Source of the DNA: Acidithiobacillus acidisediminis
Lineage (GTDB): Bacteria > Pseudomonadota > Gammaproteobacteria > Acidithiobacillales > Acidithiobacillaceae
Direction: 5' to 3'
NCBI RefSeq assembly: GCF_023277115.1
Contig: NZ_JALQCS010000001.1
Span: 124,001-188,000, forward strand
Length of the DNA: 64,000 bases
Below are positions 1 to 64,000 of this stretch, piece by piece. Every line of letters starts with the position of its first letter. Positions within the stretch are counted from its first letter, which is position 1. The notes beneath the pieces are model-generated. The model saw nothing but the letters and a program-made list of their open reading frames with translations, was not told the origin of the DNA and searched no databases. The position numbers and the translations under genes were made by a program.

Positions 1-757
1 GGGAATTGACCTTCTTCGCGTATTCTTCCCGGCAGAGAATCAAGCCACCGCGTGGGCCACGCAGGGTTTTGTGGGTGGTGGTGGTGACAAAATCGGCGTG
101 CGGTACCGGACTGGGATGCAGCCCTGCCGCCACGAGCCCGGCAATATGCGCCATGTCCACCAGCAAATAAGCGTCGATGCTGCGTGCGATCTCGCCGATC
201 CGCGCAAAATCAATGATCCGCGAATAGGCGCTGGCCCCCGCCACAATCATTTTGGGACGCTCCTGCTCCGCCTGCGCCGCCATGGCGTCGTAATCGATGC
301 GCCCATCTTCGCGCCGCACACCGTAGGCCACGACATCGAAGACCTTACCCGACAGATTCACCTTGGCGCCATGCGTCAGATGTCCACCATGGGCCAGACT
401 CATACCCATGATCTTGTCGCCCGGCTTGAGCACGGAGAAATAGACTGCCTGATTGGCCTGGGAGCCGGAATGCGGCTGTACATTCGCATGTTCGGCACCA
501 AACAATTCCTTGGCACGATCAATGGCGAGCTGTTCGACGATGTCGACATACTCACAGCCACCATAGTAGCGCTTACCGGGGTAACCCTCCGCATATTTAT
601 TGGTAAGCACAGAACCTTGTGCCGCCATCACCATGGGGCTGGTGTAGTTTTCCGAAGCAATCAATTCAACATGGTCTTCTTGCCGAACCCGCTCCTTTTC
701 CATGGCTTGCGCCAGGGCAGGGTCGAAATCGGCAAGGCGCTGGGAGGAAGAGAACAT
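1..757 (-). CDS. glyA: Serine hydroxymethyltransferase, N-terminal 252 residues (3' end outside window)
   Basis: PLP enzyme that interconverts serine and glycine and charges tetrahydrofolate with a one-carbon unit in the cytoplasm. The protein starts [15 protein letters not shown] at 757. It carries the SHMT hallmarks [21 protein letters not shown] and HGGHLTHG, and the PLP-lysine motif [14 protein letters not shown] close to the window edge. About 60% of a normal 415-420-residue enzyme is visible; the C-terminal part lies to the left of the window. It is monocistronic as far as can be seen, with about 100 bp between its start and the stop of the next leftward gene. Identification is secure. 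Confidence 0.97.
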
Positions 758-854
758 GGGGACTCCTGAGTCTAGAATTTTTCCTGGCCGAACAGTAGCA
801 AGTCGCTGCCGTCAGGCTCAAGCGCAAAATCTGCAGTCTTCGCATGAAGGAGAT

Positions 855-1640
855 TCAACTGGTTCGCACCTTCTGCGGCTGCACCTGCAACACCGGTAAC
901 TGCAGCGCCTTGCTTTCCCGCTTGCGCCGTGGCCGCTGTTTGTTGGCAAAAATGTCTTCGTAGGCCACATAAACGATCGGCGGCCCCAAGACCCAGACGA
1001 AGAGTGCAAGCCAGACCTGCGCAGGCAAAGGCAGAATCACACTGGCGATGAGGAGAATTGCCCAGAGGGCAATCAACGGATCGCGCAACTCCTGGCGAAA
1101 CAGCAATGCCAAGGTGGTCTCCACTTCGGCTTCGATCCAGCCATGCCCTTTATGTAACGCCAAGGCCACGCCAAAAAATGCCGGGGAGAACCAAAAGTAC
1201 GGCGTCATAGCGAGATCTGTGAGGCGCTCACTGAAACCCATCCACCAGCCCCAGAAGCCCGGTTCCTGCCCAATCTGCCAATTCCCCTGCACCCCACTGA
1301 GAAGGGCACCGAGCAGCACCGTTTCGCGCCCAAACTCAAAAAGCAATCCAAAGAGGGTAAGGATCATACCCCACAAAATTGCCACCCCCAAGGCATGACG
1401 CAGCTGCTCCCAGGAGTAGTCCTGACCATCACAGCGACCGGCGAGATAGAGCCCACCCAAGAGCCCCAGCGGGGCCAGACCATACATCAGCCAGAATGGC
1501 AACGGTAGAGCGGTGAGGGCCAAGGGCAGAAGCAGAAAGCGCGCCCAACGCCCCGGATGATCGCGCACGATCTCGGCGCCACCTCGCACCCAGCTTTCCA
1601 TACGCTGCAGCCATTGCTTGGCCAAACCATAGCCCTCCAT
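855..1640 (-). CDS. Conserved hypothetical multi-pass membrane protein
   Basis: Not recognised. The 261-residue protein has about six hydrophobic segments: two after residue 35 (FLLLPLALTALPLPFWLMY and the following glycine-rich stretch), one near LGVAILWGMILTLFGLLFEF, one near YFWFSPAFFGVALAL, and a closing pair (LIALWAILLIASVILPLPAQ, VWLALFVWVLGPPIVYVAY). A basic, cytoplasmic-looking tail follows. The ATG at 1640 was preferred over a TTG at 1673. The opposite-strand gene begins only 23 bp away, so the divergent promoters must overlap coding or leader sequence. No catalytic motif is evident. Confidence 0.7.
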   Translation of the reverse strand: MEGYGLAKQWLQRMESWVRGGAEIVRDHPGRWARFLLLPLALTALPLPFWLMYGLAPLGLLGGLYLAGRCDGQDYSWEQLRHALGVAILWGMILTLFGLLFEFGRETVLLGALLSGVQGNWQIGQEPGFWGWWMGFSERLTDLAMTPYFWFSPAFFGVALALHKGHGWIEAEVETTLALLFRQELRDPLIALWAILLIASVILPLPAQVWLALFVWVLGPPIVYVAYEDIFANKQRPRRKRESKALQLPVLQVQPQKVRTS

Positions 1641-1663
1641 CGCCGTTCTCTTTTGACATTCTA

Positions 1664-2269
1664 GTGAAGGCAAGCTACAAACTCAAAGAAATATGGGATC
1701 TTGAGAATGACGCCGTGCAAGAAATGCCAGCCTTTCGTGAGCAGGTGCGACGCGCCCACGCCCAACTCATTCACCAAGTCGTATCTGCCTGTCACAATGC
1801 AGATCTCCGCCCGGCGCTGCAAGAAAGCCTGCGCGTCGCTCGGGCCAATGGTTGGGGTAGCCTGGCCGAACGGCTGGAACGGCTATTGGCGGGCGAGCGC
1901 GACGAAGCGATCTTGCTCGGCCTGGATGATGAGGATCGTATCGTCGTGGAAACCGTGCTGCAGGGCTTGCAGGACCCTGGCTCGTTGCCCAACCCTCAAA
2001 GCCGCCCGGACCCGAGCCTTGCTGCGCCCGGCATCGCGGGTGTTGTCGTTGCTGCCCAGAGAGGCGATACCCAGGCACTGCAATGGCTCGGGCAAATGGC
2101 CAGCCAGATGCAGCGCGCCGGAGGCGAAATGGCGCGACTGGGTGCTTGCCTTGCCCCGCTGTCGCAAGGCAAGACCGACGTCGAGCGCCTGAGCAAAGGA
2201 CTGGGGGCAAGCACCCGCAGTCTGCTGCTGCAAATCGTCGAGGAAATACACAAGCTGCAGGCACAGTGA
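1664..2269 (+). CDS. Conserved hypothetical protein
   Basis: Not recognised. This is a 201-residue soluble, helix-rich, probably cytoplasmic protein with no signal peptide and no membrane segment. The N-terminal half is rich in Arg, Glu and Ala (LRVARANGWGSLAERLERLL) and the C-terminal half in Gln, Met and Ala, suggesting helical bundles. The longest frame opens with a GTG at 1664; an in-frame ATG at 1724 (MPAFREQVRRAH) is an alternative start. It ends 65 bp before the thioredoxin-TPR gene and may share its transcript. No function is proposed. Confidence 0.65.
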   Translation: MKASYKLKEIWDLENDAVQEMPAFREQVRRAHAQLIHQVVSACHNADLRPALQESLRVARANGWGSLAERLERLLAGERDEAILLGLDDEDRIVVETVLQGLQDPGSLPNPQSRPDPSLAAPGIAGVVVAAQRGDTQALQWLGQMASQMQRAGGEMARLGACLAPLSQGKTDVERLSKGLGASTRSLLLQIVEEIHKLQAQ

Positions 2270-2334
2270 CAGGCTTGAGCATCACCATCATCCTCCCTAC
2301 CATGAGCGGAAATTTTGCAGCAGGAGAGTAGTAT

Positions 2335-3204
2335 ATGGCGACTGGCCCGCAGGTTGTGGAAGTAAACCTCGGCAATTTTGCTGAGGCAGTCGAAAAGGAA
2401 TCGTTTCAGCGCCCGGTCCTGGTGGATTTCTGGGCACCCTGGTGTGGGCCCTGTCGCGCCCTCGGCCCGGTGTTGGAGCGCCTTGCCGAGGAAATGCAAG
2501 GAGCCTTCTTGCTGGCCAAAATCAACTCCGATGAAAATCCAGAGCTATCGCGCCAGTATTCCGTGCGTGGCATTCCCGCAGTCAAGGCCTTCCGCGATGG
2601 GCGGGTGGTGGATGAATTCACCGGCGCTCTGCCGGAATCTGCCCTGCGCCAGTTTCTCGACAAGATTTTGCCCAAGGCCGGCGATGAGCAGCGCAGGGCC
2701 GGCATGGAGGCATTGGCGCGGGGTGATACCGCCGCAGCAGAACAGGCCTTTCGCGCGGCGCTTGCGCAGGATGCACGGAATGACGAAGCACGCCTCGAAC
2801 TTGCGCGCCTGTTGATGGGTCGCGGCGACCATAGCGCGGCGGAGACAGAGATCGCGGCCTTGAGTCCAGCCTTCCAGGCCAGCGAGGGTGTCGAAGCCCT
2901 GCGGGCTCTGGTGGAGTTTTCGACGGCGCTACGCGATGCGCCTCCGAGCGAGGAAATTGCCCGGCGGATGCGCGAGAGCAGCGGCGACGAGCAGGCGGAA
3001 GCCATGTACCAGCATGCCTTGCGTGAGCTGCTGCAGGGTCGGGAACAAGCCGCTTTGGAGCAACTCATCGAAATGGTGCAGCAGCATCGAAAATATGGTG
3101 ACGATCTGGCACGCAAGACCCTGCTGAAAATATTCCTGCTCCTTGGCAAGGAGCATCCGTTGGTCAACGAATATCGCAGCAAACTAGCGCGGGCGCTATA
3201 TTGA
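2335..3204 (+). CDS. cnoX: Thioredoxin-TPR co-chaperone, CnoX/YbbN family
   Basis: This 289-residue protein has an N-terminal thioredoxin fold (about 1-110) and a C-terminal TPR-like helical domain (about 120-289), the CnoX/YbbN architecture. CnoX proteins hold oxidatively stressed clients and pass them to GroEL or DnaK. A full redox motif WCGPC is present at residues 36-40 with cis-Pro81, so it should be an active thiol oxidoreductase, unlike E. coli CnoX, which has lost the CXXC motif. The SD GGAGAG lies just upstream of the ATG. It is followed 67 bp later by a Deg protease gene in the same direction, so the two may form a small envelope/protein-quality unit. Confidence 0.88.
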   Translation: MATGPQVVEVNLGNFAEAVEKESFQRPVLVDFWAPWCGPCRALGPVLERLAEEMQGAFLLAKINSDENPELSRQYSVRGIPAVKAFRDGRVVDEFTGALPESALRQFLDKILPKAGDEQRRAGMEALARGDTAAAEQAFRAALAQDARNDEARLELARLLMGRGDHSAAETEIAALSPAFQASEGVEALRALVEFSTALRDAPPSEEIARRMRESSGDEQAEAMYQHALRELLQGREQAALEQLIEMVQQHRKYGDDLARKTLLKIFLLLGKEHPLVNEYRSKLARALY

Positions 3205-3271
3205 GCCTGTTTCCCTGACGGATCCGCTTTCGTCGCCCAGCCTCGCAAAGGCACATAAGGAGTATGACTTG

Positions 3272-4795
3272 ATGGCAAGCCCCCTTCCTACCCTCCGTTT
3301 TTCCCAGCGTCGCGCGGTCATGACGGCGGCTGCCGTAGCCTACCTCCTTTCTGGCTGCGCACAAGGACAAGTGGCTGCGCCAGCGCCGATTGCCAGCGCC
3401 GCGCCAGTGGCCGCTGTCCCCCAAAGCACGCCATTGAAACCTTTGGTTGCCCTGCCGGATTTCACCCCGCTGATCGAGCGCTATGGGCCAACAGTGGTCA
3501 ATATCAGCACCACCTCGGAGCAGGATATCCCCGGCGCCAGTAATCCCTTCCCGCCCGACTCGCCCTTCTATCGCTTCTTCCAACATTTTGGCGCTCCCAA
3601 TGCACAAGGGAAAAGGCCACCGCAGGAAAAAGTCGAGTCTCTCGGTTCGGGCTTTATCATCAGCGGTGATGGCTACATCGTCACTGCGGCCCATGTCGTT
3701 CGCCATGCCAAACACATTATCGTGACTCTGGCGGATCATCACGCCTATCCGGCCAAGCTCATTGGCCTATCGGTACGCTACGACACCGCTCTCCTCAAGA
3801 TCCAGGCTACTGGTCTGCCGACGGCGCCTATCGGCGATTCCAGTAATCTGAAGGTGGGACAATGGGTTCTGGCAGTAGGCACCCCCTTCGGTTTTTCCAA
3901 TTCCGTCACCCAAGGGGTAGTCAGCGCTCTCGACCGTCCCCTGCCCGATGACGAATATATTCCCTTCATCCAAAGTGATGTGCCCATCAACCCCGGCAAT
4001 TCGGGTGGCCCACTCTTCAACATGTTTGGGCAGGTGGTCGGCATCAACGACCAGATCTACACCAATAGCGGCGGCTATATGGGCTTGTCGTTCTCGATTC
4101 CCATCAACACGGTGATGTCGGTGGTGGACGATCTCAAGGCGCATCGCGCCATCCAGTTTGGCTATCTCGGGGTCGAAGTACAAAGTGTGACGCCAGATAT
4201 GGCCGAGGCCCTGCACCTGAATGAGCCGGTGGGCGCCTTGGTGGCCTCTATCGAACCAGATAGCCCCGCTGCTCGCGCCGGGCTGCACGCTGGCGATGTC
4301 ATCGTCACCTTCGCCGGCAAACCTGTCTATAGTGTTGGGCAACTTCCTTTACTGGTCGGCACGAAAAAACCGGGAACCCAAGTAGAAATCGGGATCCTGC
4401 GCAACGGCAAGGCGGTCAACCTGCCCATTACCGTTGGCGCCTTGCCAAGCCCAGAGAAAGCTGCGGAGATGGAGAGCAATCAAAGCGCAAAGACTTCCGT
4501 TCTCCAGATTCATCGCCTGGGGGTTTCGGCACGGCCCGCCCCTGCCAAGCTGATGCAAGAACTGGGGATCACGCGCGGAGTGGAGGTAGTCGACGTGCAT
4601 CAGGGTGCAGCGGCAGAGGCCGGCATTCAACCGGGCATGATCATCGAACAGTTTGATCAAAAGCCCGTGCAGAACCCACAGCAGTTGCAAGCCTTGGTCA
4701 ACGCCCTACCGGCCGACAGACCCATACCGGTCCTCATTCGCCAGGGCAAATCGAGCATCTTTATTGTCCTACGCTTACCGAAAAAAGGTGATTGA
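3272..4795 (+). CDS. degQ: Deg/HtrA-family serine protease with two PDZ domains, probable lipoprotein
   Basis: Periplasmic quality-control protease. The trypsin-like domain shows His141 (VTAAHVV), Asp171 (RYDTALLKI) and Ser244 (NPGNSGGP), followed by PDZ1 (about 285-375) and PDZ2 (about 410-505). The length of 507 residues fits DegP/MucD enzymes. The N-terminus has a basic stretch, a hydrophobic run and a lipobox LLSGC with Cys29, so it is probably lipidated, which is unusual for this family. ATG 3272 follows the SD AAGGAG at a good distance; a TTG one codon earlier is unlikely. It converges with xerD with only 4 bp between the stop codons. The paralogue name (degP, degQ or mucD) is not certain. 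Confidence 0.92.
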   Translation: MASPLPTLRFSQRRAVMTAAAVAYLLSGCAQGQVAAPAPIASAAPVAAVPQSTPLKPLVALPDFTPLIERYGPTVVNISTTSEQDIPGASNPFPPDSPFYRFFQHFGAPNAQGKRPPQEKVESLGSGFIISGDGYIVTAAHVVRHAKHIIVTLADHHAYPAKLIGLSVRYDTALLKIQATGLPTAPIGDSSNLKVGQWVLAVGTPFGFSNSVTQGVVSALDRPLPDDEYIPFIQSDVPINPGNSGGPLFNMFGQVVGINDQIYTNSGGYMGLSFSIPINTVMSVVDDLKAHRAIQFGYLGVEVQSVTPDMAEALHLNEPVGALVASIEPDSPAARAGLHAGDVIVTFAGKPVYSVGQLPLLVGTKKPGTQVEIGILRNGKAVNLPITVGALPSPEKAAEMESNQSAKTSVLQIHRLGVSARPAPAKLMQELGITRGVEVVDVHQGAAAEAGIQPGMIIEQFDQKPVQNPQQLQALVNALPADRPIPVLIRQGKSSIFIVLRLPKKGD

Positions 4796-4799
4796 CCGT

Positions 4800-5714
4800 T
4801 CAGCCGCGCGGGTGGTGCGCGGCATGTAACGCCTGCAAGCGCGCCTGGGCGATGTGGGTGTAGATCTCGGTGGTACTGAGCCGAGCATGCCCGAGCATCA
4901 GTTGCACACTGCGCAGATCGGCACCATGGTCAAGCAAGTGGGTGGCGAAGGCATGGCGCAAACTATGGGGAGAAAGCGAGCAGTGGATACTGGCGAGCTC
5001 AGCGTAGCGGCGAATGATCTGCCAAAAGCGCTGCCGAGTCATGGGTTCGGCCCGCTGGCTCAAGAATACCGCCGTCTGCGCCTGATTACGCAGGAGTAGA
5101 GGGCGCGCTTGACTCAGGTAGGCGCGGAGTAAGTCCTGCGCCCGTGCGCCCATCGGCACCAAGCGCTCTTTTCGGCCTTTGCCAAAGGTCTTCACCACGC
5201 CAGCCGAGACATCGACCTGGAACAATTCCAAACTCACCAACTCGGATACCCGTAACCCGGTGGCGTAGAGTAGCTCCAGCATGGTTGCGTCGCGCAGGCC
5301 CATAGGCTGCGATTGGTCGGGTATGGCAAGCAAGGCCTCAACTTCAGCTTCGGAGGGCACCTCCGGTAGGTGGCGCCCCAGACGGGGAGATTGCAGATCT
5401 CGGCTGGGATCCTGAGCAATCCATCCTTCGCGCAAGGCATGAGCATAAAAGCTACGCAGGCTGGAGAGTTGTCGCCGTAGACTGCGCAGTGCCGCACCAG
5501 CAGCAAGGCGCGCTGCAAGGAAGTTTGCCAGATCCGCATTACTCGCCTCGCACAGGCTTCGACTGCGCTCCTGCAGATATCCTCGCAGAGCCTCCAGATC
5601 TTGACCGTAGGCGCGCAAGGTCAGCGCCGTCAGGTTGCGCTCCAACCATAACGCATCAAGAAACTGCGCTATATCTGCGTCTGGGCTGGACGACCGCGCT
5701 TCAGTCAAGCGCAT
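4800..5714 (-). CDS. xerD: Tyrosine recombinase XerD
   Basis: Site-specific recombinase that resolves chromosome dimers at dif together with XerC and FtsK. At 304 residues it has the N-terminal SAM-like core-binding domain and a C-terminal catalytic domain with Arg (ATGLRVSEL), Lys (GKGRKERLVP), HxxR (HSLRHAFATHLLDHGADLR), His (LGHARLSTTEIYTHI) and the Tyr nucleophile. The wording of these motifs is XerD-like rather than XerC-like. The open frame extends far upstream, but ATG 5714 has an AAGG at 8 nt spacing and gives the normal family length. It overlaps the 3' end of ogt by 14 bp, so it is translationally coupled to it. Confidence 0.92.
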   Translation of the reverse strand: MRLTEARSSSPDADIAQFLDALWLERNLTALTLRAYGQDLEALRGYLQERSRSLCEASNADLANFLAARLAAGAALRSLRRQLSSLRSFYAHALREGWIAQDPSRDLQSPRLGRHLPEVPSEAEVEALLAIPDQSQPMGLRDATMLELLYATGLRVSELVSLELFQVDVSAGVVKTFGKGRKERLVPMGARAQDLLRAYLSQARPLLLRNQAQTAVFLSQRAEPMTRQRFWQIIRRYAELASIHCSLSPHSLRHAFATHLLDHGADLRSVQLMLGHARLSTTEIYTHIAQARLQALHAAHHPRG

Positions 5715-6231
5715 GGAAAACGCCTTCATGGCGGAGGAGGAATGCCTTATAGGCGAGCTCGGGACCCCTTCGTTTGCCCGCGTAGCCGCCGAGACCCTGT
5801 TTTGCGACGATGCGATGGCACGGGATGAGAATGGCAATAGGATTTTTGCGGCAGGCCTGGCCAACGGCTCGTGGCGCACTGTGCAAAGTATCGGCAAGCT
5901 CACCATAGCTGCGCACAATCCCTACAGGAATCTCTTGCAGGGCACGCCAGACACGCTGCTGAAAAGGAGTTCCCACTGCCTGCAGGGGGAGTTGCAAAAG
6001 CAAGCGCTCATACACGGCAAAATCCCCTGCGGCATAGGCTCCAAGGGCTTGCGCGACAGCGTGTTGCGCCGGGAGGAAGGGCAGATCCATTGCCACGTCT
6101 GGCGCAGGGCTTAGTCCAGTGAGCACGACACCGTGAAATTCAAGCACCAGCGTGCCCAAGCCAGCGACGGCGTAGAGCCAGCGACGGCTCACTCCGGATA
6201 CAAGCGGAGGAAAACCAGGGGGTGAATCCAT
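5701..6231 (-). CDS. ogt: Methylated-DNA--protein-cysteine methyltransferase
   Basis: Suicide repair protein that removes alkyl groups from O6-alkylguanine. The 176-residue protein has the conserved C-terminal domain: TPFQQRVWRALQEIPVG, SYGELA, the acceptor motif IPCHRIV with Cys138, and GGYAGG-like sequence ending in a typical tail. ATG 6231 was chosen because the longer frame opens with a TTG at 6288 and adds non-conserved residues. It overlaps the preceding unknown gene by 43 bp and xerD by 14 bp, so it sits in the middle of a tightly packed leftward operon that begins with ribosomal genes. Confidence 0.93.
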   Translation of the reverse strand: MDSPPGFPPLVSGVSRRWLYAVAGLGTLVLEFHGVVLTGLSPAPDVAMDLPFLPAQHAVAQALGAYAAGDFAVYERLLLQLPLQAVGTPFQQRVWRALQEIPVGIVRSYGELADTLHSAPRAVGQACRKNPIAILIPCHRIVAKQGLGGYAGKRRGPELAYKAFLLRHEGVFHALD

Positions 6232-7403
6232 AACAGAGGTCCAGAGAGTTCTTGAGTCGCAACCTGCGTTTCTTGCCAATGCGCCCAAAACGAGACTGCG
6301 GGATCGGGATGCATATCAAGCTGCTGTTCCGCGCGCCGCTGATACCAGGCACGCAAAGCCTCCTCTCCCAAGGCTTGAACCTGCAGCACCCGTTGCCAAT
6401 CTTCCCGGTACGTCTGCGCCACATGCGCTTCGGACAAGGCATGCCGGAAGGCGGCGAGCTCGGTGTATCCCGGCCAATTTTGCTGCGCTTCCCAGCCGGC
6501 GAAGCGAAATAGATCGGCAGCGGCGCTGAACAAGATGCGGCGACAGCGACGCAAACTCCGGTGCGGCATTTGTAGCACCGCAGCCAGCCACAGATAGAGT
6601 TGCCCCAAAGCCTCCAGCTGAGCACCTGCCGGATATTCCAGAATCATCAAACCCAAGGCCAGAAACAGCTGCCGCAGGGCGGCTATGGGTTGATCTCCCA
6701 TCCCTCGCAGATGCTCCATATAAGCGCTGAGGTCCCGTTCCCGCAAGCTCTGCAGCAATGCCTTCCCACTATCCGTGCGGCGCTCCGCACGCGCCTCGGG
6801 GACAACGACTGCACAGGCCTCGGGGAGATGCCAGTGCTGTTCCAATGCAGCAAGGGTGAAGGGCACGAAATCCGTGCTGGACACGGTGGCGCCCAATTGC
6901 CCCCAGACGTGCAAGAGGGTACTGCGCAAGCCATGGGCATAGCCATCCTCCGCCACGCGCAGGCGCAAACGATCAATGATCAGGTGCCGGGCCTTGACAT
7001 CGTCCGCCATGCTGCGTAGTCGCGGCAGAAGGCGCTGTATGTCCTTTTTTTCCACGGCCTCGGCAAGAATGTCGAGTTCCATGTCGATGGGTAATGGGTT
7101 GTCCGGGACGACGTGCAACCAGTTTTCGGGGATGCTCTGCTCTGCCTGCTCGGCCGCCGTCGGCAACTGCTTTGCTGCCACCCTTCCCGGCAGGGCATTG
7201 GCCGCCAACACGAAACTGAGTTGGGCGAGCCAGCGACGACAAGATTGATCGCTCACCTGCCCCTGGGATAAGGGCAGGCCTTCCTGCAGCAAAAGGGATT
7301 GAAGGGCCCGACGCGAAGATGCGTCAGCCCAGATGCGGTCCTGTTCCGCCGCCGCAGCCATCCGCCACTGCGTAAGCAAGGCGGTAGACTGCACTGCGCT
7401 CAT
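6189..7403 (-). CDS. Hypothetical protein in the rpsP-trmD-rplS operon
   Basis: Not recognised. A 404-residue protein, mostly helical, with no signal peptide. It is rich in Leu, Ala, Arg and Gln; the N-terminal third has low-complexity polar sequence and the remainder looks like a helical repeat or all-alpha bundle (for example ALRQLFLALGLMILEYPAG and LGQLYLWLAAVLQMPHRS). Its ATG at 7403 overlaps the rplS stop as TGATG, so it is translated by coupling to L19. This position between L19 and two DNA-maintenance genes does not identify a role. Confidence 0.7.
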   Translation of the reverse strand: MSAVQSTALLTQWRMAAAAEQDRIWADASSRRALQSLLLQEGLPLSQGQVSDQSCRRWLAQLSFVLAANALPGRVAAKQLPTAAEQAEQSIPENWLHVVPDNPLPIDMELDILAEAVEKKDIQRLLPRLRSMADDVKARHLIIDRLRLRVAEDGYAHGLRSTLLHVWGQLGATVSSTDFVPFTLAALEQHWHLPEACAVVVPEARAERRTDSGKALLQSLRERDLSAYMEHLRGMGDQPIAALRQLFLALGLMILEYPAGAQLEALGQLYLWLAAVLQMPHRSLRRCRRILFSAAADLFRFAGWEAQQNWPGYTELAAFRHALSEAHVAQTYREDWQRVLQVQALGEEALRAWYQRRAEQQLDMHPDPAVSFWAHWQETQVATQELSGPLLWIHPLVFLRLYPE

Positions 7404-7747
7404 CAACCGAGCTTTTCGCGAATACGGGCTGCCTTGCCAGAGAGTTCGCGCAGGTAGTAGAGCTTGGCGCGCCGTACGTCACCGCGACGCTTCACTTCCA
7501 CCTTGGAGACCAGCGGAGAATGCACGGGAAATACCCGTTCCACGCCCTCACCACTGGAGATTTTGCGCACCGTGAAGGAAGAATGAACCCCCCGGTTGCG
7601 GCGCGCGATGCATAGGCCCTCAAAGACCTGAATACGCTCCCGCTCGCCTTCCTTCACACGCACGTGTACGGCGACGGTATCGCCCGCGATAAAATCGGGG
7701 ATTTCGCTTTGGGCCTGTTCCTGATTGATTTCGTCGATGATGTTCAC
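7403..7747 (-). CDS. rplS: 50S ribosomal protein L19
   Basis: Large-subunit protein at the 30S-50S interface. The 114-residue length and the motifs [50 protein letters not shown] and the tail [19 protein letters not shown] are diagnostic. The start is a GTG at 7747, preceded by a strong SD AAGGAGAA. It is the fourth gene of the conserved rpsP-rimM-trmD-rplS operon, with 12 bp after trmD. Confidence 0.98.
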
Positions 7748-7759
7748 AGCACTTCTCCT

Positions 7760-8506
7760 TCACACCCTGCCACTTTCGTCCAAGCCCTCTGCTTCTTGCA
7801 GACAGCGTATATCCTCTGCCGACAGCTGGCGCTGCCCCCACAGATCCGGGCGCCGCGCCCGCGTGCGCAACAAAGACTGCCCATGCCGCCAGCGCGCGAT
7901 GCGTGCGTGATCGCCAGACAACAACACCGACGGTACAGCAACCCCCGCCCAGGACTCTGGCCGGGTGTAATGGGGGCAATCCAACAACTCCGCGGCGGCG
8001 AAACTGTCTTCCTGTGCTGATGCCTCGTGCCCCAAAAAACCGGGCAACAAACGCGCCGTTGCCTCGATCAGGACCAGCGCTGGCAACTCCCCCCCGGCAA
8101 GCACGTAGTCCCCCAGCGACCACTCCTCGTCGACCTGCGCCATGACCCGCTCATCGATACCCTCGTAGCGGCCAGCCAAGAGAATCATCCCCCGGCGCGC
8201 ACTGAAGCGCTGGCAATCTTCCTGGCGCAGAGGACGCCCCTGCGGCGACAGGTAGGCAACTGGCGCCGCGACGTTCTCTTTCCGCGCCGCCGCAATGGCG
8301 GCCAAGAGTGGCGGTGCCATCATCAGCATTCCCGGACCACCCCCAAAGGGTCGATCATCCACCCGCTGATGCGGCAACGTGCTGAAATCGCGCGGATTCC
8401 ACACCCGCAGATCCAACAGACCACGCTGCCGTCCCCGTGCCAGGACCCCAGCCTGGAAATAACTCTCGATCAGCTCCGGAAAAATACTGATGACATCGAA
8501 ACGCAT
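7760..8506 (-). CDS. trmD: tRNA (guanine-37-N1)-methyltransferase
   Basis: SAM-dependent SPOUT-class enzyme that methylates G37 of tRNAs to prevent +1 frameshifting. The protein is 248 residues. [12 protein letters not shown] at the start, PFGGGPGMLM, the knot region LLAGRYEGIDERV, and GGELPALVLIEATARLLPG are the family signatures. The ATG at 8506 overlaps the rimM stop (TGATG), showing coupling; an in-frame GTG one codon upstream is possible. Confident call. Confidence 0.98.
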   Translation of the reverse strand: MRFDVISIFPELIESYFQAGVLARGRQRGLLDLRVWNPRDFSTLPHQRVDDRPFGGGPGMLMMAPPLLAAIAAARKENVAAPVAYLSPQGRPLRQEDCQRFSARRGMILLAGRYEGIDERVMAQVDEEWSLGDYVLAGGELPALVLIEATARLLPGFLGHEASAQEDSFAAAELLDCPHYTRPESWAGVAVPSVLLSGDHARIARWRHGQSLLRTRARRPDLWGQRQLSAEDIRCLQEAEGLDESGRV

Positions 8507-9015
8507 CACCAGTCCTTTTCCCAGTCCAGTTCGATCCGGCGCCTTTCACTATCGACCTGAACCTCGGCAGTCCAGGGAATCAGGCGTTCTGCGCCTTCCA
8601 CATCCTGTACCACGAGGACATCGTTGGCACCGGTTTCCAGCAAATCCTTCACTTCCCCGAGCAACACTGCAGCGCGGTTGAACACCTGCATGCCGATCAG
8701 ATCGCGCCAGTAATACTCACCCTGCGGCAGAGGCGGCAGAGCCGACGCTGGAACGGCAATCTCTTGCCCGATCAGTGCCCGGGCGCCCTCACGATCATCC
8801 ACCCCCTGCAACTGCGCGATGACAGCACCAGCCTGCAGGCCACCGGACAGGACGGAATAGGGTCGGTGCGCAGATCCCACATACCAAAGCGGATGCGCAA
8901 GGATCCCATCACGTTCTTCCGTGTAAGAAAAGACTTTGACCGCACCACGGATACCATACAGGCCAGAAATGCGGCCCAATGGTACCCACGCCTCCGTCTC
9001 AGCCGGCGCTGACAC
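8506..9015 (-). CDS. rimM: 16S rRNA processing protein RimM
   Basis: Assembly factor for the 30S head that binds S19. The 169-residue protein has the N-terminal RimM barrel ([19 protein letters not shown]) and the C-terminal PRC barrel ([30 protein letters not shown]). The apparent start is a GTG at 9015 lying inside the 3' end of rpsP (17 bp overlap). Length and order within the operon fit the family. Confidence 0.96.
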
Positions 9016-9259
9016 CCGCTTTGCTCACGCCTTCTGCCTTGAGGAAGCGCGCCACGGTATCGGACGGCTGGGCCCCCTGCGCCAGCCAGTATGCTGCGCG
9101 TTCCTTGTCGATGCGCAGCTCCGAAGGATTGCTGACAGGATTGTAGAAACCAAGACGCTCAATAAAACGTCCGTCACGCCGCGCCCGACTATCGGCCACC
9201 ACAATGTGGTAGAAGGGCCGCTTCTTGGCGCCACCCCGAGCCATCCGAATCACCACCAT
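8999..9259 (-). CDS. rpsP: 30S ribosomal protein S16
   Basis: An 86-residue small-subunit protein. The start [20 protein letters not shown] and the block RIGFYNP-like ([15 protein letters not shown]) are diagnostic for S16. ATG 9259 has GAGGA at good spacing. It is the first gene of the leftward translation operon; the promoter probably lies in the 74 bp between it and ffh, or transcription enters from ffh. Confidence 0.98.
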
Positions 9260-9333
9260 ATCCGATCCTCACGAAAGTACTCTGCCGCAACCGGCGCGGC
9301 GGGAAAGGCGCGAATCATAACCAAAAATTCTGC

Positions 9334-10710
9334 TCATTGAAAGGGCAGACCACCTTTCATCAGATTGCGCGGATTCATCCCCAGCAAGCGTCCAAGTCCC
9401 TTGCCGCCCTTGCCCATCTTTTTGAACATTTTCTGCATCATCTCAAATTGCTTGAGCAACTTGTTGACCTCAGCCACAGTGGTGCCGGAGCCTGCGGCGA
9501 TGCGCCGACGACGCGACGCCTTGATAATTTCCGGGTGATGCCGTTCGTCCATGGTCATGGAGTTGATGATCGCCTCCAGGCGGCGCATGGGTTTCTTGTC
9601 CTGCAGCGCGCCCTGGGCCTCGCTGGATAATTCGCCCATTCCCGGCAGCTTGTCGAGGATGCTGCCCAAGCCCCCCATGCGCTCGACCTGCCGCAGCTGC
9701 TCACGAAAATCCTCGAGATCAAAGCCCTTACCCTTGCGGAGTTTGTCGGTCATGCGCTGCGCTTGTTCCAGGTCGACATCCTGCTGCACCTGCTCGACCA
9801 AACTGACGATATCGCCCATGCCGAGAATCCGCGACGCCATCCGTTCGGGGTGAAAGGCCTCGAGGCCCTTGCGCACTTTTTCCCCGACCCCCAGGAACTT
9901 GATGGGCTTGCCGGTGATGGCGCGAATCGATAGGGCAGCACCACCGCGCGCGTCACCATCAGCCTTGGTCAAAATCACCCCCGTCAGCGGCAGGGCGCTA
10001 TCAAACGCCTTGGCAGTATTGACGGCGTCCTGGCCCGTCATGGCATCGACCACAAACAGCAGCTCCGTTGGCTGTACCGTCGCTGTCAGGGCCTTGGCTT
10101 CCGCCATCATCTCTTCGTCGACGTGTAAGCGGCCGGCGGTGTCGACGATCAACACGTCGACCACCTGCTTGCGCGCAGCGTCCAGGGCATCCCGCGCGAT
10201 TTGTACCGGCGCCTGACTTGGATGACTGGGGAATACTTCGACTTCAATGTCGCGTCCGAGGCTGGCCAGCTGTTCCATGGCGGCAGGCCGGTAGACGTCA
10301 GTACTGACGAGGAGGACACGCTTCTTCTCCCGCTCCTTGAGCCAGAGCGCGAGCTTGGCGCTAGTCGTGGTTTTTCCCGACCCCTGCAATCCCGCCATCA
10401 GAATGACCACCGGGGGTCGAGCCTGGAGATCCAGCCGATCATTGTGGGTGCCCATCAGATGGGTGAGCTCGTCGTTCACAATCTTGATGAAGACCTGACC
10501 GGGACTGAGGCTGCGCAGCACTTCTTCGCCCAACGCTTTCTGGCGGACTTGCGCAATGAAGTCCTTGACCACGGGCAGGGCAACGTCCGCCTCCAGCAAT
10601 GCCATGCGTACATCGCGCAGGGCGTCGCGAATATTGTCCTCGCTGAGCCGCGCCTGACCACGCAAGGCCTTGAAACTCTGATTGAGACGTTGACTAAGGG
10701 ATTCGAACAT
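9334..10710 (-). CDS. ffh: Signal recognition particle GTPase Ffh
   Basis: SRP54 homologue that binds 4.5S RNA and signal sequences and targets nascent membrane proteins to FtsY. The 458-residue protein has the N domain, the G domain (GLQGSGKTTTSAKLA, DVYRPAA, DTAGRLHVDEEMM, TKADGDARGGAALS) and the Met-rich M domain near the C-terminus (MMQKMFKKMGKGGKGLGRLL). ATG 10710 (MFESLSQRLNQ) has GAGGTG upstream and is preferred to an ATG nine codons earlier. It lies upstream of the rpsP operon in the same direction. Confidence 0.97.
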   Translation of the reverse strand: MFESLSQRLNQSFKALRGQARLSEDNIRDALRDVRMALLEADVALPVVKDFIAQVRQKALGEEVLRSLSPGQVFIKIVNDELTHLMGTHNDRLDLQARPPVVILMAGLQGSGKTTTSAKLALWLKEREKKRVLLVSTDVYRPAAMEQLASLGRDIEVEVFPSHPSQAPVQIARDALDAARKQVVDVLIVDTAGRLHVDEEMMAEAKALTATVQPTELLFVVDAMTGQDAVNTAKAFDSALPLTGVILTKADGDARGGAALSIRAITGKPIKFLGVGEKVRKGLEAFHPERMASRILGMGDIVSLVEQVQQDVDLEQAQRMTDKLRKGKGFDLEDFREQLRQVERMGGLGSILDKLPGMGELSSEAQGALQDKKPMRRLEAIINSMTMDERHHPEIIKASRRRRIAAGSGTTVAEVNKLLKQFEMMQKMFKKMGKGGKGLGRLLGMNPRNLMKGGLPFQ

Positions 10711-10845
10711 GGGCACCTCGGTAAAGCGGTGCTTCATTTTGCGCGCTCAGTCCAGAGGGTGCAACGGAAGGGGAAAAGAGATGCATCTTGCACAGACCAA
10801 CGCCTCCCCGTAGCATCATGAAGATAACGCATAAGGGGAATCAAC

Positions 10846-11043
10846 ATGGCGAGTCGCCTGGGGTCCTGGTTTTATTCGCTAACGCAATTCATCATTACCA
10901 TTCTGACCCTGGCACTGTTGTTCGTTGGCGCCATTGAGGTCTTTCATCTGTTGGAATACGGGGATTTCGTCGACCCCATCACATGGCTCTGGCATGGTTT
11001 TCGCGTCTATGTCCTCAAACACCCCTTCCTGAATTGGCTCTAG
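10846..11043 (+). CDS. Small membrane protein, unknown
   Basis: A 65-residue protein with one strong transmembrane segment (about 14-35, FIITILTLALLFVGAIEV) followed by a polar tail with a charged/aromatic stretch ending HPFLNWL. An SD-like AAGGGGAA lies before the ATG. It is divergent from ffh and 85 bp upstream of the diiron gene. Not recognised; the start and length are plausible for a real gene, but no family can be named. Confidence 0.55.
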   Translation: MASRLGSWFYSLTQFIITILTLALLFVGAIEVFHLLEYGDFVDPITWLWHGFRVYVLKHPFLNWL

Positions 11044-11128
11044 CACTGAGTCTGGCCTTCCTTCTCTTGGAGAGCGGGGGCAGGCATGGCAGAATGCGAG
11101 GCAAGAATCACTCACGGGCAAGGCTTTC

Positions 11129-11988
11129 ATGGCGGTCGTTCAGCGTCACCACGATGTCCTCATTCAGCGTTTGAGTCGTCACAGTGCCAACTATCGGGAT
11201 CCTTTGGAAGAAATCCCCTGGGATACCCTGGATCCAGAGCAGGCTTGGTTGCCGGATGCATTGCTCTCTTTGTATGGTCTCCCAGAATTTGAGGCGCTGA
11301 CGGCAGAAGAACGAATCCGTTTGTCGCAGGTCGAATTCGTCTCCTTCTGTGAGCTCGGGCTCTGGCTGGAGGCGCTCTTCATCCAACGTCTGGGAAGCCA
11401 CTCCCTGCAGCATCTGTACGGCGACGTTCACAGCTACCATTATCAGCTGCATGAGTTGCGCGAAGAGGTAGGACACAGTCTCATGTTCCTGGAGTTGCAG
11501 CAGCGCGCCCAGCTGCCGCTCATGACCCCCCCGGCGCAACGACCCCGGCTAGCCAGCTGGTTTGCGCGTCTCGCACCAGAAGGGTCGGCGGCTTTCTGGG
11601 CAACGATTCTGATTGGTGAGAATGTTCCCGACCAGATGAACCGTTCCATTTTGAGCGAGAAAAGTCTGCCCGCGGCGGTCCTGGGTATTACCCAGCTACA
11701 CCGCCGCGAGGAGGCGCGGCACATGGCCTTTGCACGGATCACCGTACAGCGTCGCAGCCGCGGCTTGAGCCGCCTGCAACGACGCCTGCTCAGCCCTTTG
11801 CTGCGGGAAGTGATGCGGCAATTTCTGCACACTACCTTTTTCCCCGTCCCAGCAGTCTATGCCGCGGCAGGCCTGGATTCCGCGCAGCGCCTGGCCCGTA
11901 GGGCCCGCCAGAATCCGCATCGCATGCAATTGATGCACGCCTGTGCAGAACCCAGCCGCGAGTTTCTGAGAAGCCAAGGATTTATCGT

Positions 11989-11992
<4 letters not shown>
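11129..11992 (+). CDS. Diiron oxygenase-like protein (AurF/ferritin-like family)
   Basis: A 287-residue, all-helical protein with two ExxH motifs in the spacing typical of diiron ferritin-like oxygenases: LREEVGHSLMF and HRREEARHMAF. Carboxylates in CELGLWLEALF and ILIGENVPDQ could supply the other ligands. The AurF family oxidises aryl amines, and related proteins are membrane-associated hydroxylases, but the substrate here cannot be inferred. It overlaps the next gene by ATGA and leads into phosphoglucomutase, so it may be part of a three-gene operon. The family assignment is by motif pattern. Confidence 0.7.
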
Positions 11993-13921
<1,929 letters not shown>

Positions 13922-13933
13922 CGGAGGTAACGC

Positions 13934-14287
13934 ATGGATTACGATACAGACAATGGTTTGAGTTATGGTGCCCTGGGCGCGGCCCTCGCGGCTGGCGCCC
14001 TGGCAGGGGCAGTTGCCGCTCTGTTATTCGCACCACAAAGTGGCGAGCGCACCCGCGAGCAACTGCGCCATCAGGCGAATCGCGCCTGGGATCGCGTCGC
14101 CGCGTCGCGCGAGCGCATCAATGAACGGGTCGAGGAGTTACTCGACACGATTGCCATCTACAGCGAAGAGTTGGTAGAAAAAGGCAAGGATATCAGCGAG
14201 AAGGAACGTCAACGCCTGAACGATGGCATCGCGCTCGCGCGCCACGAGCTGGATCGTTTGCGTCGCAAGCTCTCGCGCCTCGATTGA
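13934..14287 (+). CDS. YtxH-domain protein
   Basis: A 117-residue protein with a short N-terminal glycine/alanine membrane segment (about 12-33, ending in the typical LLFAPQSGERTREQL) and a long amphipathic helical tail suggestive of a coiled coil. YtxH proteins are small membrane-anchored proteins linked to envelope stress, with no defined activity. ATG 13934 has the strong SD GGAGGTAA. It may be cotranscribed with pgm (12 bp gap). tRNA-Pro follows. Confidence 0.8.
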   Translation: MDYDTDNGLSYGALGAALAAGALAGAVAALLFAPQSGERTREQLRHQANRAWDRVAASRERINERVEELLDTIAIYSEELVEKGKDISEKERQRLNDGIALARHELDRLRRKLSRLD

Positions 14288-14321
14288 CCATTGCCACTCC
14301 GCGCAGCTATTCTACCGGCTT

Positions 14322-14398
<77 letters not shown>

Positions 14399-14427
14399 AA
14401 TCCCCTGAGAACGAAAGGAGCTGATCC

Positions 14428-16245
14428 ATGCGCCGCCTTCTCATGCCGTTTCTGTGGCTTGGCAAGGTATTGCATTGGCTCCGGGTGAGCGTCCTCAACC
14501 TGCTCACCTTGGCGATTCTCGTCATCATCATTGTTGGGCTGATTGCGCATTTTTCGCCGCGGCACGTTGCTGTGCCCAAGGGTGCAGTCCTTTGGGTCGA
14601 GCCCCAAGGCAGCCTGGTATACAGCCAGAGCAAGTCCTGGGAAAGCCAGCTCCTACAAAAAATCCAACCATCACAAGAACATATTCTGTTACGCCACCTG
14701 GTTGCCAGCATCGACCATGCGGCAACCGATCCGCGGATTCACGTCATGGCGTTGGACCTGCGTGGCTTCGGCGGCGGCAGCCTCACCCAGTTGCTCACGG
14801 TTGCCCACGCACTGCAGCGCTTTCGCGCCCAGGGCAAAACCATCTATGCCTATGCGCCAGACTACTCCACCGGCAACTATCTGCTTGCCGCCCAGGCCAA
14901 TGAGGTCTTTCTGCCCGAACTAGGGATGGCATTGGTCACCCCCTTTTCCGATCATCAGCTCTATTTCAAAGGGCTCCTGGACAAACTTGGGGTTACCGTC
15001 TCGGCCTTTCGCCAAGGCAAATACAAGTCTGCAGTAGAGCCCCTGACGCGCAACGACATGTCCCCAGCGGCAGAGGAGGAGAACCGCGCATGGCTGGCAA
15101 CCTGGTGGCAGGCCTATGTCCAGGCCGTGGATCAGGGGCGAGGGCTATCGGCGCCGGTCCTGCAAAATTATGCCGTTCAGCTTCCCCAGCTCTTGCAGAA
15201 AGCCCAGGGCAATGCCGCACAACTCGCCCTGCAGACCAAGCTGATCAACCAGATTGGCGATGCCGAGGACTTTCGCGATACCGTTGCCAAGGCCGTTGGG
15301 GAAAAGCCCGAAAAATTGCGGCGGATTGGCTGGCAGCGTTATTTTGCGAGTTTTGCAGCGCAACGCCCAGAAGCTGGGCCGGAAATAGCCGTAGTCCCCA
15401 TCGACGGCATGCTGGTGCCGGGGGATATGGAGGAGCAAGGGGTGGTGGCGGCAGAACCGACCGTGCGCCAGCTGGACCACTTGCGCCATGAGAAGGACGT
15501 CAAAGCGGTCATCCTGCAGGTCAACAGCCCCGGCGGGGATGTGAATGCCGCCAATGTCATTCGCCGCGCCATTCTGCGACTCCGCGCGGCGGGCAAGCCG
15601 GTGGTAGTCAGTATGGGGACCCTTGGCGCCTCGGGGGCGTACTGGCTCTCTACCGCGGCTGAACGCATCTATGCCGAACCGACGACGATTGCTGCCGACA
15701 TCGGTGTCTTCGTGCTGTTTCCGGATTACTCGGGTTTGTTGCACAAGTTGGGGGTAGGCTACTCCGGTGTCGGCAGTGTAGCGCACAGCCCCAGCTTGTC
15801 ACCCTATGCGCCACTGGGAAAACCCGAGCAGCAGGCCATGCAGGCCGTGGTCAATCACATTTACGCCCATTTCGTGGGACTGGTGGCCAAAGCTCGTCAC
15901 CTGCCCTTTGCCCAAGCAGAAAAGGACGCCCAGGGACGTGCCTGGAGCGGGGTAGACGCGTACCACCTGGGCTTGGTGGACGGCCTGGGGGGGATGGCAG
16001 AAGCGGAAAAGGCCGCGGCGCAGCTCGCCCACCTCAAAAGCGGGCACTACCATCTCGATTATCTGCCGCGCCCGGAAGGCAGATCCTCCTTGGCAGAACT
16101 GCGCTCCTGGGCCTTGGCGAGCCTGGGCCCCTCTTTGCCCGGGGGGATGGGCAAGGAAGCCCTGAACGATGCAGATTTGCTCCTGTATTTTTCTCGTCCT
16201 TATGGGATCTTTGCCTACCTTCCCATCGACCCGCAGCTATCCTAG
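14428..16245 (+). CDS. sppA: Signal peptide peptidase SppA, 67K type
   Basis: Inner-membrane serine protease that degrades cleaved signal peptides. The 605-residue length is that of the long, internally duplicated form. One N-terminal membrane anchor lies at about 20-42. The first half carries the general-base lysine region ([18 protein letters not shown]) and the second half the nucleophile serine region ([15 protein letters not shown]) and a NSPGGD oxyanion motif. SD AAAGGAG precedes the ATG. It ends 7 bp from the convergent 2OG-oxygenase gene. Confidence 0.95.
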
Positions 16246-16252
16246 AAAACCT

Positions 16253-17020
16253 TCAGCCCGCGAAGCGGTAACCATCGGCATCCTTACCCCGGATCCGTCG
16301 CCAGAGTACCTGTCCGCTCAGACGATTGGCGACCACGATAAAGACCTTGCGATACTGACCTGGGGGACAGTTCAACGCCTGCACGGCGTGCCAGGAGCGA
16401 TCCGTCTGGGCAAAAAGAAAACTTTGATTCCCCAGGACTTGTGAGGCGCCCACCGCGCGCAGGTCAGCGTAATCCGGCGCCGAGTGGCGCGGCCAACGAC
16501 CTGCATCATCCGCCAGGACCAGGGTCTGCCCACCCCAGGACTCCTCCCAATCCGCCGGCGTATTGCAGTAAAAGATGTGAGAGCCGATCTTGCGCCGGGC
16601 ATCGGTATGGGGCGATACCGAGGCGCCGGCAGGGGCATAGTGCCAATGCATGGTGAGAATCACGGGGCTGCGCGGGCGCAACCCCAGCATCTTGCGCCAG
16701 AAATCCAGGTAGGCGGGTGAATGCAGCTCGGCAATGAACTGCCGCCAGAGGGGCGAAAGTTGGGGATCAAGGCCAGGGCGATACTGCAAGGCCAAACGAT
16801 CGTGATTTTTTTGCCCGTGGGCGCGGGTCTTGCCGATGTGGTTTTCAAAGAGCTCCAAAGCCGGCAGTTGTGCACAGAGCTGGGGGAAAAGTTCCGGTCG
16901 GATGAAATTGCTGATCCGCAACCATGGGTAGGGCTCCGTCCGCTGAAAATCCCTCGCCCCCGCCAGGCACTGCTGAACCACCATATCCTCTATGACTTCC
17001 ATCATCCCCTGTCTCACCAT
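16253..17020 (-). CDS. 2-oxoglutarate/Fe(II)-dependent oxygenase-like protein
   Basis: A 255-residue soluble protein with a double-stranded beta-helix signature: PHTDARRKIGSHIFYCN supplies the HxD pair, and SWHAVQALNCPPGQYRKVF supplies the distal His and the Arg that binds 2-oxoglutarate. Such proteins hydroxylate amino acids or small molecules; no substrate is suggested by the context. Start codons at 17020, 17005 and 17002 are all possible and none has a convincing SD. It is divergent from the EamA permease. Confidence 0.8.
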   Translation of the reverse strand: MVRQGMMEVIEDMVVQQCLAGARDFQRTEPYPWLRISNFIRPELFPQLCAQLPALELFENHIGKTRAHGQKNHDRLALQYRPGLDPQLSPLWRQFIAELHSPAYLDFWRKMLGLRPRSPVILTMHWHYAPAGASVSPHTDARRKIGSHIFYCNTPADWEESWGGQTLVLADDAGRWPRHSAPDYADLRAVGASQVLGNQSFLFAQTDRSWHAVQALNCPPGQYRKVFIVVANRLSGQVLWRRIRGKDADGYRFAG

Positions 17021-17091
17021 GCTTGCTGTTTACAGTACAATATACATTATCCCCGTTGTGATGATGGGCCGTAAACCGGTACCCTGCGTCG

Positions 17092-18054
17092 ATGCATATT
17101 GCTCCTTTACGCTTTGGCGCACTGGAGGTCCCCTTGTGGATTCCGGTGACCCTCTTTGCTGCCGTTATGCAGACCTGGCGGACAGGTCTACAGGCACGCC
17201 TCAAGGGCACCTTGAGTGTCGATGCCGCAAGTTTTGTTCGCTATCTCTATGCCCTGCCCCTGGAATTTTTCGCGCTGCTGGTCTTGCTACTCCATTTTGG
17301 CAGCGAAGCTTTTTGTCGTACCCAACTCGAATTCCTGCTCTACTGCCTAGCGGGTGGCATTGCGCAGATCCTCGGCACGCTCTTTCTAGTCCGGTCCTTC
17401 CACAGCCGTGGCCTGGTAGCCGGTACCGCCTATGCCAAGACGGAAGCGGCGCAGCTGCTGGTCCTGACTACGCTCTTTCTCGGCGCCGAATTACATGCCG
17501 TGGCAATCCTCGGCATCATCTTCGCGTTTGTAGGGGTTCTGCTTCTTTCGGGGCAGGGTTTCGCGTTGCTCGGTCGCGATTTCTGGCGCGGCCTGGGGCA
17601 GCCGGCAGCGCGCAACGGCTTGGCAGCCGCCCTGTCTTTCGCCCTGGCCGCCATCGCACTGCGAGCGGCCAGCGAGCATGGCAATCCGCAATTACCCATA
17701 TTGGCCTTGGGGCTGTGGATCCTGGTGGTCACCAACACCTTGCAGACATTTTTACAAGGCTCCTGGTTGCTGCTGCGCAAGCCAGTGGAGCTGCGGGCAA
17801 GTCTTCACCATTGGCGCATTGCCTGGCCGATCGGTGTAATTTCGGCCCTCGGTTCCTGGGCCTGGTTCAGCGGCTTTGCCTTGACCCAAGTGGCGTTGGT
17901 GCGCGGCCTGGGGCAAATCGATACGCTGCTGGTTTTCTTCTTCGGCCACAAGATCCTGAAAGAACGCTTGGGACGTAGGGAAATCCTGGCCACCTTGCTC
18001 ATCGTGCTGGGCGCACTGTGTATTGTGGCGCCGGATATTCATTGGCACGGCTGA
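17092..18054 (+). CDS. EamA/DMT-family permease
   Basis: A 320-residue integral membrane protein with ten predicted segments arranged as two five-helix EamA repeats. Features include the conserved region near residues 100-130 (RSFHSRGLVAGTAYAKTEA) and a C-terminal half ending FFFGHKILKERLGRREI, typical of drug/metabolite transporters. Substrates of this superfamily cannot be inferred from sequence. It ends 3 bp from the convergent lnt stop. Confidence 0.85.
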   Translation: MHIAPLRFGALEVPLWIPVTLFAAVMQTWRTGLQARLKGTLSVDAASFVRYLYALPLEFFALLVLLLHFGSEAFCRTQLEFLLYCLAGGIAQILGTLFLVRSFHSRGLVAGTAYAKTEAAQLLVLTTLFLGAELHAVAILGIIFAFVGVLLLSGQGFALLGRDFWRGLGQPAARNGLAAALSFALAAIALRAASEHGNPQLPILALGLWILVVTNTLQTFLQGSWLLLRKPVELRASLHHWRIAWPIGVISALGSWAWFSGFALTQVALVRGLGQIDTLLVFFFGHKILKERLGRREILATLLIVLGALCIVAPDIHWHG

Positions 18055-18057
18055 GTC

Positions 18058-19560
18058 TCAGCTCTCCCGCGCCTTGCGCCCACGCAACAAGGCCCAAATC
18101 AGCAGAAGCAGACTGATAGCGAGGTAGGGCTCGTTGCCATAGCGGGCGAACGGGGTCTCCCCAGCCATGGGCTGAATGCGGGCATTGAGGGCGGCGTAGC
18201 TGAACTGCGGGAGTTGCGCCAGCACCTGCCCTGTCGGCAGGATGACCGAGGTAATCCCGGTATTGGTGGCGCGAATATCGGGCTTTTGTTCCTGCAGGGA
18301 TTGCATCTGCGCCATCTGCAAGGTCTGGGCCGAGGCTGTACTGTGGCCATACCAAGCATAATCGCTACTATTCACCAGAAATGTGGCCCCCTGTACTACG
18401 CCCTTGCGCACATCGCGGGAGAAAGACTCCTCATAGCAAATGGTCATTCCCGCCTCTTGCCCATCTACAGGCAGCACCGATGCTCCCTGCCCCGGCGTGA
18501 AACTGCCGAGGCCGGGCAAGAAGTGATGGACCAAGGGACCCAGGATATGAGGAAAGGGGATATATTCGCCAAAGGGGACGAGGTGCTCTTTGCGATACCA
18601 GCGAATCGGCTTCTGGCCATCGATTTCCATGGTGGCATTGTAATAGCGACCCTGAGCATCTTCCGGAATGCCAATCATCAGGGTGCTGTGATGCTTGGCC
18701 GACCACTCCTGTAATTGCTGAATGAGCAACGGAATTTCCGTCTGAAAAATGGGGAACGCCGTCTCCGGCAACACCACAAGCTCAGTGCCTGCAGGGCTAG
18801 CGACAATCAGGCGCACATAGCGATCGAGAATGTCATTGATGCGAGAGGCGTTCCATTTTTGGGAGATCGGGATATTCCCCTGCAGCAAGCGCACCTGCAG
18901 CGGTGCGCCTGCAGGGTGGGTAAACCGGACCGTGGCGGCAAACAGGCTCACGGCAAAGATCAGCAGGATCGCTGAAGCACCCATGGACCAGACTGCCGCC
19001 TCGCGCCGACGGCTGAGGATCCACGCGCCAATACCCGCCACGCCTGCGGTGGCCAAACCAACGCCGTACTGACCGAGCCAGGGGGCGATGCCAGACAGGA
19101 AGTCTCCGGTCTGGGTGTAGCCGACCGCCAACCACGGAAACCCCGTCGCGATCCGGGCGCGGAGAAACTCGGCAAAGACCCAGAACAGGGGCATCAACCA
19201 CCACCGGCTCCGCGATCTGAAGCGCCGGGCGATGCCCATCGCCAGGGCAGGATACAGCGCGCAATACGCCGCCAGGAGCGCCACCGCAGCGCCGGCCAGG
19301 GGCCAGCCCATGTGCGCAAAATTGTGTAGGGTGATGGACAGCCAGTACACCCCGGAACTGAAGGCGCCAAAACCAAAGAGAAAGCCCAACCCCGCGGCGC
19401 GACGCGGGGAGGCGCTGTACTGCACCAGAAAAAACAGGAGCCCCAATAACACAAAGGCGAGCCAGGCCTGATCAAACGGAGCAAAAGCCAAGGGCCAAAG
19501 CCCCCCCAAAAATAGGGCAAGGAGAAGTTGCCAAAGTCGGCGTGAGGAAGAAGAAGGCAT
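18058..19560 (-). CDS. lnt: Apolipoprotein N-acyltransferase
   Basis: Third enzyme of bacterial lipoprotein maturation: it transfers an acyl chain to the amino group of the lipidated cysteine at the inner membrane. The 500-residue protein has about six N-terminal membrane helices, then a nitrilase domain with the Glu-Lys-Cys triad in LPETAFP, YRKEHLVPFGEY and CYEESFS, and a final helix. It is the last gene of the miaB-phoH-ybeY-corC-lnt operon, 5 bp after corC, the order found in E. coli. The Deg lipoprotein in this window would be one substrate. Confidence 0.96.
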   Translation of the reverse strand: MPSSSSRRLWQLLLALFLGGLWPLAFAPFDQAWLAFVLLGLLFFLVQYSASPRRAAGLGFLFGFGAFSSGVYWLSITLHNFAHMGWPLAGAAVALLAAYCALYPALAMGIARRFRSRSRWWLMPLFWVFAEFLRARIATGFPWLAVGYTQTGDFLSGIAPWLGQYGVGLATAGVAGIGAWILSRRREAAVWSMGASAILLIFAVSLFAATVRFTHPAGAPLQVRLLQGNIPISQKWNASRINDILDRYVRLIVASPAGTELVVLPETAFPIFQTEIPLLIQQLQEWSAKHHSTLMIGIPEDAQGRYYNATMEIDGQKPIRWYRKEHLVPFGEYIPFPHILGPLVHHFLPGLGSFTPGQGASVLPVDGQEAGMTICYEESFSRDVRKGVVQGATFLVNSSDYAWYGHSTASAQTLQMAQMQSLQEQKPDIRATNTGITSVILPTGQVLAQLPQFSYAALNARIQPMAGETPFARYGNEPYLAISLLLLIWALLRGRKARES

Positions 19561-19565
19561 GCCGG

Positions 19566-20447
19566 TTAGAGGCTCGAATCGGCTTCGCGTTCCACCGGCA
19601 TGACCCCGGACGCCGGAGTGGGTGCGGCCAGACGGAAGGTCTGCACACGCCGTCGGTCGGCACGCAACACCTCCAGATGCAGGCCCTGAACGGTCAGTTT
19701 TTCCCCCATCCGCGGAACATGGCCCAGTTCACGACTGACCCAACCCCCCAAGGTGTCCGCATCCCCATCATCTAGCTGCACCTGAAATGCCGCATTAAAA
19801 TCTTCCAGCGGAATCAGCGCATTGACCAGATAGTCCCCATCTTCCCGGGGAACGATCATCACGTCTTCATCGATGTCATATTCATCCTCGATCTCGCCGA
19901 CAATGATCTCCAACACGTCTTCAATGGTAACCAATCCCGCAACCCCACCATACTCGTCCACCACCAAGGCCATATGATGCCGGCCCGTACGGAATTCATA
20001 GAGCAACTGATTGAGATGCTTACTGTCCGGGATATAGGTGGCGGGACGCAGCAGGTCGGTCAGATTCGGTGCGGCACTACCCTGTTGACAGGCACGCAGC
20101 AGATCCTTGGCGAGCAGAATGCCACGGACATCATCGCGATCGTCATCCACCACAGGGAAGCGGGAATGTCCCAGCTCCACGACCCGCGCGATGATCTCCG
20201 GCATCGGACTGTCCATCTCGATGACTTCCATCTGCGCCCGGGGGATCATCACGTCGCGCACGGTCAGTTCGCCGATACGGAAGATGCCGTCGATCATCTG
20301 TGCCGCTTCAGCGTCGATGATCTCCCGCTCACTCGCCTCGCGAATCAGTTCCAGCAGACCTTCCTGATCCTCGACATTACCCCGCAGAGACTGGGTAAAA
20401 CGCTCCCACCAACTGCGGGAGCGCTCGGTACTTCGGTCTTCACTCAT
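19566..20447 (-). CDS. corC: CorC/YbeX-type CBS-domain protein
   Basis: A 293-residue cytoplasmic protein with two CBS domains (about 65-190, with VMIPRAQMEVIEM and GVAGLVTIEDVLE) and a C-terminal CorC_HlyC domain, the YbeX layout linked to Mg/Co efflux and ribosome maturation. ATG 20447 (MSEDRSTERS) lies inside ybeY with an 8-bp overlap; the much longer open frame upstream is out-of-frame ybeY sequence and was rejected. The place in the ybeZYX-lnt operon supports the name. Confidence 0.94.
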   Translation of the reverse strand: MSEDRSTERSRSWWERFTQSLRGNVEDQEGLLELIREASEREIIDAEAAQMIDGIFRIGELTVRDVMIPRAQMEVIEMDSPMPEIIARVVELGHSRFPVVDDDRDDVRGILLAKDLLRACQQGSAAPNLTDLLRPATYIPDSKHLNQLLYEFRTGRHHMALVVDEYGGVAGLVTIEDVLEIIVGEIEDEYDIDEDVMIVPREDGDYLVNALIPLEDFNAAFQVQLDDGDADTLGGWVSRELGHVPRMGEKLTVQGLHLEVLRADRRRVQTFRLAAPTPASGVMPVEREADSSL

Positions 20448-20940
20448 TGCTCTGGATTCGATACGGGTCGGCCACACCCAATTGGGCCAAGAAACGGATT
20501 TCCAAGGATTCCATCTGCTCCGCGTCCTGCTTTTCTTCATGGTCGTAACCAAGCAGGTGCAGGGTGCTATGAATGACCAGATGTCGATAATGATCGCGCA
20601 GGGGCTTACCCTGCTCCTTTGCCTCGCGCGCAATGACTGCTGGACAGAGCAATATTTCCCCCAGCGGACGGCGGCGACCGGGCCAGACTTGCTCCGGCGC
20701 CGGAAAGGAGAGGCAGTTGGTGGGCTGCGCCCGCTGGCGAAACTGGCCGTTGATCGCGGCAATTTCTGCGTCACTCAGGCAGTGCAGGGAGATCTCCAGG
20801 GTCTGGCCGTCGTCCACCGTATCCGTCAAAGCGAGGGCGATGGCGGCACGCAGGAGACGCCGTGCCGGGATCCCCGCTAGCTCGGCAACGCTCAATTCCG
20901 GGCTACACTGCATCTGCAAAACGAAACTCGGGCGGCTCAT
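20440..20940 (-). CDS. ybeY: Endoribonuclease YbeY
   Basis: Single-strand RNase for 16S 3'-end maturation and ribosome quality control. The 166-residue protein contains the zinc-binding motif HSTLHLLGYDH near residue 125, and the family segments INGQFRQRAQPTNCLSFP and GEILLCPAVI. The ATG overlaps the phoH stop by ATGA, and its 3' end overlaps corC by 8 bp, so the three genes are translationally coupled. Confidence 0.97.
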   Translation of the reverse strand: MSRPSFVLQMQCSPELSVAELAGIPARRLLRAAIALALTDTVDDGQTLEISLHCLSDAEIAAINGQFRQRAQPTNCLSFPAPEQVWPGRRRPLGEILLCPAVIAREAKEQGKPLRDHYRHLVIHSTLHLLGYDHEEKQDAEQMESLEIRFLAQLGVADPYRIQSNE

Positions 20941-21920
20941 GGCTCGGCGTTGCGACGATCATAAGCCTGGACGATGCGCGCCACCAGCGGGTGGCGGACT
21001 ACATCGGCACTCTGAAAAAAACTCATGGACACCCCTTCGACATCATTGAGGATATCAATGGCCTGGACCAGCCCGGAGGGCTGGCCACGCGGCAGATCCA
21101 CCTGCGTAACATCGCCGGTAATCACCACCTTGGCACCAAAACCCATCCGCGTCAGGAACATCTTCATTTGCTCCGGCGTTGTATTCTGCGCCTCGTCCAG
21201 GATGATGAACGATTCGTTGAGGGTACGGCCACGCATATAGGCCAAAGGTGCCACCTCGATGATCTGTCGCTCCATCAATTTCGCCACCTTCTCGAAACCG
21301 AGCATTTCATACAACGCATCATAGAGAGGGCGTAAATAGGGATCGACCTTGTCCGCGAGACTCCCCGGGAGAAAGCCCAGACGTTCGCCCGCCTCCACGG
21401 CCGGACGCACCAGGACCAGGCGCTGCACCTGCTGCTTATCGAGCTGCTCGACGGCAGCAGCGACAGCGAGATAGGTCTTGCCGGTGCCTGCCGGACCGAC
21501 ACCAAAACTCAGATCATGCTCGCGAATGGCTTGTAGATATCGTCGCTGCCTGGGGCCGCGCCCATGAATCCAGCCCTTGCGGGTCAGGATCCCGGCGATC
21601 TGCGCCGAATCAGCGTCATTCTCCGCCTCGACGGACACCGATTGTATGCACTGATGAACCCACTGCCGGGTCAGCGCCCGGCCTTGCCGGACCTGCCTAT
21701 AGAGCTGCTGCAAGACATCCGCGGCGGCCTGCACGGCCGCCGTTTCACCACTGAGGTGATAACGTTCGCCGCGCTGAGAAATCACCACACCTAGGCGGCG
21801 CTCGATCTGCTTCAGATGCGCATCGAGCTCGCCGCCCAGTTCCGCCAGCTGCGGCGCACTGGCATTTTCTGCGATGAACTCGGCATGTTCTGTCTGCGCG
21901 AGGGCGGAGGGGGGCTCCAT
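20937..21920 (-). CDS. ybeZ: PhoH-like ATPase (YbeZ)
   Basis: A 327-residue P-loop ATPase/RNA helicase-like protein that partners YbeY. It has an N-terminal KH-like region, then Walker A FGVGPAGTGKTYLAVA, Walker B SFIILDEAQNTTPEQMK, and the PhoH block KVVITGDVTQVDLPRG. It is 9 bp after miaB and overlaps ybeY. The operon context fits RNA maturation. Confidence 0.96.
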   Translation of the reverse strand: MEPPSALAQTEHAEFIAENASAPQLAELGGELDAHLKQIERRLGVVISQRGERYHLSGETAAVQAAADVLQQLYRQVRQGRALTRQWVHQCIQSVSVEAENDADSAQIAGILTRKGWIHGRGPRQRRYLQAIREHDLSFGVGPAGTGKTYLAVAAAVEQLDKQQVQRLVLVRPAVEAGERLGFLPGSLADKVDPYLRPLYDALYEMLGFEKVAKLMERQIIEVAPLAYMRGRTLNESFIILDEAQNTTPEQMKMFLTRMGFGAKVVITGDVTQVDLPRGQPSGLVQAIDILNDVEGVSMSFFQSADVVRHPLVARIVQAYDRRNAEP

Positions 21921-21929
21921 CCGGTCTAC

Positions 21930-23282
21930 TCAGGAAACGGCGCGCATGGGGATCAGGCGCCCGCGCAGACTGTTGGGCAGGGCCTCTGTGATCTCCACCG
22001 CCAGCATCTGTCCGGCCAGACCCGCCGGCCCGGGGAAATTCACCGAGCGATTGCAGCCCGTCTTGCCCGTCCATTCGGCCGCATTGCGCCGGGAAGGCCC
22101 CGTGACCAAGATCTCTTGCACCGACCCCACCAGGGCCCGACTGTAGTCTTGCGCCAGCTGGTTGACCCGCCCTTGCAGGATGGCCAGACGCTCCTCCTTG
22201 ACGGGCTCGGGTACGCTGTCCTTCAACTTCAGGGCCGGCGTATTGGGACGCGGGCTGTATTTGAAGGAGAAGGACTGATCAAAGCGCACCTGCTCGATAA
22301 GGTCCATGGTGGCCTGGAAATCGGCATCGGTCTCGCCGGGAAAGCCGACGATGAAATCCGAGGAAAAATGGATCTCTGGCCGTGCCTCCCGCAGGGCCGC
22401 TACCTTGTCCAGGTACTCGGCGATGCTGTGCTTGCGATGCATGCGCCGCAGGATACGATCCGATCCACTTTGGACCGGCAGATGCAGGTGCGGCGCTAAC
22501 ACCGGCAGATCGCGATGGGTGGCAATCAGGCGCTCATCCAGGTTGTTGGGGTGGGAGGTGGTATAGCGCAGACGCCGCAGCCCTGGTAAGGCAGCCAAAC
22601 GTCGCAGGAGTTCCGCGAAATCCGCATCACCGATGAGCCCCGAAGGCGCCCGATAGGCGTTGACGTTCTGGCCCAACAGGGTGATTTCCGCCACCCCCTG
22701 CTCGAGCAACTGCCGCACCTCGCGCACGATCTCCGGCAGTGGCCGGCTGTATTCCCGCCCACGGGTGTGGGGCACCACACAGAAGGTGCAGAACTTGTCA
22801 CAACCTTCCTGTACCGTCACGAAAGCCGTTGCCCCCTCCCGCCCCGGGCGTTCGGGCAGGCGATCAAACTTTTCCAATTCTGGAAAACTCAGGTCGACCT
22901 GGGGCTGCTGCTCCGCCAGTCGGGCGTCGAGCAGGTCGGGCAAGCGGTGCAAGGTCTGGGGTCCAAACACGATGTCCACGAAAGGTGCGCGGCGGCGCAG
23001 CTTTTCCCTCTCTTGGCTCGCCACACAGCCGCCCACGGCAATGAGGGGCTGGGGCTCACGCTCTTTCAGGGGGCGCCAGAAACCCAACTGGGTGTAGACC
23101 TTGTCTTCCGCCTTTTCGCGGATGGAGCAGGTGTTGAGGATGAGGAGATCCGCCGCTTCCGGGGTATCCACCAGTTCGAGGCCGTGGCTGCGCGCCAGCA
23201 GATCTGCCATGCGCTCCGAGTCGTACTCGTTCATTTGGCAGCCAAAGGTTTTGATGTAGAGGTGCTGCAAGTTCGCTTCCAA
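21930..23282 (-). CDS. miaB: tRNA-2-methylthio-N6-dimethylallyladenosine synthase
   Basis: Radical-SAM methylthiotransferase that makes ms2i6A at A37. The 450-residue protein has the N-terminal UPF0004 domain with three Fe-S cysteines (TFGCQMN, NTCSIREKA, VGGCVA), the radical-SAM CxxxCxxC (GCDKFCTFCVVPHTRG), and a C-terminal TRAM domain. The open frame starts with TTG at 23282 because no in-frame ATG precedes the first conserved cysteine; an SD-like AAGGGAG sits only 2 nt away, so the exact start is not certain. First gene of the operon that ends with lnt. Confidence 0.96.
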   Translation of the reverse strand: MEANLQHLYIKTFGCQMNEYDSERMADLLARSHGLELVDTPEAADLLILNTCSIREKAEDKVYTQLGFWRPLKEREPQPLIAVGGCVASQEREKLRRRAPFVDIVFGPQTLHRLPDLLDARLAEQQPQVDLSFPELEKFDRLPERPGREGATAFVTVQEGCDKFCTFCVVPHTRGREYSRPLPEIVREVRQLLEQGVAEITLLGQNVNAYRAPSGLIGDADFAELLRRLAALPGLRRLRYTTSHPNNLDERLIATHRDLPVLAPHLHLPVQSGSDRILRRMHRKHSIAEYLDKVAALREARPEIHFSSDFIVGFPGETDADFQATMDLIEQVRFDQSFSFKYSPRPNTPALKLKDSVPEPVKEERLAILQGRVNQLAQDYSRALVGSVQEILVTGPSRRNAAEWTGKTGCNRSVNFPGPAGLAGQMLAVEITEALPNSLRGRLIPMRAVS

Positions 23283-23395
23283 GACTCCCTTTCAAAACGC
23301 CATGATACGAGGGGGACGGGGGGCTGGCAAGGCAAATGCACCTTTTGGCGCAGCGAATATTTCAAGGACAGGCCAAGAATGCCCGCCACTCACTC

Positions 23396-24877
23396 TCAGG
23401 TACCGCAAAAGGTGCGAAACGGCCCCAAATTTGCCGGCATGGGCGCGCTGTAGGAACGCCACTCTGGACGCGCCACGTAGGGTGCGGCCAAGACCGCGAG
23501 CAATGCTTCCAGGGGTTGGCGATCTTGCTCCTCCACCGCCGCCACAAGGGCAATTTCGACCTGATGATTGCGGGGGATGTAGATGGGATTGATGGCGTCC
23601 ATGGCGGCACCCACGGCTGCCAGCGGCCGCACAGTTCCCACCCGCGCCAACCAGCGTTCGCGCCAAGGCGCCCAGCTTTCCGGAACGGGTGGAATCCCCA
23701 GGCGGTCCTGCTCCGCCGCAGGCAAACCCTGTAACTCGGCACTCAGACTGCGGAAGGCCAAGGTAAAATCCGCCTGCTCGGCATCCAACAGTTGCAAGAG
23801 GTCCTCGAACAGGGGATCATCGCCCTCGCCCACCTCTGTAATCCCCAGTTTTTGCGCAAAAATCTCGCGCCAGGCCTCTTGGTAGAGGGCCGGGAAGCGC
23901 TGCAAGACCGTCGTGAGCTGGGCAATGGCCTGATCCACATCATCGTTCACCAAGGGCACCAGGCACTCGCCCAGCCGCACCAGATTCCACTGGCCGATGC
24001 GCGGCTGTTCACCGTAGGCATAGCGACCATTCTGATCAATGGAACTGAACACGGTCCCCGCATCGTAGGCGTCCATGAAGGCACAGGGGCCAAAGTCGAT
24101 ACTCTCCCCGGCAATGCTCATGTTGTCCGTATTCATGACGCCGTGAATGAAGCCCACCCCCATCCATCGGGCAATGAGCCGGGCCTGACGCTGCATCACC
24201 GCCTCGAGAAAGGCGAGATAGCGCTCCCCGCCAGAAAGTGCCAAGAGATCCGGGTAGTGCCGCGCGATAGCGTAGTCGGCCAAGCGCCGGAGTAGCTCAT
24301 CCTGCTCGCGCACGGCGACGAACTGAAAGGTACCCACCCGCAAGTGACTCGCCGCCACCCGCGCCAAGATCGCGCCGGGCAAGGGCCGCTCTCGCTGTAC
24401 CGCCTCGCCGGTCGCCAGCACGGCCAGGGCACGGGTGCTGGGGATCCCCAGCGCGTAAAAGGCCTCTCCGATCAGGTACTCACGCAGCATGGGGCCGAGG
24501 GCGGCCTTACCATCACCACCACGAGAGAAGGGGGTACGGCCCGAACCTTTGAGATGCAGATCCCAGAGCTGACCTCGGGGATCACGAATTTCACCCAGCA
24601 GCAATGCTCGTCCATCGCCGAGCTGGGGGTTGAAGACGCCAAACTGATGTCCAGCATAGCCTTGCGCTACCGGTCGACTGCCAGAGGCCAGACGCTGCCC
24701 GGAAAGCAGGGCCGCCCCCTCCTTGCGCAACGCCTCTGGCGACAGACCCAGACGCGTAGCCAGCCCTTCGTTGAGGAGCAGAAGTCGCGGATTGGGAATG
24801 ACAGCGGCCTGCCACTCGACGTAAAGACCTTCGAGTTCCTTGGCAAAATTGCTTTCCAGATGCAGTTCCGTGTCCAT
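23396..24877 (-). CDS. selO: Protein adenylyltransferase SelO (YdiU)
   Basis: Pseudokinase-fold enzyme that transfers AMP to proteins and helps control oxidative stress. The 493-residue protein shows GYAGHQFGVFNPQLGDGR, the catalytic-site sequence HGVMNTDNMSIAGESIDFGP, and LKGSGRTPFSRGGDG. It ends FRTFCGT, so the C-terminal selenocysteine of the animal enzyme is absent, as is normal for most bacteria. ATG 24877 with SD AGGAGAA was chosen over an upstream ATG. Divergent from the DUF445 gene. Confidence 0.95.
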   Translation of the reverse strand: MDTELHLESNFAKELEGLYVEWQAAVIPNPRLLLLNEGLATRLGLSPEALRKEGAALLSGQRLASGSRPVAQGYAGHQFGVFNPQLGDGRALLLGEIRDPRGQLWDLHLKGSGRTPFSRGGDGKAALGPMLREYLIGEAFYALGIPSTRALAVLATGEAVQRERPLPGAILARVAASHLRVGTFQFVAVREQDELLRRLADYAIARHYPDLLALSGGERYLAFLEAVMQRQARLIARWMGVGFIHGVMNTDNMSIAGESIDFGPCAFMDAYDAGTVFSSIDQNGRYAYGEQPRIGQWNLVRLGECLVPLVNDDVDQAIAQLTTVLQRFPALYQEAWREIFAQKLGITEVGEGDDPLFEDLLQLLDAEQADFTLAFRSLSAELQGLPAAEQDRLGIPPVPESWAPWRERWLARVGTVRPLAAVGAAMDAINPIYIPRNHQVEIALVAAVEEQDRQPLEALLAVLAAPYVARPEWRSYSAPMPANLGPFRTFCGT

Positions 24878-24956
24878 AGCAGGTTCTCCTATCGCACGCC
24901 CACAATGACAGAATGCGCAGTGCGCAAGCAAGGCGTGCCGGTGCTATGCTTGCGCC

Positions 24957-26240
24957 ATGCAGAATGGAATGCCCGCCTCTCGCTTACGCCGCAATCGGCG
25001 CTGGGCGATCGCCCTCCTCCTGTTGGCCTTTGCGCTCTTTGTTGGCTCGGCGCTGCAGCAGGGTCAAGGCGTTTATGCCTGGACCCTGGCTGCCAGCGAG
25101 GCGGCGATGGTAGGTGCCCTGGCCGACTGGTTTGCGGTGGTCGCGCTATTCCGCCACCCGCTTGGCCTACCCTTTCCTCACACTGCCATTCTCCCCCGGC
25201 GCCGCGATCAACTGGCGCAACGCCTGGCCGAATTCATCCGCACACACTTTCTCCAGGAAGACGCCATTCTGCGCCTGCTCGGACGCTACTCTATGGCGAC
25301 AGGCTTGAGCAACTGGCTCCAGCGTCCCAAAAATCGCGACCTGCTCGCGGAACAAGGGCAGCAGCTCCTCTATCGAACGCTGCAACTGGCGCAACTCGAA
25401 CCCTTCCGGCAGAGCTTGGCGACGAGCCTGGCGGCGCAACTGCGACGTCTGGACCTTTCGCATTGGACAGCACAAGTACTACAGCTCTTGACCGAAGACG
25501 GGCGGCACCAAGCCTTACTTAGCGACGCCATCGCGCAGCTCGATGGGTGGCTCAGCCAAGATTCGGTCCAGGAGGAACTCGCGCAGCAAATCGAAAGACT
25601 GTTGCAACGCGCCTACCCCAAGCTCTTCTCTTGGCTGGGAGCGGTCATCGATCCCGCTAGCCTCAGCCAAAATCTGGCGCGTAATTTCGTGCGGGCAGCG
25701 CAGGAAACCCTGCATGACATTCACCAAGATCCGGAACACCCCAAGCGCCTGGCTTTCGATCAATGGCTGCGCCGCAATCTGCAGCGCCTGCAGCAGGATC
25801 CAGCGCTGCAGCAACGTATTCGGGGCTGGCAGGAAGGGCTGCTGGAGCACCCCGCAGCGCGAGACTACGTCTACCGCGTAGTAGCGGATCTACATCGCTG
25901 GTTGCTGCGCGACCTGCAGGCGCCGCACTCCCGCAGTCGGCGCCTCTTGCGCCAAGGCGCGGGGTGGTTCGGCGGCCTGCTCGCGACCCAGCCAGAACTG
26001 CGTCAGGCCATCGATGGCTACGTAGAGGACAGCGTGCGTCGCCTCTTTCCGACCCTGCAAGACAGCTTCACCCAGCATATCGAGGATACCATCCGTGCCT
26101 GGCCCATGGCGGATATGATCCGCGTCCTGGAAGAAGGCATTGGCAGTGATTTACAGTACATTCGCATTAACGGCACCGCCGTTGGCTTTTTCCTTGGATT
26201 AGTCATCCATGGCTTGTTTTTGCTGCTGGGATGGCTCTGA
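24957..26240 (+). CDS. DUF445-family membrane-anchored protein
   Basis: A 427-residue protein with membrane segments at both ends (about 15-60 and 405-427) and a large helical, probably periplasmic or cytoplasmic, middle domain. The N-terminal motif GALADWFAVVALFRHPLGLPFPHT matches the DUF445/YjiN pattern. The family has no defined biochemical role. It is monocistronic, 80 bp from selO, with its own start near 24957. Confidence 0.85.
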   Translation: MQNGMPASRLRRNRRWAIALLLLAFALFVGSALQQGQGVYAWTLAASEAAMVGALADWFAVVALFRHPLGLPFPHTAILPRRRDQLAQRLAEFIRTHFLQEDAILRLLGRYSMATGLSNWLQRPKNRDLLAEQGQQLLYRTLQLAQLEPFRQSLATSLAAQLRRLDLSHWTAQVLQLLTEDGRHQALLSDAIAQLDGWLSQDSVQEELAQQIERLLQRAYPKLFSWLGAVIDPASLSQNLARNFVRAAQETLHDIHQDPEHPKRLAFDQWLRRNLQRLQQDPALQQRIRGWQEGLLEHPAARDYVYRVVADLHRWLLRDLQAPHSRSRRLLRQGAGWFGGLLATQPELRQAIDGYVEDSVRRLFPTLQDSFTQHIEDTIRAWPMADMIRVLEEGIGSDLQYIRINGTAVGFFLGLVIHGLFLLLGWL

Positions 26241-26399
26241 CTGGCTTGTTCTGGCCCTGGCACCAAAGTGCATCGTGCCAAATGGAGCAGGAAAATGTCG
26301 CCGATGTACGTAACCACTGGTTCATGGAGGACTAAGGCACGGAACACTTTTTGCAAGGCGATTCACTCCAAAGGTCATTACCCAAATGAGGAGTTCATC

Positions 26400-26726
26400 A
26401 TGAAGCCGTTGCTCATCAGCACCCTCGCTTGCGCCGCCCTCCTGTGCAGCAGCGTCGCCTTTGCCGCCAACGCCAACGAGGCGCAGCAGGCCATCAGCGC
26501 CGCGAAAACGGCAATGGCGAAAGCCGAGAGCATTCATTACCAGTGGTTAGCCACCCCCAAATTGCTCAAGGAAGCGGAAGCCGCAGAGAAGAGTGGGAAA
26601 TATGATGAGGCAGTCAGCAAAGCCCAGCATGCGGAGGAGTTGGCCAAGCTATCCTACGCCCAAGGCGAAGCACAGGCGAAGAAATACGGGGTAAGCCTGG
26701 GCCAGAACGGGATTACGCTGAACTAA
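26400..26726 (+). CDS. Small periplasmic protein, SoxXA-binding-protein-like
   Basis: A 108-residue secreted protein: a signal peptide of about 22 residues ending FAANA, then an all-helical mature domain rich in Ala, Lys and Glu. The pattern of a central aromatic-Trp motif (HYQWLATPKLLKEAEAAEK) followed by GKYDEAVSKAQHAEELAK resembles SoxXA-binding (SoxK) proteins that activate the thiosulfate-oxidising Sox system, but there is no sox gene nearby in the window. SD GAGGAG precedes ATG 26400. It overlaps murI tail-to-tail by 14 bp. The family link is tentative. Confidence 0.5.
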   Translation: MKPLLISTLACAALLCSSVAFAANANEAQQAISAAKTAMAKAESIHYQWLATPKLLKEAEAAEKSGKYDEAVSKAQHAEELAKLSYAQGEAQAKKYGVSLGQNGITLN

Positions 26727-27507
26727 GGGGAAGCAGACGAAGCTCCACCCCTGCATTGCGCAGTAACTCCGCGGCGGCAGCCTGCTTGCGCGCCGCCGCA
26801 GCTGTAGCCGTGAAATGCAAGCTCAGCGGTGCCCGCGCTGTGCTGATGGAATCGGGCTCCCGCTGCAGCAACAAGCGGTAGAGCTGGCGAGCAACACCGT
26901 CATTGCCGTCGTATACCGCCATTCCGCCAGACCACGCAGATATTTCCTCGCGCAACCAGCAATAGTGCGTACAACCCAAGACCAACGCTTGGGCTGCTCC
27001 CAGCGCCGGCTCGATGTGTTCGCACCAGTATGCTTGCGCACGCACGCGCCAGTCCGGCGCCTGCTCCTCAATGATTTCCATCCAGCCGGGGCAGGCCAGG
27101 GCTCGCACGCGCCCCCCACCATCCCGGTCCCGCAATAGTTGTGCGAGCTTGCTACCGCGCACGGTAAGCTCCGTCGCCAACAACAGAATTTCCCCTTCGC
27201 TCTCCTGCAGCGCCACCTTGATTGCTGGCTCGATGCCGATCACCGGCATTCGCGCCTGTTGGCGCAAGGGCAAAACAGCAGCACTGGTGGCGGTATTACA
27301 GGCAATCACCAGGGCATCGACGCCCAGTTCGAGAAAATGCGCGTAGGCGGCCCGGGTATACTGACAGACCTCCTCCGCCGTGCGATCGCCGTAGGGCGCA
27401 TGCGCGGTGTCGGCAAAGAAAAAATACTCTGCTGTGGGCAGATAGCGCGTACAGGCGAGCCAGGTGGTCAACCCCCCCAGGCCGGAATCAAAGACACCAA
27501 CGCGCAT
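26713..27507 (-). CDS. murI: Glutamate racemase
   Basis: Provides D-glutamate for peptidoglycan. The 264-residue protein has the two catalytic cysteines in CNTATSAA and LGCTHYCWL, the N-terminal motif VGVFDSGLGGLT and the acidic FADTAHAPYG segment. ATG 27507 overlaps the glucokinase stop as TGATG; a preceding TTG is not needed. It is the last gene of the leftward glg/GH57 cluster. Confidence 0.96.
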   Translation of the reverse strand: MRVGVFDSGLGGLTTWLACTRYLPTAEYFFFADTAHAPYGDRTAEEVCQYTRAAYAHFLELGVDALVIACNTATSAAVLPLRQQARMPVIGIEPAIKVALQESEGEILLLATELTVRGSKLAQLLRDRDGGGRVRALACPGWMEIIEEQAPDWRVRAQAYWCEHIEPALGAAQALVLGCTHYCWLREEISAWSGGMAVYDGNDGVARQLYRLLLQREPDSISTARAPLSLHFTATAAAARKQAAAAELLRNAGVELRLLPLSSA

Positions 27508-28448
27508 CAATCGAACAAGACTTCTCGTGCCAGGAGGGCCGCGCCGCGCATACCCGCTTCGTCACCCGCATTTCCGGGAGCGATTTCGACCGTATCGCGT
27601 AACGCTGGAATCATGCTGTCGCGCAGAGACGTCTCCAGTGCCGCTCCAAAGCAGTTCCAGGCACCACTCAAGCCACCACCGATTCGGATTTGCCGACAGT
27701 CGAGCACTTTGACCACGTGTGCCAAGGCCTGCCCCAGATGCTCGGCCAAGGTTTGAAACGCACGCTGCGCCCCAGGGACCCCATCCTGCGCGAGCTGGGC
27801 AATGATTTTGGGATCAGCATTCATCCCCGTGTATTCCAGGTAGCTGGAGATCAGTCCCTGGGCGGAGGCATATTGCTCCAGGCAGCCTTGATTGCCGCAA
27901 CCGCAACGACGTCCGCCGGGCACCACCGTCAGATGGCCGATCTCCATGGCGGCCCCGCCTTCCCCACGCCAAGGCCGCCCAGATTGGATCCAGCCGCCGC
28001 CAACCCCAGTTCCCAAGCCCACATAGATCAAGGATTGGGCTGCATGATTCTGCTGCCGCAATGCCCAAAATTCCCCAAAGGCCGCAGCATTCGCATCATT
28101 CTCCAATAACACGGGCAGCTGCAGGGTATCGGCCAGTGCGGATTCGAGAGCAAATTTCTCTAAGTGCGGGATGTTGGGAGATTGTCGCAACACACCCTCT
28201 GCAGTAACGAAACCGGGAAAAGCGACACCCACAGACGCAATTTCTGGGCACTGCTCCCGCAAACGATGGTAACCACCCGCGAGAGCCTCCAATACCAATT
28301 TTTGCGCCGCTTCTGCGGTACCTGCCTGGGCACAGCGCTCGCGCAGATTCATTTCGGTGCGATAACTGGCTACACACTCCACGTCAGCAAAGACCCCAAA
28401 GCGCAGGTTGGTACCACCGACATCCACACCAAGGTGTAAAGTAGTCAT
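27507..28448 (-). CDS. ROK-family glucokinase/sugar kinase
   Basis: Phosphorylates a hexose, probably glucose, with ATP. The 313-residue protein has the ATP-binding DVGGTNLRFGV at the N-terminus, the sugar-binding NDANAAAFGE, YVGLGTGVGGG, and the zinc-binding ROK signature CGCGNQGCLEQYAS. ATG 28448 overlaps the GH57 stop as ATGA; a much earlier in-frame ATG at 28523 was rejected because it adds nonconserved residues. It could phosphorylate glucose released by the two GH57 enzymes. Confidence 0.9.
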   Translation of the reverse strand: MTTLHLGVDVGGTNLRFGVFADVECVASYRTEMNLRERCAQAGTAEAAQKLVLEALAGGYHRLREQCPEIASVGVAFPGFVTAEGVLRQSPNIPHLEKFALESALADTLQLPVLLENDANAAAFGEFWALRQQNHAAQSLIYVGLGTGVGGGWIQSGRPWRGEGGAAMEIGHLTVVPGGRRCGCGNQGCLEQYASAQGLISSYLEYTGMNADPKIIAQLAQDGVPGAQRAFQTLAEHLGQALAHVVKVLDCRQIRIGGGLSGAWNCFGAALETSLRDSMIPALRDTVEIAPGNAGDEAGMRGAALLAREVLFD

Positions 28449-30451
28449 GAGCGTATCACCTGGACCGTTACCGATTCTGCAAAGCTCTTGCCGGCCCACT
28501 CCCAGATCCATTCCAAGACCCATGCTTGCATGATCTTTTCAAAGCCCGCCTCCGATTGGGACACGGTGCGCTGTGGCCAAGCCTGCCATTGCACCGGGGT
28601 GGAGAAATGAATTTCTACCCGGCCGCCAAGCACGGCATCGTCCAGGCAAAATCGTTGTGCCAGCCCCGACAACTCTGCCGCAAAACCGCCCACGACGCGA
28701 TCATCAACGGATAAGCAGCCAGCAGGCCCGTCACAGCTCGGCATCGCCAGATACAGACGGGTGCGCAATTCAGGAGCCACCTCATCCCCGGCCCGGGTGC
28801 CAGCATACCGAACGGAAAGCTGGCCGCGCTGCAGGGCAAAAGCTTTGTCGATTTGCCCGCTGCCAAGCTGTCCGCGGAACTGGGGGTTTTTCGCTGTTCC
28901 GGTTACGGCCTGATAGCCGATCGCCTTGCCATCTACCGTATCGATGAAACTCTGACAAGGCAGCTCATCGAAAACCAGATCCTCACTGTGGATGGCTGTC
29001 TTGAAACTGATTCGATCATGTGCGGAGGCAATGCCCCCCTCGTGCTCCGCCGCCTCCGCGCTTTCCCCCTGGCGAATCTTGTCGTAGTAGGCCTCATCAC
29101 GGCGCGCCAGGGTGTCGCCAAAGTCATGGGCGCTGGGATAGTGATTCCACTCCTGGATACTGGCGTAGGGGAGATGTAGGATGATCTGCGTCTCCGCATC
29201 GTGATAGAAGCACTCCTCTCGGCCGTCGAGATCGACGTCCTCCCAACACAGCGGCGGCCGCTTGCGCAACTGATCCAGCCCTGCTTCCAAACGGGTAAGG
29301 TGATGGTGGATCGCACGCCGCAGGTGGGGCAAATAAATCCCACCAAAAAGTCCGTGCCAGTAGGCATCATTGGCCTGCGCCGCATGCAGGTCAGCGCGCA
29401 AAGTGTCGGACTGCAGCCGTTTGGGTAGGGCATGAAAGCGCGCCGACAACTGCAGCATCCGCTTGTGCATCCAGTTAGATTCCGGATAGCGATGCAAGAA
29501 CCCCTTCCAGATCCCCCCGCGGATCAACGCTTTGCGCGTATCCAGGCGGCCAGCGTCGCGTTCCTGCTGAAGAAACTGATCATAAACCCGCGCCACGTTG
29601 GGACTCAGGGTCCATTCATTCATTTCGCTGTAGGACACGGTCGGTAGGTAGATCATGCCGCGCGGACGCTGTGCCTGCCGATAGGCCTGGAAATGAAGCG
29701 GCTGGATTTGCTCGGCAGCAAGGACCGCCTCGATGAACTGGGCTAACCAGCCGCGCTCGTAGACCCAGTCGTAGGTTTCTGGCCAGAGGCCAAATTTTTC
29801 GATGTCGTCGAAGTAAATGGCCGCACTGCCTGGTTGCCGCGCAGCTTGCTCCTGGAGAAAAGCGATGGCATCCGTCACCTGGGAAAAGGGCAGGCGATAG
29901 CGCAGCGCTTCGGAAATGGGGAAGACATCAATCGCCTGACCATTCTCCTCGGTGCGGTAGAACCCGCCCAGTTCCTGGCTTTCCAGTCCCGCACAAAGGA
30001 AATGGTAATCATCGACCACCACATAGCGAATTTCTGCATCGACCAGAGCGGGTACGACCGCAGGATCCCAGACTCGTTCCGTTAGCCAGGCGCCAACGGG
30101 GCGTTGGCCAAAATATGCCTGCAGACGCGCACTCATCGACTGCAACTGCTCGAGGCGATCGATTTGCGGAATGGCTGCCAAGACCGGCTCCTTGTCTCCC
30201 GCACCAACCAATTCCACCTGGCCCCGCGCCACCATATTGCGCAGAAGTTCGAAGGTTGCCGGATGAAATTCGGCAATGTGGGCCAGCAACCAGCCGCTGC
30301 TGTGGAAGGCAAAAACGAATTCAGGGTAACGCTCCAGCACCTCCAGAAATGGGTGATAGCAGCGCAGTACGGCGTCATCGACTACCGCAGGAAAGTTTCC
30401 AATCGGCTGGTGGGCGTGAACCCCAAAGAGGAAAGGCAGGGCATCGGACAT
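28445..30451 (-). CDS. GH57 4-alpha-glucanotransferase-like enzyme
   Basis: A 668-residue cytoplasmic glycoside hydrolase family 57 protein. The N-terminus has VHAHQPIGNF, the nucleophile region WLTERVWDP and the acid-base Asp region YFDDIEKFGLWPE. The C-terminal half has the DUF1925/DUF1926-type beta domains of the Thermococcus 4-alpha-glucanotransferase group, which disproportionate maltodextrins. It is 3 bp after another GH57 gene and overlaps the kinase by ATGA. The exact specificity (transferase, amylase or branching enzyme) is not fixed by sequence. Confidence 0.88.
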   Translation of the reverse strand: MSDALPFLFGVHAHQPIGNFPAVVDDAVLRCYHPFLEVLERYPEFVFAFHSSGWLLAHIAEFHPATFELLRNMVARGQVELVGAGDKEPVLAAIPQIDRLEQLQSMSARLQAYFGQRPVGAWLTERVWDPAVVPALVDAEIRYVVVDDYHFLCAGLESQELGGFYRTEENGQAIDVFPISEALRYRLPFSQVTDAIAFLQEQAARQPGSAAIYFDDIEKFGLWPETYDWVYERGWLAQFIEAVLAAEQIQPLHFQAYRQAQRPRGMIYLPTVSYSEMNEWTLSPNVARVYDQFLQQERDAGRLDTRKALIRGGIWKGFLHRYPESNWMHKRMLQLSARFHALPKRLQSDTLRADLHAAQANDAYWHGLFGGIYLPHLRRAIHHHLTRLEAGLDQLRKRPPLCWEDVDLDGREECFYHDAETQIILHLPYASIQEWNHYPSAHDFGDTLARRDEAYYDKIRQGESAEAAEHEGGIASAHDRISFKTAIHSEDLVFDELPCQSFIDTVDGKAIGYQAVTGTAKNPQFRGQLGSGQIDKAFALQRGQLSVRYAGTRAGDEVAPELRTRLYLAMPSCDGPAGCLSVDDRVVGGFAAELSGLAQRFCLDDAVLGGRVEIHFSTPVQWQAWPQRTVSQSEAGFEKIMQAWVLEWIWEWAGKSFAESVTVQVIRS

Positions 30452-30454
30452 CTG

Positions 30455-32161
30455 TCAGCTTCCTTCTGCTTGACCACGGCGCATGGTACCACCAGACTCG
30501 GCACTGCCACCGCCAGCGCTGATGGGATGATCGAGTTCGGCCGGCGCGGGTCGCTGCAACAGCGCATAAAGCTGGCGCAAATGATCGCGATACAAGTGAT
30601 CGAAATCCCGCACGGCCTCGCCTGGATTGTAGTCACCGAACCACCAGAACCAGTCCGACCCTTCACAGCGGGCAAGCTGCTGACGGATTTGCTCCTGATG
30701 CTGCGCGTCGAAGCTGGCGATTTCCTGATCGACTGCCGTCTTGGCATGACAGAGCAGATCCCAGGCACGGTTCTTGGCCGGATCACCGATCCAGGTGCTG
30801 AAATTGCCATAGACCCAACTGCCGGAGGCAAGGACCGGCAGGGCTTGTGCCGCGTCCCCATGCTCCCGCACATAGTCTGCAAAGGTACAGAGCTGAAGGT
30901 GGGGGTGATTGCTCAGGGCACGATAGAGCTCCCCCAGAAAGTAAAAGCCATTGTAGGGATAATATTCCCAGGCATTTTCACCATCGAGAATAACGCTCAC
31001 GATCGGTGCCTGCTGCCCCTCCGTCGCTCGCCAGATCCCCTCCAGGCGCTGGACGAAATCCGTCGCTGCATCATGTCCAGACCAGGTCTTGTAATCAAAG
31101 CCAATGCGATCGGAAAGGGCATCATCACGAAAAAACAAATGCGGCCCTTGCCCCTGCAAGCGATAAGCACGATAGAGATAGTCAGCTCGCCCTTGCGCCG
31201 CGCTGGAGTCGGGATAGGAATGGGCCAGGCTGCGACCCAACACTCCCTCTCCTGAGGCCGTCCACTGCAACCCTTCCGCGCCAAGCAAAGCGACAAAATC
31301 GGCAGAAATACCCCCTTCTGCAGGCCAAATCCCCTGCGGGGCGCCGCCAAAATGCTCGGCATGACTGGTCAACGCATCCTGCAACTGTGCTTTAACCCGC
31401 TCCGCCCCGCCTGGATACTGCGCGCAATCGGGTAACGGCGCAGCGGGCAGACCATCTCGCGCCGCATGGAAGTCCAACAACAGGGGGGCGATGGGATGTT
31501 GATAGGGGGTACTGGAGATTTCGATCTGCCCCGTCTGGGCTAGCGCGCGATAGCGTGGCAAAAGACCGGTAATCGTCTCTCCCAAACACTGCAGGAGGGC
31601 ACTACGGTCGGCAAAGTCGAAGCCACTGCCCTTGGCCATGAGCCGCTGTATGAGCGAGCTGCGCCGACGCAAGGTCTCCCCCGTCCAGGCCAAGTGGTAC
31701 CAGACCACAAGATCGGCAAGATATTGTACGGACAGATAATCGCCCATCTCCGCAGCATCCTGGCGAATGAATTGCCAGAGATCATACAGTCGCCGATACG
31801 CGGGAAAGGGATTGAGCATGTGCTCGGGATCCAAGCGAAAACACTGTTCGAGCAGTGCATGGCGCAGCGTGACGTCGAGGGTTTTCAGGTTCGGCGTGGC
31901 CAAGGCCAGCAGCAACGGATCGCGGAACTCCTGGCGCTGAAATTGGGCACTGTAATCGTCCAGTTGCTCCACAAGAACTGGAACAAAATTGAACACCGCC
32001 CGCGCCAGAGGGTTGTCCTCCAGATGCGCAAGCATATCCACGTAATCCTTACAGGCATGCAAATAGGTCCAGGGGAAGCGATACACGCCCTGGGCATCAC
32101 GATAGTCAGGTTGATGCATGTGCCAGCAGAACACCACGTGCAACGATCGCGCCGGTGTCAT
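30455..32161 (-). CDS. GH57 alpha-amylase/amylopullulanase-like enzyme
   Basis: A 568-residue GH57 protein, unlike its neighbour: the start VVFCWHMHQPDYRD, the nucleophile region GIWPAEGGIS and the catalytic Asp in VILDGENAWEYYPYNG match the amylopullulanase-type branch. No signal peptide is visible, so it acts on intracellular glycogen. It has 3-4 bp gaps to glgC and the second GH57 gene, so it is part of one operon that turns ADP-glucose-derived polymer over. Confidence 0.88.
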   Translation of the reverse strand: MTPARSLHVVFCWHMHQPDYRDAQGVYRFPWTYLHACKDYVDMLAHLEDNPLARAVFNFVPVLVEQLDDYSAQFQRQEFRDPLLLALATPNLKTLDVTLRHALLEQCFRLDPEHMLNPFPAYRRLYDLWQFIRQDAAEMGDYLSVQYLADLVVWYHLAWTGETLRRRSSLIQRLMAKGSGFDFADRSALLQCLGETITGLLPRYRALAQTGQIEISSTPYQHPIAPLLLDFHAARDGLPAAPLPDCAQYPGGAERVKAQLQDALTSHAEHFGGAPQGIWPAEGGISADFVALLGAEGLQWTASGEGVLGRSLAHSYPDSSAAQGRADYLYRAYRLQGQGPHLFFRDDALSDRIGFDYKTWSGHDAATDFVQRLEGIWRATEGQQAPIVSVILDGENAWEYYPYNGFYFLGELYRALSNHPHLQLCTFADYVREHGDAAQALPVLASGSWVYGNFSTWIGDPAKNRAWDLLCHAKTAVDQEIASFDAQHQEQIRQQLARCEGSDWFWWFGDYNPGEAVRDFDHLYRDHLRQLYALLQRPAPAELDHPISAGGGSAESGGTMRRGQAEGS

Positions 32162-32165
32162 GAGG

Positions 32166-33479
32166 CTATCTCACGAAGTGGAGTTGCTGACCGAGAGACT
32201 CCGGGGTAATCAGGGTCACCCCATTGGGCGTCCGATGGAAGCGCCGCGCATCCTCTTCCGGATCTTCTCCCACGACGAGGCCAGCGGGAATGATCGCACC
32301 CTTGTCGACGACCACCTTGCGCAGTCGCGTGCCTTCTCCCAAACGCACATTCGGCAGGATGACGGAATCCTCAACCAAGGTATGGCCATCATTGACCCGC
32401 ACGTTGGAGAACAGCAGGGAGCGACGCACGGTAGCACCACTGATAATGCAACCGCCGGAGACGATGCTGTCGAGGGCCATGCCGCGCCGACCATCGTCAT
32501 CAAAGACGAATTTGGCCGGCGGCAGTTGCTCCTGATAGGTCCAGATCGGCCAGCGGCTATCGTAGAGATCGAGATCCGGGGTCACATGGACGAGATCGAT
32601 GTTCGCCGCCCAATAGGCATCTATGGTGCCCACATCGCGCCAGTAACAGCGATGGCTGTCGGAACCCCCCAGCCCGCTGGTCACACAACTGTGGCGGAAG
32701 CGATGCGCCATGACGCGATAGCGGGAGACCATATAAGGAATCAGGTCCTTGCCAAAATCATGCTCGGAGTGGCGATCATCGGCGTCACGGATGAGCTGTT
32801 CATAGAGAAAATCCGTATTAAAGACGTAAATGCCCATGCTCGCCAGCGCCTTCTCCGGGTGCCCCGGCAAGGGGCTGGGATCGGCGGGCTTTTCCGCAAA
32901 GCCGACGATCCGATCCTCATGGTTTACGGTCATCACACCAAAGGCGCGGGCCTCATGCAGCGGTACCTCAATGCAGGCGACACTCATATCCGCCTGGCTC
33001 TGCACATGTTCGGCAAGCATCTGGCCGTAATCCATGCGGTAAATATGGTCGCCCGCCAAGACAATGACATAGCGCGGCCGATGGGCGCGCAAGATATCGA
33101 TGTTCTGAAAGATGGCGTCGGCGGTACCTTTGTACCAACCGGTGTTCATCCGCTGCTGCGCGGGGAGGATTTCGATAAATTCACTGAATTCACCGCGCAA
33201 GAAACCCCACCCCAACTGTAAGTGGCGAATCAAGCTGTGCGCCTTGTACTGGGTAAGGACACCGACGCGGCGGATACCCGAATTGATGCAGTTGGAGAGA
33301 CAGAAATCGATGATGCGGAACTTGCCACCAAAAGGGACCGCTGGCTTGGCCCGCCAATCCGTCAAGGGCCCGAGGCGACTGCCACGTCCGCCCGCCAAGA
33401 CCAGAGCCAAGGTATTTTTGGTGAGGTTGCTGACAAAACGCGGCGAATTGGCAACGCTAGCACTGACGGCTTCGGGCAT
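32166..33479 (-). CDS. glgC: Glucose-1-phosphate adenylyltransferase
   Basis: Makes ADP-glucose, the committed donor for glycogen. The 437-residue protein has the pyrophosphorylase loop [28 protein letters not shown] split by the conserved lysine region, [13 protein letters not shown], and ends with a left-handed beta-helix domain. ATG 33479 with SD GGAG was chosen; an upstream in-frame extension has no homologous character. It is the first gene of the leftward cluster glgC-GH57-GH57-glk-murI. No glgA or glgB is in the window. Confidence 0.96.
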
Positions 33480-33644
33480 AGAGGCAACTCCGGAGGCTGA
33501 TGGCTCAAATGACTTCTCGAGTACAAGTACAGTATAGCGGTTCTGCCGAGGCTTCCTTCTTCCTGCTACTCTATAGAGGAAAGTACTCCATACGGGGTGA
33601 ACGGGGCAAGCGGTCTGGAGCAGAAGGAAAAGGAAAGGCGCAAC

Positions 33645-34214
33645 ATGACAAACCATCGCAGTCCAGTGGGATTCTGGCAATTTACCCGCGAGTTTTTCCG
33701 CGATCCGCGCGGTATCGGTGCGCTATTTCCCAGCTCGCCCTTTCTTGCCCAGCGCATGGCTGGGTTGGTTCCAGCAGGCCCAGGGGCGGTGATTGAACTC
33801 GGTCCCGGCCTCGGGCCCGTCACCCGTGCCCTTCTGGAAGGCGGCATCAGCGCGGCAGACCTCGTTCTCGTTGAACGTTCGGCCAACATGGTCAGCCATT
33901 TGCAGCAGCAATTCCCCAAGGTAGAAGTCATCCACGGTGACGCTGCAGAACTGTCGACCCTGGTTGCGGGCCGCCTGCCTGCCCGCGCGATTGTCTCCAG
34001 CCTGCCACTGCGCACTATCCCGCCCCAGATCGTACAGCGTATATTGGCGGAATTTCCCAAATGTGCCCGCCCGGGGACCGCGTTCATCCAATTCACCTAT
34101 CATCCCCTCAGCTCCTGTTCGGGCTTGAGCGCCCGCTTCGCACACAATCGGGCCAGCTACGTCTGGCGCAACCTGCCGCCGGCGCGGGTCGATCGCTTCC
34201 TCTTTGGCGATTGA
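33645..34214 (+). CDS. SAM-dependent methyltransferase, phospholipid N-methyltransferase-like
   Basis: A 189-residue protein with a Rossmann methyltransferase fold: [16 protein letters not shown] as motif I, VERSANM as motif II, and [13 protein letters not shown] as motif IV. The start [23 protein letters not shown] is typical of PmtA/ornithine-lipid methylase relatives that attach to membranes. ATG 33645 with SD GGAAAGG gives the normal length of this group; a longer frame starts upstream. It is divergent from glgC with 165 bp between the starts. Confidence 0.83.
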
Positions 34215-34247
34215 CCACCCAAACAAAAGCCCGGATCATGGCGGTTC

Positions 34248-34760
34248 ATGAGAATTTCCCGTCGCCGCCGTTTCCATGCGAGCCGAACCCTTTGGCCGTG
34301 GCTCCGTCTTCCCGCCTCCCTCACTGCCGCATTGCGGCGCGCGTATGGCGCACCCCAGTGGCCGCGGGCCCACGTATTGGCTTGTGGACGTGGGCGCCCA
34401 CGACGGGAAGAACGACAGGCCTTGGGGCTGGCGCGGGGCGCGTGGGTATTTTGGCGGGAGGTGGAGTTACATGGGACTGACCCGCAAAAGCCTGCAGTAT
34501 GGGCACGTTCCAGCTTTCCCTTGCGCGCCATCAGTCAGGGTTTGCAGCCGCTGACACGACATGGCAGTCGACCCATCGGGAATACGCTGTTTCGCCACCG
34601 GCGCTTGCGACGCAGCCCAATTCAGATAAAGGTCAGCCCCGTCTTTGGTGGCAATCGCCGCTACCGCCGGAGCTCGGTCCTGCAACGGGGGGCACGGCGC
34701 ATCTGGGTAGAAGAACATCTTTTACCCGACCTTCCGCGCTGGCGCGGACGCGGACGATGA
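34248..34760 (+). CDS. ubiC: Chorismate pyruvate-lyase (divergent)
   Basis: Removes pyruvate from chorismate to give 4-hydroxybenzoate, the head group of ubiquinone. The 170-residue protein matches UbiC in length and in the pattern WLRLPASLTAALR, REVELHG, RPIGNTLF, and a final WVEEHLLPDLP where the conserved glutamate sits. The ATG of ubiA overlaps its stop (ATGA), the classical ubiC-ubiA arrangement. Conservation is weak, but position makes it a strong call. Confidence 0.85.
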   Translation: MRISRRRRFHASRTLWPWLRLPASLTAALRRAYGAPQWPRAHVLACGRGRPRREERQALGLARGAWVFWREVELHGTDPQKPAVWARSSFPLRAISQGLQPLTRHGSRPIGNTLFRHRRLRRSPIQIKVSPVFGGNRRYRRSSVLQRGARRIWVEEHLLPDLPRWRGRGR

Positions 34761-35623
34761 GCTATCCTTGGCAGGAGGGCCTCTCTGCCTACGCTGCGTT
34801 GATGCGTATCGATCGCCCCATCGGCACCCTGCTCTTATTGTGGCCAACCTATTGGGGACTCTGGCTCGCCGCACAGGGAACACCGTCTCTCCAGCTGTTT
34901 CTGATTTTCACTCTAGGCACCTGGCTGATGCGCTCGGCGGGCTGCGTGATCAACGATTATTTCGATCGCGACTTCGACCGCCAGGTGGCCCGCACCCGCA
35001 ATCGCCCCCTGGCCAGTGGGCGCATCCGTGCCCGCGAAGCGCTGCTGTTCTTCGTCATTCTCTGCCTGCTGGCGGCGGCATTGCTCCCCTTCCTCAATCG
35101 CCTGGTGTTCTATCTGGCCCTAGTGGCGGTCGTCATCAGCGCCAGCTATCCACTCTTCAAACGCTTTACCCATTTGCCGCAGGCCTTTCTCGGCCTCGCT
35201 TTTTCCTTCGGTATTCCCATGGCTTTTGCCGCCGTACAGGACCGCATCCCCGCTATGGCGTGGTGGCTGATGTTGGCCAATGCCTGTTGGGTGATTGCCT
35301 ACGATACCGCCTATGCCATGGCCGACCGACCCGACGATCTGCGTGCCGGTATCCGCTCCACCGCCATTCTTTTCGGGCGCTTCGACTGGCTCGCCATTGC
35401 CGTGTTGGAAATCGTCATGCTGGCCATTTTGCTCGGCATTGGTCTGAGCTTGCGCTTGGGGTGGCCCTACTGGTTCAGCCTCCTTGGCGCAGGGGCGCTG
35501 TTCCTCTATCAACAGACGCTATTGGACGGTGACCGAGACAAGGCCTTTCGCGCCTTTCTGCACAATAATTGGGTGGGTCTCTGGATTTTCTGGGGCCTGG
35601 TGGCATCCCTGGGACATGCTTGA
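34757..35623 (+). CDS. ubiA: 4-hydroxybenzoate polyprenyltransferase
   Basis: Inner-membrane enzyme that joins a polyprenyl chain to 4-hydroxybenzoate. The 288-residue protein has about nine membrane helices and the two Asp-rich motifs NDYFDRDFD and DTAYAMADRPDD that bind Mg-diphosphate. The N-terminal PIGTLLLLWPTYWGLW is typical. Translationally coupled to ubiC. The spacer after it is AT-rich and carries two DnaA-box sequences before priA. Confidence 0.96.
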   Translation: MSYPWQEGLSAYAALMRIDRPIGTLLLLWPTYWGLWLAAQGTPSLQLFLIFTLGTWLMRSAGCVINDYFDRDFDRQVARTRNRPLASGRIRAREALLFFVILCLLAAALLPFLNRLVFYLALVAVVISASYPLFKRFTHLPQAFLGLAFSFGIPMAFAAVQDRIPAMAWWLMLANACWVIAYDTAYAMADRPDDLRAGIRSTAILFGRFDWLAIAVLEIVMLAILLGIGLSLRLGWPYWFSLLGAGALFLYQQTLLDGDRDKAFRAFLHNNWVGLWIFWGLVASLGHA

Positions 35624-35642
35624 ACGAAGAATCGTCAGATAC

Positions 35643-35651
35643 TTATACACA
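35643..35651 (+). promoter_or_regulatory. DnaA-box sequence (R2 type)
   Basis: TTATACACA matches the TTATNCACA consensus for DnaA exactly. It lies 20 bp after ubiA at the edge of an AT-rich spacer before priA. Whether DnaA binds here is not known. Confidence 0.5.
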
Positions 35652-35737
35652 GTCCAAACATTCCCCAGCGACTGCAGGCACAAATCAAGAGCTTAGAGAT
35701 GATTTTGAAAAATATCATTATAAACAATGAATTAACG

Positions 35738-35756
35738 ATGCCTATTTTGTAGGCAT
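35738..35756 (+). repeat. Perfect 7-bp inverted repeat in the ubiA-priA spacer
   Basis: ATGCCTA and TAGGCAT flank a TTTTG loop, in the AT-richest part of the 219-bp spacer. There is no T-run behind it on the + strand, so a terminator is less likely than a protein site or a weak hairpin. Confidence 0.5.
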
Positions 35757-35816
35757 GAGGAAAAAGCGTAGATGACTCAGGGTCTTTGCCCCATTGAACC
35801 CATTTCACTCACAGAC

Positions 35817-35825
35817 TTATCCACA
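35817..35825 (+). promoter_or_regulatory. DnaA-box sequence (R1 type)
   Basis: TTATCCACA is the strongest DnaA-box form. It lies 18 bp before the priA ATG, so bound protein would cover the priA leader or promoter. Together with the box at 35643 it brackets the AT-rich spacer. Confidence 0.5.
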
Positions 35826-35842
35826 GAAATTGTGGGCAACTG

Positions 35843-37981
35843 ATGACGGATGATACAAACTGTATCGAAGTCGTGACGCTAACGCCCCTCGCGCAGCGTT
35901 TCAGCTATCGCTGCAGGACCCCGCTCCCCGAGCCGGGATGCCGTGTCCACGTACCTTTCGGGCGGGGCGAGCGCATCGCCATCGTCACCGGCAGCAGTCC
36001 CTGCCCTGAAGGTGTCCAGATCAAGGATGTCCGCACCGTCCTGGACCAGCAGCCACTGCTTCCCAAGGCCCTGCAAGCACTGCTCGAGTTCGGCAGCAAC
36101 TACTACCATTATCCCCTGGGCGGCGCCTGGGCCACCGCCTTGCCGGCACGCCTCTGCCAAGGAGAACCCCTACCCACCCCGAAGCCAGAGCTGTGGAAAC
36201 TGCGCAGCGATGCCACCCTCCCGCAGAGCGGTTGGGGACTGCGGCAAAGCGAACTGCTGCAACGCCTGCGGCGTGGCAATCTGCGCATGACAGAGCTTGG
36301 CAGTGGCGACCGACAGCGTATCCGCCAATTTCTCGCCGCGGGGTGGATAGAGGCAGCACGGGAATCGCCGCGCCTCCATGAAACTCCCCTGACTCTGCGT
36401 CCGGAACAACAGCAGGCGGTGGCGGCCATTCGCGCGGCGTGCGGTTTTCAACCCTTCTTGCTCGATGGCGTCACCAGTAGCGGGAAAACGGAAGTCTACC
36501 TCCAGTCCATGGAACCCCTGCTATTGGCCGGGAAACAGGTGCTGCTCCTGGTGCCGGAGATTGCCTTGATCGGCCAGACCTATGAACGGTGCGTCCAGCG
36601 CTTCGGCGCGACGGCGGTGGCTGTCTACCATTCCGGACAGGGTGATGCCGAGCGCCTGCGGGTCTGGGAGCGAGCGCGCAGCGGCAGCCTCTCCATCCTC
36701 CTCGGTACCCGCTCCGCCCTGTTTGTGCCGCTTGCTCGCCCTGGCCTGCTGATCGTCGATGAGGAACATGACCCCTCCTACAAACAGCAAAGTGGCTGGC
36801 TCTACTCTGCCCGCGATCTGGGCCTACGGCGCGCCCAACTAGAGGAGCTGCCCATCGTTCTAGCCTCCGCCACGCCGGCGCTGGAAAGCCTCTACAATCG
36901 CCAGTGCGGACGCTATGCGGATCTGCGCCTGCGTGAACGCGCGAGCGCCCAGAACATTCCGCAGATCGAGATCCTGCCCCTGCGCAAAAAACGTCTTCTG
37001 GGAGGGCTGGATCCATCCCTATTGAGCGCCTGCGCCGAAACCCTCGCCAGCGGCCAACAAGCCTTGTTTTTTCTCAATCGACGCGGCTATGCGCCTGCCC
37101 TGCTCTGCCACGATTGTGGCCATGTACCGCACTGCCGCCGGTGTAGCGCCCCCCTAACCTGGCACCGTCGCCAGGCGCGCCTGCGCTGCCATCATTGCGG
37201 GTGGGAAGCTCCAGTACCCCAGCGCTGTCCGAGCTGTGGCGGTGACGGGATGAATGGTATCGGGATGGGTACCGAAGGGCTGGAACAATTTCTCCAGGAG
37301 CGCTTTCCCAATATCCCGATCCTGCGCGTTGACCGCGATGAGGTCCACACCCCACGTCAGCTCGCCGAACGCCTGCAGGCAATCCGCTCCACCCGTCCCG
37401 CCATCCTGCTCGGCACGCAGATGCTGAGCAAGGGGCATCATTTCCCCGACGTTACCCTAGTGGGGATTGTCGATGTCGACCAGGGCCTTTACAGCGCCGA
37501 TTTTCGCGCTGGCGAGCGCCTGGCGCAGACGGTGATTCAGGTTGCCGGTCGATCCGGGCGTGGAGACGCTCCCGGACGGGTGCTGCTACAGAGCCACCTG
37601 CCCGAGCATCCCCTCTTGCTTGCCCTGCAGAGTGGCGATTACGGCACGGCCGCGGCCCAGTTACTGCGCGAGCGGCAGCAGGCCGGTCTGCCCCCGCTAC
37701 GGGCGCTGGCCCTGCTCCAGGCCGAAGCCCAACGGGTGGAACCAGTCTATGCCTTCCTGCACGCAGCCCAGGAGTACTTCCAAGGGTCGTTGGACTGTAG
37801 TGGTCCGGTTCCAGCACTTCTCGAGCGCCGCGCGGGTTTTCATCGCGCCTATCTCTGGCTGGAATCGACTAGTCGCCCCCTGCTGCAACAGGTTCTCGGC
37901 GCCAGCATGCCGCAAATCCCATCCCTGCCCGGCGCGCGGCGCGTGCGCTGGAGCCTGGATGTCGACCCACAGAACTTCTAG
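35843..37981 (+). CDS. priA: Primosomal protein N' (replication restart helicase PriA)
   Basis: 3'-5' DNA helicase that reloads DnaB at stalled forks. The 712-residue protein has the 3' binding domain (about 1-105), Walker A LDGVTSSGKTEVYLQ, the DEEH box VDEEHDPSYKQQ, and the zinc-binding cysteine array CHDCGHVPHCRRC ... CHHCG ... CPSCG near residues 425-475. Typical family length. The leader contains a DnaA-box match. It ends 82 bp before the sigma-54 activator gene. Confidence 0.97.
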   Translation: MTDDTNCIEVVTLTPLAQRFSYRCRTPLPEPGCRVHVPFGRGERIAIVTGSSPCPEGVQIKDVRTVLDQQPLLPKALQALLEFGSNYYHYPLGGAWATALPARLCQGEPLPTPKPELWKLRSDATLPQSGWGLRQSELLQRLRRGNLRMTELGSGDRQRIRQFLAAGWIEAARESPRLHETPLTLRPEQQQAVAAIRAACGFQPFLLDGVTSSGKTEVYLQSMEPLLLAGKQVLLLVPEIALIGQTYERCVQRFGATAVAVYHSGQGDAERLRVWERARSGSLSILLGTRSALFVPLARPGLLIVDEEHDPSYKQQSGWLYSARDLGLRRAQLEELPIVLASATPALESLYNRQCGRYADLRLRERASAQNIPQIEILPLRKKRLLGGLDPSLLSACAETLASGQQALFFLNRRGYAPALLCHDCGHVPHCRRCSAPLTWHRRQARLRCHHCGWEAPVPQRCPSCGGDGMNGIGMGTEGLEQFLQERFPNIPILRVDRDEVHTPRQLAERLQAIRSTRPAILLGTQMLSKGHHFPDVTLVGIVDVDQGLYSADFRAGERLAQTVIQVAGRSGRGDAPGRVLLQSHLPEHPLLLALQSGDYGTAAAQLLRERQQAGLPPLRALALLQAEAQRVEPVYAFLHAAQEYFQGSLDCSGPVPALLERRAGFHRAYLWLESTSRPLLQQVLGASMPQIPSLPGARRVRWSLDVDPQNF

Positions 37982-38063
37982 TTGTCAGGTTCAGCCATTC
38001 TACTGTTTGTATCCAGTGCAAGCTCAGGCTACTCTAAAGAAAACATCAGGGAATGGGAAAGGC

Positions 38064-39470
<1,407 letters not shown>

Positions 39471-39727
39471 CGAATCAATCCCGTGTTACATCCATAAACG
39501 ATCGATCGATCAAGCAGTTACGCGTAGCATCTCCGCGCTGTTACAAACCCGGTACAAATACCCGATTCTTCTTTTTATTTCCATAATAACAATGAGTTGC
39601 ATACCTTTCCGGAGAACCGGCGGCCTTCACCTGCCCCCCAATATGTAACAAGCACAATACAATCAAACGCAGCGTACAACTGCGAGATTTATCATTACTT
39701 ACCTGTTTTTTATTGATAATTATATCC
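39471..39727. promoter_or_regulatory. Probable activator-binding region upstream of the amyloid operon
   Basis: AT-rich, noncoding 257-bp stretch between the activator gene and the -24 element. It holds three copies of TGTTACA: 39484-39490 (TGTTACAT), 39539-39545 (TGTTACAA), and, reversed, 39643-39650 (ATGTAACA). A CGCAG(7 nt)CTGCG dyad lies at 39668-39684, about 45-60 bp upstream of the -24 box. Enhancer-binding proteins use such upstream sites; the link to the 38064 gene is inference. Confidence 0.5.
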
Positions 39728-39743
39728 TGGCACGACGATTGCT
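39728..39743 (+). promoter_or_regulatory. Sigma-54 (-24/-12) promoter
   Basis: TGGCAC-GACGA-TTGCT matches the TGGCAC-N5-TTGCW consensus at every fixed position, with the required GG (39729-39730) and GC (39741-39742) ten nucleotides apart. The expected transcript start is near 39754, giving a leader of about 27 nt before the ATG at 39781. It is the best sigma-54 match found in the window and is preceded by a sigma-54 activator gene. Confidence 0.88.
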
Positions 39744-39780
39744 TACTGGTAGGCAACACAACAGTTCGAGGATGTTGACC

Positions 39781-40086
39781 ATGATCAGGAAAGCAGATTG
39801 CGCCAGAACCAGCAAAGCACGGTCCACGCTCCTCGCGGGTGCACTGCTCGCCCTGCTCAGCGGACCAGCATTTGCCAATGGCGCACCCAATCTTGGTCAG
39901 CCCGTGCAGGCGAAGGCGCTCGCCCAGGTCTGTGGCAAAGGAGAGCCCATCAATCTCCCGAAAATGCATTCTAGTTCCCCGGGCGTAGTGCTCTGGGATG
40001 AACTCCCTGGCAAGGGTGGGAAAGGGAACGATATTCAGATCGGTTCCCTCAACCTGCAAAACAACACCATGACGAGCGCGCGCTGA
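39781..40086 (+). CDS. Small secreted protein, first gene of the amyloid operon (FapA position)
   Basis: A 101-residue protein. A basic start (MIRKADCARTSKARS), a hydrophobic core LLAGALLALLSGP and the AFA-N site give a signal peptide of about 31 residues. The mature part is about 70 residues, Gly- and Asn-rich toward the end (GKGNDIQIGSLNLQNNT). It occupies the place of fapA, whose product holds the fibre subunits unfolded in the periplasm, but no sequence similarity is claimed. SD GAGGATG fits ATG 39781. Confidence 0.65.
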   Translation: MIRKADCARTSKARSTLLAGALLALLSGPAFANGAPNLGQPVQAKALAQVCGKGEPINLPKMHSSSPGVVLWDELPGKGGKGNDIQIGSLNLQNNTMTSAR

Positions 40087-40098
40087 GGGGCAATGACC

Positions 40099-40716
40099 AT
40101 GTCACGCATCCTGCTTACCGGAATATTTGGGATTGGCGCCCTGTTGGTACTGGAAACGGCTGTCGCCCTGCCCCTTCCCAACAGCGCACAAAGCATCATT
40201 TCCGATAATGCGATGGGCAATGTTCGCGGCACGATTCAGAACAATCTGGCCGCCGGCAACAACAATCTTCAGGCCAATATCGCCAACATCATCATGAACC
40301 CGAATGGTCAGGGCGTTGCAACCCCGTCGGCCCCCGTCGAGCAGCAGGCCAATGGCAAGCAGGCCAAGAATTTCGCCACGCAACAGGCAAAGATCCTCGG
40401 CAACGCCTTCCAGGGCGCGACGGGCCTGATCTCCATCAACCAGGCGGCCGGCGCCAGTAACGTCGAGGCCAATCGTATCGAGATTGTCATAGGCGCGGCC
40501 AAGCCGGTATCCAATCAGATACTTGCCCAGAGTTTACCCAGTGTCCAGAGAGGCACGAACAGCAGTACCCAAGGAGGAAGCAACAGTCAGGTCGCGGTCG
40601 CAGCCACTGCCTTCCACAACGCCGGCGGCATTGCCCAGGTCAATCAGACTTCCGGCTCCGGCAATGCCTCGGCAAACAGTTTCGCTCTCGGGGTGGCTCC
40701 CGGAGTGATGCAGTAA
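40099..40716 (+). CDS. FapB-like minor amyloid subunit
   Basis: A 205-residue secreted protein with a signal peptide ending around VALPLPNS. It contains three imperfect repeats in the G-x-I-x-x-N-x-x-x-G-x-x-N-x-x-x-N pattern: NVRGTIQNNLAAGNNNLQAN, GLISINQAAGASNVEAN, and GGIAQVNQTSGSGNASAN. This is the Fap-repeat chemistry (Asn/Gln/Gly ladders). FapB nucleates fibre growth. ATG 40099 is chosen because GAGGGG then has 8-nt spacing; an ATG six nt earlier is too close. It lies between the first operon gene and the larger FapC-like gene. Confidence 0.78.
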   Translation: MSRILLTGIFGIGALLVLETAVALPLPNSAQSIISDNAMGNVRGTIQNNLAAGNNNLQANIANIIMNPNGQGVATPSAPVEQQANGKQAKNFATQQAKILGNAFQGATGLISINQAAGASNVEANRIEIVIGAAKPVSNQILAQSLPSVQRGTNSSTQGGSNSQVAVAATAFHNAGGIAQVNQTSGSGNASANSFALGVAPGVMQ

Positions 40717-40764
40717 CGTGTAGGTTCCGTAACACTTTTTTCCGTGTCACTAAAGGAGAATACC

Positions 40765-42102
40765 ATGAATACCATCCGTAAAGTAAGCCCCATCGCCCTT
40801 GCCATCGCTGCGCTCTGTGCAGCTCCTCTGGCCTTCGCTAGCGCTGGCGTCAGCAACAGTCAGACCAGCGGGATGAACCATCAGGTCTCCTCATTGAACG
40901 CCACCGGGAATGCAGTTCTGAGTGGCAATGCCGGCGCAAATGCCGGTGGCAACATTGGCTTCAATATCGCCACCGGCTCCCAGAACCAACAGGCCAATGC
41001 CGGCAGCTTGGCTTCGAACACCAATATTGATGATAACGCGTCCTCCAATGCCAGCGTGAATGCCGGCCAAGCCGAGGTGCTGGACTACGCCTGGCAGGTC
41101 ATGAATGGCGCCAATGCTGTAGATTTCATTGGTAATGCCCTGCAGGGCGCCTACGGTAATATCGGCGTGAACATGACCTCGGGCATCTTCAATCAGCAAG
41201 GCAACAACATGGCGGCTTCCCATGCCCAATATTCGGACTACGCCAACGCGTATATCGGTGCCAACCAGACTAGCTTCATGAACATGAGCTATAGCAGCGA
41301 GAACTATGGTGACGATGTTCGTGCCAGCAATGAGACAGGCCTGTACGGCAACGTCCTGCAGAGTGCCTCCGGTAACATTGGCGTCAACGAAGCAGCGGGT
41401 ATCAGCAACCAGCAGAGCAACAGCTTGGCCATCGCCATGGCGGCTAACAAGGATAGCGAAGGCTATCCCATTGGCGCCACAGCCAATATCAACGCGACCC
41501 AGACGATGGCTTGGGATAGCGGCAACGTTCCTAGCGAAGACATGATGTATTTCGAGTCCTATGTGAACAATACTACCGGCCTGGGTACCAATGCTCTGGA
41601 AGGTGCAAATGGTAACATTGGCGCTAATATGGCCTCTGGCAACAGCAACCAGCAGAGCAACAATACTGCGCTGAGCGCCGGCAAGAACACCTATGCCCAC
41701 CAGACGAGCACGGACTACGCGGATGCTACCGCGGGCGCGACGCAGTTTTCGGCGGGCAATGACACGATCGACACCAACGTTCAGGATAGCGCCACCGTCG
41801 ATGGCAACGCTGGCGCAAACGCCTCTGGCAACATCGGCATCAATGTCGTGGCAGGTGCCCAGAACCAGCAGGAAAATGGCTTGGCCATTGCGAGCATGGC
41901 TTCACCCCAGGCCATGGCCAATGCCTCTGCCCCGGTAGAGCAGGTTGCCTACTACAATGGTGGCTCGGCCTCTTGCTCCATGTATAACAGCAACGTCAGT
42001 GGCAGCGCCCTTGCGGGAGCTTCGGGCAACATCGGTCTGAATGTGGCTAGTGGCAACGGGAACCAACAGGTCAATACCCTGGCCATCGCCAGCGCCAAGT
42101 AA
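40765..42102 (+). CDS. fapC: FapC-like major amyloid subunit with at least six repeats
   Basis: A 445-residue secreted protein (signal peptide about 1-26, ending LAFASAG). It contains repeats of the form GNIGxNxxxGxxNQQxNxxA beginning at about residues 60, 129, 201, 281, 353 and 419, plus a degenerate one at the mature N-terminus. They are separated by variable linkers of about 40-55 residues rich in Asn, Ala and Thr. This is the FapC layout (repeat-linker-repeat), but with more repeats than the usual three. Each repeat is preceded by a GNxLxGA-type lead-in. The last repeat lies at the very C-terminus (NVASGNGNQQVNTLAIASAK). Good SD AAAGGAG. Confidence 0.85.
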   Translation: MNTIRKVSPIALAIAALCAAPLAFASAGVSNSQTSGMNHQVSSLNATGNAVLSGNAGANAGGNIGFNIATGSQNQQANAGSLASNTNIDDNASSNASVNAGQAEVLDYAWQVMNGANAVDFIGNALQGAYGNIGVNMTSGIFNQQGNNMAASHAQYSDYANAYIGANQTSFMNMSYSSENYGDDVRASNETGLYGNVLQSASGNIGVNEAAGISNQQSNSLAIAMAANKDSEGYPIGATANINATQTMAWDSGNVPSEDMMYFESYVNNTTGLGTNALEGANGNIGANMASGNSNQQSNNTALSAGKNTYAHQTSTDYADATAGATQFSAGNDTIDTNVQDSATVDGNAGANASGNIGINVVAGAQNQQENGLAIASMASPQAMANASAPVEQVAYYNGGSASCSMYNSNVSGSALAGASGNIGLNVASGNGNQQVNTLAIASAK

Positions 42103-42114
42103 TCCACTTGGCTT

Positions 42115-42140
42115 TTGCCACCCCCCTTCTGGGGTGGCAA
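42115..42140 (+). repeat. 10-bp perfect hairpin after the major amyloid gene
   Basis: TTGCCACCCC and GGGGTGGCAA pair perfectly around a CCTTCT loop 12 bp after the FapC-like stop. There is no T-tract, so it may protect the upstream mRNA from 3'-5' decay or attenuate read-through, which would make the subunit more abundant than its helpers. Confidence 0.75.
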
Positions 42141-42168
42141 CCTTCTGAATTCTTGACCCGGAGGCCTT

Positions 42169-42876
42169 ATGCGTACGCCATCGATCTTGCGCAACTGGAT
42201 GATCATCGGCAGCTTGGCGTCCGGGCTTTTTTGCAGTCCAGCTTCCTTTGCCGCACCCTTTGGGAACATCATTCCCGGAGCAGGTGTAGTGCACGTCCCC
42301 GTACGCAGCATGGTGGGCATGCATTTCATCCATGTCGTGCGTCAACATACGGACTTTTCCTGCGGCGCAGCCTCCCTGGCAACCATCCTGAAATATGGCT
42401 TCAATCGGGACGTGACAGAAGAATCTGTCATGAAAGGGCTGTTTACCGTCAGCAATCCGGCAGAGGTGGAAAAGGTCGGTTTTTCCATGCTCAACCTGAA
42501 AAACTATGTAGACAAAATTGGCCTGCAGGCACAAGGGTACGTTGTCACACCAGCCGAGCTGGAAAAGATCCATATCCCGGTAATCGTCCTGCTTGATCTA
42601 AAAGGATACAAACACTTCGTTGTGCTGGAGAAAACCACCGCCAACAAAGTCTATTTGGCCGATCCAGCGTTGGGAAATCGCATCATGGCGAAGGATATTT
42701 TTTTGAAAGATTGGAACAAGATTGTCTTTGCCGTATTTGGTAAAGGCTTCGATCCACATTCTGTGTTGTTGACTCCTCCGGAAGCCCCAAGCGCTTTACG
42801 CCTGCTCCATGGCGTTCTGCCCAAGGCCCCGCTGGATTCTGCACATTTTGGTTATGATAACGTAAACTATTTTTGA
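42169..42876 (+). CDS. fapD: FapD-like C39 peptidase
   Basis: A 235-residue secreted cysteine peptidase (signal peptide ending SFA-AP). The papain-like C39 set is complete: Gln59, Cys65 in DFSCGAASLATILKYGF, His149 in KGYKHFVVLE, and Asp165 in YLADPALG. In Fap systems this protein is needed for subunit processing or export through FapF. SD GGAGG is present. Its position after the major subunit is that of fapD. Confidence 0.88.
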   Translation: MRTPSILRNWMIIGSLASGLFCSPASFAAPFGNIIPGAGVVHVPVRSMVGMHFIHVVRQHTDFSCGAASLATILKYGFNRDVTEESVMKGLFTVSNPAEVEKVGFSMLNLKNYVDKIGLQAQGYVVTPAELEKIHIPVIVLLDLKGYKHFVVLEKTTANKVYLADPALGNRIMAKDIFLKDWNKIVFAVFGKGFDPHSVLLTPPEAPSALRLLHGVLPKAPLDSAHFGYDNVNYF

Positions 42877-42888
42877 CGGAGAATGGCC

Positions 42889-43641
42889 ATGAAGATCAAG
42901 CATACCCTTCATTCGATCATCATCGGAACACTATTAGGATACACCGGCATTGCTGGGCAAGCGATCGCCGCTCCCTTGGGTCTCACTGCTCCGGTTGTAC
43001 CAGATTCGGTCCTGGCAAAATTGGTCGGCAAGGGAGTGATTGGTGGTCGCATTGTCTATTTTGGCGTACAGATGCAGACCAATTGGACGGCACCAGGAGA
43101 CAATGGCACGTTACAGGGAAATCTGAATATTGCCCTCAACAGTAGCAATAATGTCTTCGTGCCGACCATCACCTATTCGGTACAACATGATCGACTTCCG
43201 TCGACCAACGGCAATACTGGAGCAACTTTTGATGGCGCGGGTCTGGCAAACATCAAGGGGGTTTCCCAGGGAATTCAGATTGCCGGGCAAGGCAATGGGG
43301 TACAAAACGGGATGTCCTTGAATGTGGTGAAAGGTACGCCCAGCAGTTCCGGCGCCGGCAGTACCCCTACCCTGACGCCAGGAACAACCCAGCAGGGCGA
43401 CATCACCATGACCGTACAGCCTGGACAATTATCCATGCTCATCAGCAATGGTGCGAATACCGTCCAACAGGGCATTGGCGCCAATGGTGCCTATCAGCTT
43501 GCCCAGATTGCCAGTAACGGGAATGTGATCAGCAATGAAATGCACATGACCCTTGGTATGGAACCCGGTAGCGTTCATAACATTTCCCAGCAACAGCTCC
43601 AGTCCGTACTGCAGAATGTTATGCCCCCGAACATGCCGTAA
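42889..43641 (+). CDS. FapE-like extracellular minor fibre component
   Basis: A 250-residue secreted protein: signal peptide ending QAIA-AP, a beta-rich N-terminal half, and an Asn/Gly/Gln-rich stretch (GVSQGIQIAGQGNGVQNG) followed by a Ser-Gly-Thr-Pro linker around residues 150-170. This kind of repeat remnant is a feature of FapE. The SD GACGGAGA suits ATG 42889 inside an ATGGCCATGAAG context also used by the next gene. Confidence 0.7.
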   Translation: MKIKHTLHSIIIGTLLGYTGIAGQAIAAPLGLTAPVVPDSVLAKLVGKGVIGGRIVYFGVQMQTNWTAPGDNGTLQGNLNIALNSSNNVFVPTITYSVQHDRLPSTNGNTGATFDGAGLANIKGVSQGIQIAGQGNGVQNGMSLNVVKGTPSSSGAGSTPTLTPGTTQQGDITMTVQPGQLSMLISNGANTVQQGIGANGAYQLAQIASNGNVISNEMHMTLGMEPGSVHNISQQQLQSVLQNVMPPNMP

Positions 43642-43683
43642 CGCTTTTTCAGTGTACAGAATAAAAACATCAAAGGAATGGCC

Positions 43684-45126
43684 ATGAAACCTACTACTAA
43701 AACTCATATCAGCCTCGGCCATGGCCAAGAAATGAGAGCCATACCATTAGCTTCTGGTGTGGCGACGTCTTTGCATCCCGGGGCTGCTGAGAAAGGCACA
43801 AGGGGCCCGCGTCATGGGCTATACTGGTTCCGGTATATCCCAGTATTTGCCAAATTTCTCCTGGCACAGACCGGCGCCATCCTGTGGGTGCTGTTCAGTT
43901 TTTGGATTGCCCTGCCGTGGATCCACAATTTGGACACTGTCATTGGCCCTATTCTTACTGTTTTGATTATCTTGGGTGTAGCGATACTTCCCGGCTATAT
44001 TTCCGGCTTCGTTCTGTTCAGTACCCTGCTGGATCGCCGGCCAAAAATCGTCGAGATTACCGATTATCCTGCGGTGTCGGTCCTGATTGCCGCATACAAT
44101 GAAGAATCCGCCATCACCGATACGTTGAAGTCCGTTTTTGGGCAACACTACCCCGGGGACTTGGAAGTCATCGTCATTGACGATGGTTCGAAGGACACAA
44201 CAGTAGCGAAGGTAGAGGGCTTTGCAGATCCGGCGTTGCGACTCATTCGCCAACCCGTGAATGGTGGCAAGGCAAGCGCTTTGAATGCTGGGCTGCAGCA
44301 GGCCACCCATGACCTGATCATCACCATCGATGCCGACACCTATCTCTACCACAATGCCATTAAATTCATTGTCGGCCGTTATCTGAGCGACCCCAGCAAT
44401 ACGGCTGCGGTGGCCGGAGCCCTTGCTGTGCGCAATTCGCGGAAAAACTGGATCACGCGCTTGCAGGAATGGGATTATTTTCACGGAATTGCCATTGTCA
44501 AGCGGGTACAAAGCCTGTATCAGGGAACCCTGGTTGCCCACGGTGCCTTTTCTCTGTACGAGAAATCCGTTTTACTGGAACTCGGTGGCTGGGCGCCGGT
44601 CGTGGGAGAGGATATCGTACTTTCCTGGGGCATGCTGACAAAAGGCTATCGCATTGGCTACGCCGAAAACGCCGTGGTATTCACCAATGTGCCCGAGAGC
44701 TATCGCCAGTTGTTTCGCCAGAGAAGACGTTGGGCGCGGGGCATGTTCGAGGCGCTTCGTGTCCACCCTCGTATCCTGTTTCAGGCGCGCTTGACCCTGC
44801 AATTTGTGTTCATCAATCTTCTTTTTCCGTTTATCGACCTGAGCTACATGCTGTTTTTTGTACCCGGCATCATCGCTGCGTTCTTTGGTTTCCTATTGAT
44901 CGCGGGGCCGATCACCCTCTTGCTCATCCCTCTGGCCGCCTTGAATAATATGGTGATTTATTCGGTGCAACGACGCATGTTCAAGGCAAGAGGGTTACGT
45001 ATCCGCCGGAATTTGCGCGGCATGTTCCTTTACGTCTTTTTTTCCCAACTTCTCATGAGTCCTGCATCCATTGCCGGTTACGCATCTGAGGTCTTGCGCC
45101 TGAGCAAAAGCTGGGGCACCAAATGA
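43684..45126 (+). CDS. PgaC-like family-2 processive glycosyltransferase
   Basis: A 480-residue inner-membrane enzyme. Two N-terminal membrane segments (about 55-110), then the GT-A domain with IDDGS (Asp166), DAD (216-218), the GED acidic motif and QRRRW at 346-350, then three or more C-terminal segments. Q(Q/R)xRW marks processive synthases of beta-linked polymers, and the order of motifs is closest to PgaC/IcaA (poly-N-acetylglucosamine). No PilZ domain is present. There is no PgaB deacetylase in the operon. It is in the amyloid operon, 42 bp after the FapE-like gene. Confidence 0.85.
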   Translation: MKPTTKTHISLGHGQEMRAIPLASGVATSLHPGAAEKGTRGPRHGLYWFRYIPVFAKFLLAQTGAILWVLFSFWIALPWIHNLDTVIGPILTVLIILGVAILPGYISGFVLFSTLLDRRPKIVEITDYPAVSVLIAAYNEESAITDTLKSVFGQHYPGDLEVIVIDDGSKDTTVAKVEGFADPALRLIRQPVNGGKASALNAGLQQATHDLIITIDADTYLYHNAIKFIVGRYLSDPSNTAAVAGALAVRNSRKNWITRLQEWDYFHGIAIVKRVQSLYQGTLVAHGAFSLYEKSVLLELGGWAPVVGEDIVLSWGMLTKGYRIGYAENAVVFTNVPESYRQLFRQRRRWARGMFEALRVHPRILFQARLTLQFVFINLLFPFIDLSYMLFFVPGIIAAFFGFLLIAGPITLLLIPLAALNNMVIYSVQRRMFKARGLRIRRNLRGMFLYVFFSQLLMSPASIAGYASEVLRLSKSWGTK

Positions 45127-46580
45127 AGAGCGGATCGCTGGCCCTGGCAGGGGGGCTCTGCGCGCTCGCCGTCAGTCAGCTCGCCCTCGCCGAGCACGAC
45201 ACTACGCCGGCGCGCGACATCCGCGCGGGACGTCTCGCGTTGCAGCAGAATCACCCGCAGGCTGCCCTAAATGCATTCAACTCTGCCCTGGAGGGGATCC
45301 AGATGGCGCCCGAACGATATTCCTCCGATCTTCTCGCTGCCCTCTCCGGAAAAGGCTATGCAGCGCTTTGGCTCGGAAACGATCATCAGGCCTATAGCGC
45401 TTACGCGCGCGCCCTTCCCTTGGCGCGAAAACCCAAAGATCGCAAGGTGGTCAGCACGGGCCTAGCCCGCGCCTTGATTGCCAATGGCAGGCCCATCGCG
45501 GCCTACAACCAGGTAAAGCCGTACCTGCAGGATGCACCCGCGGCGCTACAGAGCGCCATTGCCGCCAATCTCCTGAACTGGAACAATACCGCGGCACAAG
45601 ATCTGGCGTCGGCGGCACCCACAGGGGTGTATGAAGGGCCCGACTGGCAGGCGCGTCTGTTTCGAATTACGCGCAATTATGTCGATTTTGCATTGCGTCC
45701 CAAGCTGCGCCTGGGATTTCACTACAGCAGCGACAGTGACAGCAACATCAATCAGGTCTACTCAGCGGACGCCCTATGGCCTGGACAATGGCTCAGCGCC
45801 GCCAAGCTCAATCCCACCTTCTGGCAGGCTGGCTTGCAGCAGACGCAGGTTTCCGACCCCACCGGCCAGGTAGGCCTCAGCGCCATTCGCGCGGGCTGGA
45901 CGGCCGTACCAAACCGCAATTGGCAATACACGGTGCTGGGCGGACTGGGGACCAGTCGCAACTGGACCTACGCCACTGTTCACGCGCTTGCCCTCTATCA
46001 ACCCAGTGACAGCTGGGGTCTGGACGCCAGCGCCGATCGCGAACCGATTCGCACCTATGCTGCGGTGCAAAATCACATCCTCGTCAACACCTTGAGTTTT
46101 GGTGGATTTGGGCGCTTGCGGGACATCGGCACCCTCAGCGCCACGTATTTTCACCAATCCTTTTCCGATAACAACCAACGGAACGGGTTGGTGATTCGCG
46201 CAACCCCGGAGTTTCTGAGTCTCGGTCGCTGGCCAATCAGCCTGGGGGTTCAGGGATACTATCGGCAGTATCACAGCAGTACCGTACCGTACAGCGGCTA
46301 TTTCAATCCGCGGAACTATCGTGAGGCATTAGGCTACCTCATCTATGTGCAAAAGTTCTCGCCCTATTGGACGCTGCGCTTTTACTCCGGCTTCGGCTCC
46401 CAAACCATCGATGGCGCTACCTCTGGTGTCCAGGATTATTTTGGTACGTTAACCGGCCTGATCGCACCCTACTGCGCGATTTCCCTGACTGGCGGCTACA
46501 GCACGATTGCCAATGCTTACGGTGGTGGACCTGGGTACCATCGCAGTTATTTTGGTGGGGAGATTTCCATTCCCTTCTGA
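45123..46580 (+). CDS. TPR/beta-barrel outer-membrane polysaccharide exporter, short PgaA/BcsC-like
   Basis: A 485-residue secreted protein with signal peptide (about 1-23). The N-terminal helical TPR part (about 30-190) is much shorter than in PgaA. The C-terminal part (from about 195) is a beta-barrel with Tyr/Gly-rich amphipathic strands that ends with Phe (GGEISIPF), the outer-membrane signature. Its ATG overlaps the glycosyltransferase stop (ATGA), so they form an inner-membrane synthase/outer-membrane pore pair. Confidence 0.83.
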   Translation: MKSGSLALAGGLCALAVSQLALAEHDTTPARDIRAGRLALQQNHPQAALNAFNSALEGIQMAPERYSSDLLAALSGKGYAALWLGNDHQAYSAYARALPLARKPKDRKVVSTGLARALIANGRPIAAYNQVKPYLQDAPAALQSAIAANLLNWNNTAAQDLASAAPTGVYEGPDWQARLFRITRNYVDFALRPKLRLGFHYSSDSDSNINQVYSADALWPGQWLSAAKLNPTFWQAGLQQTQVSDPTGQVGLSAIRAGWTAVPNRNWQYTVLGGLGTSRNWTYATVHALALYQPSDSWGLDASADREPIRTYAAVQNHILVNTLSFGGFGRLRDIGTLSATYFHQSFSDNNQRNGLVIRATPEFLSLGRWPISLGVQGYYRQYHSSTVPYSGYFNPRNYREALGYLIYVQKFSPYWTLRFYSGFGSQTIDGATSGVQDYFGTLTGLIAPYCAISLTGGYSTIANAYGGGPGYHRSYFGGEISIPF

Positions 46581-46590
46581 TACTCGTGAT

Positions 46591-46615
46591 GCGGACTGCG
46601 CTCCCGCGCAGCCGC
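46591..46615. terminator. GC-rich hairpin between converging genes
   Basis: GCGG-A-CTGCGC pairs with GCGCAG-CCGC around a TCCC loop, with one bulged A. It lies between the stop of the exporter gene and the convergent barrel gene and could end transcripts from both strands. It lacks a T-run, so efficiency is uncertain. Confidence 0.5.
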
Positions 46616-46631
46616 AACCTGCCAATTCGCG

Positions 46632-47705
46632 TTAGAGGTTATAAGGAATGGTCGCCGTCAGTTGGAAATTCGGCGCGCTGGAAGTCAACCCAATCCCAAG
46701 ATTCATGATGAGCGAACTCGTCGGAGTAAAGGCATAGGTCAGCCCCAGATTCGCCACCCCTACGTTTGCCCCGCTGCCAACGATAGGCGTCCACGCCCCG
46801 CCTTCCGTACGGATACTGGTTTGCTGCTGCAGTCGGTCGGCAAAGGAGGTGCTTACGCTCAGACGATCGTTGAGGGCATACGCGACGCCCATACTGAACT
46901 GAAAGGCGTTGCCCAAGCGAACCTGTCCCGGCTGGACAACCCCCTCCGTAGTACTGATGTCCGGGAAATTGTGCTGCAAGTTATAGTAGTAGTTGGCGCT
47001 ACCGAAAAATATCGCCGGATCGGACGTGGACACAAAGGAAATCCCAGGGGTAATGGTCCAGACTCCATTACCCGTCGGTAGTTTGGTGGGCACCTGGAGA
47101 TTGGTATTGTTGGGGTCCGGCTGATAGACCTTGATCCCATACGGGTTGATGCCTGAGGGCGTGGTCAGCAGGAGACTTGCCGTCAGGGTTGGCCAGTTTT
47201 TATCTTCCTGCAGCAGGTTGTAATAGGCACCAAAACTGATGTCTCCCAGGCGTGGGCCGCCGGAGGTCACGGTGGCCTCGCCATACTGGTTGCTAGCATA
47301 GTTTACCCCGCCAATCTCGTAGGTACTTTGCCGATAGACCATGGGGACATTCAGCACGAGCTGCAAGCGCCGCCCTAAGGGCACATAGGCGGATTCCGTA
47401 AAGGTGAAGATGCTCGACTTGACCTTGCTGACGTTGATATTACCGAGAAAGATAGCGCCCAGGGCGAGAAAGCCATTCAAGTTGATGGTGTTCTGGTCCG
47501 AGTAGGCGTAAGACATACTCGATTGCAGCGTAATATGGTCATAAAAAAAATCGGTATTCTGTTGCAGGATCGCCTTCTTGCTGGCCGATTCCGGAGGCGC
47601 CTTGAGGTTCTGTTGCGCCGTATCCTGCGCCATGGCGAAACTTGAACTGCCCAGGAGGGAGAACAACAAGGTTGTTGCCAGGACCGACTGTATGCGCCGT
47701 TTCAT
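46632..47705 (-). CDS. FapF-like outer-membrane beta-barrel (possible amyloid secretion pore)
   Basis: A 357-residue outer-membrane protein: signal peptide (about 1-26), a short polar/helical mature N-terminus (QDTAQQNLKAPPESASKKAI), then a series of amphipathic strands ending in YNL. Barrel residue count and the helical lead resemble FapF, the trimeric pore that secretes Fap subunits. It also resembles the phenol-degradation MetA-type transporter family. Unlike canonical fap operons it is on the opposite strand at the end of the cluster. SD GGAG before ATG 47705. The FapF role is an inference from position. Confidence 0.65.
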   Translation of the reverse strand: MKRRIQSVLATTLLFSLLGSSSFAMAQDTAQQNLKAPPESASKKAILQQNTDFFYDHITLQSSMSYAYSDQNTINLNGFLALGAIFLGNINVSKVKSSIFTFTESAYVPLGRRLQLVLNVPMVYRQSTYEIGGVNYASNQYGEATVTSGGPRLGDISFGAYYNLLQEDKNWPTLTASLLLTTPSGINPYGIKVYQPDPNNTNLQVPTKLPTGNGVWTITPGISFVSTSDPAIFFGSANYYYNLQHNFPDISTTEGVVQPGQVRLGNAFQFSMGVAYALNDRLSVSTSFADRLQQQTSIRTEGGAWTPIVGSGANVGVANLGLTYAFTPTSSLIMNLGIGLTSSAPNFQLTATIPYNL

Positions 47706-47779
47706 TTTTTCACTCCGTCATGTATCTTTCCGCGTGCGAGCGTAGCACAAGACAAGCCTAAGCTCCTACACCCTCGCCT

Positions 47780-47807
47780 TTGCATTTCTTCCGGAAAGCC
47801 CTATACT
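47780..47807 (+). promoter_or_regulatory. Sigma-70-type promoter of the cold-shock gene
   Basis: TTGCAT (47780-47785) and TATACT (47802-47807) with a 16-bp spacer, about 44 bp before the start codon. A T-rich leader follows. Confidence 0.6.
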
Positions 47808-47850
47808 TAGGTCAGCCAGTTCGGCTGTTTTTTTTGATTTGGGGTGTAAC

Positions 47851-48054
47851 ATGGCGGTTGGTACGGTAAAGTGGTTCAACGACAGCAAGGGGTTTGGTTT
47901 CATTACGCCGGAAGATGGCAAGGAAGATGTGTTCGTGCATCACTCCGCCATTGAGGGCAGCGGCTTCAAGACCCTGGCAGAAGGCGAGCGCGTCAATTTT
48001 GAAGTGACTCGTGGTCCCAAGGGTCTGCAGGCCGAAAAGGTCCGTCGGGCGTAA
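47851..48054 (+). CDS. cspA: Cold-shock domain protein (CspA family)
   Basis: A 67-residue single-stranded nucleic-acid chaperone. The RNP motifs KGFGFITPE and DVFVHH, and the start [16 protein letters not shown], are diagnostic. ATG 47851 is the fifth codon of a longer frame. It has its own promoter and terminator and faces the DEAD-box helicase gene; both families remodel RNA structure. Confidence 0.97.
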
Positions 48055-48063
48055 TTCGTCCGC

Positions 48064-48083
48064 GCAGGGTGGCGCAAGCCACC
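48064..48083 (+). repeat. 8-bp hairpin with GCAA tetraloop after the cold-shock gene
   Basis: AGGGTGGC and GCCACCCT pair around GCAA, a stabilising GNRA-type loop, 9 bp after the stop codon. It may stabilise the 3' end of the short mRNA before the true terminator. Confidence 0.6.
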
Positions 48084-48105
48084 CTCCCCCTTGCGGGGAA
48101 GACAC

Positions 48106-48135
48106 TAACCGGCCCGAAGTTTTGAGCCGGTATTT
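48106..48135 (+). terminator. Intrinsic terminator of the cold-shock gene
   Basis: ACCGGC pairs with GCCGGT across a 12-nt loop, followed by ATTTTT. It borders the helicase stop codon on the other strand. Confidence 0.7.
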
Positions 48136-49947
48136 TTATGTCCGTCGTTCGCGCTTGCGCGTACTCTGCCGCATCGGGCGCTGCTCTTCACCGGTTGCCG
48201 CTTTCCGTTTCACTGTGGGCCGAGCGGGTCTTGCCTGCTGACCCGATTCCCCCGACGATAGCGGGCGAAGTTGCAGAGGACGGCCACAGACCCAGGTCTT
48301 TTTCAGATGCTCCAAAACGGAGCTGTGCAAATCGGCGGGCAACTCTACCATACTGTAATCACTTGCGATCTGCACCTTACGAATCAAACGGCTAGGCAGA
48401 CCAGACTCATTGGCGATCGCGCCCACGATGTTTTTCACCTGCGCGCCATGCTCCTCACCAACGTCCAGGCGGTACATTCGCATCGCTGCAGGGGTATCTG
48501 CCGCCGGGGAATAGCCCGCCGGCGCTCGATCCCGTTTTTTCCCCTCACTGTCGCTACGCCGCTCACGCCGTTGTCGCGCCATGGGGCTCGCAGCGGCGCT
48601 ATCCAGTGCTGACGAGGGTCGCGTTTCCGGCGCCGGCAATAAGGGTTTGTCCTTCTGAACCAGAAAAGCCAGGGCAGCGGCGATCTCGCCCAGCCCGATG
48701 TCATGCTCTTCCTGATACTCCGCAATCAAAGACTCAAAGGGTGCCAGATCTTCGCCTTCGATGACTGCCAGCAGCTGTTCCTTGAACTGAGCAACGCGGC
48801 GATCCGCCACATCGGCCAGACTCGGCAAATGCATGGGCTCGATGCTCTGCCCGGTGGCACGCTCGATGGCCTTGAGCAGGTAGCGTTCGCGCGGCGCCAC
48901 AAAGAGGATCGCCTCCCCCTTGCGCCCCGCTCGTCCGGTGCGCCCAATGCGATGCACATAGGCCTCAGTGTCGTTGGGAATATCATAATTGATGACATGG
49001 GTTATCCGCTCAACGTCGAGACCACGGGCGGCAACATCGGTGGCAATGACAATATCGAGAGTACCCGATTTCAGGCGCTCAACGGTCTGTTCGCGCAACG
49101 CCTGACTCATGTCACCGTTGAGGGCACCGCAGGCATATCCGCGCGCCTCCAAACGCTCTGCCAGCTCAACCGTAGCCGTCTTGGTGCGCACAAAAATGAT
49201 CCAGGCGTTGCTGTCCTCAACCTCCAGAATACGGGTCAGGGCATCGAGCTTGTGCGTGCCGCTTACCTGCCAATAGCGCTGGCGAATCGCGGAAACCGTC
49301 TTGGTAGCACTCTTGATTTTGATTTCCACCGGCTCGCGCAAATAGGTGCGCGCAATGCGGTGGATGGCTTCGGGCATGGTCGCGGAAAACAGGGCCACCT
49401 GCCGTTTCTCGGGCGTATGCTGCAGGATGTCTTCCACGGCATCGATGAAACCCATGCGCAACATCTCGTCGGCCTCGTCGAGGACCACCGCCTGGAGGCG
49501 ATCGAGCTGCAGGGTACGGCGCCGCAAATGGTCCTGGATCCGTCCTGGGGTCCCCACCACCACCTGCACGCCACGCGCCAACTGCTTCAGTTGCAGACCC
49601 ATCGACTGCCCGCCGTAGATAGGCAAGACATGAAAGCCCGGCAGGAATTTGGCATAACTCTGCATGGCCTCGGCCACCTGAATCGCGAGTTCGCGCGTCG
49701 GTGCCAGGACCAAAATCTGCGGAAAGCGCTGACTGCAATCCACCCGGCTCAGCAATGGCAGCGCAAAGGCGGCGGTCTTGCCCGTACCCGTTTGGGCGAG
49801 ACCAATCACGTCCTGGCCCGCCAGCAAGGGGGGGATACTCTGGGCCTGGATGGGCGATGGCTGCTCGTAGCCAATCTCCGCTACCGCCCGCTGTAGCGGC
49901 TCAGCGAGCGCAAAATCGCCAAAACGCAGTACCTGTTCCTGTCCCAT
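48136..49947 (-). CDS. deaD: DEAD-box RNA helicase (DeaD/CsdA type)
   Basis: A 603-residue ATP-dependent RNA helicase. The core has Q motif region, AQTGTGKTAAFALPLL, PTRELAIQVAE, LDEADEMLRMGF, SATMP and HRIGRTGRAGRKG. The C-terminus has an Arg/Ser-rich linker and a DbpA-type RNA-binding domain (about 510-580). That architecture is DeaD, which helps ribosome assembly and mRNA decay in the cold. ATG 49947 has GGAGGGG upstream; an earlier in-frame ATG at 50010 was rejected. Confidence 0.94.
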   Translation of the reverse strand: MGQEQVLRFGDFALAEPLQRAVAEIGYEQPSPIQAQSIPPLLAGQDVIGLAQTGTGKTAAFALPLLSRVDCSQRFPQILVLAPTRELAIQVAEAMQSYAKFLPGFHVLPIYGGQSMGLQLKQLARGVQVVVGTPGRIQDHLRRRTLQLDRLQAVVLDEADEMLRMGFIDAVEDILQHTPEKRQVALFSATMPEAIHRIARTYLREPVEIKIKSATKTVSAIRQRYWQVSGTHKLDALTRILEVEDSNAWIIFVRTKTATVELAERLEARGYACGALNGDMSQALREQTVERLKSGTLDIVIATDVAARGLDVERITHVINYDIPNDTEAYVHRIGRTGRAGRKGEAILFVAPRERYLLKAIERATGQSIEPMHLPSLADVADRRVAQFKEQLLAVIEGEDLAPFESLIAEYQEEHDIGLGEIAAALAFLVQKDKPLLPAPETRPSSALDSAAASPMARQRRERRSDSEGKKRDRAPAGYSPAADTPAAMRMYRLDVGEEHGAQVKNIVGAIANESGLPSRLIRKVQIASDYSMVELPADLHSSVLEHLKKTWVCGRPLQLRPLSSGESGQQARPARPTVKRKAATGEEQRPMRQSTRKRERRT

Positions 49948-50006
49948 TCCTATCCCCTCCGCGAGCGAGTGCGCACTATACGCTAATTCTCGCGCCCATG
50001 CATGAC

Positions 50007-50630
50007 TCAATCGTCCTGCAACAGCAACTGCAAAGCCGCAGCAATACCAGCATCCGCCCCCGGTCCGTAGGGCGTGACGCCGGGCGTGAAACGGTCACAA
50101 AAGGCATAGGCAAAGGCCACATCCTGCAGACCCAGGCTGCCAAACAGGCGGTTCTCCCAGGACTGATCGTCAGCGTGGGGGACCAGGCTCGGCCAGGATG
50201 CTGCGCTGACGGGTTCAAGAATGGGTCCAAAAAATATGACGCCAGGCTTGTTGCGCAGGCGCAGGGCGCAAGAGCCTGCCGTGCGGCCAGACATGGGCAG
50301 AAAGTCGATGGTGCGGGTCAGCCGCAATTTGCTGTCCAGGGCCACATCGAGATCCATGCCAAGGGCTTTGCCTTCGATGGGTTGTGCCACCAGGCGCAGC
50401 CCTTTCTCCCGCCACTGCGCCAGGTCCTGGGCGCCGAAGCGACTCGGCAGAAAGAGGATGATTGGTGGTGCCAGCTCCGCCAGTTGCTGCCAAGTGTCCT
50501 CATCATAACGGGGGGCATTGATCAGAATGCCGCCCGCATCCTTGTCAGCAATGTAGAAGACGGCTGGCGTCGCATCACCGCCTTCTACATAGTGAATGCT
50601 GCGGTCAAAGAAATGACAAAGCTCCTGCAT
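50007..50630 (-). CDS. Metallo-beta-lactamase-fold-like protein without metal ligands
   Basis: A 207-residue protein. Sequence order such as IHYVEGGDATPAVFYIADK, GGILINAP, PIILFLPSRFGAQDLAQWRE, and MSGRTAGSCALRLRNKPGVIFFG parallels an MBL-fold hydrolase (GHTPGSxALxL, GvLFxGD), but the HxHxDH metal motif is missing and the GHT position reads GRT. It is therefore probably a noncatalytic or altered member. SD GGGGG before ATG 50630. Divergent from the exchanger gene. Tentative assignment. Confidence 0.5.
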   Translation of the reverse strand: MQELCHFFDRSIHYVEGGDATPAVFYIADKDAGGILINAPRYDEDTWQQLAELAPPIILFLPSRFGAQDLAQWREKGLRLVAQPIEGKALGMDLDVALDSKLRLTRTIDFLPMSGRTAGSCALRLRNKPGVIFFGPILEPVSAASWPSLVPHADDQSWENRLFGSLGLQDVAFAYAFCDRFTPGVTPYGPGADAGIAAALQLLLQDD

Positions 50631-50745
50631 ATTACCCCCGTGCGTTAGCGTTTCACCTTGGCGTAAAAATCGGATGCGCGCAAGGACTAGGCGCTTGCCC
50701 ATCGGGCCATTATCCTAGCACTTTCTCTTCCCCGAGATCCCGACC

Positions 50746-51753
50746 ATGGATATCGTCCAGCTTCTTCTCGCCCTCGTACTGATCCTTGTCGCGGCCGAGC
50801 TATTCACCAATTCTCTGGAGCATCTGGGCGATCGGCTGGGGCTATCGGAAGGTGTCACCGGTTCGATATTTGCCGCGGTGGGAACCGCCCTGCCCGAAAC
50901 CATGGTTCCTTTGGTCGCCGTCTTTGCATCAAGCAGCCTGGCGAGCCCGAAGGTCGGAGAGGAGGTTGGCGTTGGCGCAATACTGGGGGCGCCGATGATG
51001 CTCTCCACCCTCACCCTGTTTCTGATGTCGATATTTGCCGCGGCGCAGCGCGGCTGGCGGGGCACATTGCTGCCTGAACGAACGGGACTGCGTCGCGACC
51101 TGTCCTGGTTCCTTGCCGCCTTTTCGCTGGCCACGCTCGCCTTGTTCATTCCCCATCAGGAAGCCGTCATTCGCAGCTCCATCGCTGTTCTCCTGGTGCT
51201 GTTCTATTTTTTCTACCTTCTGCTCACCATTCGCGCCTCTGCGGCACTCGTCGCCGACGGCCACGCCACGGAGGCGGAGGCAGCGCTCTACCTTTCTCGC
51301 CTAGGCCTGCCGACCATGCTGCTCACCATTTTCCTACAACTCGGCCTGGGTCTGGCGGGCATCATTTTTGGCGCCGAGCTGTTTGTGCATGGTGTAGAAC
51401 ATCTTTCCGCCTGGTTAGGGGTTTCTGCCCTGATTCTGTCGCTGCTGATCGTGCCCGTGGCAACGGAGCTGCCAGAGAAAATCAATAGCATCCTCTGGAT
51501 CCGGCGCAAGAAAGACACCCTGGCCTTTGGCAACATCACCGGCGCCCTGGTCTTTCAGGGCTCCCTCCTGCCCGCCATCGGCGTTTCCCTGACCCCTTGG
51601 ACCCCCAGCCCACCGGTCCTGCTCGGTGCCGTTTTGACCCTGATCGCGGGCAGCTACACGTTACTGCTGGTCTGGCGCGGCGTGCAGTTGCGTCCAATTT
51701 ATTTTTTGCTCAATGGCCTCCTCTACGCCACCTACTTTGCCGTTCTCAGCTAG
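50746..51753 (+). CDS. CaCA-family sodium/calcium exchanger-like antiporter
   Basis: A 335-residue membrane protein with about ten helices and two inverted alpha-repeats: AVGTALPETMVPLVAV near residue 45 and VPVATELPEKINSILW near 240, each with the ion-binding Glu. A hydrophilic loop separates the halves. Cations may be Ca, Na or protons; the sequence does not fix this. It stands alone before tRNA-Arg. Confidence 0.88.
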   Translation: MDIVQLLLALVLILVAAELFTNSLEHLGDRLGLSEGVTGSIFAAVGTALPETMVPLVAVFASSSLASPKVGEEVGVGAILGAPMMLSTLTLFLMSIFAAAQRGWRGTLLPERTGLRRDLSWFLAAFSLATLALFIPHQEAVIRSSIAVLLVLFYFFYLLLTIRASAALVADGHATEAEAALYLSRLGLPTMLLTIFLQLGLGLAGIIFGAELFVHGVEHLSAWLGVSALILSLLIVPVATELPEKINSILWIRRKKDTLAFGNITGALVFQGSLLPAIGVSLTPWTPSPPVLLGAVLTLIAGSYTLLLVWRGVQLRPIYFLLNGLLYATYFAVLS

Positions 51754-51788
51754 GCCCAAGGGGCACGAGCTGCTACCATTCCCTTGCT

Positions 51789-51864
51789 GCCTCAGTAGCT
51801 CAGTGGATAGAGCAACCGCCTCCTAAGCGGTAGGTCGACCGTTCGATTCGGTTCTGGGGCACCA
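51789..51864 (+). tRNA. tRNA-Arg (anticodon CCT)
   Basis: A 76-nt cloverleaf. GCCTCAG pairs with CTGGGGC (one G-T) before ACCA, the anticodon stem ACCGC/GCGGT encloses CTCCTAA with anticodon CCT, and the T arm contains GTTCGATTC. CCA is encoded. It decodes AGG. Confidence 0.95.
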
Positions 51865-51978
51865 TCTCCACCTCAGAGTGCCGCGCCTGAGCGTCCCCAC
51901 ATAGCTTGTACTATCCTATAGTCGTATCCAAATATAGCTTTGCGGGTCTCAGCGTCAGCTCATATCGCGGGGAGGTGA

Positions 51979-54561
51979 ATGGTGTTGCAAGAACACAACG
52001 CAAAAGATTGGGAGCAGATGGATCCTGCTGCCATTTTTCAGGCCCTGGAGAGTAGCGAGCAGGGGCTGAGCGCTGCGGAAGTGCAGCGGCGCCTGCAACA
52101 CTATGGCAGCAATGCCCTACAGGAAAAGGAAACCCCCCTGTGGCGTCGCCTCCTCTCCTATTTCTGGGGACCGATCCCGTGGATGATCGAGGCGGCCGCC
52201 GTGCTCTCCGCCATCAATGGCGATTGGAAGAGCTTTTTCGTCATCTTCGCCATGCTGCTAGTCAATGGCGGCATTGGCTTTTGGGAGGAAAAAGGCGCCG
52301 CCGATGCCCTAAAGGCACTGAAAAATCAATTGGCCTTGAAGGCCCGTGCCCTACGCGACGGGCAGTGGCAGGAGATCGACGCTACGACCTTAGTGCCTGG
52401 CGACGTGATCCGCATACGCCTGGGCGACGTGCTCCCTGCGGACGTGAAGCTCTTCTCTGGGGACTATCTCTCTGTCGACCAGTCGGCGCTCACGGGCGAG
52501 TCTCTGCCGGTCAATAAGAAGGTCGGGGCCGTGGCCTACTCCGGTACCATCGCCAAGCAAGGGGAGATGCTGGCGCTGGTCTACGCCACCGGCAGTCAGA
52601 CCTTTTTTGGTCACACGGCAAGCCTGGTGCAGAAGGCAGCGCCCGTCTCCCATTTCCAGAAGGCGGTCCTCGGTATTGGCAATTTTCTGATCGTCCTCGC
52701 CCTGGTGCTGTCGACCATACTGATCATCGTCGAACTCGTACGCGGCCTGTCTTTCCTTCAGTTGCTTGCCTTTGTCCTGGTGGTGGTGGTGGCCTCTATT
52801 CCCGTCGCCATGCCTGCGGTACTCTCGGTCACCATGGCCTTGGGTGCCCTGGCCCTGTCGCGGATGAAGGCGATCGTCTCGCGCCTGACCTCCATCGAGG
52901 AAATGGCGGGGGTGGATATTCTCTGCTCCGACAAAACCGGCACCCTCACCCAGAACAAGATCACCCTGGGCGATAGCGTGCGTTTTCACGCCCAGGACGA
53001 CCAGGAATTGATCGTCGCAGCGGCCCTCGCCTCGCGCGAGGAGGACGCCGACGCCATTGATCTCGCCGTACTGGCGGGGCTACAGGATCGCGCGCAGCAG
53101 TTGCAAGGCTTACAGCAGAGCAAATTCATCCCCTTCGATCCTGTCTCCAAACGCACCGAGGGACAAATCCAGGCCAGCGATGGCAAACATTTTCGGACCT
53201 CCAAGGGTGCTCCCCAGGTCCTCATGGACATGGCCAAGCTCAGCGGGGATGAGCGCGCCAAGGCAGAAAAGACGGTGGAGGATTTTGCCGCCAAGGGCTT
53301 CCGTACCTTGGGGGTGGCGCGTTCCGATGACGACGGGGCGAGCTGGCAGTTTCTCGGCATCCTCTCCCTCTTCGATCCACCGCGGGTGGACTCCAAGGAC
53401 ACCATCATCGAGGCCCAGAATCACGGCATCGAAGTGAAGATGGTTACCGGCGATCATCAGGCCATCGCCAGTGAAATCGCCGGACAACTGAATCTGGGCA
53501 CCCACATCCTGACCGTCGACGAGCGCTTGTCCAAATATGCCGAAACAGGCCAGCTCGCTGACGGGTTGGGCGCGGAAATCGAACGGTCCGATGGCTTCGC
53601 CCAGGTCTTTCCCGAACATAAGTACGCCATCGTCAAAATCCTGCAAGAGCGGGGCCATATCGTTGCCATGACCGGCGATGGGGTCAATGACGCCCCGGCC
53701 CTCAAGCAGGCAGATGTGGGTATCGCCGTTTCCGGTGCCACCGACGCGGCCCGAGCGGCGGCGGCGCTGATCCTGACGGCACCGGGCCTGAATGTGATCG
53801 TCCAGGCGGTAGAGGAAGCGCGACGGATCTTCGAGCGGATGATGAGTTACACCGTCTACCGCATTGCCATGACCCTCGACATCCTGTTCTTTGTCGTGCT
53901 CACCATGCTGAGCTTCAATTCCTATCCGTTGACGGCGATCATGGTGGTGCTGCTGTCCCTGCTCGATGACATTCCCATCATGAGCATCGCCTGGGATCGC
54001 ACGGCGGTGCAGAAAAGCCCAGTACACTGGGAGATGGGACGGGTCCTGAGCCTGGCCTCGATGATGGGCCTGCTGGCCTTGGGCGGAACATTGGCGCTGT
54101 ATCTGATTAGCCGCTTTGCCTTCGATTTGCCCTTGGCACAATTGCAGACGGTAATGTTTTTGCAACTCATCGCCGGCGGGCACCTCATGCTCTTTCTGAC
54201 CCGTACTCGAGGGCCATTTTGGAAGCCTCCCTATCCCGCACCCATTCTGCTGATGGCGATTTTGGGAACGCAAATCGTCGGCATCGCCATTGTCGCCTTC
54301 GGCTGGCTGATGCCGGCGATTTCCTGGACCATCATCGGCTTGGTCTGGGCCTACAATATCCTGTGGATGCTGGGCGCTGATCTGGCCAAACTGGCCATCC
54401 ATCGCTTGATGGACCGGCAGGCCCAACACCAACTGCGTTTCCTCAACACCCTCAACCAGTCCTTGCATCCCGCCATGAACGTCCTGGAGGCCGACGGAGC
54501 CGCCATGCGGCGCGAACTCCAAAGCCTGCTGCACCGCAAACAGGAGAACCCTCATGAGTGA
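51979..54561 (+). CDS. Plasma-membrane proton-type P-ATPase (P3A)
   Basis: An 860-residue P-type ATPase. It has TGES in the actuator domain, VASIPVAMPAVLSVT in TM4, the phosphorylation motif DKTGTLTQN (Asp318), the hinge TGDGVNDAPALKQADVGIAV, and acidic residues in LLSLLDDIPIMS of TM6. The length and TM4 pattern match the H+-ATPase group, which would export protons and could aid pH homeostasis in acid. An alternative, less likely, is another small cation. The SD GGAGGTGA is only 2-3 nt from ATG 51979, so GTG 51982 or TTG 51985 may be the true start. It overlaps the next gene by 8 bp. Confidence 0.9.
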   Translation: MVLQEHNAKDWEQMDPAAIFQALESSEQGLSAAEVQRRLQHYGSNALQEKETPLWRRLLSYFWGPIPWMIEAAAVLSAINGDWKSFFVIFAMLLVNGGIGFWEEKGAADALKALKNQLALKARALRDGQWQEIDATTLVPGDVIRIRLGDVLPADVKLFSGDYLSVDQSALTGESLPVNKKVGAVAYSGTIAKQGEMLALVYATGSQTFFGHTASLVQKAAPVSHFQKAVLGIGNFLIVLALVLSTILIIVELVRGLSFLQLLAFVLVVVVASIPVAMPAVLSVTMALGALALSRMKAIVSRLTSIEEMAGVDILCSDKTGTLTQNKITLGDSVRFHAQDDQELIVAAALASREEDADAIDLAVLAGLQDRAQQLQGLQQSKFIPFDPVSKRTEGQIQASDGKHFRTSKGAPQVLMDMAKLSGDERAKAEKTVEDFAAKGFRTLGVARSDDDGASWQFLGILSLFDPPRVDSKDTIIEAQNHGIEVKMVTGDHQAIASEIAGQLNLGTHILTVDERLSKYAETGQLADGLGAEIERSDGFAQVFPEHKYAIVKILQERGHIVAMTGDGVNDAPALKQADVGIAVSGATDAARAAAALILTAPGLNVIVQAVEEARRIFERMMSYTVYRIAMTLDILFFVVLTMLSFNSYPLTAIMVVLLSLLDDIPIMSIAWDRTAVQKSPVHWEMGRVLSLASMMGLLALGGTLALYLISRFAFDLPLAQLQTVMFLQLIAGGHLMLFLTRTRGPFWKPPYPAPILLMAILGTQIVGIAIVAFGWLMPAISWTIIGLVWAYNILWMLGADLAKLAIHRLMDRQAQHQLRFLNTLNQSLHPAMNVLEADGAAMRRELQSLLHRKQENPHE

Positions 54562-55951
54562 ATTGACTACGGATGTGCTGATCGTTGGCGGTGGCCCCGC
54601 TGGCATGATGTGTGGCATCACGGCGGCGCAATTTTCGCCCCACAAGCAGGTGCTGGTAGTACGACCCGAGAGTGATGCCGTAATCCCTTGTGGCATCCCT
54701 TATATCTTTGGGACCCTGGGCGGTACGGACGAGGACATGGCCGGGCGGGCCCCCCTCCTGGCGGCTGGGGGAAAGTTACAGATCGGTCGGGTCCAGGACG
54801 TCGATCGACAAGCACGCGTCGCTACCCTGGAAACTGGCGATCGCATTCATTGGGAACGCTTGGTCCTTGCCACCGGCGCCGACAACTTCATTCCCCCCAT
54901 TCCCGGACTGGATCTGGAAGGCGTCTTCAGCATCCACAAGGACTACAGCTATCTGGACGAGCTCTTCACCACCCTGATCCCCAAGGTGCAAACCCTGGCC
55001 ATCATCGGCGGAGGGTTTATTGGGGTCGAATTTGCCGATGAGATCCGCAAACGGGGTATTACGGTGCATATCATCGAGATGCTGCCGCATTTGATGCAAG
55101 CGGCCTTTGATCTCTATGCCTGCGAGGCCGTGGAGAAGCAACTGAAAAAGCACGGAGTACAGATCCACACCGGCTGCAAGGTGGAGGACGTCGTCGCCGA
55201 CAGCAGCGGCAAACGGGCGGCTGCGGTGCAGATTGCCGGACAGACAGCTCTACCCGTCGACGCGGTCCTTGTCGCCATCGGCACCCGCCCGCGCACCCAA
55301 CTGGCGCAAGCCATGGGCCTGACTCTGAGTCGTTCGGATGGGGTGTGGGTAGACGCCTTTCAGCGTAGCCGCGAAGACCCGGCCATCTTCGCCGTCGGCG
55401 ACTGTGCCCACAAGCAGGATTTTTTCACCCGCAAGGCCAACCATGCCCTGATTGCCTCCCAGGCGGCGGCCGAGGGCCGGATTGCCGGAATGAACCTCTA
55501 TGGTTTGCGTGAGTTGCGTTTCAATGCCGGCTCGGTGAGTGTCTATGCCAGCGAGATCGATGGGCTGGCCTTTGGCGTTGCCGGCATGACCGAACACCAA
55601 GCAGAGCAGGAAGGTTTCCCGATCCTGGTCGGCGAGGCGCGCCTGCCGGACCATCATCCTGCCGCTATGCCCAATACCACCGAAATCTACTGCCGCGTCA
55701 TCTTTGCCCGGGATTCCCTGCAACTGCTGGGCGGGCAAATTCTGGGTGGGCCCACAACGGGAGAGTTGATCAACACCATTGGCCTGGCAGTGCAGATGCG
55801 TGCCACTGCGCCAGACCTGGCGAGCATGCAATTTGGCAGTCAGCCCCGTCTGACGCCCTCGCTACATCCCCTCGTCGCCGCTACGGGGGACGCCCTGCAC
55901 CAGCATTATCAGAGCCTGCATCCCTGCGTGGAGGCTCCGGCCTTGGCGTGA
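54554..55951 (+). CDS. FAD-dependent pyridine nucleotide-disulfide oxidoreductase, CoA-disulfide-reductase-like
   Basis: A 465-residue flavoprotein: FAD-binding VLIVGGGPAGMMCG at the start, a single conserved cysteine in VIPCGIPYIFG (the CoADR/NADH-peroxidase position), the NAD(P)-binding IIGGGFIGVEFA, the second FAD motif AVGDCAHK, and a C-terminal dimerisation domain. These enzymes reduce CoA disulfide, persulfides or NADH-linked oxidants; persulfide handling would fit a sulfur oxidiser. It overlaps the P-ATPase gene and runs 43 bp into the convergent patB gene. Confidence 0.85.
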   Translation: MSELTTDVLIVGGGPAGMMCGITAAQFSPHKQVLVVRPESDAVIPCGIPYIFGTLGGTDEDMAGRAPLLAAGGKLQIGRVQDVDRQARVATLETGDRIHWERLVLATGADNFIPPIPGLDLEGVFSIHKDYSYLDELFTTLIPKVQTLAIIGGGFIGVEFADEIRKRGITVHIIEMLPHLMQAAFDLYACEAVEKQLKKHGVQIHTGCKVEDVVADSSGKRAAAVQIAGQTALPVDAVLVAIGTRPRTQLAQAMGLTLSRSDGVWVDAFQRSREDPAIFAVGDCAHKQDFFTRKANHALIASQAAAEGRIAGMNLYGLRELRFNAGSVSVYASEIDGLAFGVAGMTEHQAEQEGFPILVGEARLPDHHPAAMPNTTEIYCRVIFARDSLQLLGGQILGGPTTGELINTIGLAVQMRATAPDLASMQFGSQPRLTPSLHPLVAATGDALHQHYQSLHPCVEAPALA

Positions 55952-57108
55952 AGGGGAGCGGCCTGGCGCAACAAGTCCAGGCCGTGCAGCAATTGCCGCC
56001 TGGGGGTCCCATAATTCAGACGGACAAAACCGGAACCACCGCTGCCGAAGGAAGGACCCCAATTCAACCCTAGGCCAGCGTCCAAAATTCGAGCTTCCAG
56101 TTCTGCATCGGTCAGGCCCCAAGTGTGCAAATCCAGCCAGGCCAGGTAGCCAAAATCCGGAATGCGAAATCCCAGATCCGGCAGATGATCTTTCAGGTAC
56201 GACTGTAGAAACTGGGCATTGCTGGCCAGGTAGTTCTGCAGCGCCTGCAGCCACACGGCTCCCTCCTGCCAAGCAGCGGTCATGGCCGCCTTGGCAAAGG
56301 TGTGGGTCCCCAAATTGCCGCTACGCCGCAGCTCTGTAACCAAGGTCTGCTTGCGGGCAGCGCCACGCAGCCACACGACGCCCCCCCCCAGACCGGCGAT
56401 ATTGAAACTCTTGCTGGCCGCAGCCAATACCACGGCCTCGCTATCCAGTTGCCCCAGGGGGGTATGGGGATGATTGGGCTGCGCGAGGTCCGCATGAATT
56501 TCATCACTGACAATTTGTACGCCATGCTGGGCGCAGAGAGAGATCAACTGTTGCAACTCGTCCCGCGTCCACACGCGTCCGACGGGATTGTGAGGTGAAC
56601 AAAGGAACAACATGCGCGCATGCGGCAACTGGGTCTCCAGCGCCGCAAAATCCATCGAGTAGCGTCCAGTCGCATCTAGTCGCAATGGCACCGAGATCAG
56701 ATTCCGTCCTTGTGCCTCGACCGCCGCAAAAAATGGTGGATAGATGGGCGGCATGATGATGACCCCATCGTCCGGCCGAGAAAACGCCCGTACTGCGGCG
56801 TAGAGTACAGGAACGACCCCCTGCACGAGAATGACCTCCTCCGGATGGACCTCCCAGGAATAGCGCCCACGCCACCAGCCGCACGCCGCCTCCTGTACCA
56901 TTTCATCATGATCCGGGTAACCCAGGACGGGCTCACCCAAGCGCCGCTCCAGTGCCCGCATAACGCAAGGCGCGGCGGGGAAGTCCATGTCGGCCACCCA
57001 CATAGGGAACACTGCCTTACCAAATTTGTGTTCTGCCCCCGCCCATTTCACGCTATCCGTATGCCGACGATCGACAAGGGCATCGAAATCGAACACCGCA
57101 TCCAGCAT
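55909..57108 (-). CDS. patB: PatB/MalY-type cystathionine beta-lyase aminotransferase
   Basis: A 399-residue PLP enzyme of fold type I: MWVADMDFPAAP at the N-terminus, CSPHNPVGRVW, DEIHADL, PLP lysine in AAASKSFNIAGL, and a C-terminal RLNYGTPRR. These cleave C-S bonds of cystathionine or cysteine, or act as aminotransferases. ATG 57108 with SD GGGGA. The 3' end overlaps the flavoprotein gene tail-to-tail by 43 bp. It is 21 bp after bcsZ in the same direction. Confidence 0.93.
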   Translation of the reverse strand: MLDAVFDFDALVDRRHTDSVKWAGAEHKFGKAVFPMWVADMDFPAAPCVMRALERRLGEPVLGYPDHDEMVQEAACGWWRGRYSWEVHPEEVILVQGVVPVLYAAVRAFSRPDDGVIIMPPIYPPFFAAVEAQGRNLISVPLRLDATGRYSMDFAALETQLPHARMLFLCSPHNPVGRVWTRDELQQLISLCAQHGVQIVSDEIHADLAQPNHPHTPLGQLDSEAVVLAAASKSFNIAGLGGGVVWLRGAARKQTLVTELRRSGNLGTHTFAKAAMTAAWQEGAVWLQALQNYLASNAQFLQSYLKDHLPDLGFRIPDFGYLAWLDLHTWGLTDAELEARILDAGLGLNWGPSFGSGGSGFVRLNYGTPRRQLLHGLDLLRQAAPLHAKAGASTQGCRL

Positions 57109-57129
57109 GGTTTTTCCCCGGCAATGGAT

Positions 57130-58308
57130 TCAAGACGTCGCGTTTGCGGACCAACTGGGATGAACATTCCCGTGGACCCCAAAGCGATAGGCGTGAGCGT
57201 ACCATCCCAAGGCAAAGAGGGCGAGATTTTGGTTGTAATAATGTATGGGCGGATGGCCATACAGGCCAGTATCCGGATCTTTCTCTAGTTCCAGACGATG
57301 CAGCTGTATGGAAAGAGATTTTTGCATTTGAAAGCGTGCCAAAAAAGGAATGAGAGCAGCCGAAAAACCGCTCGGTCCGATACCCTCCGACTCCCCGGTC
57401 ATGACATTTACTTTTAACGGCGGGAGATCATTGGACTGCATATACAGCGCCATGCCCCACAACGCATCGAGCACCGTTTTTGCTCCGGGCGTCTGCGGAT
57501 TTGTCATCCCCGCCCAGAGATAGACGCGGATGGCATTATAACTTCCATACACCCCCTGCGGCGCAGAAAAAAATCCTCGACTGGGATCGTAGGCAACCCA
57601 ACCGGGTGAGAAGCCATGCGGAGCGGTTTTTTGTAGGATGCTCGGCAGATTCTTGAGCATCGTCGCCCACGGACCATCGGGCAGGCTTTGCGCCAAGGCG
57701 GCCAGCAAGAATGGCGGTAGGTAACTCGGATTAATGATCAATGTCGAGCCAAAATGAAAATATTTTTCCCCTGGAATCAACATTGGTCCGACACCTTCCA
57801 TGGGCAGGATCTCTTTCTGCGCAATGCGCTGTGCCAAGGCCTGCCCTAACTGCGTGTAAGTCGGTTTATTCCATAAACGACCTGCCTCGACGAGGTCATA
57901 GGCAATCCAGAGATCTGAATCGGCCGCATGATTGTGGCTCAATATTCCCCATTTCCCGTCTTTATCCTTGCCCCAGCGCCAAGCTGGTAAATTCTTTGCC
58001 AAATCACCATCGGCAAGATTACTCTGCGTCCACGCCAGTATCTTTGCAAAAACCTTTGGTTCATTCGCAACCAAAGCAAAGAACAACGCATAGGATTGAC
58101 CCTCCGATGTGGTGATACCACCTTCGTACCAATCAATAACTCGTCCCTGCTGGTCCACGAAACCTCGCTGGTAGTCCGCCCAGAACTGGCGCCAATCATT
58201 CACGGTATTGGCCTGGGCGCAAGGTACGAACCATAGCAGGGCAAGTCCGAAACAGATCAGCGATCGCCACACGGAATACCCTCTGCGGGCCCGGTACATC
58301 GATAGCAT
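57130..58308 (-). CDS. bcsZ: Cellulose-operon endoglucanase, GH8
   Basis: Periplasmic endo-1,4-glucanase needed for proper cellulose export. The 392-residue protein has a signal peptide (ending CAQA-NT) and the family 8 catalytic residues: Glu69 in ITTSEGQSYA and the acidic pair in HNHAADSDLW (130-132). Start ATG 58308 overlaps the preceding stop as TAATG. It is the last bcs gene here; the next gene downstream is patB. Confidence 0.93.
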   Translation of the reverse strand: MLSMYRARRGYSVWRSLICFGLALLWFVPCAQANTVNDWRQFWADYQRGFVDQQGRVIDWYEGGITTSEGQSYALFFALVANEPKVFAKILAWTQSNLADGDLAKNLPAWRWGKDKDGKWGILSHNHAADSDLWIAYDLVEAGRLWNKPTYTQLGQALAQRIAQKEILPMEGVGPMLIPGEKYFHFGSTLIINPSYLPPFLLAALAQSLPDGPWATMLKNLPSILQKTAPHGFSPGWVAYDPSRGFFSAPQGVYGSYNAIRVYLWAGMTNPQTPGAKTVLDALWGMALYMQSNDLPPLKVNVMTGESEGIGPSGFSAALIPFLARFQMQKSLSIQLHRLELEKDPDTGLYGHPPIHYYNQNLALFALGWYAHAYRFGVHGNVHPSWSANATS

Positions 58309-60398
58309 TATGGATTCAAGCGCCACATATTCCCCAGAAGAGCAGCCGGCGACAGCGTTCTCTGCATCTGACCAGAAAACACGTAACGAATTCCCACTCC
58401 GATGTTTGTTTGTGCAAACGCCGGGTTAGCCTGATAGGCGGCACTGCCATCAAAATACCAGTGCTGCCCGAGTTTCTGCGTAAGTTCCAAATCGACGCTG
58501 CCGGAAATATTGCTATTCTCTGCTGCGGCAAATTCGGCGATGGGCTGATTTATCTCGCCCGTCGAGAGGATATTGGGCAGCTGAGACACGGGGATCACTG
58601 ATGCCGCCGCAGTACGCGCCCACTGGTAGCCGACCGATGCCGCGAGAGACAACGATCCCCCTTGCCACCAGTGGCTAACTACCGCAGCAAGTTGTGGCTG
58701 CAACAACCATTGCGGGCTGTAGTAATCGCCATATCCCGGACTGCCAAAATTTTCATTGCGTGCATACCCTTCAGCGTACAACGCCGGGCCCAGCGCCGAC
58801 CACCAACCGTCATTCACAAAGATCGGCTTCATCGCCGACAGATAACTGGTCCAGCCATAGTTGTTGCGAATGTTACGCCCCGTAATCGCGTTGAGATGAA
58901 GCGTGGCAAGATAATTCCACGACATCGTCTTGGGACCGGCAAGGTAGCCTGCGAACCCCAACTGATTGCGCATGGCCGCGCCCCACTGATAAGGCAAGAC
59001 CAGTGCATTTTTTCCTGGCTGGTCTAGCGTCAACAATCCCTTGGTACCGTTATAGGAAATCCAACTCTGCCGTACCGCATCGCGTAGCGCCTCCACCGTC
59101 CAATAGGAACCCTTGGTACTGGTGTTACGGCGATACTGCAAGAGGGCCTGTGGTGAACCGCCACCGAGGCTGCTCGGCGACGTCCAGCCCAACGCCGCAC
59201 GCCATTCCTGCCCCGGCAATCGGTCATCTACACCAAGCAAAATACTGGGAGCCCGCCAGGTGGAAAGACCATTGGATGGCGCAAACTGGAGAGTTTGCGT
59301 TGACCCCAGAAAGGTCGTCGACTGCACGGAACCAATATTGGAATTCAGCAAATCACTATGCAATTGCGCAAAGGCAGACCAATGCCAGTTCAACCCCCAC
59401 TGCGCCCAGATACCGGGCGCAAGCGCTTGCAGACGACTGCTACCTGCACCCAGCCCCCCACGTTGTAGCCAGCTCGTTCCCAGCAAGAGAAAACTGGCTC
59501 GCGTCGGTGGCAAGATTACCCGTCCTTTTGCACTCAAACCCCACGGAATTTCGTCGATGTGGTCCACATTGGCGGCCATGGTCTGCATGGGCAAGAATGT
59601 CGATAGGGCCCCAGGGACCTGTTGCGCCAACTGATATGCCGTAGCGAGGGAATGGCTATTATAGTCCGTGAGGGCCACCCCAGACGCATTGCTGGAACTC
59701 GGATCGTGGCGATACAAGACGTGAAAAATTTTCCCCGCATGGGAATATTCGTGCAAGTGGATCAGAGACCATGCCGCAATGCTTTGCATGCCCGCCGACA
59801 GAGGCTGCTTTTCCTGAATAGCGTGGAGATAATGCAGCGTCTGCCGATACTTTCCTTGCCGATAGGCGGCCAGTGCGCGCTGCTGAAAATACCAGACAAA
59901 CACCGATCGTCCAGCAGCTGAATCCGGCGAAAGATGGGCCAGGGCCTGTCCTGCCTGCTCCGTGGAGCCCGTAGCAACGGCCAAGGTCGCGGCCGTCTGC
60001 CAATCCTTCTGTTTTCCCGACCACTGGGCGGCGAGAAACCACCAGTGCAACGCCGCATGGCTACGGTCCAGCGCGCCGAGGATGCTGGCGATCAGCCGCG
60101 CGTTGCTGGCATGCTCGCCCCGCTCAATGGTCGCAAGATGCGGCTGGAGCAGCAGCCAAGCGCGCTGATTCTGTCCCTTCCCATGCAAGCGCGCAGCAAC
60201 ACCCAGTAGGTAATCAAGATGCCATTGCTCCAATTGCGGCGCTGCATCCGGATATTTTTCCCTAGCGGTCTGATAGAGGAGGTTCACCACATTTTCCGGG
60301 AGTACATCGCTCGCGTTACCGAGTAGGGCTTGCGCATGGGCGACATTACTTGCTCGCCTGTATCTGCTGCAGATAATAGCGACTCGCTTCCAAATCAT
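58308..60398 (-). pseudogene. bcsC: BcsC-like cellulose exporter, C-terminal part (TPR and beta-barrel), frame-split
   Basis: A 696-residue frame. The N-terminal half is TPR-like helix pairs, and the second half (from about 340) is an outer-membrane beta-barrel whose strands carry alternating aromatic residues, as in BcsC. It has no signal peptide: the first 15 residues (MIWKRVAIICSRYRR) are not one, so alone it could not reach the outer membrane. The preceding gene in the other frame ends in the same TPR register at 60346, with a signal anchor at its start. The two together read as one bcsC with a +1 shift near 60350. Whether this is a sequencing error, a mutation or a programmed shift cannot be told from the window. 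Confidence 0.8.
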
Positions 60399-61143
60399 TT
60401 CCCGTCAGTGCCTGGGCATGGGCGAGCAATAGGGCATTTTCCGGAAATGTCGCCGACGAAAAGGCGCCTGGATAGCGGCGCTGCAACGAAATGATCGCGC
60501 GCCAATCGTTCTGCTTGGCCAAAATCGGGGCTTGGGCAGCAGCCTGATCCAAGTGCAAAATTTTCAGCATTGCCAAAGGTGGATGATAAGCAGGATTATG
60601 GAGTTCTGCCTCTTTGATTTTGGCCTGCATTTCTTGCGCGGTTGCGCCATTTTCCAGGGCTTCCCACAGTCTGCGATCCATCACCACCGACTGCATACTG
60701 GCCTCAACTGCATGCTCTTGCGCTGCCTCCGGTCCGTTGGCATAGCGGGCAATGAAATCCTGCAGAGCTCGTCTTGCCTGCCCTACGCTACCATGATTTA
60801 TTTGCTTCCAGGTCTTTACTTCAGCAAGTACAAAGGTCATCTCCTCGTCTGGATGCCAGCCATGAAACTTCTTTTGCGTGGATTGTATTTCAGCCATTGC
60901 CGCCGCAATATTTTTTTGATTGATTTCCTCCCAGATATGTTTTACCGCAGCATCCAACTCCGGTGAGTTCGCCCCTTTCTCGCCGCTCACTTGTTCCACG
61001 ATATTGCTCGATTCCTGGCGATTCACTACCGTTGCGACGGCCGGCCGGCTTGTCATGCCAATCAGGAGCACGAGAAGCAGTGCGATGGCATTGCCGTTAC
61101 CAAGATCCGTGGGGAGATAGCGTCGGTCATGTTGATTGTTCAT
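60346..61143 (-). pseudogene. bcsC: BcsC-like exporter, N-terminal part (signal anchor and TPR), frame-split
   Basis: A 265-residue frame with an N-terminal hydrophobic stretch (about 19-31, AIALLLVLLIGMT) and a helical TPR-like body (ELDAAVKHIWEEINQKN, NALLLAHAQALTGNDLEAS). It stops with TAA at 60346-60348. The ORF that follows in frame +1 continues the helix repeats. Starting ATG 61143 overlaps the bcsB stop by 17 bp, as expected for bcsC. Alternatively it is a separate periplasmic TPR partner. Confidence 0.75.
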
Positions 61144-63241
61144 GCGTTTCCTCCATGCGCCAGCGGCGACGTTTTTTTTGTATAATCACCCAGCCAGAGG
61201 CGGTTCCGCCAGCAACCAGCAAGAGGGCAATCAATATCCACCAGTATGGCCGGATAGAAAACAGATAAATCCAGTACCAGGGGCTGTTTCGCCTACCATA
61301 GATTTGCTGCCTACCAAACAGGGTCGATTGATATCGGCCTTGCTGATCGATCCAAGCAAAATCTCCACGGAGACCATCCCAGTTTTTCTCCTTTACGAGC
61401 TGGTAGCTTGCAGTCTCGAAATCCGCTGCATCGCCCGCGGTGAAGATCAATTTCCACCAATGATCACTCGCTCCATTGCGGCTTTCCATCAGAAAGGCCG
61501 CGGGCTGCAGCCCCTGTTCGCCACTCCACGGCGATTTGTCCGAACCGGCGAGTTGCCAGCGCAAGCCATTGGCAAGAAGCTGAACCGGGGCGCCCGCCAA
61601 TGCAGACTGGGAGAGATGGGATTGGGTAGCGAAGATGATCTCGTTGGTGCCCGCATGAACGCCATCAATTTGTGCGATGGCATCGGGCAGATTGCTTCTG
61701 GCAGCCTGGGCGAGCCGCGCAAAAAGAGTCAGGCCGGCGCTCTCCTCCTGTGGCGATGGGTCTAAATAAATCAGACTCAACTTCTCCCCACCTGTCCGCA
61801 CCAGTGGAAAACCGGTACGGGCGAAGAGGCGGAGATCTGGAAGCATGGCATAGTCGTGGGTAGGCGGAATACGCAGTGTCGATCCCGCCAACAAACTGGC
61901 CGTGGCTCCAGTAATCTCCAGGTTGATGTGGTTCATTCCTGCCGCCAAGGTGGAAAAGGGCACCCGGGTTTCGTAGTGGGCCGCACCAAGACCCAGGTGC
62001 CACTGGGAGATCCATTGCCCATTGGCCAAAATCGTGATCAGGGGGCGGCGCGTTGTTTTTTTGTCTGGTGTCACATCCAGATTCAATTTCATGACCATTT
62101 GTGCCTGGCGATCCGCAAATTGCCCACCTGGCATCCAAAAAGAAAAGTGAATCATCTTGCCAGCCAATATCTCGCCATCCACATCCTGCGAATGGGCGCT
62201 GCGAATCGGCACTTCCATGCCGGGCTGTAAGGCGGGAGGATTTTGAACCCGATCAAAATGTGCTTGTGTCGGAGCCAAACTCTTGGGTACCTGCCATACA
62301 TTGCCAACGGGCACAGCCTCTCGGTTACTCGCGAAGGTGCGCGCCGCCTGCAAGACGTCTGCAGGCGTAGGCCCGGTAATCACGAGATCCACCCCTCCGT
62401 CGCCAGCAGCGGAGCGTTGCAGCAGCATTACTGGGCCATTGAACTGCCCTAGTTTGCCATAGCTACCGGACAGTTCTTCTTCGGTTCCGATCACCACCGT
62501 CATGGGGGCATGGGAATTTTGCAGCGCGGTCTTTCCTGCGCCAGAAGCAGTCGTCTGTTGCACATGCACAAGGACTGGCGCCTGCGCTCGCAAGGCAATT
62601 CCGGCAACCACCTGTTGCGCTGCAGTCAAGATTTGCGGCGTCGGAGCGCCATCCAGCTCTAGAGGTAACGTCCATGCACCACTCTGGCTGGCATCACGAA
62701 GCATATCGTCGAAATCTGCAAAATCGACCTTCTGCCAAGGGAGATGATGCGCTTGGTAGCCGAGCGACGAGCGGTAGAGATCAAGCTGAGTCCAAGCGTT
62801 GGACTTCGCGGCATCAGGATGGGCAAGCTTCAGTTGGATTTCCACCTCATGCCCACCGGCCGCGATGGCGTGATTGGCGAGACGAATAACCGCCTGTCCT
62901 TCCGGATACTTTGGGCTTTCCTGTACCGCACCCACATCGCGGCCATCCAAAGATACCACCAGTTCCGTGCCCGGCGCCGTTCCAGGACTCACGAAGTAGA
63001 ATAAATGGAGTAAAGCCTGATCGGCTTCTTGCTGTTTGGGGACTGTCCACGGAATTTCCAGGCGCGGGCTTTGCGCAGAAATCTGCGCATACTGCGATCC
63101 CTGAATCAGTTCCGCGAGCGAATGCCGCACCGGCGTATCCGCATGTACAACGCCGGGCAACAGCAAAGAAAAACAAAAGATCAGGCCTAGCCAACGCCAG
63201 AGAAAACCAGCATTGCGTCCAGCGCTTTCGCAATCTGTCAT
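61127..63241 (-). CDS. bcsB: Cellulose synthase regulatory subunit BcsB
   Basis: A 704-residue periplasmic protein with an N-terminal signal/anchor, two carbohydrate-binding-type domains joined to flavodoxin-like domains, and a C-terminal membrane helix (WYWIYLFSIRPYWWILI) followed by a basic tail. This is the normal BcsB layout that guides the glucan from BcsA. ATG 63241 overlaps the bcsA stop by ATGA, so the subunits are made in step. A longer in-frame extension upstream is rejected. Confidence 0.9.
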   Translation of the reverse strand: MTDCESAGRNAGFLWRWLGLIFCFSLLLPGVVHADTPVRHSLAELIQGSQYAQISAQSPRLEIPWTVPKQQEADQALLHLFYFVSPGTAPGTELVVSLDGRDVGAVQESPKYPEGQAVIRLANHAIAAGGHEVEIQLKLAHPDAAKSNAWTQLDLYRSSLGYQAHHLPWQKVDFADFDDMLRDASQSGAWTLPLELDGAPTPQILTAAQQVVAGIALRAQAPVLVHVQQTTASGAGKTALQNSHAPMTVVIGTEEELSGSYGKLGQFNGPVMLLQRSAAGDGGVDLVITGPTPADVLQAARTFASNREAVPVGNVWQVPKSLAPTQAHFDRVQNPPALQPGMEVPIRSAHSQDVDGEILAGKMIHFSFWMPGGQFADRQAQMVMKLNLDVTPDKKTTRRPLITILANGQWISQWHLGLGAAHYETRVPFSTLAAGMNHINLEITGATASLLAGSTLRIPPTHDYAMLPDLRLFARTGFPLVRTGGEKLSLIYLDPSPQEESAGLTLFARLAQAARSNLPDAIAQIDGVHAGTNEIIFATQSHLSQSALAGAPVQLLANGLRWQLAGSDKSPWSGEQGLQPAAFLMESRNGASDHWWKLIFTAGDAADFETASYQLVKEKNWDGLRGDFAWIDQQGRYQSTLFGRQQIYGRRNSPWYWIYLFSIRPYWWILIALLLVAGGTASGWVIIQKKRRRWRMEETHEQST

Positions 63242-64000
63242 CGGGATCTTCCAACCGAACGTGGCATGCGGCGCATCATTGCCGTTGATCTGCCGAGAAG
63301 ATGCATCCCGCTCGCGACCTTGGCCCGCCCCTGCGTGGCCCACAGAAATTTACCCCAATAACCCAGACCTGCCGCCGTTTTGCTGCAGAAATAACTGTAG
63401 GAATAGATGAAGCCAACGCGCTTTTTGCGGTGCGCGGAATACCTCGCGACCTGTTCACTATCCGCGTACAAAAGAGCAACGACCTCCTGCTTTTGTGCCA
63501 CATCGGCATACTGAAACGCTAGTCCTACATTTCCATCCCAGCTGGGCACCAGGACGACGGGCAACGAACTGGTGGAACAAGCGCGAGGGCCTTCCATAAT
63601 CAGTCGCACCGACAAGATGCTCGCCGATATTTGTTCTACGCTGGCGGGCCAATGCGCATGCCGAAAGCCCACCCCACCCACAGACAAATCACTCACCGGC
63701 AGACGAATCACGGTCCCCGATTTGAGCGTGATTTCACCAAGCACGCGCGCATCAGCATCCCCGGTCACAGCGCGATAACTTCCACGCACTTGGCGCCGCT
63801 CCAACATGACTACTATGGTGGCGGTAATGATCAGAAAATTCAGCAGCTCCCAAATCATCGTAAACACTAGCTGTGGACGCTCTCCGGGCGAACTGATCCA
63901 ACGCCATGCACCAACGACCAGCGAGGTAAATATGATCATAAAAAACAGTGCCTGTACGCGAATGGCAGACGATACGAAATCTTGATCCAACTGCTCACCC
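63238..64000 (-). CDS. bcsA: Cellulose synthase catalytic subunit, C-terminal part with PilZ domain (5' end outside window)
   Basis: 254 residues of the C-terminal part are visible; the frame stays open through the window end with no start codon. Two membrane helices are followed by the PilZ domain with the c-di-GMP motif RRQVR (63796-63798 begins R) and DLSVGG (D at 63688-63690), both complete. The synthase core lies outside. It is the first gene of the leftward bcsA-B-C-Z operon and should be activated by c-di-GMP. Confidence 0.9.
   Translation of the reverse strand, partial: GEQLDQDFVSSAIRVQALFFMIIFTSLVVGAWRWISSPGERPQLVFTMIWELLNFLIITATIVVMLERRQVRGSYRAVTGDADARVLGEITLKSGTVIRLPVSDLSVGGVGFRHAHWPASVEQISASILSVRLIMEGPRACSTSSLPVVLVPSWDGNVGLAFQYADVAQKQEVVALLYADSEQVARYSAHRKKRVGFIYSYSYFCSKTAAGLGYWGKFLWATQGRAKVASGMHLLGRSTAMMRRMPRSVGRSR

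What the first reader, a model, noticed from the sequence alone, without database searches (positions are those of the whole stretch)
39781..46580. Amyloid and polysaccharide genes joined in one operon
Seven consecutive genes on the same strand with short gaps: small secreted protein, FapB-like, FapC-like, C39 peptidase, FapE-like, PgaC-like glycosyltransferase and a TPR/barrel exporter. Canonical Fap operons hold only the amyloid part. The exporter overlaps the glycosyltransferase by ATGA, and both lie behind the same sigma-54 promoter. This suggests that the fibre and the glycan are made together as one matrix material. The GT and exporter lack the PgaB and PgaD partners, so the glycan may differ from PNAG.
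Basis: partly seen in the sequence, partly recalled or inferred. Interest (0 to 1): 0.92.

Follow-up and report, generated by a model that had tools for sequence, protein, structure and literature searches.

The report
Amyloid-fibre operon carrying a glycan synthase
In this relative of acid-loving sulfur bacteria, the genes for a biofilm amyloid fibre run straight on into a sugar-polymer synthase and its outer-membrane export pore, and related bacteria often keep a glycan synthase at the same locus, which suggests that fibre and glycan are made together as biofilm matrix.

Summary
Window 39781-46580 holds seven same-strand genes: a small secreted protein, FapB, FapC, FapD, FapE, a membrane GT2 synthase and a TPR/16-strand-barrel exporter, behind a consensus sigma-54 box, with no promoter- or terminator-like site at the fapE/GT junction. 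The amyloid half is a Fap system, already known in Acidithiobacillus. The other half is a two-gene synthase/exporter, widespread elsewhere without fap; it is not a pga/PNAG system by the tests made. New: 12 of 13 Acidithiobacillaceae genomes with fapB-F carry a glycan synthase at the fap locus (one inferred across contigs), of two unrelated kinds; a third kind sits between fapE and fapF in two genomes of other families. Where fapF separates fapE from this GT, the GT has its own strict sigma-54 box in 5 of 6 genomes. Only 2 of 34 fapE loci elsewhere showed a synthase. I read this as a co-regulated amyloid-plus-glycan matrix locus, a new variant of Fap. Glycan chemistry, read-through and any physical composite are untested.

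The parts
38061..39470 (+). VpsR-domain sigma-54 enhancer-binding protein (bEBP), likely activator of the locus
   Evidence: Pfam Sigma54_activat 3e-75, VpsR 2e-21, HTH_8 2.4e-9; 51% identical over 401 aa to the bEBP beside a fap cluster of G770
39484..39650 (.). Candidate upstream activator motifs TGTTACA/TGTAACA, starting at -244, -189 and -84 from the sigma-54 box
   Evidence: 11 copies in 14 family fap upstreams, 0 of 500 dinucleotide shuffles reached this, but 6 of 14 have none; motif chosen from the same sequences, so suggestive only
39728..39743 (+). Sigma-54 -24/-12 box TGGCACGACGATTGCT
   Evidence: a box of the same form (TTGC or CTGC) precedes the operon in 14 of 14 family fap operons examined
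39781..40086 (+). Small secreted protein (SmallA), in the position of fapA
   Evidence: no Pfam or NCBIfam match; conserved in the family; carries a loose double-glycine-like leader motif ALAQVCGKG that the strict pattern misses
40093..40716 (+). FapB (two repeats)
   Evidence: NF058557 1.9e-17; repeats
40762..42102 (+). FapC, six GNIGxN...NQQ repeats read by eye in the translation
   Evidence: NF058558 5.5e-42; translation
42169..42876 (+). FapD, C39 peptidase
   Evidence: NF058616 1.4e-63; Peptidase_C39 6.3e-25
42889..43641 (+). FapE, with leader-like motif VPDSVLAKLVGK
   Evidence: NF058559 1.2e-20; motif
43684..45126 (+). Membrane GT2 polysaccharide synthase
   Evidence: conserved DGS, DxD, GEDIV, QRxRW; AF2 model pLDDT 83, nearest folds include hyaluronan and cellulose synthases
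45123..46580 (+). TPR plus 16-strand barrel exporter, 4-nt overlap with the GT
   Evidence: AF2 pLDDT 92.5; PgaA 4y25 Z 25.7, BcsC 6tzk Z 24.8, PelB 9h80 Z 23.9
46632..47705 (-). FapF amyloid pore without the N-terminal coiled-coil stretch, convergent
   Evidence: NF058560 5.9e-100, residues 34-355 on model 97-418 of 420

Best explanation
This is a biofilm-matrix locus in which a Fap amyloid system is joined in one same-strand run to a two-gene, synthase-dependent exopolysaccharide system. A VpsR/BrfA-type activator, probably responding to c-di-GMP, opens the sigma-54 promoter at 39728. One transcript then makes FapB/FapC/FapE fibre subunits, the FapD peptidase, a membrane GT2 that polymerises a sugar nucleotide and threads the chain out, and a TPR/barrel pore that carries it across the outer membrane. 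FapF, made from the convergent gene, exports the fibre. Fibre and glycan are thus produced together at the surface as matrix. Shown here: gene identities, order, sigma-54 box, predicted fold of both glycan proteins, conservation. Inferred: read-through, c-di-GMP input, polymerase activity, glycan identity, and any joint material.
For: (1) Fap identity of B, C, D, E and F. (2) GT with conserved catalytic motifs and a model near hyaluronan and cellulose synthases. Exporter model nearest to PgaA, BcsC and PelB, Z 23-26 against 16.8 for the next porins. (3) In the family, 13 genomes keep fapB-F (fapD broken in G002); 12 of 13 have a glycan synthase at the locus (G008 inferred across contigs; G004 has none). 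Same strand directly behind fapE in G000, G002 and G013 of these, and in G001, where no fapF was detected. (4) Three different synthase sets occur at fap loci: GT+exporter; TPR-YaiO barrel+HEAT+GT2 in G007 and G014 (between fapE and fapF) and G021 (ahead of fapF), i.e. 3 of the 3 family genomes with that GT; epimerase+membrane protein+GT2+bactofilin-like between fapE and fapF in G283 and G229. (5) fapF lies between fapE and the GT in G015, G017, G018, G023, G027 and, inferred, G008; the GT has its own strict sigma-54 box in 5 of these 6, and a looser one in G027. 14 of 14 fap operons examined have one; the fapE-GT gaps of four fused genomes have none. (6) GT distances track FapF (r 0.93) and FapE (r 0.92) over 9 genomes; the 11 family GTs form one clade, 99/98. 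(7) In P. fluorescens a c-di-GMP-sensing bEBP drives fapA (PMC13101488, passages read).
Against: No transcript data. G013 and G001 have GC-rich inverted repeats in the fapE-GT gap (seen by eye, no T run), which could attenuate read-through. The GT/exporter pair is common without fap and fap is common without it. G009 has the pair with no fapF detected, on a short contig, and no sigma-54 box was found ahead of that GT. Linkage inside the family may rest on few events (type 1 GTs are one clade). The main text of the F. caldus vesicle proteome names FapF and FapD but not the loci between them. No c-di-GMP-binding domain was found in the GT.
Confidence: 0.72

Rival explanations
1. Neighbours only: the GT/exporter pair landed next to fap in an ancestor and the two halves make separate materials, with no shared use.
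For: The pair is widespread outside the family: 0 of 73 such loci showed fap genes in the stretch fetched. One clade could mean a single insertion. Other GT2 genes also lie near some fap loci, e.g. L046:1892-4249 and L058:4775-6940.
Against: A second, unrelated synthase set sits at the locus in 3 family genomes and a third in 2 genomes of other families. The separated GT has a strict sigma-54 box in 5 of 6 genomes. Same-strand fusion persists in four genomes of two genera, plus G010 behind a fapC remnant.
Confidence: 0.2
2. The GT/exporter make PNAG, with PgaB and PgaD functions supplied from elsewhere.
For: Best NCBIfam match is PgaC_IcaA; exporter barrel fold nearest PgaA; one polysaccharide deacetylase exists elsewhere in the genome.
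Against: GT scores 192 bits against a PgaC cut-off of 422; no PgaD family match in the genome, while the E. coli control rings; neighbour clustering of GT loci found no conserved third partner.
Confidence: 0.15
3. The GT glycosylates Fap proteins or a surface lipid rather than making a secreted polymer.
For: Nearest solved structures also include an archaeal mannosyltransferase (6yv7).
Against: It travels with an outer-membrane exporter gene, found in 78 of the 80 loci kept, and the exporter fold matches polymer pores.
Confidence: 0.07

Closest known systems
Fap functional amyloid of Pseudomonas (fapABCDEF)
   Same: FapB, C, D, E and F homologs; repeat-bearing FapC; C39 FapD; a sigma-54 activator gene nearby, as in 16 of 18 fap loci of the phylum survey
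   Different: no recognisable fapA (a small secreted gene holds its place), fapF on the other strand and without the N-terminal coiled coil, synthase and exporter added. Acidithiobacillus is already reported among the genera that deviate from the single fapABCDEF operon, the commonest deviations being loss of fapA and separation of fapF, and as having FapB with two and FapC with 4-8 repeats (PMC3792158, passages read)
NfrA/NfrB (NGR exopolysaccharide of E. coli)
   Same: one GT2 and one TPR/16-strand barrel pore (PMC8669472, passages read)
   Different: no MshEN c-di-GMP domain match in this GT; linked to an amyloid system
pgaABCD (PNAG)
   Same: GT2 of the PgaC kind and PgaA-like barrel
   Different: no PgaD in the genome, no PgaB in the operon, scores below cut-offs
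Curli plus cellulose in E. coli; vps plus rbm in V. cholerae (both recalled)
   Same: matrix protein and polysaccharide under shared control
   Different: those genes, as I recall, sit in separate operons rather than one same-strand run

Membership tests
Fap amyloid system | FapB/FapC repeat subunits, FapD, FapE and FapF homologs clustered | tested here: met
   NCBIfam E-values 1.9e-17 to 5.9e-100, all below equivalog cut-offs; FapB 2 repeats, FapC 6 by eye
Fap amyloid system | fapA present (not essential: absent in 6 of 16 genera per PMC3792158) | tested here: inconclusive
   first gene matches no Pfam or NCBIfam family; the SmallA profile gives weak hits of 16-36 bits in some other fap loci
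Fap amyloid system | FapF N-terminal coiled coil | tested here: not met
   match starts at model position 97 of 420 near the protein's N-terminus
Fap amyloid system | forms amyloid fibrils | not testable with these tools
   needs purification, ThT or Congo red
Synthase-dependent exopolysaccharide system | membrane-embedded processive GT2 | tested here: inconclusive
   motifs and model near HAS and BcsA (Foldseek E 6e-15 to 4e-12, TM about 0.5-0.58) fit; processivity itself is not testable here
Synthase-dependent exopolysaccharide system | TPR plus 16-strand barrel outer-membrane pore | tested here: met
   predicted fold
Synthase-dependent exopolysaccharide system | c-di-GMP receptor in the synthase complex | tested here: inconclusive
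   no PilZ or MshEN match in the GT; other subunits not searched
pgaABCD / PNAG | PgaC equivalog | tested here: not met
   192 bits against cut-off 422
pgaABCD / PNAG | PgaD | tested here: not met
   PF13994 absent from the genome; E. coli control rings
pgaABCD / PNAG | PgaB deacetylase/hydrolase | tested here: inconclusive
   none in the operon; one PF01522 protein elsewhere in the genome
NfrAB | NfrB with C-terminal MshEN domain | tested here: not met
   no such match in the Pfam scan
BrfA/VpsR-type bEBP | VpsR domain + sigma-54 AAA + Fis HTH | tested here: met
   51% identity to a bEBP beside a canonical fap cluster, which has the same domains
BrfA/VpsR-type bEBP | binds c-di-GMP | not tested
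   reported for BrfA (PMC13101488, passages)

The most novel reading that the evidence does not exclude
Fap loci are composite-matrix loci: in at least three lineages a different glycan synthase was captured at the fap locus because the fibre is built to co-assemble with a glycan made at the same time. In acidophilic sulfur oxidisers this amyloid-glycan hybrid would be the so far unidentified filamentous matrix.
Probability: 0.35. Interest if true: 0.86.

Novelty: new variant of a known kind. Interest (0 to 1): 0.68.

Why it matters
Amyloid and polysaccharide are usually studied as separate matrix parts. Here their genes form one same-strand run, and unrelated synthases recur at the locus, which makes 'amyloid plus glycan as one material' directly testable. 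It also bears on biofilms of bioleaching bacteria. In A. thiooxidans a pelD mutant overmakes a filamentous, by the authors' inference proteinaceous, structure of unknown nature, and they could only say that amyloid is absent or uncharacterised (PMC5852609, passages read; 'Fap' has 0 occurrences in its main text). Finally, a conserved double-glycine-like motif in FapE and SmallA offers a candidate cut site for FapD, whose substrate was still undetermined in 2018 (PMC6173800, passages).

Tried and rejected
PNAG as the product: rejected as a membership claim (PgaC score below cut-off, no PgaD). A fused PgaD inside the long N-terminus of the GT: considered because two helices precede the catalytic domain; no PgaD match in the genome, and residues 1-48 have very low confidence in the model. 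Sequence-only search of the exporter against the PDB gave mostly TPR proteins and chance rows, PgaA at E 0.25; the fold search settled it.

Papers: the listings (20 of 296 papers shown; 15 of 15; 20 of 458; 20 of 426; 15 of 129; 15 of 120; 7 of 7), on Fap, FapC/FapF, glycosyltransferase, pga, exopolysaccharide and Acidithiobacillus terms, showed no title or abstract start that describes a glycan synthase in a fap operon; most of these papers were not opened. For the FapD motif: 16 of 16; 12 of 229. Only open-licence full texts are in that library, so this is no proof of absence from print.

Neighbour clustering of GT loci showed, besides GT, exporter, the fap genes of the family and reading-frame shadows, no partner in more than a minority of loci. 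The zetaproteobacterial stalk cluster paper has no Fap or amyloid mention; the A. caldus RpoF paper has no Fap mention. My regular expression for FapC repeats counted only four; reading the translation gives six.

Limits: my ORF and profile searches use profiles built from the window proteins, so very divergent genes are missed, and contig ends cut some stretches. One search kept the best 80 of 213 confirmed loci. FapE loci of the phylum survey come largely from one family (f157). The activator-motif test is post hoc, 6 of 14 fap upstreams lack the motif, and the five GT upstreams are homologous.
Full report
WHAT IS THERE. The window lies on contig 1 of a 2.81-Mb genome. I place it in the Acidithiobacillaceae: close relatives in the GT scan are Acidithiobacillus records, and gene order in G013 of the same family fits the F. 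caldus locus tags Acaty_c0525 FapF, c0529 FapD and c0530 FapC quoted in PMC10853474 (passages; order). Seven same-strand genes fill 39781-46580. Profiles name FapB, FapC, FapD and FapE, then a PgaC-like GT2 and a TPR/barrel protein. The next gene, convergent on the minus strand, is FapF (5.9e-100), and the preceding gene is a VpsR-domain sigma-54 activator.

OPERON. A consensus sigma-54 box lies at 39728-39743, 37 nt before the first ATG. The fapE-GT junction (42 nt) holds no sigma-54, sigma-70-like or terminator-like site and no inverted repeat. GT and exporter overlap by ATGA. Among 78 pairs of other loci, a first-ATG rule puts the exporter start at this 4-nt overlap in 48, and 69 have an in-frame start there, so coupling of these two is a trait of the pair itself.

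THE GLYCAN PAIR. The GT alignment (32 sequences) keeps DGS, DxD, GEDIV, QRxRW and a C-terminal KxWGTK (one row WAT). Its model (pLDDT 83, residues 1-48 below 50) is nearest to hyaluronan synthase, an archaeal mannosyltransferase and cellulose synthase. The exporter model (pLDDT 92.5) has TPR-like helices 29-191 and 16 strands 194-484. Best folds are PgaA 4y25 (Z 25.7, rmsd 2.7, 277 aligned), BcsC 6tzk (Z 24.8) and PelB (Z 23.9); the next, unrelated porins have Z 16.8. Together this looks like a minimal synthase-dependent exopolysaccharide system, closest in make-up to NfrB/NfrA (PMC8669472, passages). It is not filed as pga: PgaD is absent from the genome and the PgaC cut-off is not met. Of the 80 loci kept from the genome-contig scan, 78 have both genes. 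Seven of the 80 are taken as Acidithiobacillaceae (five by title; two contigs of one MAG, YP4.bin20, whose contigs match G027), four of these with fap in the stretch; in the other 73 no fap gene was found in the stretch fetched.

SURVEY IN THE FAMILY. Of 29 family genomes, 16 have a strong FapF match (over 270 bits) and 3 a weak one; 12 have the GT and the same 12 the exporter. Thirteen of the 16 keep fapB to fapF (in G002 fapD is broken by an insert); G010 has lost fapD/E and most of fapC; G005 and G006 show fapF but no fapB-E in the stretch fetched. The pair lies on the same strand directly behind fapE in G000, G002 and G013, and behind the fapC remnant in G010. It lies beyond fapF, seen from fapE, in G015, G017, G018, G023 and G027 (in G027 about 1.9 kb from fapF), and by inference in G008, where the contig ends after fapF and the GT contig starts with similar upstream sequence. 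In G007, G014 and G021 the pair is absent, but a different set is at the locus: TPR-YaiO barrel, HEAT-repeat protein and another GT2. It is between fapE and fapF in G007 and G014; in G021 it is ahead of fapF, which itself is split over two contig ends. That GT occurs in 3 of 29 family genomes at E <= 1e-50, all three at fap. So 12 of the 13 genomes with fapB-F have a synthase there, G008 inferred; G004 has none. G001 (69% complete, no fapF found) has fapE followed by the GT on the same strand. G009 has GT and exporter but no detected fapF, on an 8.6-kb contig. The three weak-FapF genomes have divergent clusters without FapE; one of them, G012, has another, 721-aa GT2 nearby (L058), which I did not follow.

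SURVEY OUTSIDE. FapF in 369 genomes of the class: 69 with E <= 0.001. FapE in 397 genomes of the phylum: 22. I fetched all FapF matches below about 1e-30 and all new FapE matches. Loci with FapE outside the family: L059-L061, L193-L205 and L221-L238, 34 in all. A GT2 was found in 2: L203 (G283) and L205 (G229), of two families, both between fapE and fapF. In L205 it comes with a WecB-type epimerase (1.2e-99), a membrane protein and a bactofilin-like protein just under its cut-off; in L203 a GT2 was scanned and the same partners are judged by eye. None of the FapD/FapF-only loci L206-L219 showed a GT2. With 8 PF13641 matches in the 2.81-Mb genome, chance puts one within a given 6-kb stretch in about 2% of cases (my arithmetic).

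REGULATION. All 14 family fap operons examined have a -24/-12 box before SmallA; in the Acidithiobacillus-type genomes it reads CTGC for TTGC (G001 has unread bases there). Where fapF lies between fapE and the GT (six genomes, G008 inferred), the GT has its own strict box in five and a looser one, CGGCATGAAAACTGCT, in G027 (post hoc). The fapE-GT gaps of G000, G001, G002 and G013 hold none, and none was found before the GT of G009. Outside the family, 4 of 8 Dyella loci and one Luteimonas locus have a strict box near the GT start, 5 of 73 loci against about 0.6 expected from a density of 32 matches per 2441 kb-strand; the Dyella loci are related, so this is about two observations. TGTTACA/TGTAACA occurs 11 times in 14 fap upstreams (dinucleotide shuffles: mean 0.8, maximum 6) and 4 times in 5 GT upstreams (mean 0.4, maximum 3), often near -80, -126 or -175 to -189; 6 of 14 fap upstreams have none. 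The activator is 51% identical over 401 aa to one beside the fap cluster of G770. In P. fluorescens the c-di-GMP-sensing bEBP BrfA drives fapA (PMC13101488, passages).

HISTORY. The 11 family GTs form one clade (99/98), so type 1 probably came once and was then rearranged and lost. Pairwise distances of GT, FapF and FapE correlate at 0.92-0.94 over 9 genomes, as expected for joint vertical descent; vertical descent of unlinked genes would give this too.

KNOWN AND NEW. Known: Fap in Acidithiobacillus, as a deviating operon, with FapB of 2 and FapC of 4-8 repeats (PMC3792158, passages; 'glycosyl' and 'polysaccharide' have 0 occurrences in that text). FapF and FapD were seen in F. caldus vesicles (PMC10853474), so such a locus is expressed at least in part. 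Not found in my searches (listings of open-licence papers only): a glycan synthase in a fap operon, or its recurrence. I file this as a new variant of Fap.

CAVEATS. No transcript, mutant or chemistry data exist here. Inverted repeats in the fapE-GT gaps of G013 and G001 (by eye) may weaken read-through there. Independence of the three synthase types rests on different gene sets, not on a full tree of GT2.

Noticed in passing
window:42889-43641 and 39781-40086; FapE and SmallA homologs: A double-glycine-like leader motif (pattern [LIVM][STPNDEA]xxx[LMI]xx[VILMAC]xG[KRG]) lies in the first 130 residues of 28 of 30 distinct FapE (shuffled mean 0.4) and 17 of 24 SmallA-like proteins (0.3), but 0 of 28 FapB, 0 of 14 FapC, 1 of 56 FapF and 1 of 50 FapD; some FapB show a looser form. 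It is a candidate cut site for the C39 peptidase FapD, whose target was unknown; FapE was the one Fap protein with complete N-terminal processing by mass spectrometry (PMC5557850, PMC6173800, passages).
   Followed up: partly
window:46632-47705 and family homologs; L203, L204, L205: FapF ORFs lack the N-terminal coiled-coil stretch in the family and in L203-L205, while 13 other strong FapF matches of the class survey start at model position 5-25. All loci with a synthase have the short form, but so does L204 without one. Could be shared descent.
   Followed up: no
L043:3019-3378 and L041:18596-18946: SmallA-like genes apart from a fapB-E run, each just behind a sigma-54 box and within 8 kb of fapF.
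   Followed up: no
L181:6850-8875 and L182: G002: fapD is interrupted by an insert of about 1.3 kb, and a second, partial copy of fapC-fapD-fapE-GT-exporter lies on a small contig.
   Followed up: no
L045/L186: G010: fap has lost most of fapC and all of fapD and fapE, yet GT, exporter and fapF remain.
   Followed up: no
L205:3664-8800 and L203:10098-15258: Third synthase set between fapE and fapF: UDP-GlcNAc 2-epimerase (WecB 1.2e-99 in L205), membrane protein, GT2, bactofilin-like protein; the epimerase hints at a ManNAc-containing glycan.
   Followed up: partly
L046:1892-4249 and L058:4775-6940: Other, larger GT2 genes (785 and 721 aa, about 260 bits to my GT profile) lie within 5 kb of fap genes in G013 and G012.
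   Followed up: no
L183:6582-8579: In G009 the GT/exporter pair is followed by a large repetitive protein, running off the contig, without Pfam match at 0.01.
   Followed up: no
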